Shown: positions 1 through 64,000 of the stretch, piece after piece | How positions within the stretch are numbered: position 1 is the first letter of the stretch | Layout: each line of letters begins with the position of its first letter | Assembly (NCBI GenBank): GCA_016868815.1 | Contig: VGFQ01000003.1 | Span: 186,001 to 250,000, forward strand | Length of the DNA stretch: 64,000 nt | Reading direction: 5' to 3' | Origin: Bacteroidota bacterium | GTDB lineage: Bacteria > Bacteroidota > Bacteroidia > Chitinophagales > Chitinophagaceae | The notes under the pieces: generated by a model | The model's input: only the letters and a program-made list of their open reading frames with translations | The model's database searches: none | What the model was told of the DNA's origin: nothing | Translations under genes and position numbers: made by a program

Positions 1-73
1 CCTCTGTTAATAATTCCTTAACATGAATGTGGGTTATCGCGCCGCGATTGTGTATAAACCACCCCCTACGTAA

Positions 74-481
74 GGCATTTTCATCCTCATCGGATTCGCC
101 TGCCTGCCGGTTGCTGGTCTGCATGCTCAATTTCTGATGGACATGCTCGACACCACCAAGGATGCAGGCAGGGGTCAGGTATGCCTATACCGCCGGCTTG
201 ACCACCTCCGGGTCAGTGGGTACATCCAGGCCCAATACCAGGGCAAGGCACAGACGGATGGCTGCATCACCTATGCCTCTGGCGACTCCGTGATGCTGAC
301 CGCTCCCTATTATTCCACGACGCCCAACTTCCTGCCCCGGACCGGCTCGCCTGCCCTCACCGGTGCGAACTACACGGGCATGAACGCCTTCTTTACCGTC
401 GGCACTTTCCGCGGCGCGATGGGTACCACCAACTGGACCATGGGCTGGACCGAGTGGGATCCTCAGAACAAAGCTTACTGA
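74..481 (+). pseudogene. Chimeric remnant: porin-like N-terminus joined to the tail of another exported protein
   Basis: The open frame runs from a TAA at 71-73 to a stop at 479-481. Before the first ATG (137) it already encodes a signal-peptide-like stretch (GIFILIGFACLPVAGLHAQ), and no ATG precedes that stretch after the stop. The next part (MDMLDTTKDAGRG, then HLRVSGYIQAQYQ) resembles the mature N-terminus of Bacteroidota OprP/O-type porins. From about residue 45 of the ATG-started frame the sequence changes to a Tyr/Thr/Trp-rich tail (TGMNAFFTVGTFRGAMG, then TNWTMGWTEWDPQN) that resembles the extreme C-terminus of a different family of exported Bacteroidota proteins. The parts are seen in the sequence; calling it a deletion fusion with a lost start codon is inference. 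A short product starting at 137 would lack an export signal. Confidence 0.6.
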
Positions 482-509
482 TCGCACACCTGCATGCTGG
501 GATGATGGG

Positions 510-537
510 CCCCGGCGAAAGCCGGGGTTTCTTTTTT
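510..537 (+). terminator. Intrinsic terminator after the chimeric remnant
   Basis: A perfect 7-bp stem CCCCGGC/GCCGGGG closes on a GAAA tetraloop and is followed by a run of T broken once by C. It separates the remnant from the phosphoesterase gene downstream. Confidence 0.85.
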
Positions 538-584
538 GTCTCAAGGGAAAGTATCGATCCACTCCGTTGGGTTACATTAGTGAG

Positions 585-3323
585 ATGAAAACCCTTTTCT
601 GCGGTCTATTGATTGTGAGTACGCTGCCTGTCCTTTCCCAAGTGCCTCACCCCGCTGAACGATTGGAAGTCCCCGGCCGCGACTCCTTCGCTGTCCTCCG
701 TCCCGGTGGTATCTCGGTGCTGCCCAGCGGCCGGTTCGTGAAGCCCGCCGGCCGTGTGCACCGCATCACGCACGACCCCTTCGGCCTCACCGTCTCGCCC
801 GACGGGCGGCGCGCTGTGGCGCTGCATAACGGAGTGCTCACCATCATCCAGCTCGATACCGACAGCGTCATCCGAGTGCCCGGCTATGACAGCGTCCCCG
901 CCTCGCCCTTCCCCAGGGGATCGCTACTCGGCGCGAGCTTCCATCCTGACGGGCGCACCGTCTTCCTTAGCTGCGGTGATGCCGGCACCATCATCGCCTA
1001 TGACTGCGAGCGGCTCGCCGTCGTCGACAGCTTCCGGCTCGACGGACCCAGCGGCGACAGCACCTACCGCGACAGCTTCACCTCCGACCTGCTCTACAAC
1101 GAGGCGGCCGACGAGATCCTCGCACTCGACCAGGCCAACTATCGCCTCGTGCGCATCGACCGGAAGAGCCGCCATGTGACGGCGTCGATACCCGTCGGGC
1201 GCCTGCCCTTCGGCCTCTCCCTCAGCCCCGACCGCCGTACGGCCGTCGTCGCCAACGTCGGCATGTACGCCTATCCGCTCGTGGAAGGCATGACCGAGGC
1301 GAACTACGACACAATGGTCATCCATCACCATCCCTACGGGCATAACACGCCCGAGTCAAGGAATGGCACGGTGGTCGATGGCAAACGCATCCCCGGCGTG
1401 GGTGACCCCAACGCGCCCGAGTCGATGAGCGTCTTCACCATCGACCTCTCAACCAACCGCGTGACGGCCCGGCTGCGCACGGGCCTGGCTGTCGGCCAGC
1501 TGGTGGAGGACGCCGAAGTGATCGGCGGCGCCAGTCCCAACAGCATCGCCATCCACCCGCCCTATGCCTTTGTGACCAATGCGACCAACGACAATATCGC
1601 CGTGATCGACTATGTCAAGGGCAGGATTGAGCGGCATATCCCGCTTCGTGTCGACCCAGCGCTCGACCGGCACCGCGGGCTCTTGCCCTTCGGCATCACG
1701 GCAAGCGCCGACGGGCGGACGCTCTACGTGGCCCTCCTCGGGTTCAACGCCGTTGCCGTCGTCGAGGTGTCGTCGGGCGTGACGAAGGGACTCATCCCCA
1801 CCGGCTGGGGACCGACCCGCGTGCGCCTCTCGCCCGACGGGCAAGAGTTGTTTATCGTGAGCTGCCGCGGTCTGGGCGCGGGTCCCAATGGCGGTAGAGG
1901 CTTCGTGGCGCCAGTACAGGGAACGTATGTCGGCGACATCCAGCTCGCCACCTTCCAACGGCTGCCCGTGCCCGATGCCGTGGCCTTGGATAGATACACT
2001 CAGGAGGTGCTTTCTTTTACATACCGGCGGGTGCCTGTGAAACCATCCGACAGTCCCCTGCCACAATATCCTGGCGAGAAGACATCGCCCATCCAACACA
2101 TTGTCTACATTACGAAGGAGAACCGCACCTACGACGAGGTCTTCGGTCAGATGTCGAACGCTCGGGGCGATGCTTCGCTGGCCCGCTTCGGGCTGCAGTC
2201 CGATGTATGGGGCAAAAAGCCCGGCAAGCGCGGACAGAAGGGGCCGGAGACCGACAGCCTCTATCTCCGTCAGGCTGACATCACGCCCAACCACCACCGC
2301 GCCGCACGGCAGTTCGCCTTCTCCGATAATTTCTACTGCGACAGCGACGCCTCCATCCACGGCCACCATTGGATGATGGGCGTGATCCCCAACGAATGGG
2401 TCGAGACGAACAGCAACACCAGCAAGTCGGCCCAACTATTCTCGCCCGCGCCCGGCCGCCGCTTCCCGGGATCGACGGGCAGCATGGACCCGGAGGACTT
2501 CGCCGAGACGGGCGGCCTCTGGGAGGCGCTGGAGCGCAGGGGTATCGACTTCTACAACTTCGGCGAGGCCAACGAGACGGCCCATGTCCGCGAGGAATGG
2601 AACGATACCCTGACCGGCGCCGCCCATGGCGTGATGGTGCCCATGCAGGACGCGCTGTTTCGCCGCACCAGCCGCGACTACGCAGGGTACAACACCAACA
2701 TCCCCGACCAGCTGCGCATGGACCAGTTCGAGCGCGCGTTCACCCGTCGGTATCTGAAAGGCAAGGCGAAGATGCCTTCGCTGGTGACCGTGCAGATCCC
2801 CAACGACCATACGGCTTCGCCACGGCCGGCCGACGGCTATCCGTATACGCATAGCTATGTGGCCGACAACGACCTGGCGCTGGGGCGCATCCTCCACTTC
2901 CTCTCCCGCACGCCGTATTGGAAGCATATGCTCGTGGTGGTGACGGAGGACGACCCCCAGGGTGGCGTCGACCACGTCGATGCCCACCGTAGCATCCTCA
3001 TGATGGCGGGGCCCTTTGTGAAACGCGGGCATGTCTCCCGCACGCATGCCAACTTCGGGTCGATCCTGAAGATGATCTACAACATCCTCGGCGTGCCGTA
3101 TGTCAATCAGTACGATGTTACGGCCACCCATCTGGACGACTTCTTTACCTCCAAGCCCGACTACACGCCCTATACGCTGACCTTTCCCGACAAGCGCGTC
3201 TTCGATGCCAAGGTCGCCATGCGTCGTTACGGGCGCGAGACCGACTGGCGGAAGGTGATAATGGGCCCCGAGATGGACGACGAGGACGACCAGCGGAAGC
3301 GCCACCAGGAGGAAGAGAAATGA
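585..3323 (+). CDS. Exported YncE-type beta-propeller/phosphoesterase protein (copy 1)
   Basis: The product is 912 residues with a signal peptide (MKTLFCGLLIVSTLPVLSQ). Residues of about 30-490 are repeated short motifs of a YVTN/YncE-like seven-bladed propeller. From about 500 to the end is an alkaline-phosphatase-superfamily phosphoesterase domain (AcpA/phospholipase C type): ENRTYD at 512-517, then GHHWMMG, PNDHT and TEDDPQGGVDHVDAH, which carry the expected metal ligands. This architecture is usually annotated as bifunctional YncE family/alkaline phosphatase family; its substrate is unknown. ATG 585 is preferred to the upstream TTG at 567 because it begins the signal peptide directly. It is the first of three paralogues between 585 and 10040. 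The last residues are a charged Asp/Glu/Lys-rich tail. Confidence 0.85.
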   Translation: MKTLFCGLLIVSTLPVLSQVPHPAERLEVPGRDSFAVLRPGGISVLPSGRFVKPAGRVHRITHDPFGLTVSPDGRRAVALHNGVLTIIQLDTDSVIRVPGYDSVPASPFPRGSLLGASFHPDGRTVFLSCGDAGTIIAYDCERLAVVDSFRLDGPSGDSTYRDSFTSDLLYNEAADEILALDQANYRLVRIDRKSRHVTASIPVGRLPFGLSLSPDRRTAVVANVGMYAYPLVEGMTEANYDTMVIHHHPYGHNTPESRNGTVVDGKRIPGVGDPNAPESMSVFTIDLSTNRVTARLRTGLAVGQLVEDAEVIGGASPNSIAIHPPYAFVTNATNDNIAVIDYVKGRIERHIPLRVDPALDRHRGLLPFGITASADGRTLYVALLGFNAVAVVEVSSGVTKGLIPTGWGPTRVRLSPDGQELFIVSCRGLGAGPNGGRGFVAPVQGTYVGDIQLATFQRLPVPDAVALDRYTQEVLSFTYRRVPVKPSDSPLPQYPGEKTSPIQHIVYITKENRTYDEVFGQMSNARGDASLARFGLQSDVWGKKPGKRGQKGPETDSLYLRQADITPNHHRAARQFAFSDNFYCDSDASIHGHHWMMGVIPNEWVETNSNTSKSAQLFSPAPGRRFPGSTGSMDPEDFAETGGLWEALERRGIDFYNFGEANETAHVREEWNDTLTGAAHGVMVPMQDALFRRTSRDYAGYNTNIPDQLRMDQFERAFTRRYLKGKAKMPSLVTVQIPNDHTASPRPADGYPYTHSYVADNDLALGRILHFLSRTPYWKHMLVVVTEDDPQGGVDHVDAHRSILMMAGPFVKRGHVSRTHANFGSILKMIYNILGVPYVNQYDVTATHLDDFFTSKPDYTPYTLTFPDKRVFDAKVAMRRYGRETDWRKVIMGPEMDDEDDQRKRHQEEEK

Positions 3324-3642
3324 ACGCCCCACCCTTGGAGGGTGGGTGACATTCGAGAAGAATGGGCGGGCTCGGCGATGGATATCCCCGGTCCCTTTTC
3401 CTTTTCGCACCCGGTGCGTCTGGGTTGTTTCGTCCGATGGATATGGTACGGACATAGTGAATGCGAAGATGGCGCATGTATGTGAAGCCTGCGTGAACCT
3501 GTGAATGCTGTATATGAAGCGATGTTTAAATCCTATGCGTGCTTTCAATCAATCCCATGTCCTTCGTATCTTAGAGCAGGAAGGCCCAGACGGCTGTGAA
3601 GGCCTGTGCCGATCCTTTCGGTATCGAACCTTTCAAACAACC
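3324..3642. other. Intergenic region between phosphoesterase copies 1 and 2
   Basis: There is a perfect hairpin CCCACCC/GGGTGGG (3328-3346) just after the stop codon, but no T-run follows, so it may stabilise the 3' end rather than terminate. An open frame joins 3505 to copy 2 at 3643, but its codons read as a non-hydrophobic lead before a clear signal peptide. I see no promoter box that matches well. Confidence 0.4.
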
Positions 3643-6072
3643 ATGTCCATGCAATCCTTAAAAACCTGGCTTGCGCTGGCGGGCCTTACCCTGATCCTTT
3701 CCACTTCTGTATTCTCACAGCGGGTGGTACTACCCAACGGCTGGTCGCTGACGCCGGCAGGAAAGTCGTTCCCATTGGGCGATCTGCCGCTGAACATGGC
3801 CGTGAGCCGGTCGGGTCGCTTCATTGCTGTGACGAACAATGGGCAGAGTGTCCAGCAACTGCAGATGGTGGATGTGAAGTCGCAGTGCGTGATCGACTCG
3901 CAGGTGCTGGCCAAGTCTTGGTATGGACTGAAGTTCTCTTCCGACGACCGGCAGCTCTTTGTCTCCGGCGGGCATGACAACCGCATCCTGCGTTTTTCCG
4001 TGAACGAAGGGCGGTTGAAGGCTATGGACACTTTCGTGCTCGACAAGCCCTGGCCTGTCCGGGTGGGGCCTGCTGGCATTGAGGTGGATGAACAGCGGCG
4101 CAGGCTCTATGTCGTGACACGTGAGGACAAGATGCTGTACGTGCTCGACCTCGACACGAAGCAGGTCACGGCCCGGTATGGACTGGACGCTGAGGCGTAC
4201 GATTGTAAACTGTCGGCAGACAGTAAGGAACTGTTCATCACCTGCTGGGGTTGCAACAAGCTGTTGAGATACGACCTGGTCGCCAACCGCTGGAAGACGC
4301 CTGTCGCGGTGGGGGATCACCCCAATGAGATACTCTTGGCTTCAGGTGGAAAACTTCTGTATGTCTGCAATGCCAACGACAACAGCGTGTCGGTGGTCGA
4401 TGTGCCTTCGGGTCGGGTGATCGAGACCCTAGACGCGGCCCTCTATCCGAATTCACCCAGTGGCTCCACCACCAACAGTCTGGCCCTAGATGCTTCGCGC
4501 AAGCGGCTCTATCTGGCGAATGCCGACAACAACTGCCTGGCGGTCTTCGACGTGAGTAAGCCGGGGCAGAGCCGTTCGCTGGGCTTCATTCCCACGGGCT
4601 GGTACCCTACGAGTGTGCGTGTGGTAGGAGGTCGCATCTGGGTGGCCAACGGGAAGGGGATGAGTTCGCTGCCGAATCCTTTCGGTCCTTCGCCTATCCG
4701 TCGACGGGAGGATGTGATTCATCATGGCTTTTCTGTCAAGGATGGGTCTCAGGTGGAGTATATCGGTGGACTGTTCAAAGGCACGATGAGCATCATTGAA
4801 ACACCGGATGAGGCCAAGCTTGCCCAGTATTCGAGACAGGTGTATGCCAACACACCTTATTCGTTGCGCAAGACCGAGCTGGCTGATTCACTGGCGCCGG
4901 GCTATCCCATCCCTATGCGCATTGGGCAGCCCTCGCCGATCAAATACGTGTTTTATGTGATCAAGGAGAACCGGACCTACGACCAGGTCCTGGCCGATGT
5001 GAAGGGCGGCAATGGAGACACTTCATTGTTGCTCTTTGGCCGGAAGGTGACACCCAACCAGCATGCCATCGCGGAAAGCTTTGTGCTGCTCGACAATTTC
5101 TTTGTCGATGCCGAAGTGAGCGCCGACGGGCACAACTGGAGCATGGGTGCCTATGCGAATGATTACCTGGAGAAGACCTGGCCCAGCAGCTACGGCGGAC
5201 GTGGAGGCACCTACGGGGGTGAGGGTGAGCGGGAGATCGCCAACAACAAGGGTGGCTTCATCTGGAACAACTGCCACCGCTACGGGGTGAGTTTCCGCAC
5301 CTATGGTGAGTTCGTGAGGGCAGGACACGCCAGCCTGCCGATCTTGGCCGCCAACCATTGTCCGCGGTATCCCGTATATGATCTGGCTGTGCGAGACACT
5401 ACTCGTTTCCGCATCTGGCAAGACGACTTCGACTCGCTTCTGGCCGTCGGCCGCCTACCCCGTTTCAATACCCTGCGCATGGGCAATGACCATACTGAGG
5501 GACTCCGGTTCGGCAAGCGCTCGCCCTATGCTTATGTGGCCGACAACGACATGGCTGTAGGTATGTTGATCGAGCATCTGTCCAAGAGCTCCATCTGGAA
5601 TGAATGTGCCGTATTTATCCTCGAGGATGATGCGCAGAACGGGGCCGACCATGTGGATGCCCACCGCAGCACGGCCTATGTGGCTGGCGGGTTCGTGAAG
5701 CGCGGATTTGTCGACCACACGCCCTATTCGACCACTTCGATGCTTCGCACGATCGAGCTGATCCTTGGTATGGGTCCCATGACCCAGTACGATGCGGCGG
5801 CCATGCCCATGTGGCGCTGCTTCGATACGATGGCCCACCCCTTCACCTTCCGAGTAATGGCTCCCTCCATCGACCTAAACGAGCGCAACACCGTCATGAA
5901 CGAGTGGCAGCGACGGTCGGAGCAGTTCGACTTCGCCCGGGAAGATTCCAATAACGACATCGAGTTCAACCGTGTGCTCTGGCATGGACTGAAGGGCGAC
6001 AGGCCTTTTCCGGGCCCTAGGAGGGCGGCATTTCTGTCGGTCCGAAAGGATGCGGATGGGGATGACGACTGA
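3643..6072 (+). CDS. Exported YncE-type beta-propeller/phosphoesterase protein (copy 2)
   Basis: The product is 809 residues from ATG 3643 (an in-frame ATG at 3649 is equally possible) with a signal peptide ending near VFSQ. A YncE-like propeller fills residues of about 30-420. The phosphoesterase domain follows, with KENRTYD around 441-447, GHNWSMGAYAND, GNDHTEG and EDDAQNGADHVDAH. The overall order matches copy 1, but an Arg-Met-Gly replaces the usual Pro before NDHT. Copies 1 and 2 lie on the same strand, 319 bp apart. The reverse-strand copy 3 converges on this gene across a decayed toxin-antitoxin region. The substrate cannot be told from sequence; extracellular or periplasmic phosphomonoester or diester cleavage is the family expectation. 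Confidence 0.85.
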   Translation: MSMQSLKTWLALAGLTLILSTSVFSQRVVLPNGWSLTPAGKSFPLGDLPLNMAVSRSGRFIAVTNNGQSVQQLQMVDVKSQCVIDSQVLAKSWYGLKFSSDDRQLFVSGGHDNRILRFSVNEGRLKAMDTFVLDKPWPVRVGPAGIEVDEQRRRLYVVTREDKMLYVLDLDTKQVTARYGLDAEAYDCKLSADSKELFITCWGCNKLLRYDLVANRWKTPVAVGDHPNEILLASGGKLLYVCNANDNSVSVVDVPSGRVIETLDAALYPNSPSGSTTNSLALDASRKRLYLANADNNCLAVFDVSKPGQSRSLGFIPTGWYPTSVRVVGGRIWVANGKGMSSLPNPFGPSPIRRREDVIHHGFSVKDGSQVEYIGGLFKGTMSIIETPDEAKLAQYSRQVYANTPYSLRKTELADSLAPGYPIPMRIGQPSPIKYVFYVIKENRTYDQVLADVKGGNGDTSLLLFGRKVTPNQHAIAESFVLLDNFFVDAEVSADGHNWSMGAYANDYLEKTWPSSYGGRGGTYGGEGEREIANNKGGFIWNNCHRYGVSFRTYGEFVRAGHASLPILAANHCPRYPVYDLAVRDTTRFRIWQDDFDSLLAVGRLPRFNTLRMGNDHTEGLRFGKRSPYAYVADNDMAVGMLIEHLSKSSIWNECAVFILEDDAQNGADHVDAHRSTAYVAGGFVKRGFVDHTPYSTTSMLRTIELILGMGPMTQYDAAAMPMWRCFDTMAHPFTFRVMAPSIDLNERNTVMNEWQRRSEQFDFAREDSNNDIEFNRVLWHGLKGDRPFPGPRRAAFLSVRKDADGDDD

Positions 6073-6214
6073 GTGGATGTTGTTCCGTAAAGGCAGCACC
6101 CTCATATGTTCATTGCGCAGGCTGTTTGCGCTCACGTGTCACGCGGGATGTTTCCTCCTGTGGGAGGTGCACAGCTCGGTCTGGCCAGAGGTTATCAGAG
6201 GCCTTGTTTCTGGT

Positions 6215-6386
6215 TTGGTCAAAAGTCAGAATGAACAGTCCTTGTTCCTTTGCCAGCCCTATGATGCTAATGGTCATTGAGTCTAAGGTATTTTTTAACA
6301 AGGCTGCGCACCACATACTCCTGTTGTCTGAGAAGCGTGACGTTGGGTGGCAGGAAATTCTCATTCGCTTAAAACTCAATCGGCAT
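6215..6386 (-). pseudogene. Degenerate DUF5615 (PIN-like) toxin
   Basis: Read from ATG 6386 the frame gives MPIEF, then TAA (6371-6369), then ANENFLPPNVTLLRQ and YVVRSLVKKYLRLNDH, with a stop at 6269-6267. The ANENF start and the following LRQ..YVV pattern are typical of DUF5615 toxins, which usually begin with a few residues leading into an L-A-[DN]-E-N motif. The TAA sits where that Leu would be, one base from TTA. The C-terminal half (IIGLAKEQGLFILTFD) continues in another frame, so there is also a frameshift near 6270. The rest of the family's end is unrecognisable. Nothing else was recognised in 6073-6214. Confidence 0.6.
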
Positions 6387-6602
6387 GTGCGGAAGGGAAA
6401 AAAGTTCATGAGCCATGCATTCTCTGACATATGCAAAGACAGCACTGATGACCTCCTGTGACAGTCCGGGATTTGACTCTAGCAATTGCTCCCTTACCCA
6501 TTCTTTTTCCTGGAAGTCTAGGATGAACTCCACTGATATCCCGCTGCCTTTTGGAATGGATTTTCCCAGCATCGTTTTTGGATCAGAGATGATGTATTCA
6601 CA
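6369..6602 (-). pseudogene. Degenerate DUF433 antitoxin
   Basis: The translation YIISDPKTMLGKSIPKG, then GISVEFILDF and ESNPGLSQEVISAVFAYV follows the DUF433 pattern (D-P, G-K-P-x-I, G-T-R-I-x-V-E-x-I-L, YPGL, AxxYA). The GTR motif is changed to GSG and the usual K-P to K-S. The frame is closed on the N-terminal side by a TAG at 6605-6603, and the only ATG (6572) falls inside the domain, so the start is lost. It reads in frame into the remnant of the DUF5615 toxin, consistent with a former DUF433-DUF5615 pair. The interval 6603-6761 upstream of it holds nothing I can recognise. Confidence 0.6.
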
Positions 6603-6761
6603 CTAATTTATGTCATAAAGGCATACCATGTGGGCGCCCATATGAAAGTGATTTTCACAAAGAAGATATGAAAAAGACGTTTCTATGGTACCTGAACGCA
6701 GTACATGAAAAAGCATCTGCAGCAGTTGATGGGCTCACCTGCCATGCACCTAGGGGTGGAA

Positions 6762-9700
6762 TCATTTCCCCGGGTAGGGTTTACGTCCCTTCGCATAGTA
6801 CCATATGATGCGGTTCATGGCATCATCTTCGCCTCCGTCGACCTCGTCGTACACTTCGTCCATGGATTGCAGGGCGTAGCGGCGTTCACGGCCCCGCAGG
6901 GTGGAGAGGGGCCGGTTCATCTGGTCGAGGGGGATGTTGGCAGGAAGGCTGGTGAAGGCCCTTTGCCGGGGCTCGGGCATAAAACAATCGGCCAGGGGCA
7001 GGGCGGCGGCGTCGATGGCATGCATGGGGGGTAGGCCCAGCACCTGTTCGATGGTACGCACCATGGAGGTCTGGTTGTACTGGGTGCCGACGACGCCGGC
7101 GCGGCTGTAGCGGCTGATGGTGAGTCCGACGGTGCGGTATCCCGAGATATGGTCCCATCCGCTTTGCGAGTCATCTTGTGTGACGAGGATGAGGGTAGAG
7201 TCGAAATAGCGGCTATGCGTGATGCGTTCGACGATGCGGCCCAGCGCCAGGTCGTTGTCGGCTACCATGGCATTGGGCGTGGGGCTGTTGGGGTTGAGGC
7301 CGGAGGTGTGGTCGTTAGGCAGCGATACGATCATCAGGTGCGGGAGGCTGTCTCCTTTCTCATAGGCTTCCCATTCGCGGAGGAAGACCTCGGCCCGTTG
7401 CTGGTCGCTGAAGACGAGGTTGTCGTTGTCGGGGAAGTCGGGTGAGATGACGGGCCGGATGCGTGCGATGGTGGTCTCATTGTACCAATCGGGTTTAGCG
7501 CCGGACTGGTATTGCTGGTAGAGGTCGATCCATTTTTTCTGCGGGTCATAGACGGTGCGGCAGGCTTCGCCATAGATGCGGACCTTTTTGCCGTGGTCCA
7601 TCGCGTGGTTCCAGATATATCCGGTGGAGTGGTATACCAGGGCGTCTTCCTGGCGGTGCGGGTAGCTGCGGTACCAGGCGCGTACGTTTTTCTCGACATA
7701 GTCGCTGACGATGGCGGCGTTGCTCCATTGGTGTCCTTCGGCGCTGGACTTGCCGGAGGCATGGTAGTTGTCGAGGATGCCATACTGCCTGGCGAGGGCG
7801 TGGGTGTTGGGCGTGATGCGTTGGCCGAAGGTGCAGAGCGTGCTGTCGCCGCGCCCGAAGGGCATGTCGCCAAGGACCTGGTCGTAGGTCTTGTTTTCAC
7901 GGATGATATAGACGACGTGCTTAAAGACGGAGGGTTCACCGATGCGTTCAGGGATGGGTTTTGGCTTGGCGTCGGGGCGGGCAGGCAGTCGACTGGCATC
8001 CATCCGGTGGCCTAAGGCGTTGCGGGCGGCCTGGCGCGACAGCTCGGCCAGTGATTTGTCGTCAGGGGTGGGGATGACGCTCAGGGAGGCGAGCTGGTAG
8101 TGGGCGCCCCGGGCCTTGCGGGCGGGGTTGACGACGTTGACGCCGTCGCCTTCGAGGTTGGCGACGATGATGCGGTCGGCCATGGCCACGCTGCCTGCCG
8201 GATAGGCCTCGGTGGGGATGAAGCCTTTGGTGCGACTGACCCCACGTCCGCCGGTAAAGGCCTTGGCCCCCAGCTCGACGACGGCGACGGCATTGTCCAA
8301 CCCGTTCGAAACCAGTAGCCGGCGGCCGGCGGCGTCCAGCGTGAGCGCGTTGGGGGAGGCGCCGCCGCGGCCGGATCCGGCGCCGAAGAGTCCGACGGGG
8401 ATCGTCTCTGCCACCTTTAGGTTTCGGGTATGGATGACCGTTATATCGTCGCTGTTCCCGTTGGCGACGTATGCATGCAGTCGATCGGCCGAAGTGAGGA
8501 TGGCATTGGGGTGGGTGCCGGTGGGGATTTCCCCGACGGGTGCGCCTGTGGCGGCGTCGAATACGCTGACGCTGCCCTGGGCGGTGGCGCCCGTGACGGG
8601 GTCGGTGTAGGCGAGTCCCCAGGGGATGCCGGCCCGTTCGCGGGTGCTGTCGGTGGCCCGGGGGCCGGCCCAGTTGGTGACGAACACCCGGCCTTGTGCC
8701 AGGGCGACGGCGTAGGGCGCTACGCCGGTGGGGGCGCGCCAGACGATGGATCGGTCGCGGAAGCGGACCTTTACGACCTCGTCGTTGCCATTGAGGGCGA
8801 GGTAGAGGGACGGGTCTTCGGAGTCATCGATGCAGATGCCGTTGGGGATGGCTGACTTGGCACCGTTCCGTTTCTCCATCGGCATGCCTGAAATGTCGTT
8901 GAGGCGACCATCCCAGGAGGCCAGCATGAGGAAGCCCCTGTCACTGCCGCCGGCGGGCCAGGCGATCCAGCTGCGGTTCTGGTACCGGAAGGACCGGATG
9001 CCGCTGTAGGTGCCCATGAGGCCGTTGAACTCTCGCCGGTCGGAGTAGGAGAAGCGTTCCAGGACCTTGCCATTGGCATCGACCACGGCGATGCCGTAGC
9101 GGTCCATCACGGCCAGCAACGCCGTGCCTTCGATCCGTGTGATGTCGAGGGCATGGTTTTCCAGGGCAGGGTTTCCGTAGCGCACGACGCGGCCGGCGCT
9201 GCGGAGGACGCGGTTGTAGGGCATCATCGGCAGGCTGTCGTGCAGGGTGGAGGCGCGCAGTGCCTCTTCATAGGCTAGGGATGGGTTGGCGACGAGGAAG
9301 TCTGCCAGGGCGTCGATGCGGTCTGTATTGAGGAAGTCAGCCCCGAGGCGGGCTACGAGCCGCCATCCGGCCTCGTTGTCGGGGCTGGCCCAGAAGCGGA
9401 AAGGCTTTCCGATGGCATGGGCGGCCTCGACGGCACGGGCGGCGCGGAGCGTGTCGAAGCGGAGTGTCTTCCGGTCGATATAATTCGCCCAGGAGTCGCT
9501 GATCAGGGATATGCGCGATAGACTGGCAGGGTTATATGATATGCCGGGTCTTCCATCAAAAAACAGATATGAGGCCCAGTCTTTGTAGGCGTCTATGGTT
9601 GGTCGGTTGCCACTGACAGAGATGGTGAGGGAAGGGCTGCCCGTGAGGGATGGATATTGCTGTAAAAGCGCTTGTAGAGCGCGCAGTGTGGTGATGCCTT

Positions 9701-10040
9701 CCGATTTGATGTCAATCAGCAGCTGCAGTTTCCGGTCTTTCGGTCCCTGCCTCCAGAGGCCCTTCCGGTCGAGTTTCGTCTGCAGGGGGTCTAGATAAAG
9801 CACTGCCAGGCTGCGTTCCGGATGCGCATCCTGACGGTCATGTGCAACCAGCAGGCGGCCATCGACCAGCCAGACGTCAGCCTCGATCGACTGGAAGCCG
9901 CGGTCGAAGGCGTGGTGAAAGGGTGTCGTTTGTTCGTAGTCGTTGTGCGAATGGACCGAAGGTGCATCAGTCTGTGTACGGCCTGGGAAAGCCCAGCTAC
10001 TTGCCATGGCGAGGGACAGCAGGAATACGATTCTGAACAT
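6762..10040 (-). CDS. Exported three-domain protein: PI-PLC/GDPD-like, beta-propeller, phosphoesterase (copy 3)
   Basis: The product is 1092 residues with a signal peptide ending near residue 24. Domain 1 (about 27-250) is a TIM-barrel PI-PLC/GDPD-like phosphodiesterase. It has H30 and H32 in HSHNDY, E53 and D55 in IEADVW, H67 in VAHD, plus LLIDIKSEG, matching the His pair and acidic metal ligands of that superfamily. Domain 2 (about 280-690) is a YncE-like propeller. Domain 3 (about 700-1085) is the phosphoesterase also found in copies 1 and 2, with ENKTYD at 715-720, GHQWSN, PNDHT and TQDDSQSGWDH. A phosphodiesterase and a phosphatase on one polypeptide could release phosphate from phosphodiesters in two steps (inference). 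The gene is transcribed away from the nuclease-like gene at 10194. Confidence 0.85.
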   Translation of the reverse strand: MFRIVFLLSLAMASSWAFPGRTQTDAPSVHSHNDYEQTTPFHHAFDRGFQSIEADVWLVDGRLLVAHDRQDAHPERSLAVLYLDPLQTKLDRKGLWRQGPKDRKLQLLIDIKSEGITTLRALQALLQQYPSLTGSPSLTISVSGNRPTIDAYKDWASYLFFDGRPGISYNPASLSRISLISDSWANYIDRKTLRFDTLRAARAVEAAHAIGKPFRFWASPDNEAGWRLVARLGADFLNTDRIDALADFLVANPSLAYEEALRASTLHDSLPMMPYNRVLRSAGRVVRYGNPALENHALDITRIEGTALLAVMDRYGIAVVDANGKVLERFSYSDRREFNGLMGTYSGIRSFRYQNRSWIAWPAGGSDRGFLMLASWDGRLNDISGMPMEKRNGAKSAIPNGICIDDSEDPSLYLALNGNDEVVKVRFRDRSIVWRAPTGVAPYAVALAQGRVFVTNWAGPRATDSTRERAGIPWGLAYTDPVTGATAQGSVSVFDAATGAPVGEIPTGTHPNAILTSADRLHAYVANGNSDDITVIHTRNLKVAETIPVGLFGAGSGRGGASPNALTLDAAGRRLLVSNGLDNAVAVVELGAKAFTGGRGVSRTKGFIPTEAYPAGSVAMADRIIVANLEGDGVNVVNPARKARGAHYQLASLSVIPTPDDKSLAELSRQAARNALGHRMDASRLPARPDAKPKPIPERIGEPSVFKHVVYIIRENKTYDQVLGDMPFGRGDSTLCTFGQRITPNTHALARQYGILDNYHASGKSSAEGHQWSNAAIVSDYVEKNVRAWYRSYPHRQEDALVYHSTGYIWNHAMDHGKKVRIYGEACRTVYDPQKKWIDLYQQYQSGAKPDWYNETTIARIRPVISPDFPDNDNLVFSDQQRAEVFLREWEAYEKGDSLPHLMIVSLPNDHTSGLNPNSPTPNAMVADNDLALGRIVERITHSRYFDSTLILVTQDDSQSGWDHISGYRTVGLTISRYSRAGVVGTQYNQTSMVRTIEQVLGLPPMHAIDAAALPLADCFMPEPRQRAFTSLPANIPLDQMNRPLSTLRGRERRYALQSMDEVYDEVDGGEDDAMNRIIWYYAKGRKPYPGK

Positions 10041-10193
10041 GGGGATCTTTGAATGAGTGGAATGATCGCACGAAACTAAGGAAATGTCTAGATGCAGGTT
10101 TGTCTCTCACGGCCTGCAATAGTCATATACATGTTAATAAACAAAAGACATTGTGGATATGACGTAACTACCTTTACACTGAAAAAATGCCCG

Positions 10194-11420
10194 ATGTGGA
10201 GAATTTGTTTTTTTTCTTTGTGGGTCCTGTTGGCTCCTTTGCAATTATCTGCACAAAGCACCGACACGACGCTCGACGTCGCCTGCTGGAACATTGAGTG
10301 GTTCGGGTCGCCGGCCCTGACGAACGGCCCGGTCAACAAGGACCTTCAGGAGGCCAATGTGGCGAAGGTCCTGCAGTGGATGAAGGCAGACCTCTACGGA
10401 CTCGTAGAGGTGGTCGACACCTCCCGTCTCCGCAAGGTCGTCGACTCGCTGGGAACAGGCCAGTTTGGGTTCTCCGTCTCCCCCTACTGCTCCAATGCCA
10501 CGCAGCCCTCGGGCAATGCTTGGCTGACGGGCCAGAAGCTGGTCTTCATCTGGCGCAAGTCTGTCTTCGCAAATGTGACTACCCGCGGGATGATGCGCAG
10601 CTCCTCTTCGGCCAATACCAACTGGGCGACGGGCCGCTTTCCCTTCTTGCTCAGCGCGACAGCCACCCTCGCAGGCGTGAGTCGAAACCTCCACGTCATC
10701 CTCGTCCATGCCAAGGCAGGCAGCACGCAAAGCGACCATGACAGACGACGTGCCGGCGTGCAGGAACTGAAGGATACGCTCGACCTGTACTATTCCACTG
10801 CCTCCACGCTGATCATCGGCGATTATAACGATGCGCTCGACAAGCCCATCTACACGGGCGCCACCGTCACCTCCTTCCAGCCCATCGTGGCCGACAGCAC
10901 AGATGCCGATCACTATCGGTCCATCACCCTGCCGCTGGCACGGGCCGGTCAGACAAGCATGATCGGCTACCCCAATGTTATCGATAATCACATCATCTCC
11001 AACGAGCTGGTGCCCTTCTTCATCGCCAGCTCCCCCAAGGTGCTGACAGACGTCGTACAGGTAGTGCCCGACTATGTGACGGCTGAGAACACCTCAGACC
11101 ATTTCCCCGTGATGTCGCGGTTCGACTGGAACGGTACGGTCCTGACCTCGGTGCAAGCACTCACGCTGTCGGAGGCCGGCCTGCGTGCCTGGCCCAACCC
11201 GGCTATGCGCAGCCTATATGTTCGAACCTCCGAGGCCATGCGGGATGTCGCGATCCGCATATATTCGGTCGGTGGCACAGAGGTCTATGCGACCACCCGG
11301 CGCCACTGGATGCTGGGTGAGACCGTCGAAGTGCCGACAACAGCCCTTCCAAGCGGCATCTATATCTTGGAGCTCCGTACTTCCGGGCGACGGGTGCTGC
11401 ACCGCTTTGTGAAGGACTGA
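10194..11420 (+). CDS. Secreted endonuclease/exonuclease/phosphatase-fold protein with T9SS sorting domain
   Basis: The product is 408 residues from ATG 10194, with signal peptide MWRICFFSLWVLLAPLQLSAQ. The EEP fold shows the expected motifs: WNIEWFG near the start, LVEV, HAKAGS, IIGDYND, and the C-terminal SDHFPV with the catalytic Asp-His. Residues of about 325-408 form a type A type IX secretion sorting domain: WPNPA, then short beta-strand motifs, GGTEV, LPSGIYILEL and a final basic HRFVKD. The protein is therefore expected at the cell surface or outside. The frame is open from 10092, but those residues are not hydrophobic. A near-consensus box TACCTTTA (10169-10176) lies 17 nt upstream of the start. 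Activity on DNA, RNA or phospholipid head groups cannot be separated by sequence. Confidence 0.85.
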   Translation: MWRICFFSLWVLLAPLQLSAQSTDTTLDVACWNIEWFGSPALTNGPVNKDLQEANVAKVLQWMKADLYGLVEVVDTSRLRKVVDSLGTGQFGFSVSPYCSNATQPSGNAWLTGQKLVFIWRKSVFANVTTRGMMRSSSSANTNWATGRFPFLLSATATLAGVSRNLHVILVHAKAGSTQSDHDRRRAGVQELKDTLDLYYSTASTLIIGDYNDALDKPIYTGATVTSFQPIVADSTDADHYRSITLPLARAGQTSMIGYPNVIDNHIISNELVPFFIASSPKVLTDVVQVVPDYVTAENTSDHFPVMSRFDWNGTVLTSVQALTLSEAGLRAWPNPAMRSLYVRTSEAMRDVAIRIYSVGGTEVYATTRRHWMLGETVEVPTTALPSGIYILELRTSGRRVLHRFVKD

Positions 11421-11477
11421 TCCCTTCATCGGGACTGCAACACGCATCTATCTCCGCCGGGCTTGGTATCTTCGGGG

Positions 11478-12323
11478 ATGTGCCCGTTTTTTTCTCCATC
11501 CCTCATCTGCGCAGCCATGCTCATGGCTGCTGCGTCGAATGCACAGCCTATGCGAGTGGCGACTTACAACATCCGCTATTCAAATGAGAAGGACAGCGGC
11601 AACCTTTGGAAAGACCGGCTGCCGGCCGTGGCGGCATTGATCAGGTACCATGCCTTCGACATCATGGGCACTCAGGAGGCTTTGGTCGGCCAGCTGGAGG
11701 ATCTGTCGGCCGCCCTGCCGGGATTTGCGCGCCACGGGATCGGCCGCGACGATGGACGAAAGGCGGGCGAGCATTCCGCCATCTACTACCGCACGGAGCG
11801 CTTCGAGTTGCTGGACAAGGGAGACTTCTGGCTCTCCGAGACGCCGGAGAAGCCTGGGCCTGGTTGGGATGCCAGCCTGAACCGCATCTGCAGCTGGGTT
11901 CAGTTGAGGGATAGGTCGGCCGGATCGGTCTTCCATGTCTTCAACGCCCACTACGACCACCGCGGCGTGCAGGCCCGCGTCGAAAGCAGCCGGCTGGTCT
12001 TGCGCAAACTGCGTGAGATCGCGGGGGAGGGTCCTGCCGTATTCATGGGCGACCTCAATGGCGGCCGGGGCAGTGAATGGTATCTCACACTCAACAGCTC
12101 CGGGACCCTGAGGGACAGCCATGCATTTTCCGGCAGCGCGTACGAGCCCAACGGCAGCTTCAATGGCTTCCGAGTCGATGCGGTGCAGTCTGAGGTCATC
12201 GACCACATCTTCGTCACCCGCCATTTCTCGGCCGACCGGTGGGCGGTGCTGACAGACACCTACCGGGGCCGATTCCCGTCGGATCATTTCCCGGTGACCG
12301 CACTCCTGTCGTTGACCCCATGA
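11478..12323 (+). CDS. Exported endonuclease/exonuclease/phosphatase family protein
   Basis: The product is 281 residues. ATG 11478 begins the signal peptide; a TTG at 11463 would only add five residues. EEP motifs are present in order: ATYNIRY, GTQEAL, NAHYDHRG, GDLNG and SDHFPV. Small bacterial relatives of this family act as phosphodiesterases, phosphatases or sphingomyelinase-like enzymes. It lacks the sorting domain of its neighbour and so probably stays in the periplasm. It starts 57 bp after that gene on the same strand. A box-like TATCTTCG (11468-11475) ends 2 nt before the ATG, one base off the TAnnTTTG consensus. Confidence 0.8.
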   Translation: MCPFFSPSLICAAMLMAAASNAQPMRVATYNIRYSNEKDSGNLWKDRLPAVAALIRYHAFDIMGTQEALVGQLEDLSAALPGFARHGIGRDDGRKAGEHSAIYYRTERFELLDKGDFWLSETPEKPGPGWDASLNRICSWVQLRDRSAGSVFHVFNAHYDHRGVQARVESSRLVLRKLREIAGEGPAVFMGDLNGGRGSEWYLTLNSSGTLRDSHAFSGSAYEPNGSFNGFRVDAVQSEVIDHIFVTRHFSADRWAVLTDTYRGRFPSDHFPVTALLSLTP

Positions 12324-12413
12324 GCCAGCTTCTTCTGGCGGAGTTCATATTTTCTTTACATCAACTTCATCATTCCGAAACATATCGATGGGACATTTGG
12401 TGAAACATTATCC

Positions 12414-13253
12414 TTGAAAATCCATTATCGTACCATCGTACTATCCGACATCCACCTTGGCATCAGCAATTCCCATGTTCGGGAGGCCGTACGTTTTCTG
12501 AAACATCATACTTGCGACAAGCTTATCCTCAATGGCGATATCATTGATGGCTGGCAGCTGCGCAAGTCGGGCAAGTGGCGAAAAAGACACACTTCCTTCT
12601 TCAAGCATATCATGAAACGGGTGTCCGCGACAGACACGGAGGTCGTCTATCTCAGAGGCAACCACGACGACTTCCTTGACGAGGTACTGCCGCTTGAAAT
12701 AGGTAATTTCTCCATCGTTCGCACCCATCTGCATATCAGTGCAGGCAAGCGCTACTTCGTCGTGCACGGAGACATCTTTGATACCGTCACCACCAAGTTG
12801 AAATGGATCGCCAAGCTAGGCGATACCGGCTACACCTTCCTGCTGTGGCTGAACCGTCATTACAACAGCTATCGGATCCGGAGGGGCCTGTCATACTACT
12901 CGCTGTCACAACGAGTAAAGCATGGTGTCAAGCGGGTAGTCTCCTTTATCTCTGACTATGAAGTCGAGCTCTGTGCCGTCGCAAGGGCAGAAAAATGTCA
13001 CGGCATCATCTGCGGGCATATCCACCACCCGGCCAGCAAGATGATAGAGGGAGTACATTATTTGAACAGCGGCGACTGGATAGAGACCTTGAGTGCACTG
13101 GTAGAGACGGATGATGGTGAATGGAAGGTGATTTACTACCACGACTGGTCTCAGGAGTTGGCCACCTTCGGCAGTCAGGAGGAGATTGACGCAGACGAGT
13201 TGGAGGATGAGCTAGCTGCCCTTGAACGTGATTATGCAAATACCGCGTCTTGA
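12414..13253 (+). CDS. UDP-2,3-diacylglucosamine diphosphatase-type metallophosphoesterase (LpxH-like)
   Basis: The product is 279 residues. Calcineurin-like phosphoesterase motifs are complete: DIHLG, GDIIDGW, GNHDDF, HGDIFD and GHIHHPA. The long central helical insert (KWIAKLGDTGYTFLLWLNRHYN) is typical of the LpxH/COG2908 group that cleaves UDP-2,3-diacylglucosamine in lipid A synthesis or acts on related lipids. The start is TTG 12414; an upstream ATG at 12389 is out of frame and runs into a stop. The C-terminus is Asp/Glu-rich. It is followed after 16 bp by a glycosyltransferase, which supports a role in envelope lipid or glycan metabolism. Whether it is the true lipid A enzyme or a paralogue is open. 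Confidence 0.75.
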   Translation: MKIHYRTIVLSDIHLGISNSHVREAVRFLKHHTCDKLILNGDIIDGWQLRKSGKWRKRHTSFFKHIMKRVSATDTEVVYLRGNHDDFLDEVLPLEIGNFSIVRTHLHISAGKRYFVVHGDIFDTVTTKLKWIAKLGDTGYTFLLWLNRHYNSYRIRRGLSYYSLSQRVKHGVKRVVSFISDYEVELCAVARAEKCHGIICGHIHHPASKMIEGVHYLNSGDWIETLSALVETDDGEWKVIYYHDWSQELATFGSQEEIDADELEDELAALERDYANTAS

Positions 13254-13269
13254 ACGACGCCGATATAGT

Positions 13270-14439
13270 ATGAAAAACCAACAGTTTATCCTCATCGTAC
13301 AGGGTGAGGGCAGGGGGCATTTGATGCAAGCCCTCACCGTGTATAGCGTACTCACTGCTGCCGGCCATGAAGTATGCTGTCTGGTGGTGGGCATTTCCTC
13401 CGGACGCAGTATTCCGGGCTTTGTCCAGGAACGGGTGAAGGCCCCGGTCGTTTGCCTGTCCAGTCTGGGATTTGCGAAGCGACAAGGGCGCAAAGTCAGT
13501 CTTGGTCTGACCGTTTGGCATACGTTGGCAAAGCTCCCGGATTATATCTCCAGCATCCGCCGGATTCATCGGCTGGTGTCTTATCATCAGCCGGATACCA
13601 TGGTGAACTTCTATGAGCCACTGGCAGGTCTTTACAAGCTGCTTTATCCTCGTTCGGTGCGGACCGTTTCCATTGCCCACCAATACGTGTACCTGCACGA
13701 GGGCTTCTCCATTCCAGGACTCACTTCTTGGCAGCGTATGCTGCTCCGGTCTTACACCACTTTGACCGCGCTTCGTTCCGAGCGGTTGCTGGCCCTTTCG
13801 ATCACAGAAATGCCTGCCTCCCAGAACCCCGTCATACGAGTGACCCCTCCCATCCTGCGCCAAGAGATGCTCACAGCACAAATTTCCGAGGAAGGCTTTC
13901 TGCTGGTGTATCTCGTCTATCATGGCTACATGAAAGATGTCATCGAATGGCATGAGTCTAATCCTTCCGTGCCCATCCATTGTTTTACAGACGACCCAGA
14001 CGTGAGGCGTTTATACCAGGGGATATTTCGATACGATGCGTATTTGTGTTTCTATTCCATCGATGACCGACTGTTTCGGGAAATGCTTGCCTCTTGCCGG
14101 GCTGTGGTGACCAGCGCCGGTTTTGAAACGGTCTGCGAAGCCCTCTTGATGGGCAAGCCATTCCTGATGGTGCCGGTGGAAGGGCATCATGAGCAGCAGT
14201 CCAACGCGCTGGATATCGCTCGCCATAGCCTCGGGGGCTGGTCAAGCCAGTATGATTTAGGCAAGGCCTTCTCACTGTCACCTGTAGCCCTCGATTTCCG
14301 AGTGGCTTTTCGACAACGGATTCAGGATATGCATGGCATCCTGTTGGAGGAAATCACAGGCATGAGTGCATTTGCCGAAGCGAGGGTGGTAGAAATGCCA
14401 AGCTTTCAAGAACCATCTCTTCGGCAAGGGAATGGCTGA
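13270..14439 (+). CDS. Glycosyltransferase, family 28/GT1-like
   Basis: The product is 389 residues from ATG 13270. The N-terminal VQGEGRGHLMQALTVYSVLTAAGHE matches the start of GT-B enzymes of the MurG/UGT type, with a GxGH nucleotide-loop signature. The C-terminal part contains a donor-binding region (VVTSAGFETVCEALLMGKPFL, then VEGHHEQQSNA) typical of MurG and monogalactosyldiacylglycerol synthase relatives, including the Glu and Gln that contact the sugar nucleotide. It has no signal peptide or clear membrane span. Its pairing with the LpxH-like gene suggests work on a lipid-linked acceptor (inference). Confidence 0.75.
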   Translation: MKNQQFILIVQGEGRGHLMQALTVYSVLTAAGHEVCCLVVGISSGRSIPGFVQERVKAPVVCLSSLGFAKRQGRKVSLGLTVWHTLAKLPDYISSIRRIHRLVSYHQPDTMVNFYEPLAGLYKLLYPRSVRTVSIAHQYVYLHEGFSIPGLTSWQRMLLRSYTTLTALRSERLLALSITEMPASQNPVIRVTPPILRQEMLTAQISEEGFLLVYLVYHGYMKDVIEWHESNPSVPIHCFTDDPDVRRLYQGIFRYDAYLCFYSIDDRLFREMLASCRAVVTSAGFETVCEALLMGKPFLMVPVEGHHEQQSNALDIARHSLGGWSSQYDLGKAFSLSPVALDFRVAFRQRIQDMHGILLEEITGMSAFAEARVVEMPSFQEPSLRQGNG

Positions 14440-14499
14440 TCGGTAAAGCACATCGTTTCCGTGCATCGGAATCCTGGTATTCCCTAATTTGCTGTCATT

Positions 14500-16530
14500 A
14501 TGAACGCACGGCTCAGCCATCGTTTTGGCCTCATTTTCCTATCCCTTCATCCTGTCATGGCGTCTGCCCAGCGACTTTCTTCCGACACGGTACAGCAAAT
14601 GGAAGAGGTAGTAGTCACGGCTACGAGGCGCGAGGCCGCTCTTTCTTCGTTGCCATATTCGGCCGTCGTGTTGACGCGGCGCGACATGCGCCGGCAGCCT
14701 TCGCGAACCCTGCCCGAGGGGATGTCGGGCCTGCCGGGGCTCTTCATACAAAAGACCAACCATGCCGGCGGGTCGCCCTTTGTGCGCGGCCTCACCGGCA
14801 ACCAGACGCTGTTGGTGGTCGACGGCATCCGGTTGAACAACTCGATCTTTCGCTACGGCCCGAACCAATACCTCACGCTGCTCGATCCGGAGTGGGCGGA
14901 ACGCATCGAGGTGGTAAAAGGCAGCGGCTCGGTGCAGTATGGGAGTGATGCCCTCTCGGGCGTTGTACAGGTGTTGACGCGAACCCCTTCCTTTTCAAAG
15001 CATCCCCAGTGGAGGGCGCGCCTCGGGGGTCGGCTTGCCAGCGCCGGCATCGAGCAGGGCCTGCGTCCTGAGCTGGAATACTCCGGCAAGCGGATATCCC
15101 TGTTGGCAGGCGCTTCGCTCCGGCAGTTTGGAGACCTGCTTGGGGGCGACACTACCGGCTTTCAACGTCCCTCCGGCTACCGGGAACGCTCTTTCGATGC
15201 CAAGCTGCGGGCCGACCTGGGCCGGGGTTGGATCGCCACCGCCGCTGTCCAGCACTTGCAGCAGACGGATGTGCCGGTCTACCATAGATATAGACTCGAG
15301 TCATTCGCAGTGAATACATCGGACCCCATTGGCCGTGGCTTCGGCTATGTCCGTGCGGAGAAGTCGGTCGAAGGTGCCATTCCCTTACGGACTAGCCTGT
15401 TTGTCGCCTGGCAACGCATCGCCGAGGATCGGCAGTCGCGGAAAAACGGTTCGAAGGTGCAACGCAATGAGTCAGACCGGGCTCGCACGCTATCTGCCGG
15501 AGCCGACCTGACGTTGACATTTTCACCCCACTGGAAGTCGAACAGCGGCATCGAGGTCTATGCCGACAACGTGTCGAGTACGCGGGTCGACACGGACCTT
15601 GAGTTCGATGTACCTAAGCGACTTCGTGGACTCTACCCCGACGGCGCGCGCTACCTGCAGGCATCGGCCTTCAGCTTGCACCATCTCACCTATGGACGCC
15701 TCACCCTGGAGGCGGGTATGCGCTACTCCCTCTTTCGGGCACGCATCACCGACAATATGCTGGGCTCGGTGGAGCTCCGGCCGGAGGCTTGGGTCTTCCA
15801 GGGCGGTGCTGATTTCCGCTTGTTGAAATGGGCCCATGTGTTCCTGCATGCCAGCGAAGGCTTCCGTGCCCCCAACATTGACGATATGGGCTCACTCGGC
15901 ATTGTCGACTTCCGATATGAGCGGCCGGCCTACGACCTTCAGCCCGAACGTTCCCTGAATACAGAGCTGGGATTGCGCCATGCTGCCCACCGCCTGCGTC
16001 TGCAGGCGTCTGTGTTCCGCACCTCGCTGCGAGATCTCATCACGCGCATCAAGACTTCAGAGGTCGTATCCGGCTATGATGTCTATGTCAAGCGCAATGT
16101 CGAGAGGGGTTTCATCCATGGGTTGGAGGCTCAGGTCGACTGGCGTTTCGGGAAAGGGTGGAGGGCTTTCGGCAATGCGACCTGGCTGTACGGTCAGAGT
16201 GTGACACGCAACGAGCCCTTGCGGCGCATCCCGCCATTCAACACCCGGCTGGCCCTGGAATATGGCAGCGGCAGCTGGCGGGCCGGACTGCTACATGATC
16301 ATGCCAGCCTGCAGCAGCGACTGGCGGCCGGTGATGTCGCCGACAACCGAATACCCAAAGGCGGCACTCCCGGCTTCAATCTGCTGCATGCCTTTGCATC
16401 AAAGGATTTTCAACGCCTTACGCTCCGTCTTCAGTTGGTCAACCTGTTGAACGTCGACTACCGGACGCATGGCTCCGGCATCAATGGGCAAGGTCGTTCC
16501 CTGCAGGTGTCAGCCCTGATGGAGTGGTAG
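14500..16530 (+). CDS. TonB-dependent outer-membrane receptor
   Basis: The product is 676 residues with a signal peptide ending near ASAQ. A TonB-box-like EEVVVTATRRE is followed by a plug domain (PEGMSGLPGLFIQKTNHAG, VDGIRLNN, GPNQYLTLLDP, GSGSVQYGSDALSGVVQVLTR) and a beta-barrel of about 500 residues. It ends in an aromatic residue (SALMEW), as outer-membrane barrels do. There is no SusD partner and no carboxypeptidase-like N-terminal repeat, so it resembles siderophore, haem or vitamin receptors more than SusC. A DUF5690 membrane protein follows on the same strand. Confidence 0.85.
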   Translation: MNARLSHRFGLIFLSLHPVMASAQRLSSDTVQQMEEVVVTATRREAALSSLPYSAVVLTRRDMRRQPSRTLPEGMSGLPGLFIQKTNHAGGSPFVRGLTGNQTLLVVDGIRLNNSIFRYGPNQYLTLLDPEWAERIEVVKGSGSVQYGSDALSGVVQVLTRTPSFSKHPQWRARLGGRLASAGIEQGLRPELEYSGKRISLLAGASLRQFGDLLGGDTTGFQRPSGYRERSFDAKLRADLGRGWIATAAVQHLQQTDVPVYHRYRLESFAVNTSDPIGRGFGYVRAEKSVEGAIPLRTSLFVAWQRIAEDRQSRKNGSKVQRNESDRARTLSAGADLTLTFSPHWKSNSGIEVYADNVSSTRVDTDLEFDVPKRLRGLYPDGARYLQASAFSLHHLTYGRLTLEAGMRYSLFRARITDNMLGSVELRPEAWVFQGGADFRLLKWAHVFLHASEGFRAPNIDDMGSLGIVDFRYERPAYDLQPERSLNTELGLRHAAHRLRLQASVFRTSLRDLITRIKTSEVVSGYDVYVKRNVERGFIHGLEAQVDWRFGKGWRAFGNATWLYGQSVTRNEPLRRIPPFNTRLALEYGSGSWRAGLLHDHASLQQRLAAGDVADNRIPKGGTPGFNLLHAFASKDFQRLTLRLQLVNLLNVDYRTHGSGINGQGRSLQVSALMEW

Positions 16531-16568
16531 CCTTTGCGTACTTTAACGCGTTGGGTGCAGGCGGTCAG

Positions 16569-17897
16569 ATGCCTGCCACCGGGTACGACCTAAAAAAACC
16601 TGGATTGGATTCGTCAACTGTCCGTGGCCTGCGCGGCTACCTGTCTAACAGGCCCCTAACAGCGGCGGCTTATACATGCATGGTCGCCTTCCTCACCTAT
16701 GCTTCCGTCTTTGCATACCGGAAAGCCTTTACCGTCGCCACATTCGAGGGAATGAGGCTGGGGCCTTTCACCTATCAGACTTCACTGATCATCTCACAGG
16801 TCGTCGGGTATATGCTCAGCAAGTTCTATGGCATCTATTTCATCTCGGCCATGCGACGGACGCGCCGCTGGGTGTTCGTCGCCTCGATGATCGGCATCTC
16901 CTGGGCCTGCCATCTGTTGTTCGCCCTGACGCCCGACTGGGTGGGGCTGATCTGCTTTTTTATCAACGGCTTCATGTTGGGCTTTCTATGGGGGGTCGTC
17001 TTCAGCTATGTGGAGGGCCGTCGTACGACCGACCTTACAGGCTCGGTGATGGCTGTGAGTTTCATCTTCGCCGGTGGCTTCAGTCGTTCGGTCGGCAAGT
17101 GGCTGATGGTAGAGTACGGTGTGGCAGAGAAGTGGATGCCTTTCTGTACGGGTGCCGTTTTTGCCCTTCCCTTGGCTGTATTCCTGTATCTGATGGAGCA
17201 GATCCCTCCACCCGACGCGGCGGACGAGGCGGAGCGTACCCGGCGTGTGCCCATGGCCGCTACCGACCGCAAGGCCCTGATGCAACAGCTGGGCATCGGC
17301 ATCGGGCTGGTTACGGTGACCTACGTATTCCTGACGATCCTGCGCGACATCCGCGACAACTACATGGCCAATATGTGGGCAGAGCTTGGATATGCCGGCA
17401 ACTACGCCATCTTTACGCGGACAGAGAGTCTCACTTCCGTGGTTGTGCTGGCCATGATGGCCACGCTGGTGTTTGTGCGTCGGAACATACTCGCCCTGCA
17501 GCTCGTGCATGTCGCCATCATGGCCGGCTTCGCCATCGGGGGAGCTGCCTCGGTGTTGTTCTTAGCTGGACAACTCGACGGGGCCCTCTGGATGCAGTTG
17601 ACGGGGCTAGGGCTCTATATGGCCTATATCCCTTTCAACAGCATCTTTTTTGAGCGGTTGATTGCCTGCTTTCGTATGGCGGCCAATGTAGGATTCCTGA
17701 TGTATGTGACGGATGCGTTCGGCTATCTCGGAAGTTTCTCGCTCATGATCATGAAGGAGACGATGCGCTTTGGAATCGACTGGTCGACGTACTACGCCTG
17801 GGGTGTTACCGGTTTTGCCGTGGTCGGCTTGGCAGCCATGGCAACATCCTGGGCTTGGTTTACTGCGCGGCATCGGCGGCTCGGGCAGAGCCGCTGA
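16569..17897 (+). CDS. DUF5690 family multispanning membrane protein
   Basis: The product is 442 residues from ATG 16569; the frame is open to a GTG at 16524 that overlaps the preceding stop. There are about 12 hydrophobic segments in the layout of a major-facilitator-like permease. Conserved stretches such as SVFAYRKAFTVATFEG, VGYMLSKFYGIYFISAM, LGLPF-like helices and RDIRDNYMANMWAELG identify the Bacteroidota DUF5690 family. Its function is unknown. It lies directly behind a TonB-dependent receptor, which may mean a shared substrate (inference). Confidence 0.8.
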   Translation: MPATGYDLKKPGLDSSTVRGLRGYLSNRPLTAAAYTCMVAFLTYASVFAYRKAFTVATFEGMRLGPFTYQTSLIISQVVGYMLSKFYGIYFISAMRRTRRWVFVASMIGISWACHLLFALTPDWVGLICFFINGFMLGFLWGVVFSYVEGRRTTDLTGSVMAVSFIFAGGFSRSVGKWLMVEYGVAEKWMPFCTGAVFALPLAVFLYLMEQIPPPDAADEAERTRRVPMAATDRKALMQQLGIGIGLVTVTYVFLTILRDIRDNYMANMWAELGYAGNYAIFTRTESLTSVVVLAMMATLVFVRRNILALQLVHVAIMAGFAIGGAASVLFLAGQLDGALWMQLTGLGLYMAYIPFNSIFFERLIACFRMAANVGFLMYVTDAFGYLGSFSLMIMKETMRFGIDWSTYYAWGVTGFAVVGLAAMATSWAWFTARHRRLGQSR

Positions 17898-17914
17898 CGG
17901 GCATGGTGCCAGGG

Positions 17915-18976
17915 TTAGTGGACACCTGAGTCCAAGATAAAACCAAAGGTAGAGCCTACGTCGGGCTTGCTGCGCACATGGATGCTTTTGCCATGTGCTT
18001 CTATGATGTGCTTGCAGATGGCCAGCCCCAGTCCGCTGCCACCGATGTTTCGGCTCCGGCCGTAGTCGGTCCGGTAGAAGCGTTCAAAGACCCGGGGCAG
18101 ATGCTCTTCGGCAATGCCGATGCCGTCGTCGCTCACTTCTACCAGGATGTGTTTCTCATCTGTCACATAGGCACTAATCTCCACCGTCCCTTCTTCTTTC
18201 CCGTATTTGATGGCGTTGTCGATGAGGTTAGCCATCACCTGCCGGATCTTCTTCTTGTCGGCCCGCACCGTCAGCGGGGCGTCGCAGCCTTTTTTAATGG
18301 TGAGGTGTACTGCCTTTACCTGCGCTTTTAGTGAGAGGGCTTCGAAGAGCTCCCGGACAAGGTCCTGGACGACGAAGTCGGTAGGCTCCAATGGCTGTTC
18401 GCCGCTTTCCAGTCTAGAGATCTCGTCCAGGTCTTCTATGAGGTGTACCAGTCGGGAAATGTTCCGGGAGGCGTTCTCCAGAAATTTCCGGTTGACGGAA
18501 GGGTCCTCTAGCGCTTTACCGTCCAGCAGGGTCTCTATGTATCCCTGAATGGCGAAGACTGGTGTTTTGAACTCATGCGAGAGGTTCTGAAGGAAATCTT
18601 TGCGATAGACTTCGTTACGCTGTAGCATTTCTATCTCAGACTTTTTCTGTTCGGCCCATTTCTCGACGTCTTCACTGACTTCTTCAATGCTCTTCTGCGG
18701 CAGGACGTGCTGATAATAGTATTCCTCCCGGCGGGTCGCCTTGGTTTGGAAGATAAACTTATAAATAAGCTTGATCTTGCGGTAGATGAAGCGTTGAATG
18801 ACAAACCAGGTGAGCCACTGTGTGAGGATGAAGAGCAGGAGGAAGGTGGCTGCCGTCTGCCAGCGCAGACCCAAGAAGGCGAGTTGCAGCAGGGCGGCTG
18901 TGCCGGAGACGGCCAGGGCGATGTAAAACGCCATCTGGCCGGGTGTCAGATTTTTCCGTTGGAGCATGTGTGGCAT
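17915..18976 (-). CDS. PhoR-like sensor histidine kinase
   Basis: The product is 353 residues. Two transmembrane helices (about 15-65) leave almost no periplasmic sensor loop. The DHp H-box is NLSHEFKTPVFAIQGYIETL. The HATPase domain has N-box NLIDNAIKYG, G1 VSDDGIGI, F-box RVFERFYRTDYGRSR and G2 GGSGLGLAICKHI. The frame is open to 19033, but ATG 18976 has an AAGAGG Shine-Dalgarno-like sequence 2-3 nt upstream and starts right before the first helix. It sits 66 bp downstream of its response regulator with this start, in one operon. The layout matches the Bacteroidota PhoR/YycG type of kinase. Confidence 0.85.
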   Translation of the reverse strand: MPHMLQRKNLTPGQMAFYIALAVSGTAALLQLAFLGLRWQTAATFLLLFILTQWLTWFVIQRFIYRKIKLIYKFIFQTKATRREEYYYQHVLPQKSIEEVSEDVEKWAEQKKSEIEMLQRNEVYRKDFLQNLSHEFKTPVFAIQGYIETLLDGKALEDPSVNRKFLENASRNISRLVHLIEDLDEISRLESGEQPLEPTDFVVQDLVRELFEALSLKAQVKAVHLTIKKGCDAPLTVRADKKKIRQVMANLIDNAIKYGKEEGTVEISAYVTDEKHILVEVSDDGIGIAEEHLPRVFERFYRTDYGRSRNIGGSGLGLAICKHIIEAHGKSIHVRSKPDVGSTFGFILDSGVH

Positions 18977-19042
18977 GCCTCTTCTTTCATATGCATCCCT
19001 GTGGCGGGCTTTGCACGTTGCCCGGGATATCATGAAAGTACG

Positions 19043-19723
19043 TCACATCTCGAACTTGTAGCCGACCCCTTTGACAGTCCGGATACAGTCGATGCCCAGT
19101 TTCTGGCGGATCTTTCGGATATGCACGTCGATGGTGCGGTCGCCCACGATAACGTCTGGGCCCCAGACATGGCTGAGTATCTCATTGCGCAGGAAGACGC
19201 GTCTGGGGCGGGAGGCGAGGAGATAGAGTAATTCGAACTCTTTCTTGGCCAGAGCGATGGCTTGGCCTTCATGGTGCACGCTGAACTGAGTGGGGTCTAT
19301 GCGAAGGCTTTCCAGCTGGATGGGCGCCTCGTCGATGTTGCGGGCCTTCCGGCGGAGGAGTGCATGGACGCGACTGATCAGCACGCGCGGACTGACGGGC
19401 TTGTTGATGTAATCGTCTGCACCGTATTCGAGGCCGCGTACCTGCGACAACTCATCGTTCAGCGCCGTCAGCATGAGGATCAGCGTATCGTGAAAGGCAG
19501 TGTCTGAGCGGAGCATTCGGCAGACATCCATGCCTGTCCGAAAGGGCATCATGACGTCTAGGATGATAAGGTCGGGCTTAACAGACCGGGCCTTTTGCAG
19601 GGCTTCCTCCCCGTTGGAGGCGGTGGCGACTTCATATCCTTCTGCTTCCAGTTTGTACCGGACAATCTCGAGGATGTCGGGCTCGTCGTCTGCCACCAGT
19701 ACCTTGATGCCCTTAGAGTCCAT
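19043..19723 (-). CDS. OmpR/PhoB-family response regulator
   Basis: The product is 226 residues. The receiver domain has the acidic pair in VADDEPDILEIVRYKL, phosphoacceptor Asp in LIILDVMMPFRTG and Lys in DDYINKPVSP. A winged-helix effector follows (EFELLYLLAS, then VFLRNEILSHVWG and the recognition helix region RTIDVHIRKIRQKLG). The gene is first in the regulator-kinase operon. An exact TAnnTTTG box (TACTTTTG) lies 17 nt upstream of its ATG. Overall similarity to PhoB/YycF and the neighbouring kinase would suit envelope or phosphate control, but no target site is assigned. Confidence 0.85.
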   Translation of the reverse strand: MDSKGIKVLVADDEPDILEIVRYKLEAEGYEVATASNGEEALQKARSVKPDLIILDVMMPFRTGMDVCRMLRSDTAFHDTLILMLTALNDELSQVRGLEYGADDYINKPVSPRVLISRVHALLRRKARNIDEAPIQLESLRIDPTQFSVHHEGQAIALAKKEFELLYLLASRPRRVFLRNEILSHVWGPDVIVGDRTIDVHIRKIRQKLGIDCIRTVKGVGYKFEM

Positions 19724-19740
19724 CCGTGGGTCGGTTTTCG

Positions 19741-19748
19741 CAAAAGTA
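19741..19748 (-). promoter_or_regulatory. Probable -7 box of the two-component operon (TACTTTTG)
   Basis: An exact match to the Bacteroidota -7 consensus TAnnTTTG on the minus strand, 17 nt upstream of the response-regulator ATG at 19723. Confidence 0.55.
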
Positions 19749-19839
19749 TGGACAGGCTGGCAGCGGGCATGCCCCGGAGCATTATCAAATTGTTAACCGA
19801 AGCGGGTGCCCTGCCTTGCCAGCTTTCGTGGCGATGGGT

Positions 19840-19847
19840 TACTTTTG
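19840..19847 (+). promoter_or_regulatory. Probable -7 box abutting a start codon (TACTTTTG)
   Basis: An exact TAnnTTTG match ends 3 nt before ATG 19851. With a start point a few bases past the box, transcription would begin at or next to the ATG, giving a leaderless mRNA (inference). Confidence 0.5.
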
Positions 19848-19850
19848 GGC

Positions 19851-22058
19851 ATGTTTGGTTTACGGATACGTTGCGTGTTGATCCCGCTTCTGTGGGCCTG
19901 CTGCCTGGGGTCTGCCCTGGCAGCAGACACCACCCGTCAGCAGATCGACATCCGTCGGCAGAAGCTGCACGAAGACATCGATGCACTGCAGGCCCGGCTA
20001 GAAGCCGTCGACGGCCAGATTGACCAGCAGCTGGCCCTCACTCCCGACCGCGAGGTGAACCTGCTCCTCACGGATGTATTCCTCCGTCGGGTGGATGCTT
20101 TGCAGGACTCCCTCGAGTTCAGCAAGGTCCTGGAGCATCGGCTGAAGGTGAAATACCTCGCGGGGCTGGAACATACCCTTGCAGGCTATCTCTCGGAGAC
20201 GCGTGCAGGTCGCATCCCTCCTGAGCAGGGCTCTCTGCTCTTCAGCGGCTTTGAGTCCATCATGCGCGCAGATATGGCGGGCCGGTCGATCGCGGCAACC
20301 GCGGAGTCACAACCCTTCCCTGTCGGCAACATCCTTTTCCTGCTGCCCAACTCCGTCTTCCATGACACGCCCGGGTATCGGGAGGCGCGGAATACCATCT
20401 TTCTGAAATATTGCAGCCTTCACCCGGAGAAAGTGCTGACTACCATCGTAGGGTTTGCCGACCAGCTTTTTGCCGACAGCCTGATCGCCCTGAGTGCCCG
20501 CCGCTATCCCAACCTGTTCTACGACTATGCGGCGGCGGTCACCACGCCGCTGGGCCAGTTGATCCGCCGGCAAAAAGACCCGCTCGCACGCGTCATCACA
20601 GATATGTCTAACCGCCCTGGCGGCCGGCTCCTTTTTCCATTCATCGACGAAGTCGTCAAGGGACGCGCCACCCTGAACCAGATAGAGGCGGCCATGAAGG
20701 ACAGCCTCAAATACTTCCGGCTGCTGGTCTCCACGCAGATCCGCTATGTGGACCGCATGCGGGCCGGCGATACCCCTTTTGCAGCCCCCGAGCTGCCGCG
20801 CATGATGAAGCGCAAGGCAGAAGAGGTATTTGTCAATACCATCAATGCCCTGCACGACGAGCCGGACGCCGTCCGCTTCCGCATCCTGGAGCCCCTCGAC
20901 GTGCGAGAGCTCTACTATCTCATTGTGATGGGGGAAGAGATCATCTACACCTCCAGCTACCGCGGCGTCTACAACCGCATGATGGAGCGGATGCAGACCC
21001 CTTCCGGCGACAGCCTCCTCCTCTCCGTCCGGTTCGACCGCTTCAAGAAGTTCATCAAGATGGCGGCTGGCTTCAATCGGCTCGACCATTTCCTTTCGAC
21101 GATGCCCGACAGCAATGCCCAACGCCTGATGATCGCTTTCGCCCGTGGGCTAGACCGTACCGGTGGCCTGGAAGAGGCAGTGGACGTGGCAGACTCTTAT
21201 GGCAGCATCACGACCCCCACCGTGAGGCGACTGATCGACCGCGAGGTAGAGCTGAGTCGGCAGCGAAGCTTGCGGGCTTCCCAACGCCGCAGCTTTGTCA
21301 TCTATGATATCCTGCAGACCATCTTCCGTTCCTCATCAGACAGCACGGTAGACCTCTCCGCTAAGCTGGGCATCCCCCCCGTCTACCGCGTCGACTACCG
21401 CCAGCTGGCAGATACGGGCGGGCGTGTCGTCCAACTTGTATTCTTCTATGGCGACAAGGACGGGATAGAGTCCTTTGCCAATTTCATGACCCTTTTCGGG
21501 TCGAAGGCCGACTGGCTGGTCACCCGCACCAAAGAATGGGTCGAGATACAGTCGCTCACGGGCAAGAATCTGTCGATCTATGCCAACCTGCCACTCGACA
21601 ATATCGCGGGAGATGACCCCGATGCCCTTGCACAGACCCATCTCTTGGGACATCTGGAAACTTTAGGACTGGCCCCCACCATCGTCATCCACCGGGGCCA
21701 TAGCTATCACCTCAAATACACCCTCGCGCAGCTGCCTGCCACCGCCCGGGTTGTCATCCTCGGCTCCTGCGGTGGGTATCATAACCTTGACGAAGTCTTG
21801 GAGCGCTGCCCCGACGCCCACATCGTCTCTTCCAAAGAGGTAGGCACGCGGCTGGTCAATGAACCGATCCTGCGAATGCTCAACGAAGACCTTCGCAATG
21901 GAAATGATATCCTGTGGGTCCCCATGTGGAACGCCCTTTCCGCACTTTTCACGCAGCCTGTCACCCGCGAGCGCTTTGAGAACTACATCCCGCCTCACCG
22001 CAACCTGGGGGCGCTTTTCATCAAGGCCTACCGTCAGACGATGGGAGCCGCCCTCTAG
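19851..22058 (+). CDS. Exported protein of unknown function with a possible caspase-like C-terminal domain
   Basis: The product is 735 residues from ATG 19851, with a signal peptide (about 1-25, ending SALAA). Residues 30-95 look like a coiled coil. The middle part is helical and matches no family I know. From about 540 the sequence alternates strands and helices: VVQLVFFYGDKDGIESFANF, TREW..IQSLTG, then TIVIHRGHSYH with H617 and ARVVILGSCGGYH with C640. A His after a small/Gly turn at the end of one strand, and a Cys after the next strand, is the arrangement of clan CD (caspase-like) peptidases. The 23-residue spacing is short for the clan. Function is inferred only from this motif. The gene is divergent from the two-component operon. 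Confidence 0.55.
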   Translation: MFGLRIRCVLIPLLWACCLGSALAADTTRQQIDIRRQKLHEDIDALQARLEAVDGQIDQQLALTPDREVNLLLTDVFLRRVDALQDSLEFSKVLEHRLKVKYLAGLEHTLAGYLSETRAGRIPPEQGSLLFSGFESIMRADMAGRSIAATAESQPFPVGNILFLLPNSVFHDTPGYREARNTIFLKYCSLHPEKVLTTIVGFADQLFADSLIALSARRYPNLFYDYAAAVTTPLGQLIRRQKDPLARVITDMSNRPGGRLLFPFIDEVVKGRATLNQIEAAMKDSLKYFRLLVSTQIRYVDRMRAGDTPFAAPELPRMMKRKAEEVFVNTINALHDEPDAVRFRILEPLDVRELYYLIVMGEEIIYTSSYRGVYNRMMERMQTPSGDSLLLSVRFDRFKKFIKMAAGFNRLDHFLSTMPDSNAQRLMIAFARGLDRTGGLEEAVDVADSYGSITTPTVRRLIDREVELSRQRSLRASQRRSFVIYDILQTIFRSSSDSTVDLSAKLGIPPVYRVDYRQLADTGGRVVQLVFFYGDKDGIESFANFMTLFGSKADWLVTRTKEWVEIQSLTGKNLSIYANLPLDNIAGDDPDALAQTHLLGHLETLGLAPTIVIHRGHSYHLKYTLAQLPATARVVILGSCGGYHNLDEVLERCPDAHIVSSKEVGTRLVNEPILRMLNEDLRNGNDILWVPMWNALSALFTQPVTRERFENYIPPHRNLGALFIKAYRQTMGAAL

Positions 22059-22159
22059 CATATGCATACCTACGTGCTAGCCGGCCTCTGATGGCCTTGT
22101 GCTTGCTCGCTCGATGATGTTATTTGGTCGCTTCGTGTTCAGAGGGGAACTTGCATGCA

Positions 22160-23968
22160 ATGACCCATCCATCGGGCAGTCCCAGCCGGGGTTGGCTCAA
22201 CCACCTTCAGAGGATCTTTACCTATACCAGGCCCTATCGCGCTCGTTTTTGGGTGTCGGTAGCCCTTGCCATCGTGCTGGCAGCGGTCGCTCCCTTGCGG
22301 CCCTTACTCATCAACTACACTCTGGAGGACATCTTAGGCAGACAAGGGTCGACTGCGGCCGCAGTCACCCGGCTGCTCTGGCTGGTGACGGCCATCCAGC
22401 TCGCGATCCTGGCCATAGAGACGGCCATGCGCTTCCTCTTCGCCTATCTGACGACATGGATGGGGCAGTCGGTAGTCCGGGATCTCCGCGTCCAGGTCTA
22501 TGGCCATATCCTCTCCTTCCATCTCCGGCAGTTCGACTCCACGCCCATTGGTACGCTGACCACGCGTACGGTCAATGATATAGAGGCGGTGAATGATATT
22601 TTCGGGGAGGGACTGGTACCGATCCTGGCAGATATCTTGTCGATCGGAGCAATCATCGCTGCCATGTGCTGGACAGACTGGCGCCTTACGTTGGTATGTC
22701 TGGTGCCTTTTCCCCTCATGCTGGTCGGCACCTGGTTGTTCAAAGAAAGTGTCAACCGCTCTTTTCAAAAGGTACGGAATGCCGTTGCCGCCCTCAATGC
22801 CTTTGTCCAGGAGCAACTCACCGGCATTCAGATCATTCAGGCCTTCGGCCGCGAAGGTGCGGAGGTCAAACGCTTCGACACCATCAACAGGGCCCATCGT
22901 GATGCCAACATCCGCGCCATCCTCGCCTATTCTGTCTTCTTCCCCTTCGTAGAGATCGTGCTAGCCAGCTCCATGGGGTTGCTGGTATGGTATGCGGCCC
23001 GACATGCCTATGGCCTGCCGGGCGCTACTGCCGCAGGGGTGACGGGGGATATCGTATCCTTCATCCTGCTGCTCAACCTGTTATTCCGCCCTTTGCGGGT
23101 CATCGCCGACAAGTTCAACGTTTTGCAGATGGGTGTGATAGCCGCCGAAAGGGTCTTCCGAGTACTTGACAATAGCGACCTACCGTGCGACAAGGGCCTT
23201 CTGCAATGCCTACAGCCGCGGGGAGCGCTGCGTTTTGAGCAGGTATCTTTTTCCTATGTCGAAGGGCAGCCCGTGCTCAAAGACGTCAGCTTCGAGGTGG
23301 CTCCGGGCGAGACCCTGGCCATCGTAGGGAATACCGGCAGCGGCAAGTCGACCATCGTCGGACTAATCAGCCGGATGTACGAGGTAGGGCAAGGACGCAT
23401 CTGCTTCGACGGTCATGACATCCGCGACTACAGACTCGCCTCACTGCGTCAGCAGGTGGGCGTGGTCTTACAAGATGTGTTTCTGTTTGCTGGCTCTCTG
23501 CTAGATAATATCACGCTGCGCAACCCGGCCATCTCCCGGGAACAGGTGATAGAGGCCGCAAAGATGATCGGCATGCATATTTTCATCCTGCGGCTGCCCG
23601 GGGGCTACGACTTCCCGGTCGGTGAGCGGGGAGGAAGCCTCTCCCTCGGACAGCGCCAGCTCATCTCCTTCATTCGGGCCGTCCTTTACCGGCCGGCCCT
23701 GCTTATCTTGGATGAGGCGACCTCTTCAGTTGATCCTGAGTCGGAGCAGCTCATCCGGCTTGCCACCGAGGCGCTCATCGCAGGACGAACCTCCATCGTC
23801 GTCGCCCATCGGCTGTCGACCATCCGAAAGGCACACCGCATCCTGGTGCTCGACAAAGGAAGGGTCGCCGAGCAGGGCACCCACGAGGAGCTGATGGAGC
23901 GACGTGGACTCTACGCCCGGCTGCACGACCTGCAGTTTGCTGCCGGGGCAGGGGCTGGCTCCGTCTGA
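22160..23968 (+). CDS. ABC transporter, fused permease and ATPase (MsbA/MdlB-type exporter)
   Basis: The product is 602 residues from ATG 22160; the frame is open to a TTG at 22124. The N-terminal half has six membrane segments of an ABC exporter, including the coupling region FDSTPIGTLTTRTVNDIEAVN. The ATPase domain has Walker A GNTGSGKST, the Q-loop in VGVVLQDVFLFAG, signature LSLGQRQL, Walker B LLILDEATSSVD and the switch His in VVAHRLSTI. The substrate could be lipid or drug; nothing in the sequence decides this. It ends about 90 bp before the ATP synthase operon. Confidence 0.85.
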   Translation: MTHPSGSPSRGWLNHLQRIFTYTRPYRARFWVSVALAIVLAAVAPLRPLLINYTLEDILGRQGSTAAAVTRLLWLVTAIQLAILAIETAMRFLFAYLTTWMGQSVVRDLRVQVYGHILSFHLRQFDSTPIGTLTTRTVNDIEAVNDIFGEGLVPILADILSIGAIIAAMCWTDWRLTLVCLVPFPLMLVGTWLFKESVNRSFQKVRNAVAALNAFVQEQLTGIQIIQAFGREGAEVKRFDTINRAHRDANIRAILAYSVFFPFVEIVLASSMGLLVWYAARHAYGLPGATAAGVTGDIVSFILLLNLLFRPLRVIADKFNVLQMGVIAAERVFRVLDNSDLPCDKGLLQCLQPRGALRFEQVSFSYVEGQPVLKDVSFEVAPGETLAIVGNTGSGKSTIVGLISRMYEVGQGRICFDGHDIRDYRLASLRQQVGVVLQDVFLFAGSLLDNITLRNPAISREQVIEAAKMIGMHIFILRLPGGYDFPVGERGGSLSLGQRQLISFIRAVLYRPALLILDEATSSVDPESEQLIRLATEALIAGRTSIVVAHRLSTIRKAHRILVLDKGRVAEQGTHEELMERRGLYARLHDLQFAAGAGAGSV

Positions 23969-24036
23969 GTCCCGGTGCGACTTCGGTTTTTCATCGCCTT
24001 TTCCCTTGGGTGCTGTTTTTTTAGGCGCTCGCTCGT

Positions 24037-24044
24037 TATCTTTG
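24037..24044 (+). promoter_or_regulatory. Probable -7 box of the ATP synthase operon (TATCTTTG)
   Basis: An exact TAnnTTTG match lies 15 nt upstream of the GTG chosen as the atpB start. It sits after the stop of the ABC exporter gene. Confidence 0.6.
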
Positions 24045-24059
24045 CGGCAAAATTTCAGG

Positions 24060-25551
<1,492 letters not shown>

Positions 25552-25634
25552 TCGAAAAGGAACTCGGCCGCACCTTGGGCACAGGGCTCGAGGTGTGGCC
25601 AATCCCCACCACCCCACCAGAAAATTGCTACGAT

Positions 25635-26138
25635 ATGGATTTGTTGACACCTTCCTTCGGCCTTCTGATCTGGACCCTTCTGGCCTTTGTGCTCGTGCTG
25701 GTCGTGCTTCGCAAGTTCGCCTGGGGTCCGATCCTATCCGCATTGAACGAGCGGGAGCAGACGATTGCTGATTCGCTTGCAACGGCCGAACGCGTCAAGT
25801 CTGAGATGGCTCAAATGAAGGGCGAGAACGAAGCCCTGCTGGTCAAGGCCCGCGAGGAGCGTGCCGCCATGCTGAAGGAGGCGAAAGAGACCAAGGATCG
25901 CATCATCGGCGAAGCGCGCGACCAGGCAAAGGCAGAGGCAGCCAAGATCCTGGCAGAAGCCCAGGCTACGCTCGAGAACCAGAAGATGGCGGCCCTCACT
26001 GATGTGAAGAACCGCATCGGAGGCATGGTCATTGAAATCTCCGAGAAAGTGCTCCGAAAATCGTTGGCAGACCGTGCCGCACAGGAGGACTATATCCGCA
26101 CCCTCGCCGACGATGTAAGCCTCCTCGGCCGCCATTGA
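25635..26138 (+). CDS. atpF: ATP synthase F0 subunit b
   Basis: The product is 167 residues from ATG 25635. One N-terminal helix (FGLLIWTLLAFVLVLVVLRKFAW) is followed by a long charged coiled coil rich in Ala, Glu and Lys, the peripheral stalk. The frame is open from 25575, but those residues do not fit the family start. It is followed by atpH after 21 bp. Confidence 0.92.
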   Translation: MDLLTPSFGLLIWTLLAFVLVLVVLRKFAWGPILSALNEREQTIADSLATAERVKSEMAQMKGENEALLVKAREERAAMLKEAKETKDRIIGEARDQAKAEAAKILAEAQATLENQKMAALTDVKNRIGGMVIEISEKVLRKSLADRAAQEDYIRTLADDVSLLGRH

Positions 26139-26159
26139 CAACCCATCACCGCAAACTCC

Positions 26160-26723
26160 ATGCGCCAATATAAGGTAGCCCACCGTTACGCCAAGGCCCT
26201 CTTCCAGCTCGCCCTCGAGGGCGGCAGCCTCGAGGCTGTGCATTCCGACATGCAGCTCATAGGGGGGCTGGGCCATGCTGAATTTTCGCGCATGATGGTC
26301 TCGCCCATCATCAAAAGCGATGCCAAGGCTAAGGCCTTCGCAACCGTCTTCGGCAACCGCATCAGTCCGCTGACCGCTTCATTCTTCAACCTCGTCTTTC
26401 GGAAGGGTCGCTCGCTCTCCCTGTCAGAGATACAAGCATCTTTCGAAGCGATGTACCTCGACTACAAAGGCGTAGTCGTGGCAGAGCTGACGACGGCCTT
26501 GCCTGCTTCTGATGCCGTCAAAGAAGACATGCGTCGACGCCTCGAAGCACTGCCGCAGATGGCCGGCAAAAAAGTCATCCTCCACGATCGTGTCGACCCT
26601 TCCATCATAGGCGGTTATGTGCTGCAACTGGGCGACCATTCCCTCGACGCCAGCATCCGCCGCGATCTGCGCACCATTCAGACGCAATTCGTTGAAAACA
26701 TGTACGTACAAAACATCAGGTAA
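26160..26723 (+). CDS. atpH: ATP synthase F1 subunit delta
   Basis: The product is 187 residues. It has the N-terminal six-helix bundle start (VAHRYAKALFQLALEGG) and the family C-terminal signature (DPSIIGGYVLQLGDHSLDASIRRDL). It connects the peripheral stalk to the F1 head. It lies between atpF and atpA on the same strand. Confidence 0.92.
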   Translation: MRQYKVAHRYAKALFQLALEGGSLEAVHSDMQLIGGLGHAEFSRMMVSPIIKSDAKAKAFATVFGNRISPLTASFFNLVFRKGRSLSLSEIQASFEAMYLDYKGVVVAELTTALPASDAVKEDMRRRLEALPQMAGKKVILHDRVDPSIIGGYVLQLGDHSLDASIRRDLRTIQTQFVENMYVQNIR

Positions 26724-26756
26724 AACCACCGACAACCCGATTCAAAAGCCCCTATC

Positions 26757-28337
<1,581 letters not shown>

Positions 28338-28369
28338 CCCGATCCATACTGCTCCAATACTATACTAGA

Positions 28370-28399
28370 AGGTCGTCCAGGGAGGACGACCTTTTTTTT
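28370..28399 (+). terminator. Intrinsic terminator closing the atp operon
   Basis: A 9-bp perfect stem AGGTCGTCC/GGACGACCT with a 5-nt loop is followed by eight T. It is a strong terminator placed directly after atpA. Confidence 0.92.
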
Positions 28400-28465
28400 G
28401 ATCTTGACTGCTGGCATTAGCATGTATCCTGCCAACTTCTCAGAGGGGCGGTTGTTACATATGGT

Positions 28466-29392
28466 ATGCATCCAGCAAGGGCATCAGGTCCTCTCATCGA
28501 AGTATCCGATCTCAGCAAGTACTATGGAGGGCTGAGGGCCGTCGACGGGCTGTCCCTCACCGTGCAGCAGGGTGATGTCTACGGTTTTCTTGGACAGAAC
28601 GGCGCAGGCAAATCGACGACCATCCGTATGCTGCTGACGCTCATCCGTCCGACCTCGGGTAGCATCCGCCTGTTCGGGATGGACCTCTTGCGTCATCGCT
28701 CTGAGATCCTGGCCCGAGTGGGTGCCGTGATCGAGAAGCCCGACCTGTACGGGTACCTCACGGGTCGGGAGAACCTGCGCATCCTGGCGCGGCTGAGTGG
28801 GTGCCGCGACAAGGGCGCCATCGAACGCGTGTTGGAGACCGTGGGCCTCTCGGCCCGCGCCGACGACAAGGTGCGTACCTATTCGCAGGGTATGCGCCAG
28901 CGGCTGGGCATCGCCTGTGCATTGGTACACGACCCCGAGCTAGTGATTCTCGACGAGCCTACCAACGGCCTCGACCCCCAGGGCATCGCCGATATCCGTA
29001 ACCTCATCCTGCGGCTCAGTCGAGAGGCAGGCAAGACCTTCCTCGTCTCCTCGCACCTGCTCTCTGAGATGGAGCTTATCGCCAACCGCATGGTGATCAT
29101 AGATAAGGGCCGTAAGGTGGTAGAGGGCGAGTGTCGCACACTGCTTGATCCTGAGCGGCAAGTCGTGCATCTCGAGACGATCGATGACGGGCAGGCACTA
29201 TCCATCCTTGCAGCCAGCCGCTGGGCTCCGTATCTCGAGGACGACCCGCAGGGCCGCATCCGGCTTGCGCTCAACAGGTCCGAGGTACCACAGCTGGTGC
29301 GTGCGCTGGCAGAGATGGAAGTACAGGTGCTTGCCCTCAGGCCCTTCAACCGTTTGGAGGACTATTTCCTATCCCTCACCCAAGCCGGCTAA
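28466..29392 (+). CDS. ABC-2 type transporter ATP-binding protein
   Basis: The product is 308 residues. Walker A is GQNGAGKST, the signature is YSQGMRQRLGIA, Walker B is LVILDEPTNGLDPQG, and the switch His is in SSHLLSEME. The DUF4162-like C-terminal extension of about 80 residues is typical of the CcmA/NatA group that serves a separate permease. The permease gene starts 2 nt after the stop. A box-like TACATATG (28456-28463) ends 2 nt before the ATG, one base off the TAnnTTTG consensus. Confidence 0.88.
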   Translation: MHPARASGPLIEVSDLSKYYGGLRAVDGLSLTVQQGDVYGFLGQNGAGKSTTIRMLLTLIRPTSGSIRLFGMDLLRHRSEILARVGAVIEKPDLYGYLTGRENLRILARLSGCRDKGAIERVLETVGLSARADDKVRTYSQGMRQRLGIACALVHDPELVILDEPTNGLDPQGIADIRNLILRLSREAGKTFLVSSHLLSEMELIANRMVIIDKGRKVVEGECRTLLDPERQVVHLETIDDGQALSILAASRWAPYLEDDPQGRIRLALNRSEVPQLVRALAEMEVQVLALRPFNRLEDYFLSLTQAG

Positions 29393-29394
29393 CC

Positions 29395-30270
29395 ATGTGG
29401 ACGATCGTACGCATTGAACTCTTCAAGATCTTCCGTAAGCCGCGGACCTACATCGCCTTCGGCGCAGTGGCTGCCATCGTCTGGCTAATTCAGCTGGGCT
29501 TCTATGCAGATGGCGAGACCTATGTGCAGTTCGGGATGCAGGCGCTGAGTGAAACCTTCGAGGTGCAGGGAAGCGTCCTCAATGGCTACCTGATGGCGTA
29601 CATCATATTGCAAGCACTGCTGGTGCATGTGCCGCTGCTAATCGCATTGGTGTCGGGCGATATGGTGTCGGGCGAGGCTGGTATGGGTACGCTGCGGCTG
29701 TTGGCGAGCCGTCCCGTGAGCCGGACGCGGCTGCTGCTAGGCAAGTTCCTCGCCTCTTCCGTATACACGGTGGCACTGCTCCTTTGGATGGCCTTGTGGA
29801 CGCTATTCTTCTCGCTCTGGATCTTCGGGGTCGACGACCTGGTAATTATGAAGAGCGAGGTCGTGACGCAGATTCTCCAGTCGGATGTGATGTGGCGCTA
29901 CGCCGCTGCCTTCGGCTTCGCGACCATCGCGATGGTGACTGTATCGTCGCTGGCCTTTCTGTTGAGTCTTTTCGCGGAGAATTCGATTGGACCGATCATC
30001 GCGACAATGAGCATTGTCATCGTCTTCACCATCCTCAACTCGCTAGGACTGCCGCTCTTCGACGCGGTAAAGCCCTGGCTGTTCACCACTCACATGTTGG
30101 GCTGGAAGGGATTCTTCGACGTGCAGGTCGGCGCGGGCAACGAGCAGGTCGTGGGCTCGGTGGAGAACCTGCCGGCAGTGATGCGTTCTGCAGGCATCCT
30201 GATCGCACACATCGTGTTGTTCCTGACCCTGTCGGTCGCGGTGTTCCGCCGGAAGGACATCCTATCTTGA
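29395..30270 (+). CDS. ABC-2 type transporter permease
   Basis: The product is 291 residues with six hydrophobic segments and the ABC-2 permease pattern GDMVSGEAGMGTLRLLASRPVSRTRLLLGKF after the second helix. It is the partner of the ATPase just upstream. The transported substrate is not indicated. Confidence 0.85.
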   Translation: MWTIVRIELFKIFRKPRTYIAFGAVAAIVWLIQLGFYADGETYVQFGMQALSETFEVQGSVLNGYLMAYIILQALLVHVPLLIALVSGDMVSGEAGMGTLRLLASRPVSRTRLLLGKFLASSVYTVALLLWMALWTLFFSLWIFGVDDLVIMKSEVVTQILQSDVMWRYAAAFGFATIAMVTVSSLAFLLSLFAENSIGPIIATMSIVIVFTILNSLGLPLFDAVKPWLFTTHMLGWKGFFDVQVGAGNEQVVGSVENLPAVMRSAGILIAHIVLFLTLSVAVFRRKDILS

Positions 30271-30336
30271 CAGGGTTTGCTTCTACCCCCTGCCAGGCTT
30301 ACTGCTTGACAGAGTCTCGGTGTCATGCAGAGCCCC

Positions 30337-30352
30337 TGTGACTTCTGTCACA
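30337..30352 (+). promoter_or_regulatory. Perfect CRP-type palindrome TGTGA-N6-TCACA
   Basis: The sequence TGTGACTTCTGTCACA is a perfect inverted repeat that equals the CRP/FNR-superfamily half-sites TGTGA and TCACA with a 6-nt spacer. It is centred about 30-33 bp upstream of a -7-like box, so near -43 of the predicted start, where class II activators bind. It stands in front of the sulfur cassette. The palindrome is seen; the regulator's identity is inference. Confidence 0.6.
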
Positions 30353-30373
30353 CTGCCCGGTCGGTATTGACTA

Positions 30374-30381
30374 TATCTTTA
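30374..30381 (+). promoter_or_regulatory. Near-consensus -7 box of the sulfur cassette (TATCTTTA)
   Basis: It differs from TAnnTTTG only in the last base. It lies 30 nt upstream of ATG 30412 and downstream of the CRP-type palindrome. A weak core box is what an activator-dependent promoter would show. Confidence 0.4.
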
Positions 30382-30411
30382 CTGTAGACCTTTCAAGCTT
30401 GACGCCAATCC

Positions 30412-31242
30412 ATGTCCTCAGATCTGTTGCATGTGCTGGGTTACGCATCCTCCTTTCTGATCGGCATTTCGCTTGGTCTGATCGGTAGCGGAGGCTCCAT
30501 CCTCACCGTCCCTGTACTGGTCTATCTACTTGGGGTGGAGCCAGTGATGGCCACGGCCTATTCTCTGTTCATCGTCGGCCTATCCAGTCTCGTGGGGGCC
30601 TATCCTAAATACCGGGAAGGGCTGGTCGACATTCGTATAGCCCTCGTCTTCGGAATTCCCTCCATCACGGCGGTATTTGTGACACGTAAGTTCATCGTGC
30701 CCGCCATTCCTGAAACCATCGGGCGACTGGCAGATGTGACGGTCACCCGTGGCATGCTGTTGATGCTGCTCTTCTCCCTGCTGATGATAGCCGCCAGCAT
30801 CTCTATGATCCGCAACGGTACATTACGTAATCAGAACGCGCCCGCTGCGGACCGTGTATTCAACCATTCGCTTATCCTACTGGAAGGTACCGTCGTAGGG
30901 CTCCTTACGGGCCTCGTCGGTGCTGGTGGCGGGTTTCTTATCATCCCCGCGCTCGTACTGCTAAGTGGACTACCGATGAAACAGGCCGTCGGCACTTCGC
31001 TGCTTATCATTTCAGGCAAGTCGCTCATCGGCTTCCTCGGGGATGCCACCGAATATGCGATGGACTGGCGGCTGCTGTCCGTCGTTACGCTCATTGCCTT
31101 GGCAGGCATACTGGCCGGCCATGCGATGAGCCGCCAGGTAGACGGGGAGCGTCTCAAGAAGGGCTTCGGATGGTTCGTCCTCGCCATGGGACTGTACATC
31201 CTCTCCCGGGAAAGCTTGATGGGCAGCACCGGCCATCCTTGA
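30412..31242 (+). CDS. TauE/SafE (TSUP) family permease
   Basis: The product is 276 residues with about eight membrane helices and the duplicated Gly-rich motif of the family: GIGSGGSILTVPVLVYLLG-like near the start and GLLTGLVGAGGGFLIIPALVLLSG in the second half. TSUP proteins move sulfite, sulfoacetate, taurine or related anions. It opens the sulfur cassette, so export of sulfite or another oxidised sulfur product is a reasonable job here (inference from context). Confidence 0.85.
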   Translation: MSSDLLHVLGYASSFLIGISLGLIGSGGSILTVPVLVYLLGVEPVMATAYSLFIVGLSSLVGAYPKYREGLVDIRIALVFGIPSITAVFVTRKFIVPAIPETIGRLADVTVTRGMLLMLLFSLLMIAASISMIRNGTLRNQNAPAADRVFNHSLILLEGTVVGLLTGLVGAGGGFLIIPALVLLSGLPMKQAVGTSLLIISGKSLIGFLGDATEYAMDWRLLSVVTLIALAGILAGHAMSRQVDGERLKKGFGWFVLAMGLYILSRESLMGSTGHP

Positions 31243-31317
31243 ATCCAACTTCTAAAGCGGGAGCATGTCATCAACGGCATAGCACAGAGATGAGAAGTCT
31301 ATACGAATAGTAGATTA

Positions 31318-33060
31318 ATGGTTTATCCTACATTTGATTCAATGGTTTCACAAGTCGATAAGGGTGGGTCGGAAACTGGTCGACGTCAATTCCTGAAAAG
31401 CTCGGTGCTGGCCGGCGCGGCCACCGCCATGGCAGCCATCCCGGCAGCGATCGCCTCCGATCATCCATCGCCTAAGAGGGAGGGTTGGGAAAAGCAGGGG
31501 GAAGGACTTGCCAACATTTCCCTGCTGATCACGTCGGACATCCATGCACAGCTGCACACCCACGATGAGTTCTTCTGGGAGGAGGAGAAGCCTGTGTTTC
31601 GTCGAAGGGGTGGGCTAGCTGTGCTAAAGACAATGGTGGAGCAATACCGATCGCGTGACCCGGAACACACGCTGCTGATCGACGGCGGCGACTTCTTCCA
31701 CGGCAGCGGCATCGCTACTTTTACCGAGGGAGAGGCGCTGATTCCTATCCTCAATGCGCTCCAATACGACCTGATCCTTCCCGGCAACTGGGAGGTCGTC
31801 TATAAGAAACGGAAGATGCTCTTCGACATGGGGCACAGCAACGCTGCGAAGGTCTGTGCCAACATGTATCACCAGACTGCAGATGAGGACAATGGTTCTC
31901 TGATCTTCCCTCCGTACTGGGTGCGGTATATCGGAGGAGTGAAACTGGGGATCATCGGATATACGGACCATCTCACCCCCCGCCGGCAGTCGCCTGCCTA
32001 CAGTGAAGGTATCCGCTTCGAGCATGCTGATCGGACGGTGGCCCGCTACATCCGTCTGCTACGCGAGGTAGAAGGATGCGCTGTCGTGTTACTCCTCACC
32101 CACATGGGACTGGCACAGCAGGTTGGCCTTGCCAACAACGCTGCCGTGGCAGGAGCTGACTTCATACTCGGTGCCGACACCCACGAGCGGGTGCGAGCAC
32201 CCATCGTAGGCAAGTTCTCCAAGGTCATTGAATGCGGTGCGTTCGGATCTTTCCTGGGGAAACTCGAACTGCGGGTGGAGCAGGGGAAAGTATCAGGGTA
32301 CCAGTACGATCTGCTAGATGTCGACCCTGCCAAGTACAAATCCGACCCGAAAGTCAAGGCCCTCGTGGAGGCTGCTGCAGCCCCCTTCGTCAAAGACCTC
32401 GGAACAGTCATCGGCACGTCCACCACACCGCTGCTGCGCTACTATGTGATGGAGACTCCGATGGACAACCTCATCACCGACGCCGTCCACTGGAAGCTGC
32501 AGCCCGACATCGCACTCAGCAATGGCTTCCGCTTCTGCCAGCCACTGGCGGTTGATCCAAAGACAGGCAGGGCCGAGATCACCCGGGAGTTCCTCTGGAA
32601 CATGTTGCCGGTAGACAGTGAGGCTAAGACCGGTCATGTAACGGGTCGTCAGATATGGGACTGGCTGGAGCAAGAACTGCAGAACGCCTTCGCATCAGAC
32701 CCCGCCAAGCGCTTCGGCGGCTGGTTTGTACGGTTCGCTGGCATGGAAGTCAACTTCACCATCGGCAATGCCTTCGGCAAACGGGTAAACTGGGTGAAGG
32801 TCAATGGAGCGCCCATAGATCCCGGGAAATCATACCTCATAGCTGCCTGCGAAAGAGAGGGCGACCCTGACGATACACTCTGCCGCATCGAAAAGGTATC
32901 ATCGCCCCGCCGCACAGGTCTTCAAATTCATCAGATTATAGAAGAGTATCTCGTACAGCACACGCCTGTGACACCTAGGCTGGAGGGGAGGTCTACTGCC
33001 ACCGACCAGCCTGCGACCTTGCTGACGCAGCTGCAGGGGACGAGCTACAGTTTCAGATAG
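31318..33060 (+). CDS. SoxB-like/5'-nucleotidase-family metallophosphatase, Tat-exported
   Basis: The product is 580 residues with a twin-arginine signal (GRRQFLKSS, then a hydrophobic Ala-rich stretch). The metallophosphatase domain has TSDIHAQLHTHDEFFWE, IDGGDFFHGSG, LPGNWEVVY, LLTHMGLAQQ and GADTHERVRAP. The 5'-nucleotidase C-terminal domain follows from about 370 (MDNLITDAV, SNGFRF). The HAQL motif with an inserted F-W-E segment, and GNWE instead of the GNHE of nucleotidases, match the SoxB branch, whose members hydrolyse sulfate off SoxYZ-bound thiosulfonate using two manganese ions. No soxYZ lies here, so the partner is missing or different. An in-frame ATG at 31342 could also serve as start. 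Confidence 0.7.
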   Translation: MVYPTFDSMVSQVDKGGSETGRRQFLKSSVLAGAATAMAAIPAAIASDHPSPKREGWEKQGEGLANISLLITSDIHAQLHTHDEFFWEEEKPVFRRRGGLAVLKTMVEQYRSRDPEHTLLIDGGDFFHGSGIATFTEGEALIPILNALQYDLILPGNWEVVYKKRKMLFDMGHSNAAKVCANMYHQTADEDNGSLIFPPYWVRYIGGVKLGIIGYTDHLTPRRQSPAYSEGIRFEHADRTVARYIRLLREVEGCAVVLLLTHMGLAQQVGLANNAAVAGADFILGADTHERVRAPIVGKFSKVIECGAFGSFLGKLELRVEQGKVSGYQYDLLDVDPAKYKSDPKVKALVEAAAAPFVKDLGTVIGTSTTPLLRYYVMETPMDNLITDAVHWKLQPDIALSNGFRFCQPLAVDPKTGRAEITREFLWNMLPVDSEAKTGHVTGRQIWDWLEQELQNAFASDPAKRFGGWFVRFAGMEVNFTIGNAFGKRVNWVKVNGAPIDPGKSYLIAACEREGDPDDTLCRIEKVSSPRRTGLQIHQIIEEYLVQHTPVTPRLEGRSTATDQPATLLTQLQGTSYSFR

Positions 33061-33080
33061 TAAAAAAACGTACCGGCCAA

Positions 33081-34094
33081 ATGGGAAACTTAGTCAAGAC
33101 ACACTGGCTGCCGATGGCGCTCTTCACGGGCATCATCGTCTACTGCACATGGGCATGGACAGCAGGGGATCGCACCCCCTGGGTCGCTACCCTCCTTTCC
33201 CCGAATTCCGACAGCCAATGGCAGGCTCCCAGCCTGCATCTTGACCGGATCCTGCAAGGGGAGGAGCGGCAGCTCGTCCTGTATGGCGAAGAGCTCATTG
33301 CACATACCGCCCGCTACCTGGGGCCAAGGGGAAGTGTCGCTCCGTTGAGCAACGGCATGAACTGTCAGAACTGTCATCTTGCTGCCGGCCGCCTCGCCTG
33401 GGGAAATAACTACGGCGCCGTGCAGTCGACCTATCCGCGCTACCGCGACCGAAGCGGGACGGTCGAGGATATCTACAAACGCGTGAGCGACTGCTTCCAG
33501 CGAAGCCTCAACGGTAGGGCACCCGATAGTTTGAGTCGCGAGTTCCAGGCGATAGCTGCCTACATCCGCTGGCTCGGCAGGGATGTGCCCAAGGGTGTGA
33601 AGCCCGTCGGCAGCGGGTTGCGCAAGCTCGCCTACCTCGGCAGGGCCGCCGAGCCCGCGCTTGGCGCCCTCGTCTACTCGGCCCGCTGCGCCAGCTGCCA
33701 TGGTGCTGATGGTCAAGGAGTCCTGGCCGCCGACGGCCTAGAGTACCAGTACCCTCCGCTGTGGGGTGACCACAGTTACAATACCGGCGCTGGACTTTTC
33801 CGCCTCTCAAACTTCGCGGGGTACGTGCACAGCAACATGCCCTTTAACCAGGCTACGGATACAAGGCCCGTACTCACGACCGAGGAGTGCTGGGATGTGG
33901 CGGCGTATGTCAACAGTCGCCCCCGACCCTATAAGGAGCCCAGCAGCGACTGGCCCGATATCGCGAAGAAGCCCGTCGACCATCCCTTCGGACCCTACGC
34001 CGACGGTCACACGGAGCAGCAGCACAAATACGGGCCCTACCCTCCTATCTTGGCCACCCGGAAGAAAGCCGAGTCGGCGACTTCCGGCAAATGA
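33081..34094 (+). CDS. Dihaem cytochrome c, thiosulfate dehydrogenase (TsdA)-like
   Basis: The product is 337 residues with an N-terminal membrane anchor or signal (about 8-28). Two haem c sites are present: CQNCH at 95-99 and CASCH at 203-207. The region after the first site (AAGR, then YPRYRDRSGTVEDIYKR and DCFQRSLNG) follows the TsdA/SoxX-like pattern. C138 in DCFQRS falls where TsdA enzymes have a Cys haem ligand, to be confirmed by alignment. TsdA joins two thiosulfates to tetrathionate. It starts 20 bp after the SoxB-like gene and probably passes electrons to the respiratory chain. Confidence 0.72.
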   Translation: MGNLVKTHWLPMALFTGIIVYCTWAWTAGDRTPWVATLLSPNSDSQWQAPSLHLDRILQGEERQLVLYGEELIAHTARYLGPRGSVAPLSNGMNCQNCHLAAGRLAWGNNYGAVQSTYPRYRDRSGTVEDIYKRVSDCFQRSLNGRAPDSLSREFQAIAAYIRWLGRDVPKGVKPVGSGLRKLAYLGRAAEPALGALVYSARCASCHGADGQGVLAADGLEYQYPPLWGDHSYNTGAGLFRLSNFAGYVHSNMPFNQATDTRPVLTTEECWDVAAYVNSRPRPYKEPSSDWPDIAKKPVDHPFGPYADGHTEQQHKYGPYPPILATRKKAESATSGK

Positions 34095-34155
34095 GTTTTC
34101 AGATCATATCTGCGTCTTCACCTATTCACCTACAAAACCCTACGATCGGTCATCC

Positions 34156-34722
34156 ATGGAATGGATCCTTCAACCCTGGCCTTGGTATGTGGCCGGCCTG
34201 CTGATCGGCCTCACCGTACCGCTTTTGCTGATCCTGGGCAACAAAGCCTTCGGTATCTCTTCCTCACTCAGGCATATCTGTGCCGCCTGTTTACCTGCCA
34301 ACATTCCTTTCTTCCGGTACGATTGGAAGCGTGAGCGTTGGAATCTTTTCTTTACCGCAGGTGTCCTGCTCGGTGGTGCCATCGCCGTCAGATTCCTGAC
34401 CACGGGCGAGTCCATCGTCGTCGACCCGCGCCTCATGCAGGAATTATCAGCCTATGGCATCAAGAGCACCCAAGGGCTCGTACCCTCGGAGCTGGTGTCA
34501 TGGGAGGCGCTGCTGCATCCACGCGGCGTCGTGATGATGGTGGCTGGCGGCTTTCTGGTCGGCTTCGGGACTCGCTATGCTGGTGGATGCACATCGGGGC
34601 ACTCCATCATGGGGCTCAGCAACCTGCAGTGGCCTTCTCTGGTGGCGACATGCTGCTTCATGGCAGGCGGTTTCTTTATGGCCAATGTCATCCTACCCTA
34701 CATCCTTCAGCTTTCACACTGA
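34156..34722 (+). CDS. YeeE/YedE family transporter, first half
   Basis: The product is 188 residues with four or five membrane segments. It contains the family motif [20 protein letters not shown] with the Cys that in the YeeE (TsuA) thiosulfate transporter guides the substrate, plus an N-terminal Cys pair (HICAACLP). ATG 34156 starts the first helix; an open frame further upstream overlaps the cytochrome. It forms a pair with the next gene, 19 bp downstream. Half-size YeeE/YedE pairs (PmpA/PmpB type) are common in Bacteroidota and Proteobacteria. Confidence 0.82.
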
Positions 34723-34741
34723 CCACATACATCCTCAGCCC

Positions 34742-35203
34742 ATGCTTCACATAAATACACCGACCCACAGTTCCAAGGAAAGCGATTCCTACCCCTCCTT
34801 CTTGAAATATCTGTTGGCAGGCATCCTTTTTGGCATTCTCCTCGTGAAGGCCGAAGTCATCTCCTGGTTCCGCATCCAGGAGATGTTCCGTCTGCAGAGC
34901 TTCCACATGTTCGGCGTCATCGGTACGGCCGTCGTCACCGGCTTGGTCAGCATACGGCTGATCAAGCGTTTCAACGTAAAGACGATTGAAGGTGAACCCA
35001 TACGAATCGAGGATAAGAAGTTCAACAAGGGACATATCTACGGAGGCCTCCTCTTCGGTTTCGGATGGGCAGTGACGGGTGCCTGTCCAGGCCCATTATT
35101 TGCTCTCATCGGATCTGGCGCTACGGCTGTCGGGGTGGTTTTACTCAGTGCCCTTCTGGGTACCTGGACCTATGGGCTGCTCCGCGAAAAACTGCCGCAT
35201 TGA
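34742..35203 (+). CDS. YeeE/YedE family transporter, second half (DUF6691-type)
   Basis: The product is 153 residues with four membrane segments. The Cys motif GFGWAVTGACPGPLFALIGSG mirrors the conserved GACPG site of the family, so the two halves together provide the two-fold Cys arrangement of full-length YeeE. It starts at ATG 34742 and is the last gene of the cassette, followed by a terminator. Uptake of thiosulfate for the enzymes upstream is the likely role (inference). Confidence 0.82.
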   Translation: MLHINTPTHSSKESDSYPSFLKYLLAGILFGILLVKAEVISWFRIQEMFRLQSFHMFGVIGTAVVTGLVSIRLIKRFNVKTIEGEPIRIEDKKFNKGHIYGGLLFGFGWAVTGACPGPLFALIGSGATAVGVVLLSALLGTWTYGLLREKLPH

Positions 35204-35253
35204 TGGCAAGGCGTGCCTCTTCATCTTTCTCTAGGCGTTGACATTAACCCATA

Positions 35254-35288
35254 AAAAAGCCGCGGTTCATTTGGAGCCGCGGCTTTTT
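35254..35288. terminator. Bidirectional terminator between convergent genes
   Basis: The stem GCCGCGG/CCGCGGC is flanked by A-run on the left and T-run on the right, so it can stop transcription from both sides. It lies between the sulfur cassette and the oxidoreductase gene on the other strand. Confidence 0.88.
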
Positions 35289-35310
35289 GATAGGCGCATC
35301 TATGTGCTTG

Positions 35311-36648
35311 TCAGGCGTATTTCGTGACGCCGGGTACGGCCACGGGATAGTATCCGTCGGCTCCCGGAGCTACTGGGGGCGCAGCAGCAAAGTCATAGAC
35401 GCTGGGCTGCAGGTTGATGCCTGACTGGAGTGCTTTGTCCATGCTGACCAATTGTCCGGAGTAGGTGGCCATGCGTCCAAGGATGGATGTCATGGTGCTC
35501 ATGGCCCCGTTGTAGGCGTCTGCGAATTTATATTCTCCCTTGGCGACGGCGGCGAAGAGTTCGTCGTGCTCGGTCTGGTAGGGATTATTCTCGGTCTTAC
35601 GGTCGAACTGGTAAACCACTTTTCCCAAGTGATCTGTGATCTGTGCTTTTCCGCAGTGGATGCGTCCCTTCGAGCCGAAGATGTGTTCGTCGACGCGAGC
35701 CATAGTGCCTTTGATGTGTCGGCATTGGCTGTTGAGGATGGAGCCGTCGGCATATTCGAATTCGACAAAATGGTGGTCGTAGATCTCGCCGTGGTCTTTT
35801 CCTTTCCGGACCTCGCGGCCGCCCATGCCCTGGGCTTTGACGGGGTAGCCACCTTTGAACCAGTTGATGACGTCTATGTTGTGGATGTGCTGTTCGGTGA
35901 TATGGTCGCCGCAGAGCCAGTTGAAGTAGTACCAATTGCGCATCTGGTATTCCATTTCCGTCTGTTCGGGCTTGCGGGCACGCACCCAGACGCCGTCGTT
36001 GTTCCACCAGGCCTGGGCGGAGGTGATGTCTCCTATGAGATCTTTCCGCTTGTAGAGTTCGCGATAGGAGTTCTGGTAGTGGCGCTGCAGGCCTACGACC
36101 ACGTTGAGTTTTTTGCGCTTGGCCTCTGCGGCGGCAGCCAGCACGCGCTGTACGCCGGCAGGGTCGGTGGCCACGGGCTTCTCCATGAAGATCTGCTTGC
36201 CCTGCTTGACAGCTTCTTCAAAGTGGATGGGGCGGAAGCCGGGGGGTGTGGCAAGGATGACGACGTCTGCCAGCGGGATGGCTTTCAGGTAGCCATCAAA
36301 GCCGGTGAAGCGACGTTCTTCGGGCACGTCTACGCGTGCTTTGATGTTCTTGCCTTTCTCTGCGTTCTCCTCGGAGGTGATGGCCTTGAGGCAGTCGTCG
36401 AGTCGGTCGCGGAAGGCATCTGCCATGGCTACGAGCCGCACGTTTTGCTGTGTCGACAGCGCCTGCATGGCAGCACCTGTGCCGCGGCCACCGCAGCCGA
36501 CGAGGGCGATGCGGATCACATCATCCGCGCCGGAAAAATAGTTGGCCTGTGAGAGGAGGGGTGCTGCCACCAGTCCACCGGCGAGGAGGCTGCCCTGCCG
36601 CACGAAGTCTCGGCGGGAGGCATGGGATGAGTCATTATTCTCTTTCAT
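35311..36648 (-). CDS. Gfo/Idh/MocA family oxidoreductase, Tat-exported
   Basis: The product is 445 residues with a twin-arginine signal (SRRDFVRQGSLLAGGLVAA). The Rossmann part has VGCGGRGTGAAMQAL and MEKPVATDP with the catalytic Lys. The C-terminal part resembles the larger periplasmic members of the family in Bacteroidota and Planctomycetes. These act on sugars or inositols, sometimes on glycosidic bonds. It lies 25 bp downstream of the formylglycine-generating-enzyme-like gene on the same strand, so the two probably form one transcript. Confidence 0.85.
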   Translation of the reverse strand: MKENNDSSHASRRDFVRQGSLLAGGLVAAPLLSQANYFSGADDVIRIALVGCGGRGTGAAMQALSTQQNVRLVAMADAFRDRLDDCLKAITSEENAEKGKNIKARVDVPEERRFTGFDGYLKAIPLADVVILATPPGFRPIHFEEAVKQGKQIFMEKPVATDPAGVQRVLAAAAEAKRKKLNVVVGLQRHYQNSYRELYKRKDLIGDITSAQAWWNNDGVWVRARKPEQTEMEYQMRNWYYFNWLCGDHITEQHIHNIDVINWFKGGYPVKAQGMGGREVRKGKDHGEIYDHHFVEFEYADGSILNSQCRHIKGTMARVDEHIFGSKGRIHCGKAQITDHLGKVVYQFDRKTENNPYQTEHDELFAAVAKGEYKFADAYNGAMSTMTSILGRMATYSGQLVSMDKALQSGINLQPSVYDFAAAPPVAPGADGYYPVAVPGVTKYA

Positions 36649-36673
36649 GATGGGTTCGTTGGAAGTGGGTTGT

Positions 36674-37612
36674 CTAGTTTTCGAGGTACAATGTATAGAA
36701 TTTTTCTGCTTCTTCCTTGGTCGGTTGCAGGCGGGGCCTAACGATGCGGAAGCCGACGAACATCCCGTCGGTGAGCCACCAGCGGCTGCGCGGGATCTGA
36801 GGGTCGCGCTGGTTCCAGGATGGGTCTGACTTGCTGCGTTGTGCAGGACCTATCTTCGTAGGGACGTCTACATAGGAGCCGCCGCGCACACTGCGGGGGT
36901 AGCGGGACAAGGGCTTGAGGAGGGGGTCGACCGGCTTATCTCCAATCTTGGAGAAATAAGCTGGATCATATTGGTCGAGGGTCCATTCGGAGAGGTTGCC
37001 GAGCATGTCATAGAGGCCCCAGGCATTGGGTTTCTTCTGTCCGACCTTCTGATATTTTCCTTTGCTGTTGCCGGCATGCCAGGCGTAGGCACCCATCAGC
37101 TTCGGGTCATTGCCGAAGGGATAGGCCATGGTGCTGCCGGCGCGGCAGGCATACTCCCATTCTGCTTCTGTCGGAAGCCGGTAGAAGATGCCCGTCTTCA
37201 CATAGAGCCACCGGCAGAACATAAGGGCGGCATCTACGCTCATACTATTCATGGGGTAACCACCGTCTTTCCCCATGCCCCAGCTGAGGTCGATGTATTG
37301 CGCCGTGGGTCTCGTGACAGCATCTACCTTAGACCCTTGCTCATACCCTTCGTCGCGGAAGAAGACACCATACTGGTCGTAGGTGATTTCATAGGCACCC
37401 ATCCAGCAATCGGAGACTTGCACCTGTCGTCCATCCTTGGCTGTGCCCATGCGGAAGGTTCCACTCTTGATGGCCACGAGCGAGAGGGGGATGGTCGTGC
37501 CGGGAATCTGTATGAGGTGGTTGGTGAAGGCGGAGTCCTGGGCGAGCAGGGAGAAGGGGAGCAGAGAGAGTAATAAAAGCCGTGTCAACTTTTTTCCATG
37601 CAATATAAGCAT
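36674..37612 (-). CDS. Exported SUMF1/formylglycine-generating-enzyme family protein
   Basis: The product is 312 residues with a signal peptide (LLLLSLLPFSLLAQ). FGE-sulfatase fold motifs are present: SGTFRMGT, ITYDQYGVFF, PTEAEWEYACRAGS, WGLYDMLGNLSEW, RGGSYVD and GFRIVRP. The active-site Cys pair of true formylglycine-generating enzymes is not evident near the C-terminus (RSKSDPSWN instead), so it is probably not a sulfatase activator. Relatives in Bacteroidota include GldK/PorK-type and carbohydrate-binding proteins. No sulfatase gene lies in the window. Confidence 0.8.
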   Translation of the reverse strand: MLILHGKKLTRLLLLSLLPFSLLAQDSAFTNHLIQIPGTTIPLSLVAIKSGTFRMGTAKDGRQVQVSDCWMGAYEITYDQYGVFFRDEGYEQGSKVDAVTRPTAQYIDLSWGMGKDGGYPMNSMSVDAALMFCRWLYVKTGIFYRLPTEAEWEYACRAGSTMAYPFGNDPKLMGAYAWHAGNSKGKYQKVGQKKPNAWGLYDMLGNLSEWTLDQYDPAYFSKIGDKPVDPLLKPLSRYPRSVRGGSYVDVPTKIGPAQRSKSDPSWNQRDPQIPRSRWWLTDGMFVGFRIVRPRLQPTKEEAEKFYTLYLEN

Positions 37613-37714
37613 TTGGGCCCCGGCTCGTCCTGCGGCGGATACCTTCGTGTCTTACATAGCCTATCCCTTTAAACCACATCGGCCTGCCGATGTCGGAGCT
37701 AGATGGATTGGACC

Positions 37715-38502
37715 ATGAAGAAGCTGTGGTTAATGGCAACCCTTCTCGCCAGCCTGTCCGCCTGCAGGTAAGGTGCTTCGTCCCCAACAGAGGAGTAGCC
37801 CAGCGACAGGCTGTCCGAGCAGAAGACGGTCAACCTGAACGTCGACGGCTACGACTGGAGTTTTATCTTATATTTTCCAATCGAGTGGAACAACGCGGGT
37901 AAGATGCCCATGGTCTATGTCATCCATGGCGGAAGCGCTACGCCGGCGAGGATGATCCGACTGGCCGGCTTCAGGACCATCTCCGACAGAGAGAAAGTCC
38001 TACTGGTCTGTTCCGCCGGCATCGAAAAGAACTGGAACAACGGGCGGCCGACGACCCCCAACCAGATGGGTATCATCGATGTCAGTTTCTTCCGCCGGAT
38101 ATGTGAATTCATGATTGCCAACCATCCCGCCCGGTCCCTGTTCTCTACATCCATGGCACCGCAGACCCGCTGGTTCCGTTCACCGGCGGTGTCATGACGG
38201 CTGGCGGCACTATCCTCTCCCATACCCAAGTGGTGGCCAGATGGGTCGCCTTTAACCGAAGCAATGCCACTCCTGCCGAGACCGATCTTCCTGACATCGC
38301 AAATGATGGAACGTCCATCCGGCAGCATGTCTATACTGGTGTCGCCAATCCATGCGAAGTGGTCAGCTACGTGATCCAGAACGGAGGGCAGACCTGGTCT
38401 CAGGGCTACCACTACCTCGCCGAATTTATCATCGGGAAGACAAGCCTAGATATGAACGGCTGCGAGATCGCATGGGCCTTCTTCAAGATGTTCAAACGCT
38501 GA
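37715..38502 (+). pseudogene. Broken PHB-depolymerase/LpqC-type lipoprotein esterase
   Basis: ATG 37715 begins a lipoprotein signal (MKKLWLMATLLASLSAC) that runs into TAA at 37769 and TAG at 37796 in the same frame. The frame then continues as the alpha/beta-hydrolase N-terminus (NVDGYDWSFILYFP, then PMVYVIHGGSATPARMIRL). Near 38120-38130 the frame changes to VPVLYIHGTADPLVPFTGG, and the C-terminus (VVARWVAFN, GGQTWSQGYHYL, WAFFKMFKR) runs to 38502. The part that should carry the nucleophile motif G-x-S-x-G is missing, so about 80-100 codons were lost. Two nonsense codons, one frameshift and one deletion make this a clear pseudogene. Confidence 0.85.
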
Positions 38503-38617
38503 ACGGTGCTTAGACCGCGAATCAGCAGGCGAAAGGCATTTCATGGAATCTGGATGACGGCCCTGTACATGCTTCCATATCATCGCTTTTGCTATCTTGA
38601 GACAACAAACAACCCGC

Positions 38618-39538
38618 ATGATCCGACGCCACTTTCTCCGCCGCTCCGGCCTTGCTGCCGGCTCGCTGCTGACTGCCGGCCTCCTGGGCGAGTCCCGCGC
38701 CGACACCCACTCGACCACCGAGAAGCCCTTTACCCTCGACTACGGCTTCCATGACGGCATGTTCGCGGCCCATGCGGGAAAGGACTTCGTCGACCAGATC
38801 CGATTCGGGCATGAGATGGGCTTCCGCTCCATAGAAGACAACGGCATGATGTCGCGTACGCCGGAAGAGCAGGAACGCATCGGCCGCACGCTCGCCGACC
38901 TGGGCATGCGCATGGGTGTCTTCGTCATTACCACCGAGCAGTGGCATTGGAAGACCACCCTGGCTACAGGCCGGCAGGAGTGGAAAGACCTTATCGTGCG
39001 CGACTGCCGTACGGCCGTGGAAGTAGCCAAGCGCTGCGGCGCGAAATGGATGACGGTTGTCCCCGGCAATTACGACCGCAGCCTGCCCATCGACATCCAG
39101 ACAGGCAATGTCATCGACGCCCTCCGCCTAGGCGCCGAAGTCCTCGAACCCCATGGTCTCACCATGGTCCTTGAGCCACTCAGCGACAACCCCGACCTTT
39201 TCCTCCGCCACTCCACACAGACGTATATGATATGCCGCGCCGTCAACAGCCCCTCCTGCAAGATCTTGTTCGATATGTATCACATGCAGCGCAACGAGGG
39301 AGACATCATCAAAAACATCGGACGTACCTGGCCCGAGATCGGGTATTTTCAGATTGGCGACAACCCCGGTCGGAAAGAACCTACTACCGGAGAGATGAAC
39401 TACCGTAATATCTTCAAGTACATCCACTCACGTGGGTATAAGGGTATCCTTGGGATGGAGCATGGCAACGCCAAGCCGGGAAAGGATGGGGAACTCGCCC
39501 TGATCCGCGCATATCGGGAAACCGATGCCTTCCTCTGA
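38618..39538 (+). CDS. TIM-barrel sugar isomerase/epimerase-like protein, Tat-exported
   Basis: The product is 306 residues from ATG 38618 with a twin-arginine signal (IRRHFLRRSGLAAGSLL). The xylose-isomerase-like barrel has VVPGNYDR, VLEPLSDNPDLF with the metal-binding Glu, LFDMYHMQRNEGD, QIGDNPGRKEPTTGEMNYRN and GMEHGNAKPG. The pattern is close to hydroxypyruvate isomerase (Hyi/OtnI). An exported copy suggests action on an outside sugar or a secondary role. The open frame extends to 38597, but the Tat motif supports the later start. Confidence 0.82.
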   Translation: MIRRHFLRRSGLAAGSLLTAGLLGESRADTHSTTEKPFTLDYGFHDGMFAAHAGKDFVDQIRFGHEMGFRSIEDNGMMSRTPEEQERIGRTLADLGMRMGVFVITTEQWHWKTTLATGRQEWKDLIVRDCRTAVEVAKRCGAKWMTVVPGNYDRSLPIDIQTGNVIDALRLGAEVLEPHGLTMVLEPLSDNPDLFLRHSTQTYMICRAVNSPSCKILFDMYHMQRNEGDIIKNIGRTWPEIGYFQIGDNPGRKEPTTGEMNYRNIFKYIHSRGYKGILGMEHGNAKPGKDGELALIRAYRETDAFL

Positions 39539-39591
39539 GGAGGATTCTAGCTCCTTTCGCAACCCTTGCGCGCCTGCCTTGTTATGGTGGC

Positions 39592-40275
39592 ATGATCCGC
39601 ATGCTGCCCTTTCTATTCCTGCTACCCCTGCTCGCGCCTGCACAGGATGCCCCCTCCCTGGTGAAGCGCCTTCGTGCCAAGATGGACGTCGTGAACGACT
39701 ACCGCGCCCAGGGTATGCTGAAGACGGATGTTAGTTTCCTGCGGATCCCTGTCTCCCGCGTCAACGTCCTATATCGAAAGCCCGACCGCTTTCGGATTCG
39801 AAAGGACAATGGCATCTCCCTGTTGCCAAAGGGCGGCATCAGCATCAACCTGAATGCGATGATGGCGCTGGGAGAGGTCACCGCCGTGGACGCCGGGCAG
39901 TCCCTACAGCAGGGTAGAGCTTTGCGCGTGGTGAAGATGCTGCCGGCCAGCGAGGCTTCCGACGTCATCCTCTCCACATTGTACATCGACGAGAAGGAGC
40001 TGTTGATCCGTAAGGCCGTCACCACCACTCGCGAGAACGGTACCTATGAGATGGAGATGGAGTATGGACGTCATGCTGGCTATGGACTGCCCGACAAGGT
40101 GGTGGTATCTTTCGACACGCGCGACTACAAGATGCCCAAGGCCATCACCTTTGAATACGAGCCCGGGGAAAAGCCATCAAAGCGGGCGGCGGGTAAGGAC
40201 CGAAAGGGGAGGGTTGAGATCCGCTATGAGCAATATGTGATCAACCAGGGCATCCCTGAATCTGCGTTCCGTTGA
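39592..40275 (+). CDS. LolA-like exported lipoprotein-carrier-fold protein
   Basis: The product is 227 residues with a signal peptide (LPFLFLLPLLAPAQ). ATG 39592 and ATG 39601 are both possible starts. The body is mostly beta-strands with the LolA/LolB-type pattern (LVKRLRAKMDVVNDYRAQG, VLYRKPDRFRI, LYIDEKELLIRKAVT). In Bacteroidota such proteins are often called outer-membrane lipoprotein sorting protein. It may carry a lipid or lipoprotein across the periplasm. The next gene, pdxA, lies on the other strand and converges with it. Confidence 0.7.
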   Translation: MIRMLPFLFLLPLLAPAQDAPSLVKRLRAKMDVVNDYRAQGMLKTDVSFLRIPVSRVNVLYRKPDRFRIRKDNGISLLPKGGISINLNAMMALGEVTAVDAGQSLQQGRALRVVKMLPASEASDVILSTLYIDEKELLIRKAVTTTRENGTYEMEMEYGRHAGYGLPDKVVVSFDTRDYKMPKAITFEYEPGEKPSKRAAGKDRKGRVEIRYEQYVINQGIPESAFR

Positions 40276-40297
40276 AACGTGAAGAGAAGCCTGCTGG

Positions 40298-41392
40298 CTA
40301 TGCTTCTTCTATCCTTTCGTCTTCCATCCTTGAGACGACGCGGTGGGCCATCTTGCGGAGTGGGTTTATCCTGGCATCGGCATAACCAATGCGGAGGTTG
40401 TAGATGCTGATGGCAGTGAAGAGTGCTTCTCGGAAGGAGGATTCGTCGGCTCGGTTCTTGCCGGCGATGTCCATGGCCGTACCATGGTCTGGGGAGGTGC
40501 GGATGCCTGGAAGTCCCGCTGTATAGTTCACCCCTTCGCCGATGCTTAGCGATTTAAAAGGGATCAACCCTTGATCGTGGTACATGGCCAGCACGGCGTC
40601 AAAACGGTTGTAATTCCCTTTGGCAAAGAAGGCGTCGGGGCTATACGGGCCAAAGGCCATGAGGTCGAGGTTTTTGCGGGCTTCTGCTAGGGCGGGTTTG
40701 ATCTGTTCGATCTCTTCTTTTCCTGTGAGACCTTCGTCGCCTGCATGTGGGTTGAGTCCTAGTACGGCCACCCGGGGCTTGTCGATCCCGAAGTCTTTGC
40801 GCAGCGAGTCTTTGAGGATGCGGAGTTTTAAAAGGATTTTTTCTTTGGTGACTTGTGCGGCGACTTCTGCCAGGGGGATATGCTCAGTGAGTACGCCGAT
40901 GCGCATGTTGTCGGAAACCATCAGCATCAGCACGTCATTGACGCCGAAGACGGCTTTCAGATAAGGCGTATGCCCCGAATAGGGGAAGTCAGCCTGCTGG
41001 ACATTATTCTTATGGATGGGAGCTGTCACTAGACAGTGGATGCGGTTTTCTTTGAGGGCTTGCACGGCCGCCTTGAGCGACTCGAGGGCGTATTGTCCTC
41101 CGATGGCATCTACCTCTCCCGGGGTGATGGGAGTTTCATTCTCCCAGAGGTTGACCATGTTGACCTGTCGAGGATTGAGGCGTTGCAGGTCTTTTGTGAT
41201 GTTGACATTGAGGTTGACGTCTGGCATCGACTTTCGGTAGAAATTGAGAACCTTATTGGATCCAAAGATGACGGGGGTGCAGAACTCCGTGATGCGACTG
41301 TCTGAGAGCGTTTTGAGGATGACTTCGGGCCCAATGCCGTTGATATCGCCCATGCTGATGCCTACAATGGGCTTTGTCTGCGTTCCGCTCAT
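40298..41392 (-). CDS. pdxA: 4-hydroxythreonine-4-phosphate dehydrogenase
   Basis: The product is 364 residues. It carries the family start VGISMGDINGIGPEVILK, the metal-site His region (ITAPIHKNNVQ-like and GHTPYLKAVFG), and the C-terminal MYHDQGLIPFK with the third metal His, then GLPGIRTSPDHGTAMDIAGKN. It makes the precursor that PdxJ condenses to pyridoxine phosphate. An exact TACATTTG box lies 22 nt upstream. It is divergent from rsmA, the pairing found in many bacteria. Confidence 0.93.
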   Translation of the reverse strand: MSGTQTKPIVGISMGDINGIGPEVILKTLSDSRITEFCTPVIFGSNKVLNFYRKSMPDVNLNVNITKDLQRLNPRQVNMVNLWENETPITPGEVDAIGGQYALESLKAAVQALKENRIHCLVTAPIHKNNVQQADFPYSGHTPYLKAVFGVNDVLMLMVSDNMRIGVLTEHIPLAEVAAQVTKEKILLKLRILKDSLRKDFGIDKPRVAVLGLNPHAGDEGLTGKEEIEQIKPALAEARKNLDLMAFGPYSPDAFFAKGNYNRFDAVLAMYHDQGLIPFKSLSIGEGVNYTAGLPGIRTSPDHGTAMDIAGKNRADESSFREALFTAISIYNLRIGYADARINPLRKMAHRVVSRMEDERIEEA

Positions 41393-41414
41393 GTGCGCCG
41401 ATGGTTTTAGGTAT

Positions 41415-41422
41415 CAAATGTA
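41415..41422 (-). promoter_or_regulatory. Probable -7 box of pdxA (TACATTTG)
   Basis: An exact TAnnTTTG match on the minus strand, 22 nt upstream of the pdxA ATG at 41392. Confidence 0.6.
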
Positions 41423-41446
41423 CGTTTAAAGGGGGGATCTTATTTG

Positions 41447-41454
41447 TAATTTTG
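41447..41454 (+). promoter_or_regulatory. Probable -7 box of rsmA abutting its start codon (TAATTTTG)
   Basis: An exact TAnnTTTG match ends 4 nt before the GTG at 41459, leaving no room for a ribosome-binding leader. Confidence 0.5.
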
Positions 41455-41458
41455 AGCT

Positions 41459-42211
41459 GTGTATACGCTGAAAAAGTCGTTGGGGCAGCATTTCCTGCGA
41501 GATGAGTCCGTCTGCCAGAGGATCGTCCAGGAGCTGCAGCAAGCACCTTTCCGACAGCTGCTGGAGGTGGGACCGGGCGGCGGGGCCCTGACCCGGCATC
41601 TGAGTAGCTTTCCGGGGGTCGACTTCAAGGCGGTGGAACTGGATGCGGAGAAAGTCTCTTATCTCCTGCATCAATACCCGGGCCTCGTGGGACGGATCAT
41701 CGAGGGCAGTATTCTGGACCTACCCCTGCCCTTTGAGGGGGGCTTTACGATCATTGGCAACTTCCCATATAACATCTCCTCACAGATTTTGTTTCGCGTC
41801 CTTGACTGGCGCGAGCAGGTGGAGCGTGTGGTCGGCATGTTCCAGAAAGAGGTGGCGGTGCGGATTGCTGCAGGGCCCGGCAGTAAGGACTATGGGATCC
41901 TCAGTGTGCTCCTACAAGCTTATTATGAGGTTTCATATCTATTTGAAGTTGGCGAGCAATGCTTCCAGCCCCCTCCAAAAGTGAAGAGTGGCGTCGTCTC
42001 CCTGACCCACATAGGCAATCCCTACCACATCACGCAGCACCGGAAGTTCCATGTGTTGGTAAAGACGGCCTTCGGGCAGCGCCGCAAGCAGCTGCGCAAT
42101 CCCTTGAAGGGCCTCTTCCCTGCCCGGGAGCTTTCGGATCCGGTCTTCAGTCAGCGGGCGGAGCAGCTCTCGGTGGCTGACTACGTAGCCCTCATACCCC
42201 GTATGTCATGA
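41459..42211 (+). CDS. rsmA: 16S rRNA (adenine(1518)-N6/adenine(1519)-N6)-dimethyltransferase
   Basis: The product is 250 residues from GTG 41459. It shows KKSLGQHFLRDES, the S-adenosylmethionine motif EVGPGGGALT, KAVELDAEKV and catalytic NFPYNISSQIL. The C-terminal helical domain is shorter than in E. coli but of usual size for the phylum. It dimethylates two adenines in the last 16S rRNA helix. Its stop overlaps the ATG of the next gene by 4 nt, so the two are co-translated. Confidence 0.93.
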   Translation: MYTLKKSLGQHFLRDESVCQRIVQELQQAPFRQLLEVGPGGGALTRHLSSFPGVDFKAVELDAEKVSYLLHQYPGLVGRIIEGSILDLPLPFEGGFTIIGNFPYNISSQILFRVLDWREQVERVVGMFQKEVAVRIAAGPGSKDYGILSVLLQAYYEVSYLFEVGEQCFQPPPKVKSGVVSLTHIGNPYHITQHRKFHVLVKTAFGQRRKQLRNPLKGLFPARELSDPVFSQRAEQLSVADYVALIPRMS

Positions 42212-43137
42212 AACCCATGGTGATCGTCACGGCCCCGGTGCATTCCATCCTTCTTGAGACCCTGGAGGCGAGGGGCTATCAGGTGGATCTGAAACCGTCC
42301 ATTGCTGCGGAGGAGCTCTGGGAGTGCATCGGACGCTATGAGGGACTTGTCGTCACCACACGTCCGGCGATCGATGCTTCGATGTTGGACCGGGCGCTGC
42401 AGTTGAAATGGATTGCCCGGCTGGGCAGTGGGATGGAGTTGATTGATACGGCTAAGGCGCAGGCGATGGGCATCTCCTGCGTGAGCAGTCCTGAAGGTAA
42501 TCGCAATGCGGTGGCGGAGCATGCTCTGGGGATGCTCCTTTCGCTCATGCACCGCATTCGGAGCTCTGCAGATGAGGTCCGCCAGGGAATCTGGCGGAGG
42601 GAAGCTAACCGGGGAACGGAGCTTTCCGGCAAGACGGTAGGGATTGTTGGGTATGGAAATACGGGGGCAGCCTTTGCCCGGCTCTTAGAGCCTTTTGGAG
42701 TGACGGTCCTGGCACATGACAAGTATCGTTTCGGCTTCGCATCCGGCTATGTGCGAGAGGCGGGAATGGAGCAGCTGGCACGCTATGCCGATGTGGTGAG
42801 CCTGCATCTTCCGATGACTGCGGAGACGCGTCATTTTGCGGATGCTGCCTTTTTTCGCTCGCTGGCGCGGAAGCCCTGGTTCATTAATACCAGCCGGGGC
42901 GGGGTGCACGATACAGGAGCCTTGTGGATGGCCTTGCAAGAGGGGCTTGTCTCTGGGCTGGCGCTAGACGTATGGGCCTCGGAGCCGCCAGTCATGGATG
43001 AGGGGGTGGAGGGACAGCTGACAGCGGCCTTGCTGGCAGATCCTCGGGTGTTGGTCACACCGCATGTGGCGGGCTATAGCCACGAATCTTACCTGCAACT
43101 CTCGTACGTGGTTTTGCAGAAGCTGGGCTTTCTCTAA
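42208..43137 (+). CDS. D-2-hydroxyacid dehydrogenase, phosphoglycerate-dehydrogenase type
   Basis: The product is 309 residues. It has NAD-binding GIVGYGNTGAAFARLL, Arg in INTSRGG, Glu in DVWASEPP and His in TPHVAGYS, the catalytic set of the family. ARLGSGMELID and NAVAEHALGM are close to SerA-type enzymes, but it lacks the C-terminal ACT domain. It overlaps the rsmA stop (ATGA). The substrate could be 3-phosphoglycerate or erythronate-4-phosphate. The latter would fit the pyridoxal pathway of the nearby pdxA, though sequence alone does not show it. Confidence 0.85.
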   Translation: MKPMVIVTAPVHSILLETLEARGYQVDLKPSIAAEELWECIGRYEGLVVTTRPAIDASMLDRALQLKWIARLGSGMELIDTAKAQAMGISCVSSPEGNRNAVAEHALGMLLSLMHRIRSSADEVRQGIWRREANRGTELSGKTVGIVGYGNTGAAFARLLEPFGVTVLAHDKYRFGFASGYVREAGMEQLARYADVVSLHLPMTAETRHFADAAFFRSLARKPWFINTSRGGVHDTGALWMALQEGLVSGLALDVWASEPPVMDEGVEGQLTAALLADPRVLVTPHVAGYSHESYLQLSYVVLQKLGFL

Positions 43138-43144
43138 GCATCTT

Positions 43145-43624
43145 TCAGGCGGTCACCGGGGTGGCGGCCTGCAAGATCTGCTGGACGGCGGCTTCTGCCG
43201 AGGCGATGTCCATCTGCTCTTCGAGTAGGTCGGCTAGGGTCTGGAGGTAGGCGATGACATCGCCGCGTTGGTTGCGTTGGAGCCAACGGAAGCCACCGGG
43301 CAGCCTTTCCAGCACTTCCCGGTCGTCGAGGTATTCAAGATGTCGGATGTCGGTGGGTGTCAGGCCATGTTCAATCAGCTCGCCTATGAGCCTGTCGGCG
43401 GGCAAATGGCTTACCCCGCACCATTCTTCTGCGATCTCTGTCCATTCTCCGATGCTGGTATGCGCTATGCGGAGGATGTCCTTGCCGGTCCGGTCGGTCA
43501 TCACCTGCAACAGGTTGCCGCAATTGCAGGAGCCGTGGTCTCCCCAGGCGTAGTGGGCGCCATCGGCGAGGCGCTGGGCTGTCTCACGAAGGGATGCAAT
43601 CAGGAAGGGGTTGGGTGTTGCCAT
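43145..43624 (-). CDS. Conserved hypothetical protein with a GSCNCGNL motif
   Basis: The product is 159 residues and soluble, with no signal or membrane span. Distinct features are AQRLADGAHYAWGDHGSCNC, then GNLLQVMT, EWCGVS, LEYLDDREVLERLPGG and DVIAYLQTLADLLEEQ. The CNC pair plus the later Cys could bind a metal, but no known metal-binding family matches. I recall closely similar proteins of unknown function in other Bacteroidota. It follows leuS in the transcription direction, 52 bp from it, and may be co-transcribed. Confidence 0.7.
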   Translation of the reverse strand: MATPNPFLIASLRETAQRLADGAHYAWGDHGSCNCGNLLQVMTDRTGKDILRIAHTSIGEWTEIAEEWCGVSHLPADRLIGELIEHGLTPTDIRHLEYLDDREVLERLPGGFRWLQRNQRGDVIAYLQTLADLLEEQMDIASAEAAVQQILQAATPVTA

Positions 43625-43676
43625 GGTGCAGTATTCGGATGATTACAAAACAGAAGACGGATGGAAAAGTTTGGCG

Positions 43677-46454
43677 TCAAAGGACAATGTTGATCATTCG
43701 GTTGGGCACGTGGATAATCTTTTTGGGGGGCTTGCCTTCTAGCCATTTTTGGACGACCAGGTCTGCCAGAACGGCCGACTCGATGGTGGTCCGGTCGGCA
43801 TCGAGGGGCAGGGTGATTTCGCTACGGGTCTTGCCATTGATGGCTATGGGGTAGGCCTTGCTCGTCTCCACCAGATAGCGTTCTTCTACCGATGGGAAAG
43901 GTTGGTCCAGGATAGAGTCTGTGTGGCCGAGGGCTTCCCACAATTCCTCGCAGACGTGCGGGGCATAGGGCGTGAGGGCGACCAGTAGTTTTTCTAGGGC
44001 CTGTTTTTTATGGCATCCCAGTTCTGTGAGTTCGTTGACGGCAATCATGAATCCGCTGACGGCAGTGTTGAAGGAGAAGCGCTCTGTATCCTCTCCGATG
44101 CGGCGCACAAGTCGATAGACGGCCTTCCATTCGGCATCGGAGGGGGCTGCCTCTGTCACGATGGAGCCTTTTGTCTCGTCCATGAAAAGCCTCCACAGCT
44201 TCTTGAGGAATCTATGGACGCCTTCAATGCCTTTGGTATCCCAGGGTTTGTCTTGTTCGACCGGCCCGAGGAACATCTCATACATCCGGAACGTATCTGC
44301 GCCGTAACGTTCTACCACATCGTCTGGGTTGACGACGTTGTAATAGCGTTTGCTCATCTTTTCCAGCCGGCTGCCGCAGCGGTATTTGCCGTCTTCCAGA
44401 ATAAACTCTGCATTGTGTAGGTCGGGCCTCCAGCCTCGGAATGCGGCTGTGTCGAGTTCGACACCGTCTACCATTGTCACGTCGACGTGAATCTCGTCTG
44501 TCTCATAGCTATCCTTGAGGCCTGCAGATACGAACTGTTGGGTGCCTCGGATGCGATATGCGATGCGCGAGTCGCCACCGATCTTTCCCTGGTTGACGAG
44601 TCGCTTGAAAGGCTCGTCGAATCCTATGTAGCCAAGGTCAAACAGTGCCTTCGTCCACATGCGGCTGTAGAGTAGGTGTCCGACAGCATGTTCGGTCCCG
44701 CCTATGTAGAGGTCTACCTGTCTCCAGTAGTCGCTGGCTGACCTTGCACAAAAGGCCTGTTCGTTGGCGGGGTCCATGTAGCGCAGGAAATACCAGCTGC
44801 TGCCGGCAAATCCGGGCATGGTGTTGACTTCTCGGGTGCCCTGGGGGGTCGATGCCCAGTCTGGTAGGTTTGCCAGCGGCCCTTCGCCGTCGGGGCCCGG
44901 CCGGAGGTCGTCAAGGCTAGGTAGCAGGATTGGCAGTTCGCATTCAGGAAGGGGGCGTGCGATGCCGTCTTGCCAGACGATGGGGAAGGGCTCCCCCCAG
45001 TAGCGCTGCCGGCTATAGGCGGCGTCGCGCATGCGGTAGTTGACGCGTCGCAGCCCGATGCTGGTGGCTTCGATGCGGTCGACGGCTTTGTCGATCGCAT
45101 CTCGCATTACTAGGCCGTCGAGGAAGCCGCTGTTGACAAGCACTGCATCTTTTGTGGGGTTGGCCTCTGTGCCGTTATAGGCTTCGCCTAGTATGTTGGT
45201 GATGGGTAGTCCGAAATGAGTGGCAAAGCGGTGGTCCCGTTCGTCGCCGCAAGGGACACCCATGATGGCTCCGGTACCGTAACCTGCCAGGACGTACTCG
45301 CTGATCCAGATGGGGACTGGCTTTCCGGTGAAGGGGTGCAGGCAGTAGCTACCGGTAAAGGCGCCGGTGATGCGTTTCTCGGCCATGCGTTCGCGTTCGC
45401 TCCTGCTGGATACCCATTCGAGGTAGGCTTCCGTCTCTGTTTGCTGTCCTGCTGTGATGAGTGAAGGAACGAGTTCGTGTTCCGGGGCGAGGACCATGAA
45501 GTCTACGCCGAAGAGGGTGTCGGGTCGGGTGGTGTACACGCGGATGCGACGTCTAGGGTCGGAGGGCTTTCCTGCTGTCTGCACCTCGAAGTCGATTTCG
45601 GCACCCTGGCTGCGACCGATCCAGTTCGACTGCATCTCCTTCATGCTTTCGGAGAAGTCCACGGTGGCGAGTCCTTCCAGGAGCCTGTCGGCATATTCCG
45701 TGATGCGCAGATACCACTGCCGGAGGCGCTTTCGGACCACCGGGTGCCCACCTCTTTCGCTGACGCCGTTGACCACTTCGTCGTTGGCTAGTACGCAGCC
45801 AAGGGCTTCACACCAGTTCACTTCCCCGTAGCCGCAGTATGCCAGTCGGTAGTGCATCAGCACTTCTTCCTGTGAGGGCTCGTTCATAGCCGTCCAGACA
45901 CTGGCATCGAAGGAAAGGGAGGGGTTTCCGGGGCAGGGATGGTCCTTGTTTCCATCGATTGCAAGGATAGACTTCAGCTCCGATATCCTGCGAGCCTGTC
46001 GACGGTTTCTGTCGTACCAGCTGTCGAAGAGCTGCAGGAAGATCCATTGGGTCCATCGGTAGTAGGAGGGGTCGCTGGTGCGGACCTCTCTAGACCAGTC
46101 ATAGCAGAATCCGATGCGGTCGAGCTGGGCGCGGAAAGTTTTGATGTTGTGTTCGGTAGAGACGGCGGGGGGGATGCTGTGCTCGATGGCGTACTGTTCT
46201 GCCGGCAGCCCGAAGGAGTCGAAGCCCATCGGGTGTAGGACGTTGTAGCCTTTCAGTCGTTTGAAGCGACTGTAGATGTCGCTGGCGATATATCCCAAAG
46301 GATGGCCAACATGCAAGCCTGCCCCACTGGGATATGGGAACATGTCCAGCACATAGCATTTCGGGCGGGCAGGATCTTGCGAGACACGATAAGACTGGCG
46401 CGTCTCCCATCGGCCCTGCCATTTTTCCTCAATCTCTCTGAAGCGGTATTCCAT
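43677..46454 (-). CDS. leuS: Leucine--tRNA ligase
   Basis: The product is 925 residues. The HIGH motif is HVGH in PYPSGAGLHVGHPLGY. The class Ia KMSKS loop is present as KMSKR, with Arg in place of the final Ser. The CP1 editing domain is present (TRPDTLFGVDFM and GTGAIMGVPCGDERD). The end of the protein has the leucine-specific C-terminal domain (TLPLDADRTTIE). It charges tRNA-Leu and is divergent from ftsX. Confidence 0.94.
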   Translation of the reverse strand: MEYRFREIEEKWQGRWETRQSYRVSQDPARPKCYVLDMFPYPSGAGLHVGHPLGYIASDIYSRFKRLKGYNVLHPMGFDSFGLPAEQYAIEHSIPPAVSTEHNIKTFRAQLDRIGFCYDWSREVRTSDPSYYRWTQWIFLQLFDSWYDRNRRQARRISELKSILAIDGNKDHPCPGNPSLSFDASVWTAMNEPSQEEVLMHYRLAYCGYGEVNWCEALGCVLANDEVVNGVSERGGHPVVRKRLRQWYLRITEYADRLLEGLATVDFSESMKEMQSNWIGRSQGAEIDFEVQTAGKPSDPRRRIRVYTTRPDTLFGVDFMVLAPEHELVPSLITAGQQTETEAYLEWVSSRSERERMAEKRITGAFTGSYCLHPFTGKPVPIWISEYVLAGYGTGAIMGVPCGDERDHRFATHFGLPITNILGEAYNGTEANPTKDAVLVNSGFLDGLVMRDAIDKAVDRIEATSIGLRRVNYRMRDAAYSRQRYWGEPFPIVWQDGIARPLPECELPILLPSLDDLRPGPDGEGPLANLPDWASTPQGTREVNTMPGFAGSSWYFLRYMDPANEQAFCARSASDYWRQVDLYIGGTEHAVGHLLYSRMWTKALFDLGYIGFDEPFKRLVNQGKIGGDSRIAYRIRGTQQFVSAGLKDSYETDEIHVDVTMVDGVELDTAAFRGWRPDLHNAEFILEDGKYRCGSRLEKMSKRYYNVVNPDDVVERYGADTFRMYEMFLGPVEQDKPWDTKGIEGVHRFLKKLWRLFMDETKGSIVTEAAPSDAEWKAVYRLVRRIGEDTERFSFNTAVSGFMIAVNELTELGCHKKQALEKLLVALTPYAPHVCEELWEALGHTDSILDQPFPSVEERYLVETSKAYPIAINGKTRSEITLPLDADRTTIESAVLADLVVQKWLEGKPPKKIIHVPNRMINIVL

Positions 46455-46555
46455 CGGTGCGTGTCGGGTTGCAGCATCAAAAAAATCCCTGCCACAGCCG
46501 CATAGCGAGTTCCTAGGCTGGGCTGGCGAAGGTACACAAAGCCCCTAAAAAGGAG

Positions 46556-46563
46556 TACATTTG
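46556..46563 (+). promoter_or_regulatory. Probable -7 box of the ftsX operon (TACATTTG)
   Basis: An exact TAnnTTTG match between divergent leuS and ftsX, 61 nt upstream of the GTG at 46625 and 40 nt upstream of the alternative TTG at 46604. Confidence 0.6.
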
Positions 46564-46624
46564 TCTTGCCGCACGCTTTGCTCCGGCAGTTAGCAGGCGG
46601 ACATTGCAACAAACCCCTGACCCA

Positions 46625-47494
46625 GTGAGAAATTCCTCCCTCAAGCGCAGCAAGCCTTCCTATTTCATGTCCATCCTGGGGGTGGCCCTGGTCCTGTTCC
46701 TGCTGGGTATACTGGGGTGGTTGCTGATCAATGCGTCTAAGTTGGAAAGTTTCTTCAAAGGCAATGTGCAGGTCAATGCTTTCATCCGTGAGGGCAGCCG
46801 TCTGAGTGAGATGGAAGCACTCCGCGAGTATATCCAAGCTAGGCCTTATGCCCGGCGGGTAGAGTATGTGTCCAAGGAGATGGCCCGCAGTAAGTTTATC
46901 GGCGAAGGAAATGAGGACTGGAACAAAGTACTTGACTACAACCCGCTGCCGGCGAGTGTGGATTTCTACCTCGACCCCGATTATGTGAACCCGGAAAGCT
47001 TGACTCGAATTGTTGCAGACATCCAGTCGCGCTTCTTCATCGTCAGCGAAGTCAAGTATCCCGATGCCGTGGTGACAAGTCTCGATGCCATCGTGCGGAA
47101 GATCGCCATCATCTTGCTCTCGATTACAGCCGGCCTCTGCATCATCGCCATCATCCTGATCGATAACACCATCAAGCTGGCCATGTTCTCCAACCGCTTT
47201 CTGATCAAAACCATGCAGATGGTGGGGGCGACCCGTTGGTTCATCTCCAAGCCTTTCGACATGCGTGCCGTTGCCAATGGGTTGATCAGCTCCTTGATCG
47301 CCATTGCGGGCATCCTAGCCATCATCTACCTCGTGGAAAGATGGTGGCTGCCGGAGATGGTCGTCTTACGCGACAACCGGATGCTGATGCTGCTCTGCAT
47401 AATGCTGGTGGCCATGGGCATCGGTATCACGTTCCTCAGCACCCACCGCAGCGTGACTAAGTACCTTCGCATGCGGCTGGACGATCTGTACTGA
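46625..47494 (+). CDS. ftsX: Cell division ABC transporter permease FtsX
   Basis: The product is 289 residues from GTG 46625 (TTG 46604 is also possible). It has the N-terminal cytosolic SKPSYF motif before the first helix, a periplasmic domain (FIREGSRLSEMEALREYI, then SKEMARSKF), three more helices and KTMQMVGATRWFISKPF. FtsX with FtsE controls peptidoglycan hydrolases at the septum. ftsE is not in the window, which is usual in this phylum. DUF3098 and uppP follow in the same order as in many Bacteroidota. Confidence 0.9.
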   Translation: MRNSSLKRSKPSYFMSILGVALVLFLLGILGWLLINASKLESFFKGNVQVNAFIREGSRLSEMEALREYIQARPYARRVEYVSKEMARSKFIGEGNEDWNKVLDYNPLPASVDFYLDPDYVNPESLTRIVADIQSRFFIVSEVKYPDAVVTSLDAIVRKIAIILLSITAGLCIIAIILIDNTIKLAMFSNRFLIKTMQMVGATRWFISKPFDMRAVANGLISSLIAIAGILAIIYLVERWWLPEMVVLRDNRMLMLLCIMLVAMGIGITFLSTHRSVTKYLRMRLDDLY

Positions 47495-47522
47495 CCAGCT
47501 GCCATGTACATGCTCCATCCAA

Positions 47523-47786
47523 ATGCACTACTTTACACCCGAAACAAAGGCTATGCAAAAAGATACAAGGGAACTCTTCGGAAAACAAAACCTTGTCTGG
47601 ATGGGGGTGGGTGCCCTGCTGATGATAGCAGGTATCCTGTTGATGGCGGGGGGGAAAAGCTCCGATCCTAATACCTTCATCGACCAGGAAGTCTATAGTG
47701 TTCGGCGCATCACCTGGTCACCCCTGCTGATTGTGGCCGGCTTGGCGATGGAGGTCTATGCCATCATGTGCAAGAGCCGCTCCTGA
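47523..47786 (+). CDS. DUF3098 family small membrane protein
   Basis: The product is 87 residues, or 77 from the alternative ATG at 47553. Two helices flank a conserved segment (GGKSSDPNTFIDQEVYSVRRIT). The family sits between ftsX and uppP across the Bacteroidota, but its role is unknown; the context suggests cell-wall work. It lies 28 bp after ftsX. Confidence 0.85.
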   Translation: MHYFTPETKAMQKDTRELFGKQNLVWMGVGALLMIAGILLMAGGKSSDPNTFIDQEVYSVRRITWSPLLIVAGLAMEVYAIMCKSRS

Positions 47787-47859
47787 CTTTTTCTTCAAGG
47801 CCTAAGCGCAGGCCTTTGCCAAGGTTCACACGCCCCGATCCAGGCCTTCATCAGACGTT

Positions 47860-48651
47860 ATGAGTATCATCGAAGCCATTATTCTGGCGATCATTGAGGG
47901 GATTACCGAGTTTCTGCCGATCTCTTCTACCGGCCATATGGCCCTGGTCTCTGCTTGGATGGGTATCCAGGACGACACGTTCACCAAGCTTTTCGAGATT
48001 GTCATTCAGTTCAGCGCCATCCTCTCCGTGCTGGTCCTCTATTGGCGTCGGTTCATCGACATCCGTTCCTGGCAGTTTTATGCTAAGATGCTCTTTGCCA
48101 TCGTGCCAGCCCTGGCATTTGGCGCCCTCCTCAAGGATCATATCGAAGACCTGCTGGGCCGCCCGCTCGTGATTGCATCGATTCTCGTGGCAGGGGGTGT
48201 GATCCTATTGTTTGTGGATGGATGGTTTCGCGAGGTTTCGACCACGCAGCACGACGACATCAGCTACCGACAGGCGTTTTGGATCGGATGCTATCAGGTC
48301 CTCGCAGTGATATTCCCCGGACTGAGCCGCAGTGCTGCCACCATCATCGGCGGAATGCAGCAGCGCCTTTCCCGCCCGCTGGCAGCCGAATTCTCCTTTT
48401 TCCTGGCGGTGCCGACAATGTTTGCAGCCTCCGCCAAGAGTTTATATGATGTCTACCGGGAAGCCCCTGCTGTCCTAAGCACCGACAATCTCTTGCTTTT
48501 GCTGTTGGGTAGTGTCATCGCCTTTGTCGTGGCGTTGGTGGTGATTCGCTTCTTTATCGTATACCTGCAGCGCAACGGCTTCCAGGTGTTTGGCTGGTAT
48601 CGAATTCTGGCAGGCCTACTGATGGCCGGATGGATCCTGGCAGGCAACTAG
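47860..48651 (+). CDS. uppP: Undecaprenyl-diphosphatase
   Basis: The product is 263 residues with about eight membrane helices. Catalytic motifs EGITEFLPISSTGHM and PGLSRSAATIIGGM hold the Glu, Ser and Arg of BacA/UppP enzymes. It removes a phosphate from undecaprenyl diphosphate to recycle the lipid carrier of peptidoglycan. It follows DUF3098 by 73 bp. Confidence 0.93.
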   Translation: MSIIEAIILAIIEGITEFLPISSTGHMALVSAWMGIQDDTFTKLFEIVIQFSAILSVLVLYWRRFIDIRSWQFYAKMLFAIVPALAFGALLKDHIEDLLGRPLVIASILVAGGVILLFVDGWFREVSTTQHDDISYRQAFWIGCYQVLAVIFPGLSRSAATIIGGMQQRLSRPLAAEFSFFLAVPTMFAASAKSLYDVYREAPAVLSTDNLLLLLLGSVIAFVVALVVIRFFIVYLQRNGFQVFGWYRILAGLLMAGWILAGN

Positions 48652-48663
48652 GGCAGCCTCTGC

Positions 48664-48671
48664 TATTTTTG
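48664..48671 (+). promoter_or_regulatory. Probable -7 box of the MFS gene (TATTTTTG)
   Basis: An exact TAnnTTTG match lies 29 nt upstream of ATG 48701, right after the uppP stop. Confidence 0.55.
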
Positions 48672-48700
48672 TTACCTTCCATTCAACACAACTCCGCAGG

Positions 48701-50011
48701 ATGCAAGAGACTTCCCGCCGGCATACAAGGGCTTGGGCCGTGTACGACTGGGCCAACAGTGCCTATAACCTCGTCATCACCTCGACGATGTTCCCGGCAT
48801 ACTACGAGGAAGTCACGCGCTCGCCCGATGGCAGCGGCATCGTCACCTTCCTCGGTATGCGCTTCGTTAACACGGCCCTCTATAACTATGCGCTGGCATT
48901 CGCCTTTCTGGTGGTGGCCATCTCCTCACCGATCCTCTCGTCCATCGCCGACCTCAAAGGCAACAAAAAGCAGTTCCTGCGTTTTTTCTGCACCTTGGGG
49001 GCTGTGGCATGCTCCGGCATGTATTATTTCGATGCCTCCAGCCTGGGATGGGGCATTACCTGCCTGGTGACGGCCTGCATCGGCTTTTGGAGCAGCTTTG
49101 TGTTTTACAACTCCTACCTGCCGGAGATTGCGGCTGAAGCCGACCGCGACCGGGTGAGTGCACAGGGATTCACTATGGGATATATTGGCAGCGTAATCCT
49201 CCAGCTGATATGTTTTGCCTTCCTCTTCCGGCCGGAATGGTTTGGCTGGCTTGGTGTGAAAGACGCGGGTACAGCGTTGCGGACTTCCTTTGCGATGGTG
49301 GGACTCTGGTGGTACGGCTTTGCACAGATCCCACTGCGTCGGCTTCCGGAGGGCAGTCCTGGTACACGCTTGCCCAGCCGCAGTTGGCTGTCTAGTGGCT
49401 TCCACGAGCTGGGTAAAGTATGGCAGGAGCTACGGCATCACAAGGTCCTCCGGCGTTTTCTAGCGGCCTTCTTCTTTTACAATATGGGGGTGCAGACAGT
49501 CATGCTCGCAGCGACGCTCTATGGAAAAAGTGAGCTGGCCATTCCGGTCGACAACCTTATCATAGCCATCCTGCTCATACAGATTGTTGCCATCTTCGGG
49601 GCCCAGTTCCTGTCTTGGCTTTCTGTCCGCATCGGGAATATCATCGTCCTCATGTTGGCAGTGGCCTTCTGGATAGGGCTCTGCGTAGCCGGCTACCAGG
49701 TGCCAAAAGGAGATGTGCAGGCTTTCTACCTCCTGGCTGCGATGGTAGGCTTTGTCATGGGTGGCATCCAGAGTGTGAGCCGCAGCACCTATGCCAAGTT
49801 CATGCCTGTCACGCGCGACACCACTTCCTGGTTCAGCTTCTATGATGTGACGGAGAAGGTGGCGATCGTCATAGGTATGTTCAGCTTTGGAGCCATCACC
49901 GAGTGGATGGGAGGTAGCCAGCGGCAGTCGGTCCTGGCGCTAGCAATATTCTTCATCATAGGCCTGCTGCTCTTAGTGCGTACCTGGCAGGCCGTACGGA
50001 AAAATGCATGA
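48701..50011 (+). CDS. MFS transporter, UMF1 family
   Basis: The product is 436 residues with 12 hydrophobic segments. The start WAVYDWANSAYNLVITSTMFPAYY is the hallmark of the UMF1/Atg22-like family. GFVMGGIQSVSRSTYAKFMP is also typical. Members are permeases of unclear substrate, possibly amino acids. The MBL-fold gene starts 3 nt after its stop, so the two form an operon. Confidence 0.87.
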   Translation: MQETSRRHTRAWAVYDWANSAYNLVITSTMFPAYYEEVTRSPDGSGIVTFLGMRFVNTALYNYALAFAFLVVAISSPILSSIADLKGNKKQFLRFFCTLGAVACSGMYYFDASSLGWGITCLVTACIGFWSSFVFYNSYLPEIAAEADRDRVSAQGFTMGYIGSVILQLICFAFLFRPEWFGWLGVKDAGTALRTSFAMVGLWWYGFAQIPLRRLPEGSPGTRLPSRSWLSSGFHELGKVWQELRHHKVLRRFLAAFFFYNMGVQTVMLAATLYGKSELAIPVDNLIIAILLIQIVAIFGAQFLSWLSVRIGNIIVLMLAVAFWIGLCVAGYQVPKGDVQAFYLLAAMVGFVMGGIQSVSRSTYAKFMPVTRDTTSWFSFYDVTEKVAIVIGMFSFGAITEWMGGSQRQSVLALAIFFIIGLLLLVRTWQAVRKNA

Positions 50012-50014
50012 ACC

Positions 50015-50860
50015 ATGCGGGTATACACCATCGATACAGAGCGGTTCAGGCTGGATGGGGGCGCTATGTACGGGGTCGTCCCCAAGGTGATATGGAACAA
50101 GACCGATCCGGCTGATGAGTATAACCGCATCGAGATGGCCATGCGCTGCCTCTTGGTAGAGGAGGGCGAGCGGCTGATCCTGATCGATAATGGCATCGGC
50201 CACAAACAGGATGAAAAGTTCTTCTCCCATTATTTTCTGCATGGGCCCGACACCCTGGAGGGGTCCCTTCGCCGCCATGGTTTCTGCGAAGCCGACGTGA
50301 CTGATGTCATCCTCACTCACCTGCACTTTGACCATTGCGGGGGCTCTGTCATCCGCCAGGGCAGCCAACTGCTGCCAGCCTTCCCCCGGGCGCGCTACTG
50401 GAGCAATGAGCGGCATTGGCAGTGGGCAACCCATCCCAATGACCGCGAAAAAGCCTCTTTCCTGAAAGAAAACCTCCTTCCCCTCCAGGAGAGCGGGCAG
50501 CTGTCGATGTTGCCTGTCTCTACCGCAGGTACGACCTCCTTCTTACCCGGCATGGACATCCGTTTTGCCTTCGGACATACCGACGCCATGATGCTGCCGC
50601 AAGTCTCCTACAAGGGGCGAACTCTTGTCTTTGCCGCAGACCTCATCCCCATGGCCGGCCATCTGCCCGTTCCATATGTTATGGCTTACGACATGTTTCC
50701 TCTCACGACGTTGCAAGAGAAGCGCGATTTTCTGGAAGAGGCCCTTGCGCAGGACTGGATCCTATTTTTCGAACACGACGCCCGACATGAATGCTGCACC
50801 TTGCAGCGTACGGAAAAGGGCATCCGCGCCAAGGAGTTTTTTCCACTCTCAGCCCTCTGA
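50015..50860 (+). CDS. MBL-fold metallohydrolase
   Basis: The product is 281 residues without a signal peptide. The zinc sites are THLHFDHCGG, the later His in FGHTDAMM, Asp in FAADLIP and His in FFEHD. This is the lactonase/glyoxalase-like branch. It ends 7 bp from the convergent DUF3108 gene. Substrate unknown. Confidence 0.87.
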   Translation: MRVYTIDTERFRLDGGAMYGVVPKVIWNKTDPADEYNRIEMAMRCLLVEEGERLILIDNGIGHKQDEKFFSHYFLHGPDTLEGSLRRHGFCEADVTDVILTHLHFDHCGGSVIRQGSQLLPAFPRARYWSNERHWQWATHPNDREKASFLKENLLPLQESGQLSMLPVSTAGTTSFLPGMDIRFAFGHTDAMMLPQVSYKGRTLVFAADLIPMAGHLPVPYVMAYDMFPLTTLQEKRDFLEEALAQDWILFFEHDARHECCTLQRTEKGIRAKEFFPLSAL

Positions 50861-50867
50861 GGATCGG

Positions 50868-51662
50868 TCATTTTTCCTTGGCCAGCTGCGAGGTAAATGG
50901 ATACCGCAGGTTGTAACAGCTTTTCATATCCACTTTCACGGAGCCTACGCTGATCGGGCTCTCGATGCGCAGCGGGATGCGGTTGCCATCGTCGGATACC
51001 CAGACCACCATCTTCTCGCCGCCGGAGAACAGTGTTCCACTGATCAGTAAGGGACTGAACTTGATGGCACGATAGCGGCCAAAACGGTTCTTCACCACTT
51101 CTTTGCCTAGGTATCGGATATACACTGGATATACTTGCTCATCAATGAACATATGGAATGGGATCTTATCACCTGGCTTATATCGATTGAAGTCGATGTT
51201 CCGCGCATAGTAGATCGCACTTAGCACGTCTTGCACACAGGGTGGGACGCTGTAGCTGCCTTTGGCGGTGACGGCCCGATTCTTTACTGGGTCAAACTGC
51301 ACCGTCTCTTTGATTGTATATCCGCCTTCATAGACATCTCGCTGGAAGCGATAAGGGCGTAAGGTAGCAGTGTCGATGTAGGACTCATACTTGTCACGGA
51401 CCTTGAAGATCCAATCGTAGTGTGGATTGGACGTACCCAGTCCGGTCAGGTGATAGGTAGGTCGGTTTTGATAGAGGGTCTTTTCCACAGTGAAAGTGGC
51501 GTCTCCCGCATCCACGTAGATGCCAATGACATTATAAAAGACTTTAAAGACAACTTTTTCGCCAGGAGCAAAAACGGAGTTAGAGATGCCGCAGAAATCA
51601 TCCGAAGCCGTTTGTCCTGTCGCGTAGGTAGTCATCAGCAAGGCGACCAGATATCGATACAT
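50868..51662 (-). CDS. DUF3108 family exported protein
   Basis: The product is 264 residues from ATG 51662 with a short signal peptide (LVALLMTTYATGQ). It contains the DUF3108 pattern (PGEKVVFKVFYNVIGIYVDAGDA, YYARNIDFNRYKPGDKIPF, WVSDDGNRIPLRIESPI). The fold is predicted beta-rich and the function is unknown. A TTG at 51671 extends the frame by three codons, but an exact -7 box overlaps that TTG, so ATG 51662 is favoured. It ends 7 bp from the MBL gene. Confidence 0.82.
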   Translation of the reverse strand: MYRYLVALLMTTYATGQTASDDFCGISNSVFAPGEKVVFKVFYNVIGIYVDAGDATFTVEKTLYQNRPTYHLTGLGTSNPHYDWIFKVRDKYESYIDTATLRPYRFQRDVYEGGYTIKETVQFDPVKNRAVTAKGSYSVPPCVQDVLSAIYYARNIDFNRYKPGDKIPFHMFIDEQVYPVYIRYLGKEVVKNRFGRYRAIKFSPLLISGTLFSGGEKMVVWVSDDGNRIPLRIESPISVGSVKVDMKSCYNLRYPFTSQLAKEK

Positions 51663-51668
51663 GCTCAG

Positions 51669-51676
51669 CAAAGGTA
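51669..51676 (-). promoter_or_regulatory. Probable -7 box of the DUF3108 gene abutting its start (TACCTTTG)
   Basis: An exact TAnnTTTG match on the minus strand ends 6 nt before ATG 51662. Confidence 0.5.
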
Positions 51677-51727
51677 GGGCATGTATTTTCGAAGTATTCT
51701 TCTCCTATTAATGTCGGGAAAGTTTCA

Positions 51728-52756
51728 TCATTCCCTTCTGTCTTCGTGCCTTTGTAGGCGGATGCGCCAGCCGAGCATCAGGCATGTACCAGTCAGGGCT
51801 GGTAAGGCCAGGTTGATCAGCCATATGCCTGTGGATGCGGCGCAGATGGCCAAGATGTCTGGGGAGAAGGCGCCAAAGACAAGGATACTTAGCTGCCATC
51901 GCATGCCCAGCTCTAGGATGGCGATGCTGGGAACGACCGTCATGAGGAAGAAAAAAACGGCGACCGCACGGCATCCTGCAGCCCAGCCGATCTCTACGCC
52001 CATGACTTGCAGCATAAGCACATACTGTACGATGAAAATGAGGTATCGGGCCATAGATAGGCTGATGAGGGCGCCCCACTGCCGGGCGGAGATTTCTGAC
52101 AAGGCAGGGAAGTAGCTAGCGGCCCTCGCTGTCAGCGGCCAACGGCAGAGGATCAGCAGGAGGGCTTTCATCTGTGCCATGAGCAGCAGGCAGATGACAA
52201 TAAAAATCATCGTCAGGATCTGGATGAGGGGTAGGATGCCCTCATTGAGTCCCACCTTTGAAAGGGTATTGATGAGGGCTGGCCCTGGCTGGAGGCAGGC
52301 CAAGACTCCTGCCAGCAGGGTCACCAACAATTGCACCAGCCCTCCCAGCATAGAAAGGGGTACGGCTTGCAGCCTGGACCCTTCCGGCAGAAACAGGATC
52401 CGTCCTCCGTATTCACCGATGCGGTTGGGTGTGACTACTGAGAGGGCTACGCCTGCCAGCACTGATCGTACTGCCTGGACGAAAGGCAGCCTGCAGAGAT
52501 GCTGCAGCGCCCATTGCCATTTCCATGACTCGGCGCTCCAGTTGAAGAACGTCAACAGGCCTATGGCAGCGAACTGTTCCATCCCTTCCCCATCAAACAC
52601 CGAGTGCAGGGCCCTCATGTGTCGTGGCAGATCGGGGATGGCGGAGAGCTTCTGCCAAAGAGCCCAGGTGAGCCATCCAAAGAGGGCAGGGCCAATCAGC
52701 CAGTTGAGTGTTATTTTGATATTTTTGTACAGTCGTTGTTCTTTCTGTATCCCCAA
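51728..52756 (-). CDS. Flippase-like/lysylphosphatidylglycerol synthase transmembrane family protein
   Basis: The product is 342 residues from TTG 52756 with about eight membrane helices. The pattern (FNWSAESWKWQWAL, VLAGVALSVVTPNRIGEYGGRILFL) is the core of the YbhN/AglD/MprF-N family, which moves or anchors lipid-linked molecules. The TTG start lies inside a -7 box on the same strand, so the true start may be further in. The next codons contain no ATG or GTG before the first helix. It is divergent from ruvC with only 12 bp between the proposed starts. Confidence 0.75.
   Translation of the reverse strand: MGIQKEQRLYKNIKITLNWLIGPALFGWLTWALWQKLSAIPDLPRHMRALHSVFDGEGMEQFAAIGLLTFFNWSAESWKWQWALQHLCRLPFVQAVRSVLAGVALSVVTPNRIGEYGGRILFLPEGSRLQAVPLSMLGGLVQLLVTLLAGVLACLQPGPALINTLSKVGLNEGILPLIQILTMIFIVICLLLMAQMKALLLILCRWPLTARAASYFPALSEISARQWGALISLSMARYLIFIVQYVLMLQVMGVEIGWAAGCRAVAVFFFLMTVVPSIAILELGMRWQLSILVFGAFSPDILAICAASTGIWLINLALPALTGTCLMLGWRIRLQRHEDRRE
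52720..52727 (+). promoter_or_regulatory. Probable -7 box of ruvC (TATTTTTG)
   Basis: An exact TAnnTTTG match lies 41 nt upstream of the ruvC TTG start and inside the first codons of the divergent flippase-like gene. Confidence 0.45.
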
Positions 52757-52761
52757 AAGTA
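52754..52761 (-). promoter_or_regulatory. Probable -7 box overlapping the flippase-like gene start (TACTTTTG)
   Basis: An exact TAnnTTTG match on the minus strand. Its last three bases are the TTG assigned as start codon of the flippase-like gene, so either the start or the promoter call is off. Confidence 0.45.
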
Positions 52762-52768
52762 AATCTCG

Positions 52769-53338
52769 TTGTTAAATCCCTCCAGGATCATTCTAGGCGT
52801 CGACCCCGGTACGGTCGTGATGGGCTATGCTTTGTTGGAAGTCGGCACCTCGGGGATGTGCATGCGATCGATGGATGTCTATCGGCTGGATACGCGTGTC
52901 GAGATGTTTGAGCGGCTGAGGTCCATCCAAGCGTTGATCCATCAGTTGATTGTAGACTATGACCCTATGGAGCTTGCCATCGAAGCACCCTTTTTCGGCA
53001 AGAATGTACAGAGCATGCTTAAGTTGGGCAGATCGCAAGGTGTGGTGATAGGCGCCGCGCTGGCGAAGGGCCTCTCGGTATCAGAGTACTCCCCGCGAAG
53101 CATCAAACAGTCGATCACCGGCAATGGGAATGCCAGCAAAGAGCGCGTATGGTACATGCTACAGCATACGCTGGGGTTTCGCGCCGAACTCCCACGGTTG
53201 GATGCTTCTGATGCACTGGCTGTGGCTGTCTGCCATCATTATGCCAAGAGTGCCCCGGTGATGAAGAGGACTAAAAAAGCAGGGGTGAAGGGGGGCTGGG
53301 AGGCCTTTATCCGCCAGAACCCTGGGCGTTTAGGGTAG
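52769..53338 (+). CDS. ruvC: Crossover junction endodeoxyribonuclease RuvC
   Basis: The product is 189 residues from TTG 52769. The acidic active site is spread as usual over GVDPGT, AIEAPFFGKN and DASDALAVAVCHH. SKSVEY-like SVSEYSPRSIKQSITGNGNASKE is also conserved. It resolves Holliday junctions with RuvAB; ruvB lies 6 kb downstream. A basic Lys-rich tail follows the fold. Confidence 0.92.
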   Translation: MLNPSRIILGVDPGTVVMGYALLEVGTSGMCMRSMDVYRLDTRVEMFERLRSIQALIHQLIVDYDPMELAIEAPFFGKNVQSMLKLGRSQGVVIGAALAKGLSVSEYSPRSIKQSITGNGNASKERVWYMLQHTLGFRAELPRLDASDALAVAVCHHYAKSAPVMKRTKKAGVKGGWEAFIRQNPGRLG

Positions 53339-53348
53339 CCCGCATTGC

Positions 53349-53675
53349 TCATTTGAATGTTCTCCAATAGGGCAGCAGGCTGAAGGCTGTCAGGGGCAAG
53401 GCCATAGAGAAGGGATGGAAGGCCCCAAATAAGATATCCACGCCTACAAAGCAAAGAGTAGAGGCGATGGTTGCTACTAGTCCCCATTTTTCCATAGACC
53501 AGGCGCCAGAGAGGCTGGTGAACAGGGCCAGACAGGCAAGGGCTCGAATGGCTGGATGGAACATCCCATGGACGGCGGTGGCACCGGAGAAGGCGTGCAG
53601 GATGGCGAGGATGCCCATGACGGCAATCAAGGCGCAGAGCATTGTGACAGGCCAGGGCCGGTGAGGAGCTTTCAT
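53349..53675 (-). CDS. Small membrane protein of unknown function
   Basis: The product is 108 residues from ATG 53675, with about four hydrophobic segments (VTMLCALIAVMGILAILHAF, then LACLALFTSLSGAW and VATIASTLCFVGVDILFG). No family recognised. It starts 5 bp after the stop of the HIT gene, so it is probably its downstream operon partner. It converges with ruvC across 10 bp. Confidence 0.65.
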   Translation of the reverse strand: MKAPHRPWPVTMLCALIAVMGILAILHAFSGATAVHGMFHPAIRALACLALFTSLSGAWSMEKWGLVATIASTLCFVGVDILFGAFHPFSMALPLTAFSLLPYWRTFK

Positions 53676-53680
53676 TTTGC

Positions 53681-54073
53681 TTACAGAAACTGAAGGATGC
53701 GTTGTTGGCACTCCCGGAATTCAGCATCGGTGAGTTGCAGTTTTGGCCTGTTGAAATGCAAGTCATCGGCCGAATCAATGGGAATCAGATGCAGATGGGC
53801 GTGGGGTACTTCCAGTCCGACGACAGACATCCCGCAGCGGTTGCATGGATATGCCCGCTCAATCGCATGGGCGATGGGCTTGGCAAACATCAGAATCTGA
53901 GAGAGGGCTGCCTCGGGTAAATCAAAAAAACGATCCGTCTCCTGCTTTGGGATGACCAGGGTATGGCCCTTTCGGAGGGGGTAGATGTCGAGGAACGCGA
54001 AAAAATGATCGTCTTCAGTGATCCGGTAGGATGGAATGTCGCCTTGTATGATGCGGGTGAATAGTGTTGGCAT
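53681..54073 (-). CDS. HIT family protein
   Basis: The product is 130 residues. The histidine triad is HAHLHLIP. The N-terminal CxxC pair of zinc-binding HINT members is absent at the usual place, while CNRCGM occurs further on. Members hydrolyse or transfer nucleotide groups. It lies 50 bp downstream of greA and in the same direction, an arrangement common in Bacteroidota. Confidence 0.9.
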   Translation of the reverse strand: MPTLFTRIIQGDIPSYRITEDDHFFAFLDIYPLRKGHTLVIPKQETDRFFDLPEAALSQILMFAKPIAHAIERAYPCNRCGMSVVGLEVPHAHLHLIPIDSADDLHFNRPKLQLTDAEFRECQQRILQFL

Positions 54074-54123
54074 GCAGATCCTTTTCTATGGATTCGAAAT
54101 GTAAGGCTTTATCCCTTCGGCAT

Positions 54124-54597
54124 TCAGACCGAGATTTTATCTATCCGAAACCGGATCAGGCCGTTGGGAGCCAGTACTTCAGCGGTCTCTCCTTCTTTTT
54201 TCCCCATGAGTCCTTTGCCGATCGGGGAGGTAACCGATATCTTGCCAGCCTTCAGGTCGGCTTCTTTTTCCGAGACGAGCTGGTAGGTCATTGTTTTCTC
54301 ATTGGCAAGATTGGTGATGGTGACGCGGGTCAGGATCGTGACCTTGCTGGTATCAATGGTGCTCGTATCAATCACCCGTGCGGTGGCCAATTCTGCCTCA
54401 AACTTCCTTATCCGCGCCTCCAGGATCCCTTGTGCCTCTTTGGCAGCATCATATTCCGCATTTTCTTTCAGATCTCCTTTTTCTCTGGCTTCCGCGATTG
54501 CCTTGGAGGCGGCAGGCCGCTCGACCGACTTCATCCGGTGAAGCTCCGCCTTCATCTGCTCGAGGGTTTCCCGGGTGACGTAGATGATATCGCTCAT
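54124..54597 (-). CDS. greA: Transcription elongation factor GreA
   Basis: The product is 157 residues from ATG 54597. The N-terminal coiled coil carries the family pattern EREKGDLKENAEYDAAKEAQG-like, with the acidic tip (DLKENAEYD) that enters the RNA polymerase channel. The C-terminal FKBP-like domain ends SPIGKGLMGKKEGE. It rescues backtracked polymerase by transcript cleavage. The frame is open to 54732, but that part is not conserved. Confidence 0.93.
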   Translation of the reverse strand: MSDIIYVTRETLEQMKAELHRMKSVERPAASKAIAEAREKGDLKENAEYDAAKEAQGILEARIRKFEAELATARVIDTSTIDTSKVTILTRVTITNLANEKTMTYQLVSEKEADLKAGKISVTSPIGKGLMGKKEGETAEVLAPNGLIRFRIDKISV

Positions 54598-54629
54598 TGC
54601 GGCATATTTTAGCGCCCAGTGGGCAGGTG

Positions 54630-54667
54630 AAAAAAATAACAACGCTCCAGTGGGATCCAGAGCGTTG
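54630..54667 (-). terminator. Intrinsic terminator after the YegP-like gene
   Basis: An 8-bp stem CAACGCTC/GAGCGTTG with a 12-nt loop. On the minus strand it is followed by a seven-T run. It lies between the YegP-like gene and greA. Confidence 0.82.
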
Positions 54668-54697
54668 CGAAAAGCAAAATAGTTGCAGGAGGGAAAA

Positions 54698-55051
54698 TTA
54701 CCTTGAGGACCTCTTCCGCTGGCGGGTTTCATCCACTATTTTAGCGGATTTTGCTTTCTTCTTCAGGAAAGCGATGACTTTTTCCATCGAAGCCTCGCTG
54801 GCAAACTTTCCGCCTTCCCCTATGACCCTGCCATTGTGAGAAAGTAGATTGAAAGAGGTCTTTCCATTGCGACCCTTTTTGCGTTCATACTGTACATCGG
54901 CAGAAGCATTGCTTTTTACCGAGCTGATGCCAATCTTACAACCCTGCTTGCTGCCATAGCCTTGACTGCTCAGTATTGCTTCTCCGTCAGTCTCTACCAA
55001 TGAGTACTCAAAAGTGCCTTCTTTACTTTTGTTGATGATAAATCTTACCAT
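54698..55051 (-). CDS. YegP-like protein with two DUF1508 repeats
   Basis: The product is 117 residues. Two tandem DUF1508 units can be read: one at the start (FIINKSKEGTFEYSLVETDG, then ILSSQGYGSKQGCKIGISSV) and one in the second half (YERKKGRNGKTSFNLLSHNG, then VIGEGGKFASEASMEKVI). The protein ends in a basic KKKAKSAKIVDETRQRKRSS tail. Function unknown. Base composition is lower in GC than its neighbours. Confidence 0.85.
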   Translation of the reverse strand: MVRFIINKSKEGTFEYSLVETDGEAILSSQGYGSKQGCKIGISSVKSNASADVQYERKKGRNGKTSFNLLSHNGRVIGEGGKFASEASMEKVIAFLKKKAKSAKIVDETRQRKRSSR

Positions 55052-55279
55052 ATGTGAGATGGATTTAAATGAGGGAGAACCCCTCTTGTCAGTAATGAAT
55101 ATTTATTTGCATATCGACAATGTATCCCCGTAAATCTTAATTCTTGCACGAATAAGTATGGTGCCTTTCAAAAGATTCATAATTTTTATCACATGAATCC
55201 GAACTGGATATAAAGTCGCAAATACAAATAAATTTATACAAACATAAGGAAAAAATTAAAGTATAAGCGTGATAATGTA
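55052..55279. other. AT-rich intergenic stretch
   Basis: About 230 bp, strongly AT-rich, with several A and T runs and no convincing open frame. It probably holds the promoter of the YegP-like gene and the downstream end of the OmpA transcript. No exact TAnnTTTG match faces the YegP-like gene, and I see no repeat or RNA gene. Confidence 0.5.
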
Positions 55280-55331
55280 AAAATAAAATATAAATCCCCG
55301 CCAGAAAATATAAATATGCTGGCGGGGATTT
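55280..55331 (-). terminator. Intrinsic terminator after the OmpA-family gene
   Basis: A 13-bp perfect stem AAATCCCCGCCAG/CTGGCGGGGATTT with an AT-rich 14-nt loop. On the minus strand a T-rich tail follows. It lies 8 bp past the OmpA-family stop codon. Confidence 0.88.
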
Positions 55332-55339
55332 GGATCACC

Positions 55340-56962
55340 TCAACGGTGGGGCTTTATCGTTATTTCCACTCTCCTGTTTTTTTGACGGTTTTCCTCCGTA
55401 TCGTTTTGGAATTTTTGATTCTTTTCTCCATATCCGATGGTTTCCGTGTCGGATGGGAGGATTCCAAGACTTTCAAGATAATCGAATACAATTTTGGCCC
55501 TATTTCTGGAAAGGGTAAGATTATATGTCTCGGGGCCTGAGTCATCTGTATAACCTTCGATCACTACTTTTGAAGCAGGGAATTTTTTATAGATAGCATA
55601 AAGGGTTGTCAGGTCTTTTTTGTAGGATTCGCTGATGAGGGTAGAATTTTTTTTGAACATGAGACCTGAAGATAAGAGAATGTTAACATCTGCATCCTTT
55701 TGAGTCACGATTGCGCTGGGGATATTATTCCGGATTTCATTGGCGCGTACTTCCATGACGGCTATGAGCTGCTGAATACGTTTGGTGGAGTCTAGCAAAT
55801 CGATGGTAGGTTCAGGAGCTGCCTTTGGCTCAGATGTCTGCTCGATATTGAGGTTAGGCTGACGGGACTTCCCTTGCGGATTGATAAATCGAATCATGGC
55901 ACTGCTGCTGTCTGTACTCTCCATCTGAATAAACTCCTCCACTTCCCCGAATTTGACTTTAAGTAAGGAGGTATTAGGAGGGGTTGTTCCAAGATTCTCT
56001 GCATGTATGATGAAGTTTGTCGTTTCTTCAAGGTCTTTGATTGGAAACTTGAATATTTCGGGTTCCATTCGGAGCAACAGCTTTTGTCTGTAGACCTGGT
56101 CATTCACGGTGAGGGTGACGGTGTCATTATCAACCAATGCATCGTCTGAAATGCTCACAATCAGGGTATCTCCCGTAATGATCATTTCTTTCACCAGGTT
56201 TATTTGCAGTGGTTTCTTTAATGATTCAGATTTCTTTTCCGGCGCAGGTGATGTAGGTGCTTTAATAGATGCTGGGGATTTTTTAATCTTTAATAAATTT
56301 TTTATATCCAGAGACAGACTGACGCCTGTCTGAAACTGAATCATCGTATGATAACGGGTTTGCAGAACATTGGGTGCAGTGTTGCTAGCAAAATTCCCTC
56401 CGATACCCTTCACCGTCCAAAGGGCATTGGCAAAGAAACGAGTCTTTATAAGATTCTTCTTGCCGAGTTCTATGCCTGTACGTATGCCCCATGCAAAAGA
56501 ACTTCTTTGCTGTTGAATGCCATTAATAGGATTTCTCAGGGAAGAAAAAGCAATACCGGCCATTGGACCTATGAAGGGGGATGCCTTTCCAATTTTACCC
56601 TTCTGTTTTATGGCACTAAACATCAAATATTGAAATTTAGCGTTCAGGTTGGTGGTGATGGTATTATTGTTTTCCAGATAGTGATAGTCATTCACCGATG
56701 TTTGTTGCCTGAAATATATGAGTTCATAAGAGGTATTTGTCTTATGTCGGTACTCTAGTCCTAAGTTCTGGACGAGTCCACCTTTTATAACGTTGGCAGA
56801 TCCAGGGTCTCTGGGATCGAGCCCTGCGTGGACGATCTCATCTGCAGCAAATAATGCAGATCCATTGATTCTGATTGACTGTGTGAAAGCCGTATCGATG
56901 GCAAACAGACCTATCACAGGTAGCCAAAATGAAATATGGAGGGTACGCATGCAAAAAGTCAT
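55340..56962 (-). CDS. OmpA-family outer-membrane protein with an extra uncharacterised domain
   Basis: The product is 540 residues with a signal peptide (about 1-28). Residues of about 30-230 look like a beta-barrel. A Pro/Lys/Ser-rich linker (about 235-260) leads to a domain at about 265-370 (ITGDTLIVSISDDALVDNDTV, then IHAENLGTTPPNTSLL and AMIRF). The C-terminal OmpA peptidoglycan-binding domain follows at about 425-540 (VIEGYTDDSGPETYNLTLSRNRA and NRRVEITIKP). The middle domain recurs in the next gene. Codon use is AT-rich. ATG 56950 is an alternative start. Confidence 0.82.
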   Translation of the reverse strand: MTFCMRTLHISFWLPVIGLFAIDTAFTQSIRINGSALFAADEIVHAGLDPRDPGSANVIKGGLVQNLGLEYRHKTNTSYELIYFRQQTSVNDYHYLENNNTITTNLNAKFQYLMFSAIKQKGKIGKASPFIGPMAGIAFSSLRNPINGIQQQRSSFAWGIRTGIELGKKNLIKTRFFANALWTVKGIGGNFASNTAPNVLQTRYHTMIQFQTGVSLSLDIKNLLKIKKSPASIKAPTSPAPEKKSESLKKPLQINLVKEMIITGDTLIVSISDDALVDNDTVTLTVNDQVYRQKLLLRMEPEIFKFPIKDLEETTNFIIHAENLGTTPPNTSLLKVKFGEVEEFIQMESTDSSSAMIRFINPQGKSRQPNLNIEQTSEPKAAPEPTIDLLDSTKRIQQLIAVMEVRANEIRNNIPSAIVTQKDADVNILLSSGLMFKKNSTLISESYKKDLTTLYAIYKKFPASKVVIEGYTDDSGPETYNLTLSRNRAKIVFDYLESLGILPSDTETIGYGEKNQKFQNDTEENRQKNRRVEITIKPHR

Positions 56963-56990
56963 TATAAATGTTGACGTATAACCTGCTTTT

Positions 56991-56998
56991 CAAACTTA
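56991..56998 (-). promoter_or_regulatory. Probable -7 box of the OmpA-family gene (TAAGTTTG)
   Basis: An exact TAnnTTTG match on the minus strand, 28 nt upstream of ATG 56962. It indicates separate transcription from the gene at 57121-58506. Confidence 0.55.
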
Positions 56999-57120
56999 TG
57001 GAAGCCGTGAAGATAAATTACCTATGAATCAATTGCAAGATGGTAGCTTTGATATTTATCCTGGTGATGCCGGGTGGCCATCGGCATATCGGGGGAAAAT
57101 CTTATGCGATCACTTTATTT

Positions 57121-58506
57121 TTAACTCTTTCGGATAGGCTTCCGAAAGCGGATCATGGCGCTGGTTTTTTCTGTGCTTTCCAGCCTGGCTTCATAACGCA
57201 CTCCATCCACATACATAATCAGTAAAGATGTATTCGGTGGTATGGTTCCCATATTTTCTGCTACCATCGTTATGTCTGCACTGTCTTTGATGGCTGTCAC
57301 AGGTATCCCCATGGTATGAGCTGTTGCTCGCAGGCGTATATGGGATGCTATCAATTTTTTGTCGAGAAAGATGGAAATAGAGTCTCCGTCGACTTCTGCG
57401 TGATCATAGAAATGAAGCCATAAGGTATCTCCTGCTACTTCGATTTCCTGAACTAGGTTTTTACTCCGGGTCACAAACATTTCCTCTGACTTTGGCTCGG
57501 AAAGGGTGGGTAGATGGAGTGGTTGTGGAAGTGGAGATGGCTTGTTCTCCATTGCTTCCTTGGGATCCCGGGTCTTTGTGGGCTGGATAGGCGAAGGTGC
57601 TGATGGTAAAGGCTGTCTTGGCTCATCTGTACTGACTTGTGCTGGCTTTGACGTTCGTCCTTGCGGAGTCGTACGCACAACGGGTTGGGTAGCCTTTGAC
57701 ACCTTGGATATTATCTTCTCCTGCGCTGAGTCGACGCGCTGGGGGGCTTCTTTGGCGTCCCTCTGGCGTATCGTCGGCTCCGGGGGGATGGGAGTGGGCG
57801 TCGGAGCCACTACAGGTCTTGGAGTGGTCTGTACGACAGGATTCGAAGGAGCAGACTGTGCTGGCACAATGGCTTTGGGGGAGGCAGGCGACTCCACAAC
57901 GGGGCGCTCTGAACGTTGTATTGGTTTGGATGCAGGAGGATTTTCTTCCTTCCTGGGGAATAGTTTTGCATCCTCGATGCCTAGGTCAATTCGCACGATT
58001 CCGGTCTTGACGTCATCCTGAAAGTCAATTTCTGCCGTCTTTTTCAGGTGGACGGGTATTTCCCATGTACGTCCTGACCAGGTACTGATATGTGCCGTGC
58101 CGTCTAATTTAAGCGTTGAACCATCCGGGCAGTTGAAGTCGGTATGGAAGGTCATGCCTATCGGCAGCAGATCCGGTACAGTCCGTCCGTTCTCATCATG
58201 GCCGGAGAGGGCTGCATGCCACCAGGTGACTGAGCCATCGTATGGATTGACATATCCATTGACGGGCATCCGTACATGATGGTTCCCTTGTGTGCGGTAA
58301 TCAGATAGCCCCCGGAGGCTATCACCATCGCGGACCATCGTCATTTCAACCCAGTAAGACCGACCTGCTCCAAAGGTCTGGGCACCAATGCGTCCTTTCC
58401 AAACACCGCTCATTGGCTGGGAAAAACCTGCCATCGACAGCGAGGTGAGCGCTGTACATAGGATAGATAGGATTGGCCAGCACCCATTGGTGGCAAACAG
58501 AGGCAT
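57121..58506 (-). CDS. Exported protein with Pro-rich linker and the domain shared with the OmpA-family neighbour
   Basis: The product is 461 residues with a signal peptide (about 1-30). Residues 30-165 are a beta-rich domain (SGVWKGRIGAQTFG, LRGLSDYRTQGNH) of no known family. Residues of about 190-345 are a low-complexity Pro/Thr/Ser/Gln linker. The C-terminal domain (EVAGDTLWLHFYDHAEVDGDS, VAENMGTIPPNTSLLIMYVDG, SAMIRFRKP) matches the middle domain of the OmpA-family protein 158 bp downstream. The linker suggests a bridge across a gap in the envelope (inference). Confidence 0.75.
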   Translation of the reverse strand: MPLFATNGCWPILSILCTALTSLSMAGFSQPMSGVWKGRIGAQTFGAGRSYWVEMTMVRDGDSLRGLSDYRTQGNHHVRMPVNGYVNPYDGSVTWWHAALSGHDENGRTVPDLLPIGMTFHTDFNCPDGSTLKLDGTAHISTWSGRTWEIPVHLKKTAEIDFQDDVKTGIVRIDLGIEDAKLFPRKEENPPASKPIQRSERPVVESPASPKAIVPAQSAPSNPVVQTTPRPVVAPTPTPIPPEPTIRQRDAKEAPQRVDSAQEKIISKVSKATQPVVRTTPQGRTSKPAQVSTDEPRQPLPSAPSPIQPTKTRDPKEAMENKPSPLPQPLHLPTLSEPKSEEMFVTRSKNLVQEIEVAGDTLWLHFYDHAEVDGDSISIFLDKKLIASHIRLRATAHTMGIPVTAIKDSADITMVAENMGTIPPNTSLLIMYVDGVRYEARLESTEKTSAMIRFRKPIRKS

Positions 58507-58563
58507 GGTGTGAAAATATAACTTCCAAAAATCAGATAAAAGGGTCCCCCCTATTTCTGTTTA

Positions 58564-58571
58564 TATTTTTG
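58564..58571 (+). promoter_or_regulatory. Probable -7 box of the M23 peptidase gene (TATTTTTG)
   Basis: An exact TAnnTTTG match lies 17 nt upstream of ATG 58589. It leaves a leader of about ten bases. Confidence 0.55.
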
Positions 58572-58588
58572 GAATTTTTAACGGACGT

Positions 58589-59350
58589 ATGCCCCGCACT
58601 ATAATCCGTACCTTCCAACGGATCATCCATTTGTGGGCACTTTCTAACTATTTCTACATGATGAAATCCCGTCTATCAGCCTTGTTGTCCATATCATCCA
58701 ACCATATCTTCCCTCTTCTCTCTGCTCATGCCTCTGGGCGAAGCGTAGGCATGGATCTGTCTGCAGGTAACCCCCGCTTCCCTCCAAAAGTATTCGAGGA
58801 CATAAAACTTTTTACGGCAGCCGTCGAAACCTATCTGAAGGAAATGGATGCCGACTTTGCCTTCGGTGGATATGGTGAATGCAGGGACATCTATTCGGCC
58901 AGCCGGGTTTTTGATGCCGATGCTGAACTTGAGCCCCGCCGGTTCCATCTGGGACTGGACATCTGGGGCCCCGCCGGCACACCGGTCTATGCCCCTATCT
59001 CCGGAACCGTCCATAGCAAGGGCTTTCGGCCAGCAGCTGGCGACTATGGTGCGGTTGTCATCCTACAGCATGCCTGGGGAGGCCATGTTTTCTATAGTCT
59101 CTACGGGCACCTGTCTGCTTCTGACTTAATTTTTCAGGAAGGCGACTTCCTGAAGGCCGGCACCTGTATTGGCCATTTTGGCCATCCCGAAGAAAACGGT
59201 TGCTGGCCACCCCATCTGCACGTACAGCTGATATGCGATATGGAAGGCAATAAAGGTGATTATCCCGGCGTATGCCGGTATACAGAAAGGCATCACTACT
59301 TGGCCAACTGCCCTGATCCAGCCCCCTTGCTGGGCCCCATGTATCGATGA
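58589..59350 (+). CDS. M23 family metallopeptidase
   Basis: The product is 253 residues from ATG 58589; ATG 58658 is an alternative. The peptidase core starts at about 120: HLGLDIWGPAGTPVYAPISG with the first His-x3-Asp, YSLYGHLS, and WPPHLHVQL with the H-x-H pair. After it comes NKGDYPGVCRYTER and LANCPDP, an extension typical of a Bacteroidota subgroup of M23. It has no lysostaphin-type signal peptide that I can see, so localisation is unclear. It cleaves peptide cross-links in cell wall, or acts on short peptides in this subgroup (inference). Confidence 0.82.
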   Translation: MPRTIIRTFQRIIHLWALSNYFYMMKSRLSALLSISSNHIFPLLSAHASGRSVGMDLSAGNPRFPPKVFEDIKLFTAAVETYLKEMDADFAFGGYGECRDIYSASRVFDADAELEPRRFHLGLDIWGPAGTPVYAPISGTVHSKGFRPAAGDYGAVVILQHAWGGHVFYSLYGHLSASDLIFQEGDFLKAGTCIGHFGHPEENGCWPPHLHVQLICDMEGNKGDYPGVCRYTERHHYLANCPDPAPLLGPMYR

Positions 59351-59431
59351 TATGAGGGCCAATAGGGAACCGCGTTCTTCCCAGGGCCGAAAAATCAGTA
59401 CGGGCAAATGCCCTAAGCGTATTTTTACAGC

Positions 59432-60469
59432 ATGGCGAACCCACATCTTGAACCCGGGAGGGCCTCATCCATCGGCTCTGATGCGGAGTATGAAAATGTC
59501 ATACGTCCAGGTAAAATCGAGGATTTCTCCGGGCAGCCGGCCATCATAGCAAACCTTCGTGTATTCATCCAGGCAGCCCGGATGCGGGGGGAAGCCCTGG
59601 ATCATGTCTTATTTCATGGACCTCCCGGATTAGGCAAAACAACCCTGTCGCGCATAGTGGCCAATGAGCTGGGGGTGCAGATCCGCGAGACATCAGGGCC
59701 TGTCATAGAGAAGCCGGCAGATCTGGCAGGACTCCTCACCGGTCTTCAACGACATGATGTCCTCTTCATTGATGAGATCCATCGCCTGAGTACCCTGGTA
59801 GAGGAATACCTCTATTCTGCCATGGAAGATTTTCGCATCGACATCATGATTGACAGCGGTCCAAACGCCCGCAGCATACAGATAAACCTCAATCCCTTTA
59901 CCCTGATAGGTGCTACCACCCGCAGCGGGTTACTCACCGCACCCCTACTCTCTCGTTTTGCAATCCGATCCCGGCTGGAGTATTATTGTGCAGAGACCCT
60001 CCAAAAAATTCTGCTTAGGTCTGCCGGCATTCTGCAGGTGCGCATATCCGAGGAGGCATCGCTGGAGATTGCCCGCCGTAGTCGTGCTACCCCGCGCATC
60101 GCGAACGGACTGTTGAGGCGGGTGCGTGATTTCGCACAAGTGCTGGGTGACGGACAAATTGACCTTGAGATTACGCGGCATGCGCTCAAAGCCCTGCAAG
60201 TGGATGCATATGGACTGGATGAGATGGACAACCGCATCCTTTCGGCCATCATCGATAAGTTCAAAGGTGGGCCGGTAGGCATTACAACCATCGCCACAGC
60301 CGTGGGGGAAGAGCCGGGCACCATCGAAGAAGTATATGAGCCCTTTCTGATTCAGGAGGGCTTTCTAAAGCGGACGCCCAGGGGCCGTGAGGTGACTCCC
60401 CGCGCCTACGAGCACCTCGGCAAACACTTTTCGGATAACGGAGGTGCGCAGGGACTCCTGTTCCCTTGA
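59432..60469 (+). CDS. ruvB: Holliday junction branch migration helicase RuvB
   Basis: The product is 345 residues. It has Walker [10 protein letters not shown], Walker [10 protein letters not shown], sensor 1 GATTRSG, arginine finger region [14 protein letters not shown], and the C-terminal winged helix ending [18 protein letters not shown] box-like TATTTTTA (59421-59428) ends 3 nt before the ATG, one base off consensus. It works with RuvA and with RuvC encoded at 52.8 kb. Confidence 0.94.
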
Positions 60470-60472
60470 GGG

Positions 60473-61180
60473 TCAGGGTTCCTTGATCTCTAGCCGAAAG
60501 CCTTCGCCATGCTGGTTTTTGATCTGTATGGTCGGGTCCTTGGCCAGTAATTTCCTGAGCTTGGCAATGTAGACATCCATGCTCCGCCCATTGAAATAAG
60601 TGTCACTTCCCCAAATCTTTTTCAAGGCTGCCTCCCGAGGCAGCAGGTTATTTTTGAATTCTACGAGTATGCGCAGAAGCTCATTCTCCTTCGGTGACAG
60701 GGTATACGGCTCCCCATCCCATACCAGTTCGCGGTGCCTCGGGGTGAAGGTGAACTTTCCGATTTCAAAGACGGCGTTGGTATGCTCCCGGGTGACGTCT
60801 TCATTGCGCTTCAGCATGGCCTTTATCTTCATCATCAGCACTTCTGTATCGAAGGGCTTGGTGATATAGTCGTCCGCCCCAAGCTTGTACCCTGTGATCA
60901 TATCTTCTTTCATGGTCTTGGCCGTAATGAAGAATAGTGGCACATCATGGTCGATATCTCGAATTTCTTCGGCCAGCTGAAATCCATCCATGTGCGGCAT
61001 CATGACATCCAGCAGGCATATGTCGAACTTCTCCCGCTGAAAGGCTGCCAGCCCAAGCCGGCCGTCTCTTTCCAGGACGACATGAAAGTCGTGCAGTTCC
61101 AGGAAGCTCTTCAATACGATCCCCAGGCTGCTATCGTCTTCGCAGATCAGGATCTTCTTTTTGGCATGCTCAGTTGTCAT
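60473..61180 (-). CDS. RprY-like OmpR-family response regulator, no adjacent kinase
   Basis: The product is 235 residues. Its receiver domain has ICEDDSSLG, phosphoacceptor Asp in ICLLDVMMPHMDGF, Thr and Lys in FITAKTMKEDM and ADDYITKPF. The winged helix has FTPRHRELVWDGEPYTLSPKENELL and NGRSMDVYIAKLRKLL. The pattern is close to the Bacteroidota RprY group. It converges with ruvB across 3 bp, and the next gene is a GroES-like protein, so its kinase lies elsewhere. Confidence 0.82.
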   Translation of the reverse strand: MTTEHAKKKILICEDDSSLGIVLKSFLELHDFHVVLERDGRLGLAAFQREKFDICLLDVMMPHMDGFQLAEEIRDIDHDVPLFFITAKTMKEDMITGYKLGADDYITKPFDTEVLMMKIKAMLKRNEDVTREHTNAVFEIGKFTFTPRHRELVWDGEPYTLSPKENELLRILVEFKNNLLPREAALKKIWGSDTYFNGRSMDVYIAKLRKLLAKDPTIQIKNQHGEGFRLEIKEP

Positions 61181-61323
61181 ACATTAAATTTTACATCCAA
61201 ATGAATCGAATTTTGCCGGAATGCATTGCATGCCTCCGGATAAAGTTTTGTTAAACAAAACCAATGCCATAATCTTTGTGTTTTCGATGTACGTCGGCGT
61301 CACCAGAGATATTTCATTTAATC

Positions 61324-61695
61324 ATGCAACTCACCTCAGACAATCGCTTCCGCAACTTGGTCGTCATTGGCGACAGAGTTTTGATCAGGCCTTCCCGGCC
61401 CAATGAAAAAACAGAAAGTGGCCTCTACCTTCCCCCTGGGGTGCAGGAGAGGGAAAAAGTCCAGCAAGGATATGTGATGAAGACGGGCCCTGGCTATGCT
61501 ATTCCCATGCCTGTGGAAGACGAGCCCTGGAAGAACGAAGGAGATGCCGTCCGGTATGTGCCTTTACAAGCCCGGGAAGGGGACCTGGCGATCTTCCTGC
61601 TGAGTGGAGCGACAGAAGTCATCTATGGGGGTGACAAATATTTCATCGTCCCCCAAAGTGCCATCCTCATGCTGGAACGGGATGAGGATTGGTAA
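61324..61695 (+). CDS. GroES-like co-chaperonin family protein
   Basis: The product is 123 residues from ATG 61324, longer than the 95 or so residues of GroES. It begins VVIGDRVLIRPSRPNEKTESGLYLP and ends EVIYGGDKYFIVPQSAILML, the two ends of the Cpn10 fold. A central insert (PGYAIPMPVEDEPWKNEGDAVRYVPLQARE) replaces part of the usual body and mobile loop region. There is no groEL nearby, so this is a stand-alone paralogue. Confidence 0.8.
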   Translation: MQLTSDNRFRNLVVIGDRVLIRPSRPNEKTESGLYLPPGVQEREKVQQGYVMKTGPGYAIPMPVEDEPWKNEGDAVRYVPLQAREGDLAIFLLSGATEVIYGGDKYFIVPQSAILMLERDEDW

Positions 61696-61767
61696 ATGCG
61701 AGGTGTGTAGGAATGCACATGCCCGAAACGATACGCTGCAGTAGAACTATCCTTCTATCCCCTCCTC

Positions 61768-63324
61768 ATGACCGATCAGAGCGCTTTTAAGGCTACCATC
61801 GATGCAGGATATGCATTTCAGGGCGACAGCTTCCCCCTGGGTTGCGCCATGTTAGAGGGCAAGCCCCTGAAAGGAACGTGGGTACGGCTGCCGCTGCAGA
61901 CCCTAAACAGGCACGGTCTTGTGGCAGGCGCGACAGGCACTGGCAAAACCAAGACGCTTCAAGTGCTGGCTGAGGGTTTGAGCGATGCAAGCGTACCTGT
62001 ACTCATGATGGATATCAAAGGCGATCTGAGTGGTATGGCTGCGGCCGGTACTGTGAGCGACCGGGTACAGTCGCGGGTCGATCTGACTGGCATTCCCTGG
62101 CAGCCTGCAGCATATCCCGTCGAATTGCTCAGCCTGAGCCATGAGCCAGGCGTCCGCCTGCGCAGCACGATCATCGAGTTTGGCCCCATCCTGTTATCCA
62201 AGATCTTGGGTCTCAATGAAACGCAGGAAGGCATTGTCTCTCTTATCTTTAAATATTGCGATGACCAGCAGATGCCGATCCTGGACCTGAAGGATTTTAT
62301 CAAAGTGCTTCAGTTTGTCGGCAACGAAGGCAGAAAAGAACTGGAAGGGCAGTATGGGAAAATATCGACGGCCACGACGGGCACCATTCTGCGTAAAGTG
62401 GTGGAACTCCAGCAGCAAGGCGCTGATTCATTTTTTGGAGAGCTTTCCTTTGACGTAGAAGACCTGATGCGCATTGCGCCTGACGGCAGAGGGGTCATAC
62501 ACATGCTTCGGTTGTCTGACATGCAAAACCGCCCAAAGCTGTTTTCTACCTTTATGCTAGGCTTGCTGGCGGAGTTGTATGCCACCTTGCCCGAAGAAGG
62601 AGACCTGGACCGTCCGAAACTCGTCCTATTTATCGATGAGGCCCATCTGGTCTTTCAGGAAGCTACAGCCGCCTTGCTGCAGCAGATGGAGACCGTCATA
62701 AAACTTATCCGCTCAAAAGGCGTCGGAATCTTCTTCTGTACTCAGAATCCTCAGGACATCCCCGCCCCGGTGCTCAGTCAGCTGGGCCTTAAAGTCCAGC
62801 ATGCCCTGAGGGCATTTACAGCTGCCGACCGAAAGGCCATCCGTACGGCCGCTGAAAACTATCCTGAATCCGGATATTACCAGGTCGATGCGTTGATGAC
62901 ACAGTTGGGCATTGGAGAAGCCCTCGTGACCATGCTCAATGAGCAAGGCATTCCAACCCCCCTTGTACATACCTGCCTTCGTCCACCGTCCTCCAGAATG
63001 GGTACTTTGTCAAATGAAGAGATCCTGTCACTGGTCGCTTCTTCCCCCTTAGTGTCTAAATACGATCGCGCACTAGACATCCACAGCGCTTATGAAATGC
63101 TCTCAGAAAAACTCCAGCAGCGGGCAAATTCTTCCGATGATCCGGAGCGGACACTTCGCAGCGGCGGATCCACCCGCAAAGAGCCGACGACCCTGGAAAA
63201 TATCTTGGAAAGCCCCGTAGCCAGGCAGGTGGGTAGAACAGCTGCCAGCATCCTGACCCGCAGCTTGTTGGGTGCGCTTGGATTCACCAGCCGCCCCCGA
63301 AAAAGAGGCAGCAGCCTTTTCTAA
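61768..63324 (+). CDS. HerA-like ATPase (DUF853 family)
   Basis: The product is 518 residues. Walker A is AGATGTGKTKT, Walker B is LVLFIDEAHLVF, and the later motif FFCTQNPQDIPAPVLSQLG is typical of the DUF853 branch of HerA/FtsK-type ATPases. It ends in a basic tail (RPRKRGSS). The family is widespread in bacteria with no proven role; DNA translocation is the expected activity. No NurA nuclease lies next to it. Confidence 0.85.
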   Translation: MTDQSAFKATIDAGYAFQGDSFPLGCAMLEGKPLKGTWVRLPLQTLNRHGLVAGATGTGKTKTLQVLAEGLSDASVPVLMMDIKGDLSGMAAAGTVSDRVQSRVDLTGIPWQPAAYPVELLSLSHEPGVRLRSTIIEFGPILLSKILGLNETQEGIVSLIFKYCDDQQMPILDLKDFIKVLQFVGNEGRKELEGQYGKISTATTGTILRKVVELQQQGADSFFGELSFDVEDLMRIAPDGRGVIHMLRLSDMQNRPKLFSTFMLGLLAELYATLPEEGDLDRPKLVLFIDEAHLVFQEATAALLQQMETVIKLIRSKGVGIFFCTQNPQDIPAPVLSQLGLKVQHALRAFTAADRKAIRTAAENYPESGYYQVDALMTQLGIGEALVTMLNEQGIPTPLVHTCLRPPSSRMGTLSNEEILSLVASSPLVSKYDRALDIHSAYEMLSEKLQQRANSSDDPERTLRSGGSTRKEPTTLENILESPVARQVGRTAASILTRSLLGALGFTSRPRKRGSSLF

Positions 63325-63439
63325 TCGTTAATCTTACCCCTGTACTGCAGCTTATGTGCTAGTAATCATAAGATTATGTGGCTAAATGGCGGTACGAGGA
63401 TTTTTATAAGGCACCCCTTTTTTCAGACGAAAAATTTCT

Positions 63440-63447
63440 TATGTTTG
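63440..63447 (+). promoter_or_regulatory. Isolated -7-like box without a following gene (TATGTTTG)
   Basis: An exact TAnnTTTG match after the HerA-like gene. No open frame follows before the terminator at 63482, so it may be chance or drive a very short RNA. Confidence 0.25.
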
Positions 63448-63481
63448 TGACGGTTTTTCATAGGATATTGGATTTTAAACG

Positions 63482-63512
63482 GCCTGGATTTCTATCCGGG
63501 CTTCTTTTTTTT
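63482..63512 (+). terminator. Intrinsic terminator after the HerA-like gene
   Basis: An 8-bp stem GCCTGGAT/ATCCGGGC (one T-G pair) with a TTCT loop is followed by a T-run. It reaches the recQ stop codon on the other strand. Confidence 0.82.
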
Positions 63513-64000
63513 AGGACCGCCAATGCAATTTTCCATCCTCATCTAGAATCAGGTATCCTTCCTTTCTCAGGGCCTCTATTGAACTTTTGAACAAAGCTTC
63601 GTTGCTGGAAAGCCTGGGGGCTAGTATGTCCAGTGCCAGTGGTTGGGAGTCTAGGGCTGCTTTGATCTTCAGGCTCATCTGGTGCACTTCGCTTGAAGTG
63701 AACGTGGTCTTGTCTCGCGCCAGGCAGATATCACAGTGCCCACAATCCCGGATCGAATGATCTCCAAAGTATTGGCCTATATAGGCGGCCCTGCAATTGT
63801 TTGTGCTCAAATAGCCGACCATACCTGCAATGCGTTCGGAATAGTGTTGTTTTCTTTCCAGATAGGCAGCCATGTCTATATATAAGTCATCTGCTTTGAC
63901 CCTGTTTTGCAGGAAACGGATATGAGGGCTTTCCAGGGCGGGCTGATAGATAATTATGCCAATGCGATGAAGCCGGGTCAGCTGCTGACGGATTAGGGCC
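63511..64000 (-). CDS. recQ: ATP-dependent DNA helicase RecQ, C-terminal part (runs off the window)
   Basis: The visible 163 codons are open to the window edge, so the 5' part lies beyond it. The zinc-binding domain is clear: C-R-A-A-Y-I-G-Q-Y-F-G followed by DCGHCDICLARD, which gives the four Cys ligands. Upstream in the frame comes HIRFLQNRVKADDLYID and YLERKQHYSERIAGMVGY, as in RecQ before the zinc site. After it comes a winged-helix-like end (LSSNEALFKSSIEALRKEGYL). No HRDC domain follows, so it is a short-form RecQ. Confidence 0.85.
   Translation of the reverse strand, partial: ALIRQQLTRLHRIGIIIYQPALESPHIRFLQNRVKADDLYIDMAAYLERKQHYSERIAGMVGYLSTNNCRAAYIGQYFGDHSIRDCGHCDICLARDKTTFTSSEVHQMSLKIKAALDSQPLALDILAPRLSSNEALFKSSIEALRKEGYLILDEDGKLHWRS

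Follow-up and report, generated by a model that had tools for sequence, protein, structure and literature searches.

A putative family of exported clan-CD-like cysteine peptidases encoded beside a two-component system in Chitinophagales

The catalytic dyad of separase is formed by H2003 and C2029, with a spacing of 26 residues (PMC12609080), and that of the Craspase TPR-CHAT protein by H585 and C627, with a spacing of 42 (PMC9729208). DdvA (8rot), a transmembrane anti-sigma factor, carries the annotation of a CHAT protein. Iotapain of Bacteroides represents the clostripain-like C11 proteases, which are secreted cysteine proteases of Bacteroidota.

The gene analysed here lies in a window of 64,000 nucleotides (the whole stretch of DNA considered) from a member of the Chitinophagaceae. 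We consider, with a probability of about two in three, that its product belongs to a so far undescribed group of exported cysteine peptidases whose catalytic domain is putatively clan-CD-like (caspase/hemoglobinase-type). This reading is based on an invariant dyad, its spacing, the strand topology, the structural matches and the linkage to a kinase and a regulator. The family itself is real, undescribed and deeply conserved, and the source protein is best explained as the founding type of the proposed family.

Gene, conserved residues and distribution

An uninterrupted reading frame encodes 735 amino acids (Table 1). Close homologues share the start ATG and an N-terminus resembling a signal peptide. 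By inspection the N-terminus, MFGLRIRCVLIPLLWACCLGSALA followed by ADTT, looks like a Sec signal peptide, and most homologues begin similarly; the protein would thus be exported to the periplasm. In the full-length AlphaFold model (pLDDT 76, pTM 0.52), built from a shallow alignment of 7 sequences, the N-terminal two thirds are helical up to about residue 494, and strands 611-614 and 634-637 precede H617 and C640, respectively. The model of the isolated domain, from an equally shallow alignment of 8 sequences, agrees, with strands at 611-615 and 634-637; both residues lie 2-3 positions from a predicted strand end. An earlier note, made from the sequence, had described a signal peptide, a helical middle region and a C-terminal alpha/beta domain with HRGHS (614-618) and LGSCGG (637-642) at the ends of strands. 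Its numbering is correct, and this layout is borne out by the N-termini and by AlphaFold, the alpha/beta domain being seen in both models.

Table 1. Features of the locus, with positions in the window
Feature	Position	Strand	Evidence
CDS, 735 aa, exported clan-CD-like protein (putative)	19851..22058, stop included	+	homologues begin at equivalent Met
Signal peptide, residues 1-24 (SALA followed by A)	19851..19922	+	inspection; alike N-termini in homologues
Helical region, residues 28-494, solenoid-like	19932..21332	+	AlphaFold secondary structure
C-terminal alpha/beta domain, residues 505-735	21363..22055	+	domain model pLDDT 81.6, pTM 0.83
FYGDKDG (532-538), end of strand 1, candidate S1-pocket acids	21444..21464	+	D535 invariant, D537 77/78
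HRGHS motif (614-618), putative catalytic H617	21690..21704	+	H617 75/78; R615/G616/S618 78/78
GSCGG motif (638-642), putative catalytic C640	21762..21776	+	C640 78/78
Conserved intergenic site ATTATCAAATTGTTAA (16 bp)	19781..19796	.	between regulator and protease-like gene
OmpR-type response regulator, divergent	19043..19723	-	Pfam Response_reg + Trans_reg_C; orthologues in other contexts
Histidine kinase	17915..19033	-	Pfam HisKA + HATPase_c; hydropathy

Homologues were aligned in two sets, the first of 46 sequences, nearly all from Chitinophagaceae, and the second of 78 sequences, with distant copies added. H614, R615, G616, H617, S618, Y619, G638, C640 and G641 are invariant in the first. 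The conservation of H617 and C640, by which the earlier note had proposed to judge the pair, was observed in the second set: C640 is present in all 78 sequences and H617 in 75, and since both are retained in homologues reaching down to about 31% domain identity, the pattern is more than chance. The two residues are separated by 23 positions in 77/78 homologues, and the pattern is kept in short as well as long paralogues. N670, W689 and D535 are likewise present in all 78 sequences of this alignment, distant copies included, and D537 in 77. In the alignment and in both models a conserved His is followed by a conserved Cys at the ends of successive strands, as in clan CD.

A single-sequence search detected the gene in 187 of 195 Chitinophagaceae genomes (163 of the 167 of good quality), and a profile search in 53 of 149 sampled Chitinophagales, several other families included. 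Among 395 sampled Bacteroidota there were 14 carriers, all of them Chitinophagaceae, and no credible match was found outside Chitinophagales in the Bacteroidota samples. Two weak domain-profile matches outside the order (E 0.0007 and 0.002) are probably chance; they are short frames, one of them with stops.

Other families of the order often carry a short (~700 aa) and a long (~1000-1100 aa) copy in tandem. The helical N-terminal region of long paralogues (e.g. L084, L085 and L072) appears to match the profile twice, as though it had been duplicated. H617 is replaced only in three long tandem paralogues (L077, L078 and L079; by Leu in two of them and by Tyr in one), which retain the Cys and are possibly pseudo-enzyme partners of the short copy. 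The loss of His in such copies would suit an explanation in which the whole family has a caspase-like fold and serves as a non-cleaving sensor or scaffold, for example as a periplasmic signal-binding protein for the kinase; the presence of DdvA, an anti-sigma factor, among the top structural matches also points this way. However, both residues are found in 46/46 of the sequences first aligned and in nearly all others, and a scaffold would not need them. We consider a pseudo-protease unlikely.

Fold and sequence comparisons

When the full model was compared by VIA-align, human separase came first (Z 10.1 over 169 residues at 3.8 Å, and 9.6 over 159 at 3.3 Å), with DdvA at 9.0, TPR-CHAT at 8.4, Chaetomium separase at 8.2 and C11 iotapain at 7.9; RagA/Gtr and Arf GTPases scored 8.0-9.2. 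With the domain model, C11 iotapain was first (Z 8.7 over 187 residues), GTPases following at 8.6 and below, and Foldseek gave small GTPases the best E-values. Because the Z-scores are moderate and for the most part lie within 1 of each other, the fold search alone does not separate clan CD from GTPases. The separase and C11 matches speak for the caspase/hemoglobinase fold expected in the earlier note, but small GTPases score about the same. In the separase alignment (9hn4), residues 371-722 correspond to 1764-2115, an offset of 1393 at both ends that would place H617 and C640 4-7 residues from H2003 and C2029; this is end-point arithmetic and not a superposition.

These scores could be taken to indicate a Rossmann-like or GTPase-like domain unrelated to clan CD, in which His and Cys serve in metal binding, acyl transfer or redox chemistry: small GTPases lead the Foldseek list for the domain, and their VIA Z-scores are tied with that of C11. 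However, the GTPase matches span 125-156 residues against 187 for C11, the GTPase would have to be an exported one, and the His and Cys stand exactly at the positions of the clan CD dyad. As the Walker A motif GxxxxGK[ST] occurs in 0/78 homologues, a GTPase identity is rejected by sequence. A domain of this kind is quite improbable.

Known families gave no match to the protein in Pfam, NCBIfam, PHROG, PADLOC or PDB sequences. No Pfam family was assigned to the 735-aa protein at E<=5, and the C50 model was absent from the Pfam matches listed for 64 homologous domains. Membership of CHAT (PF12770), gingipain C25 (PF01364), clostripain C11 (PF03415) and caspase C14 (PF00656) was rejected, as the gene reached none of the curated cut-offs. 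Direct searches of the genome found C25 in two other places only, and CHAT, C11 and C14 nowhere. PDB profile matches, EF-hand-like and HigB, fell on the DKDG stretch and were attributed to chance. Literature searches found no description of the family.

Profile-profile comparison by hhalign gave a probability of 4.3% against CHAT (not significant, with the catalytic Cys aligned), 1.1% against C14 and 0.1% against C25; unrelated context families reached at most 0.4%. The C11 score was ignored, since that set was small and poorly aligned. Among known clan CD pairs, CHAT-C14 scored 94.8%, CHAT-C25 1.2% and C14-C25 3.0%. Since accepted pairs score as low, the method is nearly blind at such distance, and its evidence for CHAT, C25, C14 and C11 was set aside as too weak. 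Common descent with clan CD is plausible. The caspase or gingipain layout suggested in the earlier note stands as regards the order of His and Cys and their position at strand ends, whereas the nearest structures are separase and CHAT/C11, and no Pfam match to C25 or C14 was obtained.

Papain, NlpC/P60 and transglutaminase types have the Cys before the His. A different kind of His/Cys enzyme with the cell wall or lipoproteins as substrate, for instance an amidase, transpeptidase or acyltransferase, would account for the signal-peptide-like N-terminus and the conserved His and Cys, but here the His precedes the Cys by 23 residues and no Pfam match to such families exists, which makes it a very remote prospect.

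Two-component neighbours and intergenic site

The position of the gene divergent from a two-component operon, also claimed from the sequence alone, was supported by Pfam, which identified a histidine kinase and an OmpR-type regulator on the opposite strand. An orthologous pair is divergent from the gene in 24/25 Chitinophagaceae contexts. In three other families an orthologous kinase (43-46% identity) adjoins the gene on the same strand (G559, G526 and G544, with loci L070, L071 and L081), the order in G544 being regulator-kinase-protease; coordinates add G545, G553 and G488 as kinase-adjoining cases. The kinase and the gene are on different contigs in about ten other genomes. This near-constant linkage suggests that the protease-like protein and the two-component system act in one envelope pathway. 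The kinase is near-universal in Chitinophagales and occurs also in 83/99 genomes without the gene, which is therefore an added partner and not a required part. The whole kinase/regulator pair is likewise present in Chitinophagales without the gene, which weighs against our reading. Hydropathy predicts two transmembrane segments in the kinase with almost no periplasmic loop between them; such a loop-poor kinase would fit a signal coming from an accessory protein.

In most genomes a 16-bp site resembling ATTATGAAATTGTTAA is located 46-67 bp away from the start of the regulator. Of 23 divergent intergenic regions, 22 contain the direct repeat TTAA-N7-WTAA (11-bp period), where 1.9 would be expected. 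The distance to the regulator is fixed, whereas that to the protease-like gene ranges between about 24 and 441 bp; the site thus mainly supports autoregulation, and is probably the box through which the linked response regulator controls its own gene. Control of the protease-like gene by this regulator was rejected as unsupported, the distance being variable.

Around the locus, the gene is followed by an ABC exporter and, after it, by the ATP synthase operon (window 22124-28337), an order kept in many Chitinophagaceae, and a DUF5690 membrane protein (transporter-like) is encoded directly after a TonB-dependent receptor gene (window 16524-17894).

Possible mechanism and comparison with named systems

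If the protein is a clan-CD-like peptidase, the Sec signal peptide would deliver it to the periplasm, where the helical N-terminal two thirds, by analogy with separase and TPR-CHAT, would serve as a scaffold, holding or gating the catalytic domain and presenting the substrate. From their invariance and position, H617 would activate C640 for attack on the peptide bond, and the acidic pair D535/D537 after strand 1 might perhaps cause a preference for a basic residue preceding the scissile bond. Either the two-component system would control the protease, or the protease would process a signal for the kinase. A speculative proposal, rather doubtful when taken whole, is that an envelope-sensing two-component pathway of Chitinophagales includes a periplasmic separase-like protease as a dedicated component, which cleaves a protein of the envelope or a signal for the sensor-less kinase. 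If true, bacterial two-component signalling would have caspase-like regulated proteolysis as its input step. An exported caspase/separase-like enzyme retained by nearly all members of a large bacterial family, next to one regulatory system, would in itself mean a housekeeping role for this fold, as opposed to the defence and cell-death use usually discussed for its bacterial relatives. The family has no name in any sequence library tested, which makes it invisible to annotation.

Caspases and metacaspases (C14) resemble the protein in having His and then Cys at strand ends, but PF00656 does not match the protein and the hhalign probability is 1.1%. Gingipain and PorU (C25) are exported Bacteroidota proteins with a His/Cys dyad; the protein described here lacks a PF01364 match (hhalign 0.1%) and ends with its own alpha/beta domain, without an added C-terminal secretion domain, and C25 proteins are encoded separately in the source genome. 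The C11 proteases gave the best match to the isolated domain, but they have no long helical region, PF03415 does not match here, and C11 was found neither in three sampled Chitinophagaceae relatives nor in the source genome.

In CHAT and TPR-CHAT proteins (PF12770; Craspase Csx29, DdvA) helical repeats precede a caspase-like domain, much like the arrangement predicted here, the structural scores are 8.4-9.0 and the two Cys are in register in the hhalign alignment. Against this, the similarity is below the Pfam threshold (hhalign 4.3%), the spacing is 42 against 23 and the motif is SACET in CHAT and GSCGG here. Separase (C50) is a very large eukaryotic nuclear protease, whereas the present protein is bacterial, putatively exported and of 735 aa; there is no Pfam match, identity is about 10% and no counterpart of its specificity residue D2070 was identified. 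Separase nevertheless has a helical N-terminal part followed by a C-terminal protease domain, an arrangement that the present protein may share, has a similar His-Cys spacing (26 against 23) and heads the structural matches to the full-length model (Z 10.1). In our reading, separase and TPR-CHAT are the closest in layout.

Follow-up and report, generated by a model that had tools for sequence, protein, structure and literature searches.

A perfect CRP-type palindrome lying upstream of a five-gene sulfur cassette in a genome of the Chitinophagaceae (Bacteroidota) is, with a probability that we put at roughly three in four, the operator of a dedicated cysteine-based class II activator of the CRP family that controls sulfur genes. 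Comparison with related genomes gives good support to the operator, the regulator, the spacing, the targets and the invariant cysteines as elements of this proposed system; that the regulator physically binds the site, and that it activates rather than represses, we infer from the same material. Throughout, the window denotes the whole stretch of DNA that was analysed (64 kb; 64,000 nucleotides).

Probable operator and promoter, and the cassette, in the window

The features of the region are as follows.

30337..30352, no strand: CRP-type operator TGTGACTTCTGTCACA, which fits GTGAY-N4-RTCAC; predicted centre about −41.5
30374..30381, plus strand: −7 box TATCTTTA (consensus TAnnTTTG), with its TTTA 25 bp past the palindrome
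30386 (about), plus strand: predicted transcription start, from the position of the −7 box and arithmetic
30412..31242, plus strand: TauE/SafE-family exporter (PF01925)
31318..33060, plus strand: SoxB-like thiosulfohydrolase-family protein (TIGR04486, 248 bits, below the cut-off of 550)
33081..34094, plus strand: SoxA/TsdA-like dihaem cytochrome c (CxxCH at residues 95 and 203)
34147..34722, plus strand: short YeeE-family protein, PmpA-like (matches the C-terminal part of the profile)
34742..35203, plus strand: short YeeE-family/DUF6691 protein, PmpB-like (N-terminal part of the profile; start inferred)

Within the window, the only exact TGTGA-N6-TCACA is that at 30337-30352 (plus strand), and it equals the E. 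coli CRP consensus. When the window was shuffled 100 times, 6 of the resulting sequences contained an exact match (mean 0.06), and at up to two mismatches the window holds 18 matches versus 22.9 expected. CRP occupies −41.5 at class II promoters. The TTTA of the window's box sits at the same 25-bp offset as TTTG in relatives, and a transcription start site map of Flavobacterium has the −7 box, TAnnTTTG, spanning −12 to −5 (PMC9723704). Given this offset and this published box position, the palindrome is centred at −41.5, over the upstream promoter element, which is the class II arrangement. The first-pass annotation had described a perfect palindrome near −43 ahead of a −7 box ending in A, and had read the whole as an activator-dependent promoter. 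Palindrome and box are as described, the centre is shifted by our recalculation, and the promoter reading gains from the activator-like position and from a spacing shared with relatives.

To score site and box together, we used 49 training sites chosen for TTTG. The window's site scored 16.1, the top place in the window, with the runner-up at 8.8 and a maximum of 9.3 in five Markov shuffles. This is low compared to the training sites themselves (at least 25.8), because the box here reads TTTA. A scan for E. coli-type sigma-70 promoters returned none, versus 2.8 in shuffles, as expected for Bacteroidota. The palindrome is very probably the operator of a CRP-like regulator common to many Bacteroidota, judging from the comparisons described below.

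The five cassette genes lie on one strand, separated by gaps of 75, 20, 52 and ∼20 bp (the last measured from the inferred start at 34742; the profile run for this PmpB-like protein covered 34754-35200), and are located beside ATP synthase and ABC genes. PmpA and PmpB halves of YeeE have been described (PMC11582611). Sulfur oxidation is a plausible role for the cassette, albeit with a SoxB-like enzyme that we call non-canonical because its score lies so far below the cut-off for true SoxB. Near the start of the window (567-10040), three large neighbouring genes, picked out by eye from the list of ORFs, encode related secreted beta-propeller/phosphoesterase-like proteins.

Conservation of the site in relatives

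That the palindrome should be kept in relatives was a further expectation of the first-pass annotation, and it is borne out. At 37 loci, many of them truncated, we searched the 400 bp upstream of cassette genes, allowing the site a single mismatch. Such a site was present at 23 of the 37 loci and upstream of TauE at 12 of the 17 loci where this gene is untruncated. Among the five TauE loci lacking it, one (L058, genome G082) comes from a genome that encodes a regulator orthologue (49% identical) elsewhere, and for another (L072) no regulator orthologue was found. At the remaining three (L078, L079 and L082), where the cassettes lack the palindrome, the regulator homologues are distant and have the recognition-helix glutamate E183 replaced by Val (TTRVV[VI]SR), a change confined to these 3 of 34 homologues; such a pairing would be expected from a change of specificity, although the three cases are related. 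One genome (G026, 98% complete) retains the TauE site with no regulator orthologue at E <= 1e-30. The contig of the nearest relative (G028) breaks off within TauE, which puts the site region outside the comparison.

A second comparison covered 80 named loci, those ranking highest by regulator alignment among 505 relatives. In this set, 67 of 170 genes labelled as sulfur genes have GTGAY-N4-RTCAC in their upstream region versus 12 of 658 other genes, the genes concerned including TauE, persulfide dioxygenase (PDO), YeeE and cytochrome genes, and the coding sequence (1,131 kb) contains 5 matches. For 59 permuted palindromes the mean was 0.36 per 170 sulfur genes; the maximum, 17, came from a permutation that overlaps the real motif, and the next highest among those listed was 1 of 170. 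Of 76 sites from these best 80 loci, 50 have the tetranucleotide TTTG precisely 25 bp past the 16-mer, compared to four at 26 bp and at most two at any other offset. One caveat here is that a few of the 76 sites, having divergent genes on either side, are counted twice, and that the loci are related, several being on the same contigs or from near-identical species, which makes the counts non-independent. No exact match was seen at 23 of the 80 loci; of these, 13 carry a correctly spaced site with one or two mismatches ahead of a sulfur gene, whereas the other 10 have none. Several loci from Flavobacteriales and other groups (L134-L136, L140, L146, L156, L162 and L184) have asymmetric PDO or TauE sites, such as GTAAC-N4-GTCAC, which keep the ∼25-bp spacing to TTTG.

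Class II activation typically shows such rigid phasing (25 bp), with the site at −41.5. Moreover, only 3 of the 76 sites show TTTG at an offset of 0-5 past the palindrome, which indicates that no canonical −33 box is left. These data bear on the possibility that the regulator is instead a repressor, blocking polymerase from −41.5 and released by sulfur stress, as for BigR or SqrR. A protein bound over the −33 region could indeed exclude polymerase, and known sensors of ArsR type that act on these genes are repressors (PMC7315123, PMC9774590), but with no canonical −33 box to block we consider repression improbable.

At the level of the order, the full site-plus-box pattern is found in 48 of 119 genomes. 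Of the 21 genomes that encode a close orthologue of the regulator, 17 have it, compared to 31 among the other 98 (Fisher P = 4e-5, with kinship ignored), where close means E <= 1e-48, a line set after the list had been seen. Genes for thioredoxin, rhodanese, OsmC and YgaP-like proteins lie directly 3′ of operator and box in L217, L219, L227 and L236. Other genes 3′ of the pattern encode a cupin, a DUF465 protein and an alginate-export porin, and hence not all matches mark sulfur genes.

A probable second target in the same genome

Counts of the bare palindrome are near chance. The 2.85-Mb genome contains three exact copies of TGTGA-N6-TCACA, with ∼2.7 predicted at 4^-10 per base; the two beyond the window fall in AT-rich intergenic DNA on contig C11 (L002) and inside a long ORF on C26 (L003). 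With one mismatch allowed there are 56 copies, versus 20 for a reversed control. We set such counts aside as uninformative, whether exact, at one mismatch or, for the window, at two; placement and conservation carry the case. The motif GTGAY-N4-RTCAC is found 17 times, compared to 2 for its reversed control. Among 15 of these sites that were examined, 12 lie inside ORFs and the window's site alone is followed by TTTA or TTTG with the correct spacing. The site on C15 has neither tetranucleotide there.

On these numbers one might take the window palindrome for a coincidence, since three exact copies equal the chance expectation and most of the examined sites are intragenic. We find this hardly credible, given that the site is kept before orthologous genes at a fixed distance from the −7 box and far outscores every other place in the window and its Markov shuffles. 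The first-pass annotation had itself named frequent copies at random genome positions as a point against its proposal. In its promoter-spaced form with TTTG, the pattern has a single match in the genome, 30 bp upstream of the start of a persulfide dioxygenase gene on C25. The product, a metallo-beta-lactamase (MBL)/rhodanese protein, is 77% identical to a relative's PDO, and is the only full MBL-type PDO among three matches in the genome, the other two corresponding to the rhodanese part only. This independent second target is the strongest single argument for placing the window's site in a sulfur regulon.

The regulator

The genome encodes a single cNMP-domain (CRP/FNR-type) protein, at C27:12396-13031 on the minus strand. 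It combines a cNMP-type sensor domain (PF00027, 41.2 bits) with a Crp-type helix-turn-helix (PF13545, 43.6 bits), both above their cut-offs; its fold matches CRP, NtcA and FNR structures, and it belongs to the CRP/FNR superfamily. In CRP, Glu72 and Arg82 bind the phosphate of cAMP. The recognition helix of this regulator, TSREVISR, retains R, E and R of the CRP helix. The region aligned to the phosphate-binding cassette of E. coli CRP, however, reads (G)-x-A-C-A-L-S-x-x-C, and both phosphate-binding residues are gone. Of 34 homologues, 31 have A and 3 have S in the E72 column; in the Arg82 column, Q is found in 26 and R in 3. C78 and C84 are invariant in all 34 aligned homologues, down to ∼32% identity, and all 80 named homologues (the best 80 of 505 relatives) contain ACAxSxxC, which lies in a region left out of the search patterns of that scan. 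The AlphaFold model has a mean pLDDT of 83.6, lowest at residues 80-88, the cysteine loop.

Classical control by cAMP-CRP, coupling sulfur oxidation to energy supply, would account for a site that has the TGTGA-N6-TCACA form of CRP operators and for the retained R, E and R. We nevertheless think it very improbable: besides the loss of the cassette residues, the protein scores 47.3 bits against the NCBIfam equivalog for CRP (NF008732), where the cut-off is 266, and no class III adenylate cyclase (PF00211) was found in the assembly, which is 92% complete. The protein also departs from FNR. FNR ligates a [4Fe-4S] cluster with four cysteines and its operator consensus is TTGAT-N4-ATCAA; two cysteines per subunit are too few for a cluster of this type. 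The 34 sequences have only two conserved Cys columns, and the sites are GTGAY-N4-RTCAC.

The regulator gene does not appear to control itself. No site with up to two mismatches was found near it on C27, and in the best 80 of 505 relatives GTGAY-N4-RTCAC occurs in 1 of 62 regions upstream of CRP genes.

Proposed mechanism and signal

In the mechanism that we propose, the regulator encoded on C27 would bind GTGAY-N4-RTCAC as a dimer centred at −41.5, taking the place of the −33 element, and would aid RNA polymerase at a promoter with a −7 box only, i.e. class II activation. The operon under its control would comprise the genes for TauE, the SoxB-like protein, cytochrome c, YeeE and DUF6691, and the second site would place the persulfide dioxygenase on C25 under the same control. 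C78 and C84, at the former phosphate-binding cassette, would serve the sensor domain in place of cAMP, with sulfane sulfur (persulfide or polysulfide) linking or modifying the pair.

A conserved Cys pair in what is seemingly the regulator of sulfur detoxification genes is one feature of bacterial persulfide sensors. Sulfane sulfur is the likeliest signal because the CRP residues are lost, the Cys pair is present, and the targets include PDO, TauE, YeeE and rhodanese genes; going by gene neighbourhood and cysteines, we hold it slightly more probable than not. The first-pass annotation had suggested redox state or energy supply. Energy sensed through cAMP is unlikely given that Glu and Arg have been lost, that two invariant cysteines stand in their region, and that the assembly yielded no class III (PF00211) cyclase; redox comes closer, although the neighbourhood would point to reactive sulfur, not oxygen.

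With the same operator and regulator, the Cys pair might instead respond to a metal, to the general thiol/disulfide redox state or, by way of a bridging Fe-S cluster, to O2 or NO. Sensors of O2, NO and CO are known in the CRP/FNR superfamily, two cysteines might be joined in a disulfide or hold a metal or cluster between the two subunits, and the thioredoxin and OsmC genes 3′ of sites in L217 and L227 would suit such a role. Yet the four-Cys set of FNR is absent, and the targets are mainly concerned with sulfur handling (TauE, PDO, YeeE, rhodanese, SQR-like). We regard these other signals as unlikely, if worth keeping in mind.

More broadly, Bacteroidota might sense persulfide by means of a CRP-fold class II activator, in which the cAMP cassette has been turned into a C-x5-C thiol switch and the operator with its −7 box at 25 bp marks persulfide-handling genes of Chitinophagales, Sphingobacteriales and Cytophagales, in degenerate form in Flavobacteriales. 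For a proposal of this breadth we see even odds.

Relation to known systems

A CRP-family class II activator is, as a kind, already known. The regulator resembles E. coli cAMP-CRP at class II promoters in fold, DNA consensus, Arg-Glu-x-x-x-Arg helix and a site at −41.5, but differs in lacking the cAMP cassette and in having two invariant cysteines, dedicated sulfur targets and a Bacteroidota −7 box. FisR, a sigma-54 activator of SQR/PDO/TauE in Acinetobacter and Cupriavidus (PMC7315123, PMC9774590), would, if our reading is right, be alike as a Cys-based sulfane-sulfur activator of PDO and TauE, although its protein family and sigma factor are unrelated. BigR/SqrR (PMC7315123, PMC9774590) and SoxR (PMC10451225) are described as ArsR-family dithiol persulfide repressors; they share two-Cys sensing and YeeE/PDO targets, whereas here the fold is that of CRP and the position activator-like. 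CstR, a CsoR-like persulfide repressor of Staphylococcus (PMC9774590), likewise sets a two-Cys persulfide switch over sulfur-handling genes, but has an all-helical CsoR-type fold and represses.

In Porphyromonas gingivalis, CrpPg is a cAMP-independent Crp homologue whose deletion lowers trxA; it is set apart by its description as a global regulator, which in the available text of PMC12040651 includes no tie to this operator or to sulfur genes. Among solved structures, the best sequence match to our regulator is 3dv8 (E 9e-28), a Crp/Fnr-family protein of Eubacterium rectale that carries C-x5-C (CLLSASC) at the same place but comes from another phylum and has no assigned function or targets. 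Its cysteine motif hints that this type of regulator reaches other phyla.

The sensors named in the available text of one review are CstR, SqrR/BigR and FisR, with no mention there of Bacteroidetes (PMC9774590). Our search of the literature, whose coverage mostly excluded subscription journals, returned nothing on this regulator, regulon or motif, nor on a sulfur regulon that spans the phylum and is governed by a CRP protein whose former cAMP site holds a Cys pair. If the reading is right, a CRP-fold member joins FisR, the ArsR-type sensors and CstR, a probable sulfur-stress sensor can be named for a large phylum, targets become predictable from a DNA motif and promoter spacing alone, and a cAMP pocket has been converted into an apparent thiol switch.

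Gene order around the regulator

In relatives, the regulator and the cassette are often found together: 17 of the 37 stretches containing a SoxB-like gene also encode a regulator homologue, usually beside TauE or YeeE. Two loci (L074 and L059) share the order sugar-phosphate guanylyltransferase, aminotransferase, DsrE-like gene, cassette genes, crp, mnmG (the first two named by eye from sequence), with some cassette genes inverted and one further gene intervening in L059. The regulator locus of the present genome (G000:C27:11862-13672, L088) has the same flanks, with the cassette absent between the DsrE-like gene and crp. From this gene order, the cassette was most likely relocated away from the regulator gene to C3, carrying the operator along. 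Contamination by C27, whose GC content is 0.53 versus 0.56 for the window, was considered and rejected, as its mnmG - crp - DsrE order agrees with that of relatives. The arrangement is shared by cultured Pedobacter, Chitinophaga and Mucilaginibacter, which makes the model directly testable.
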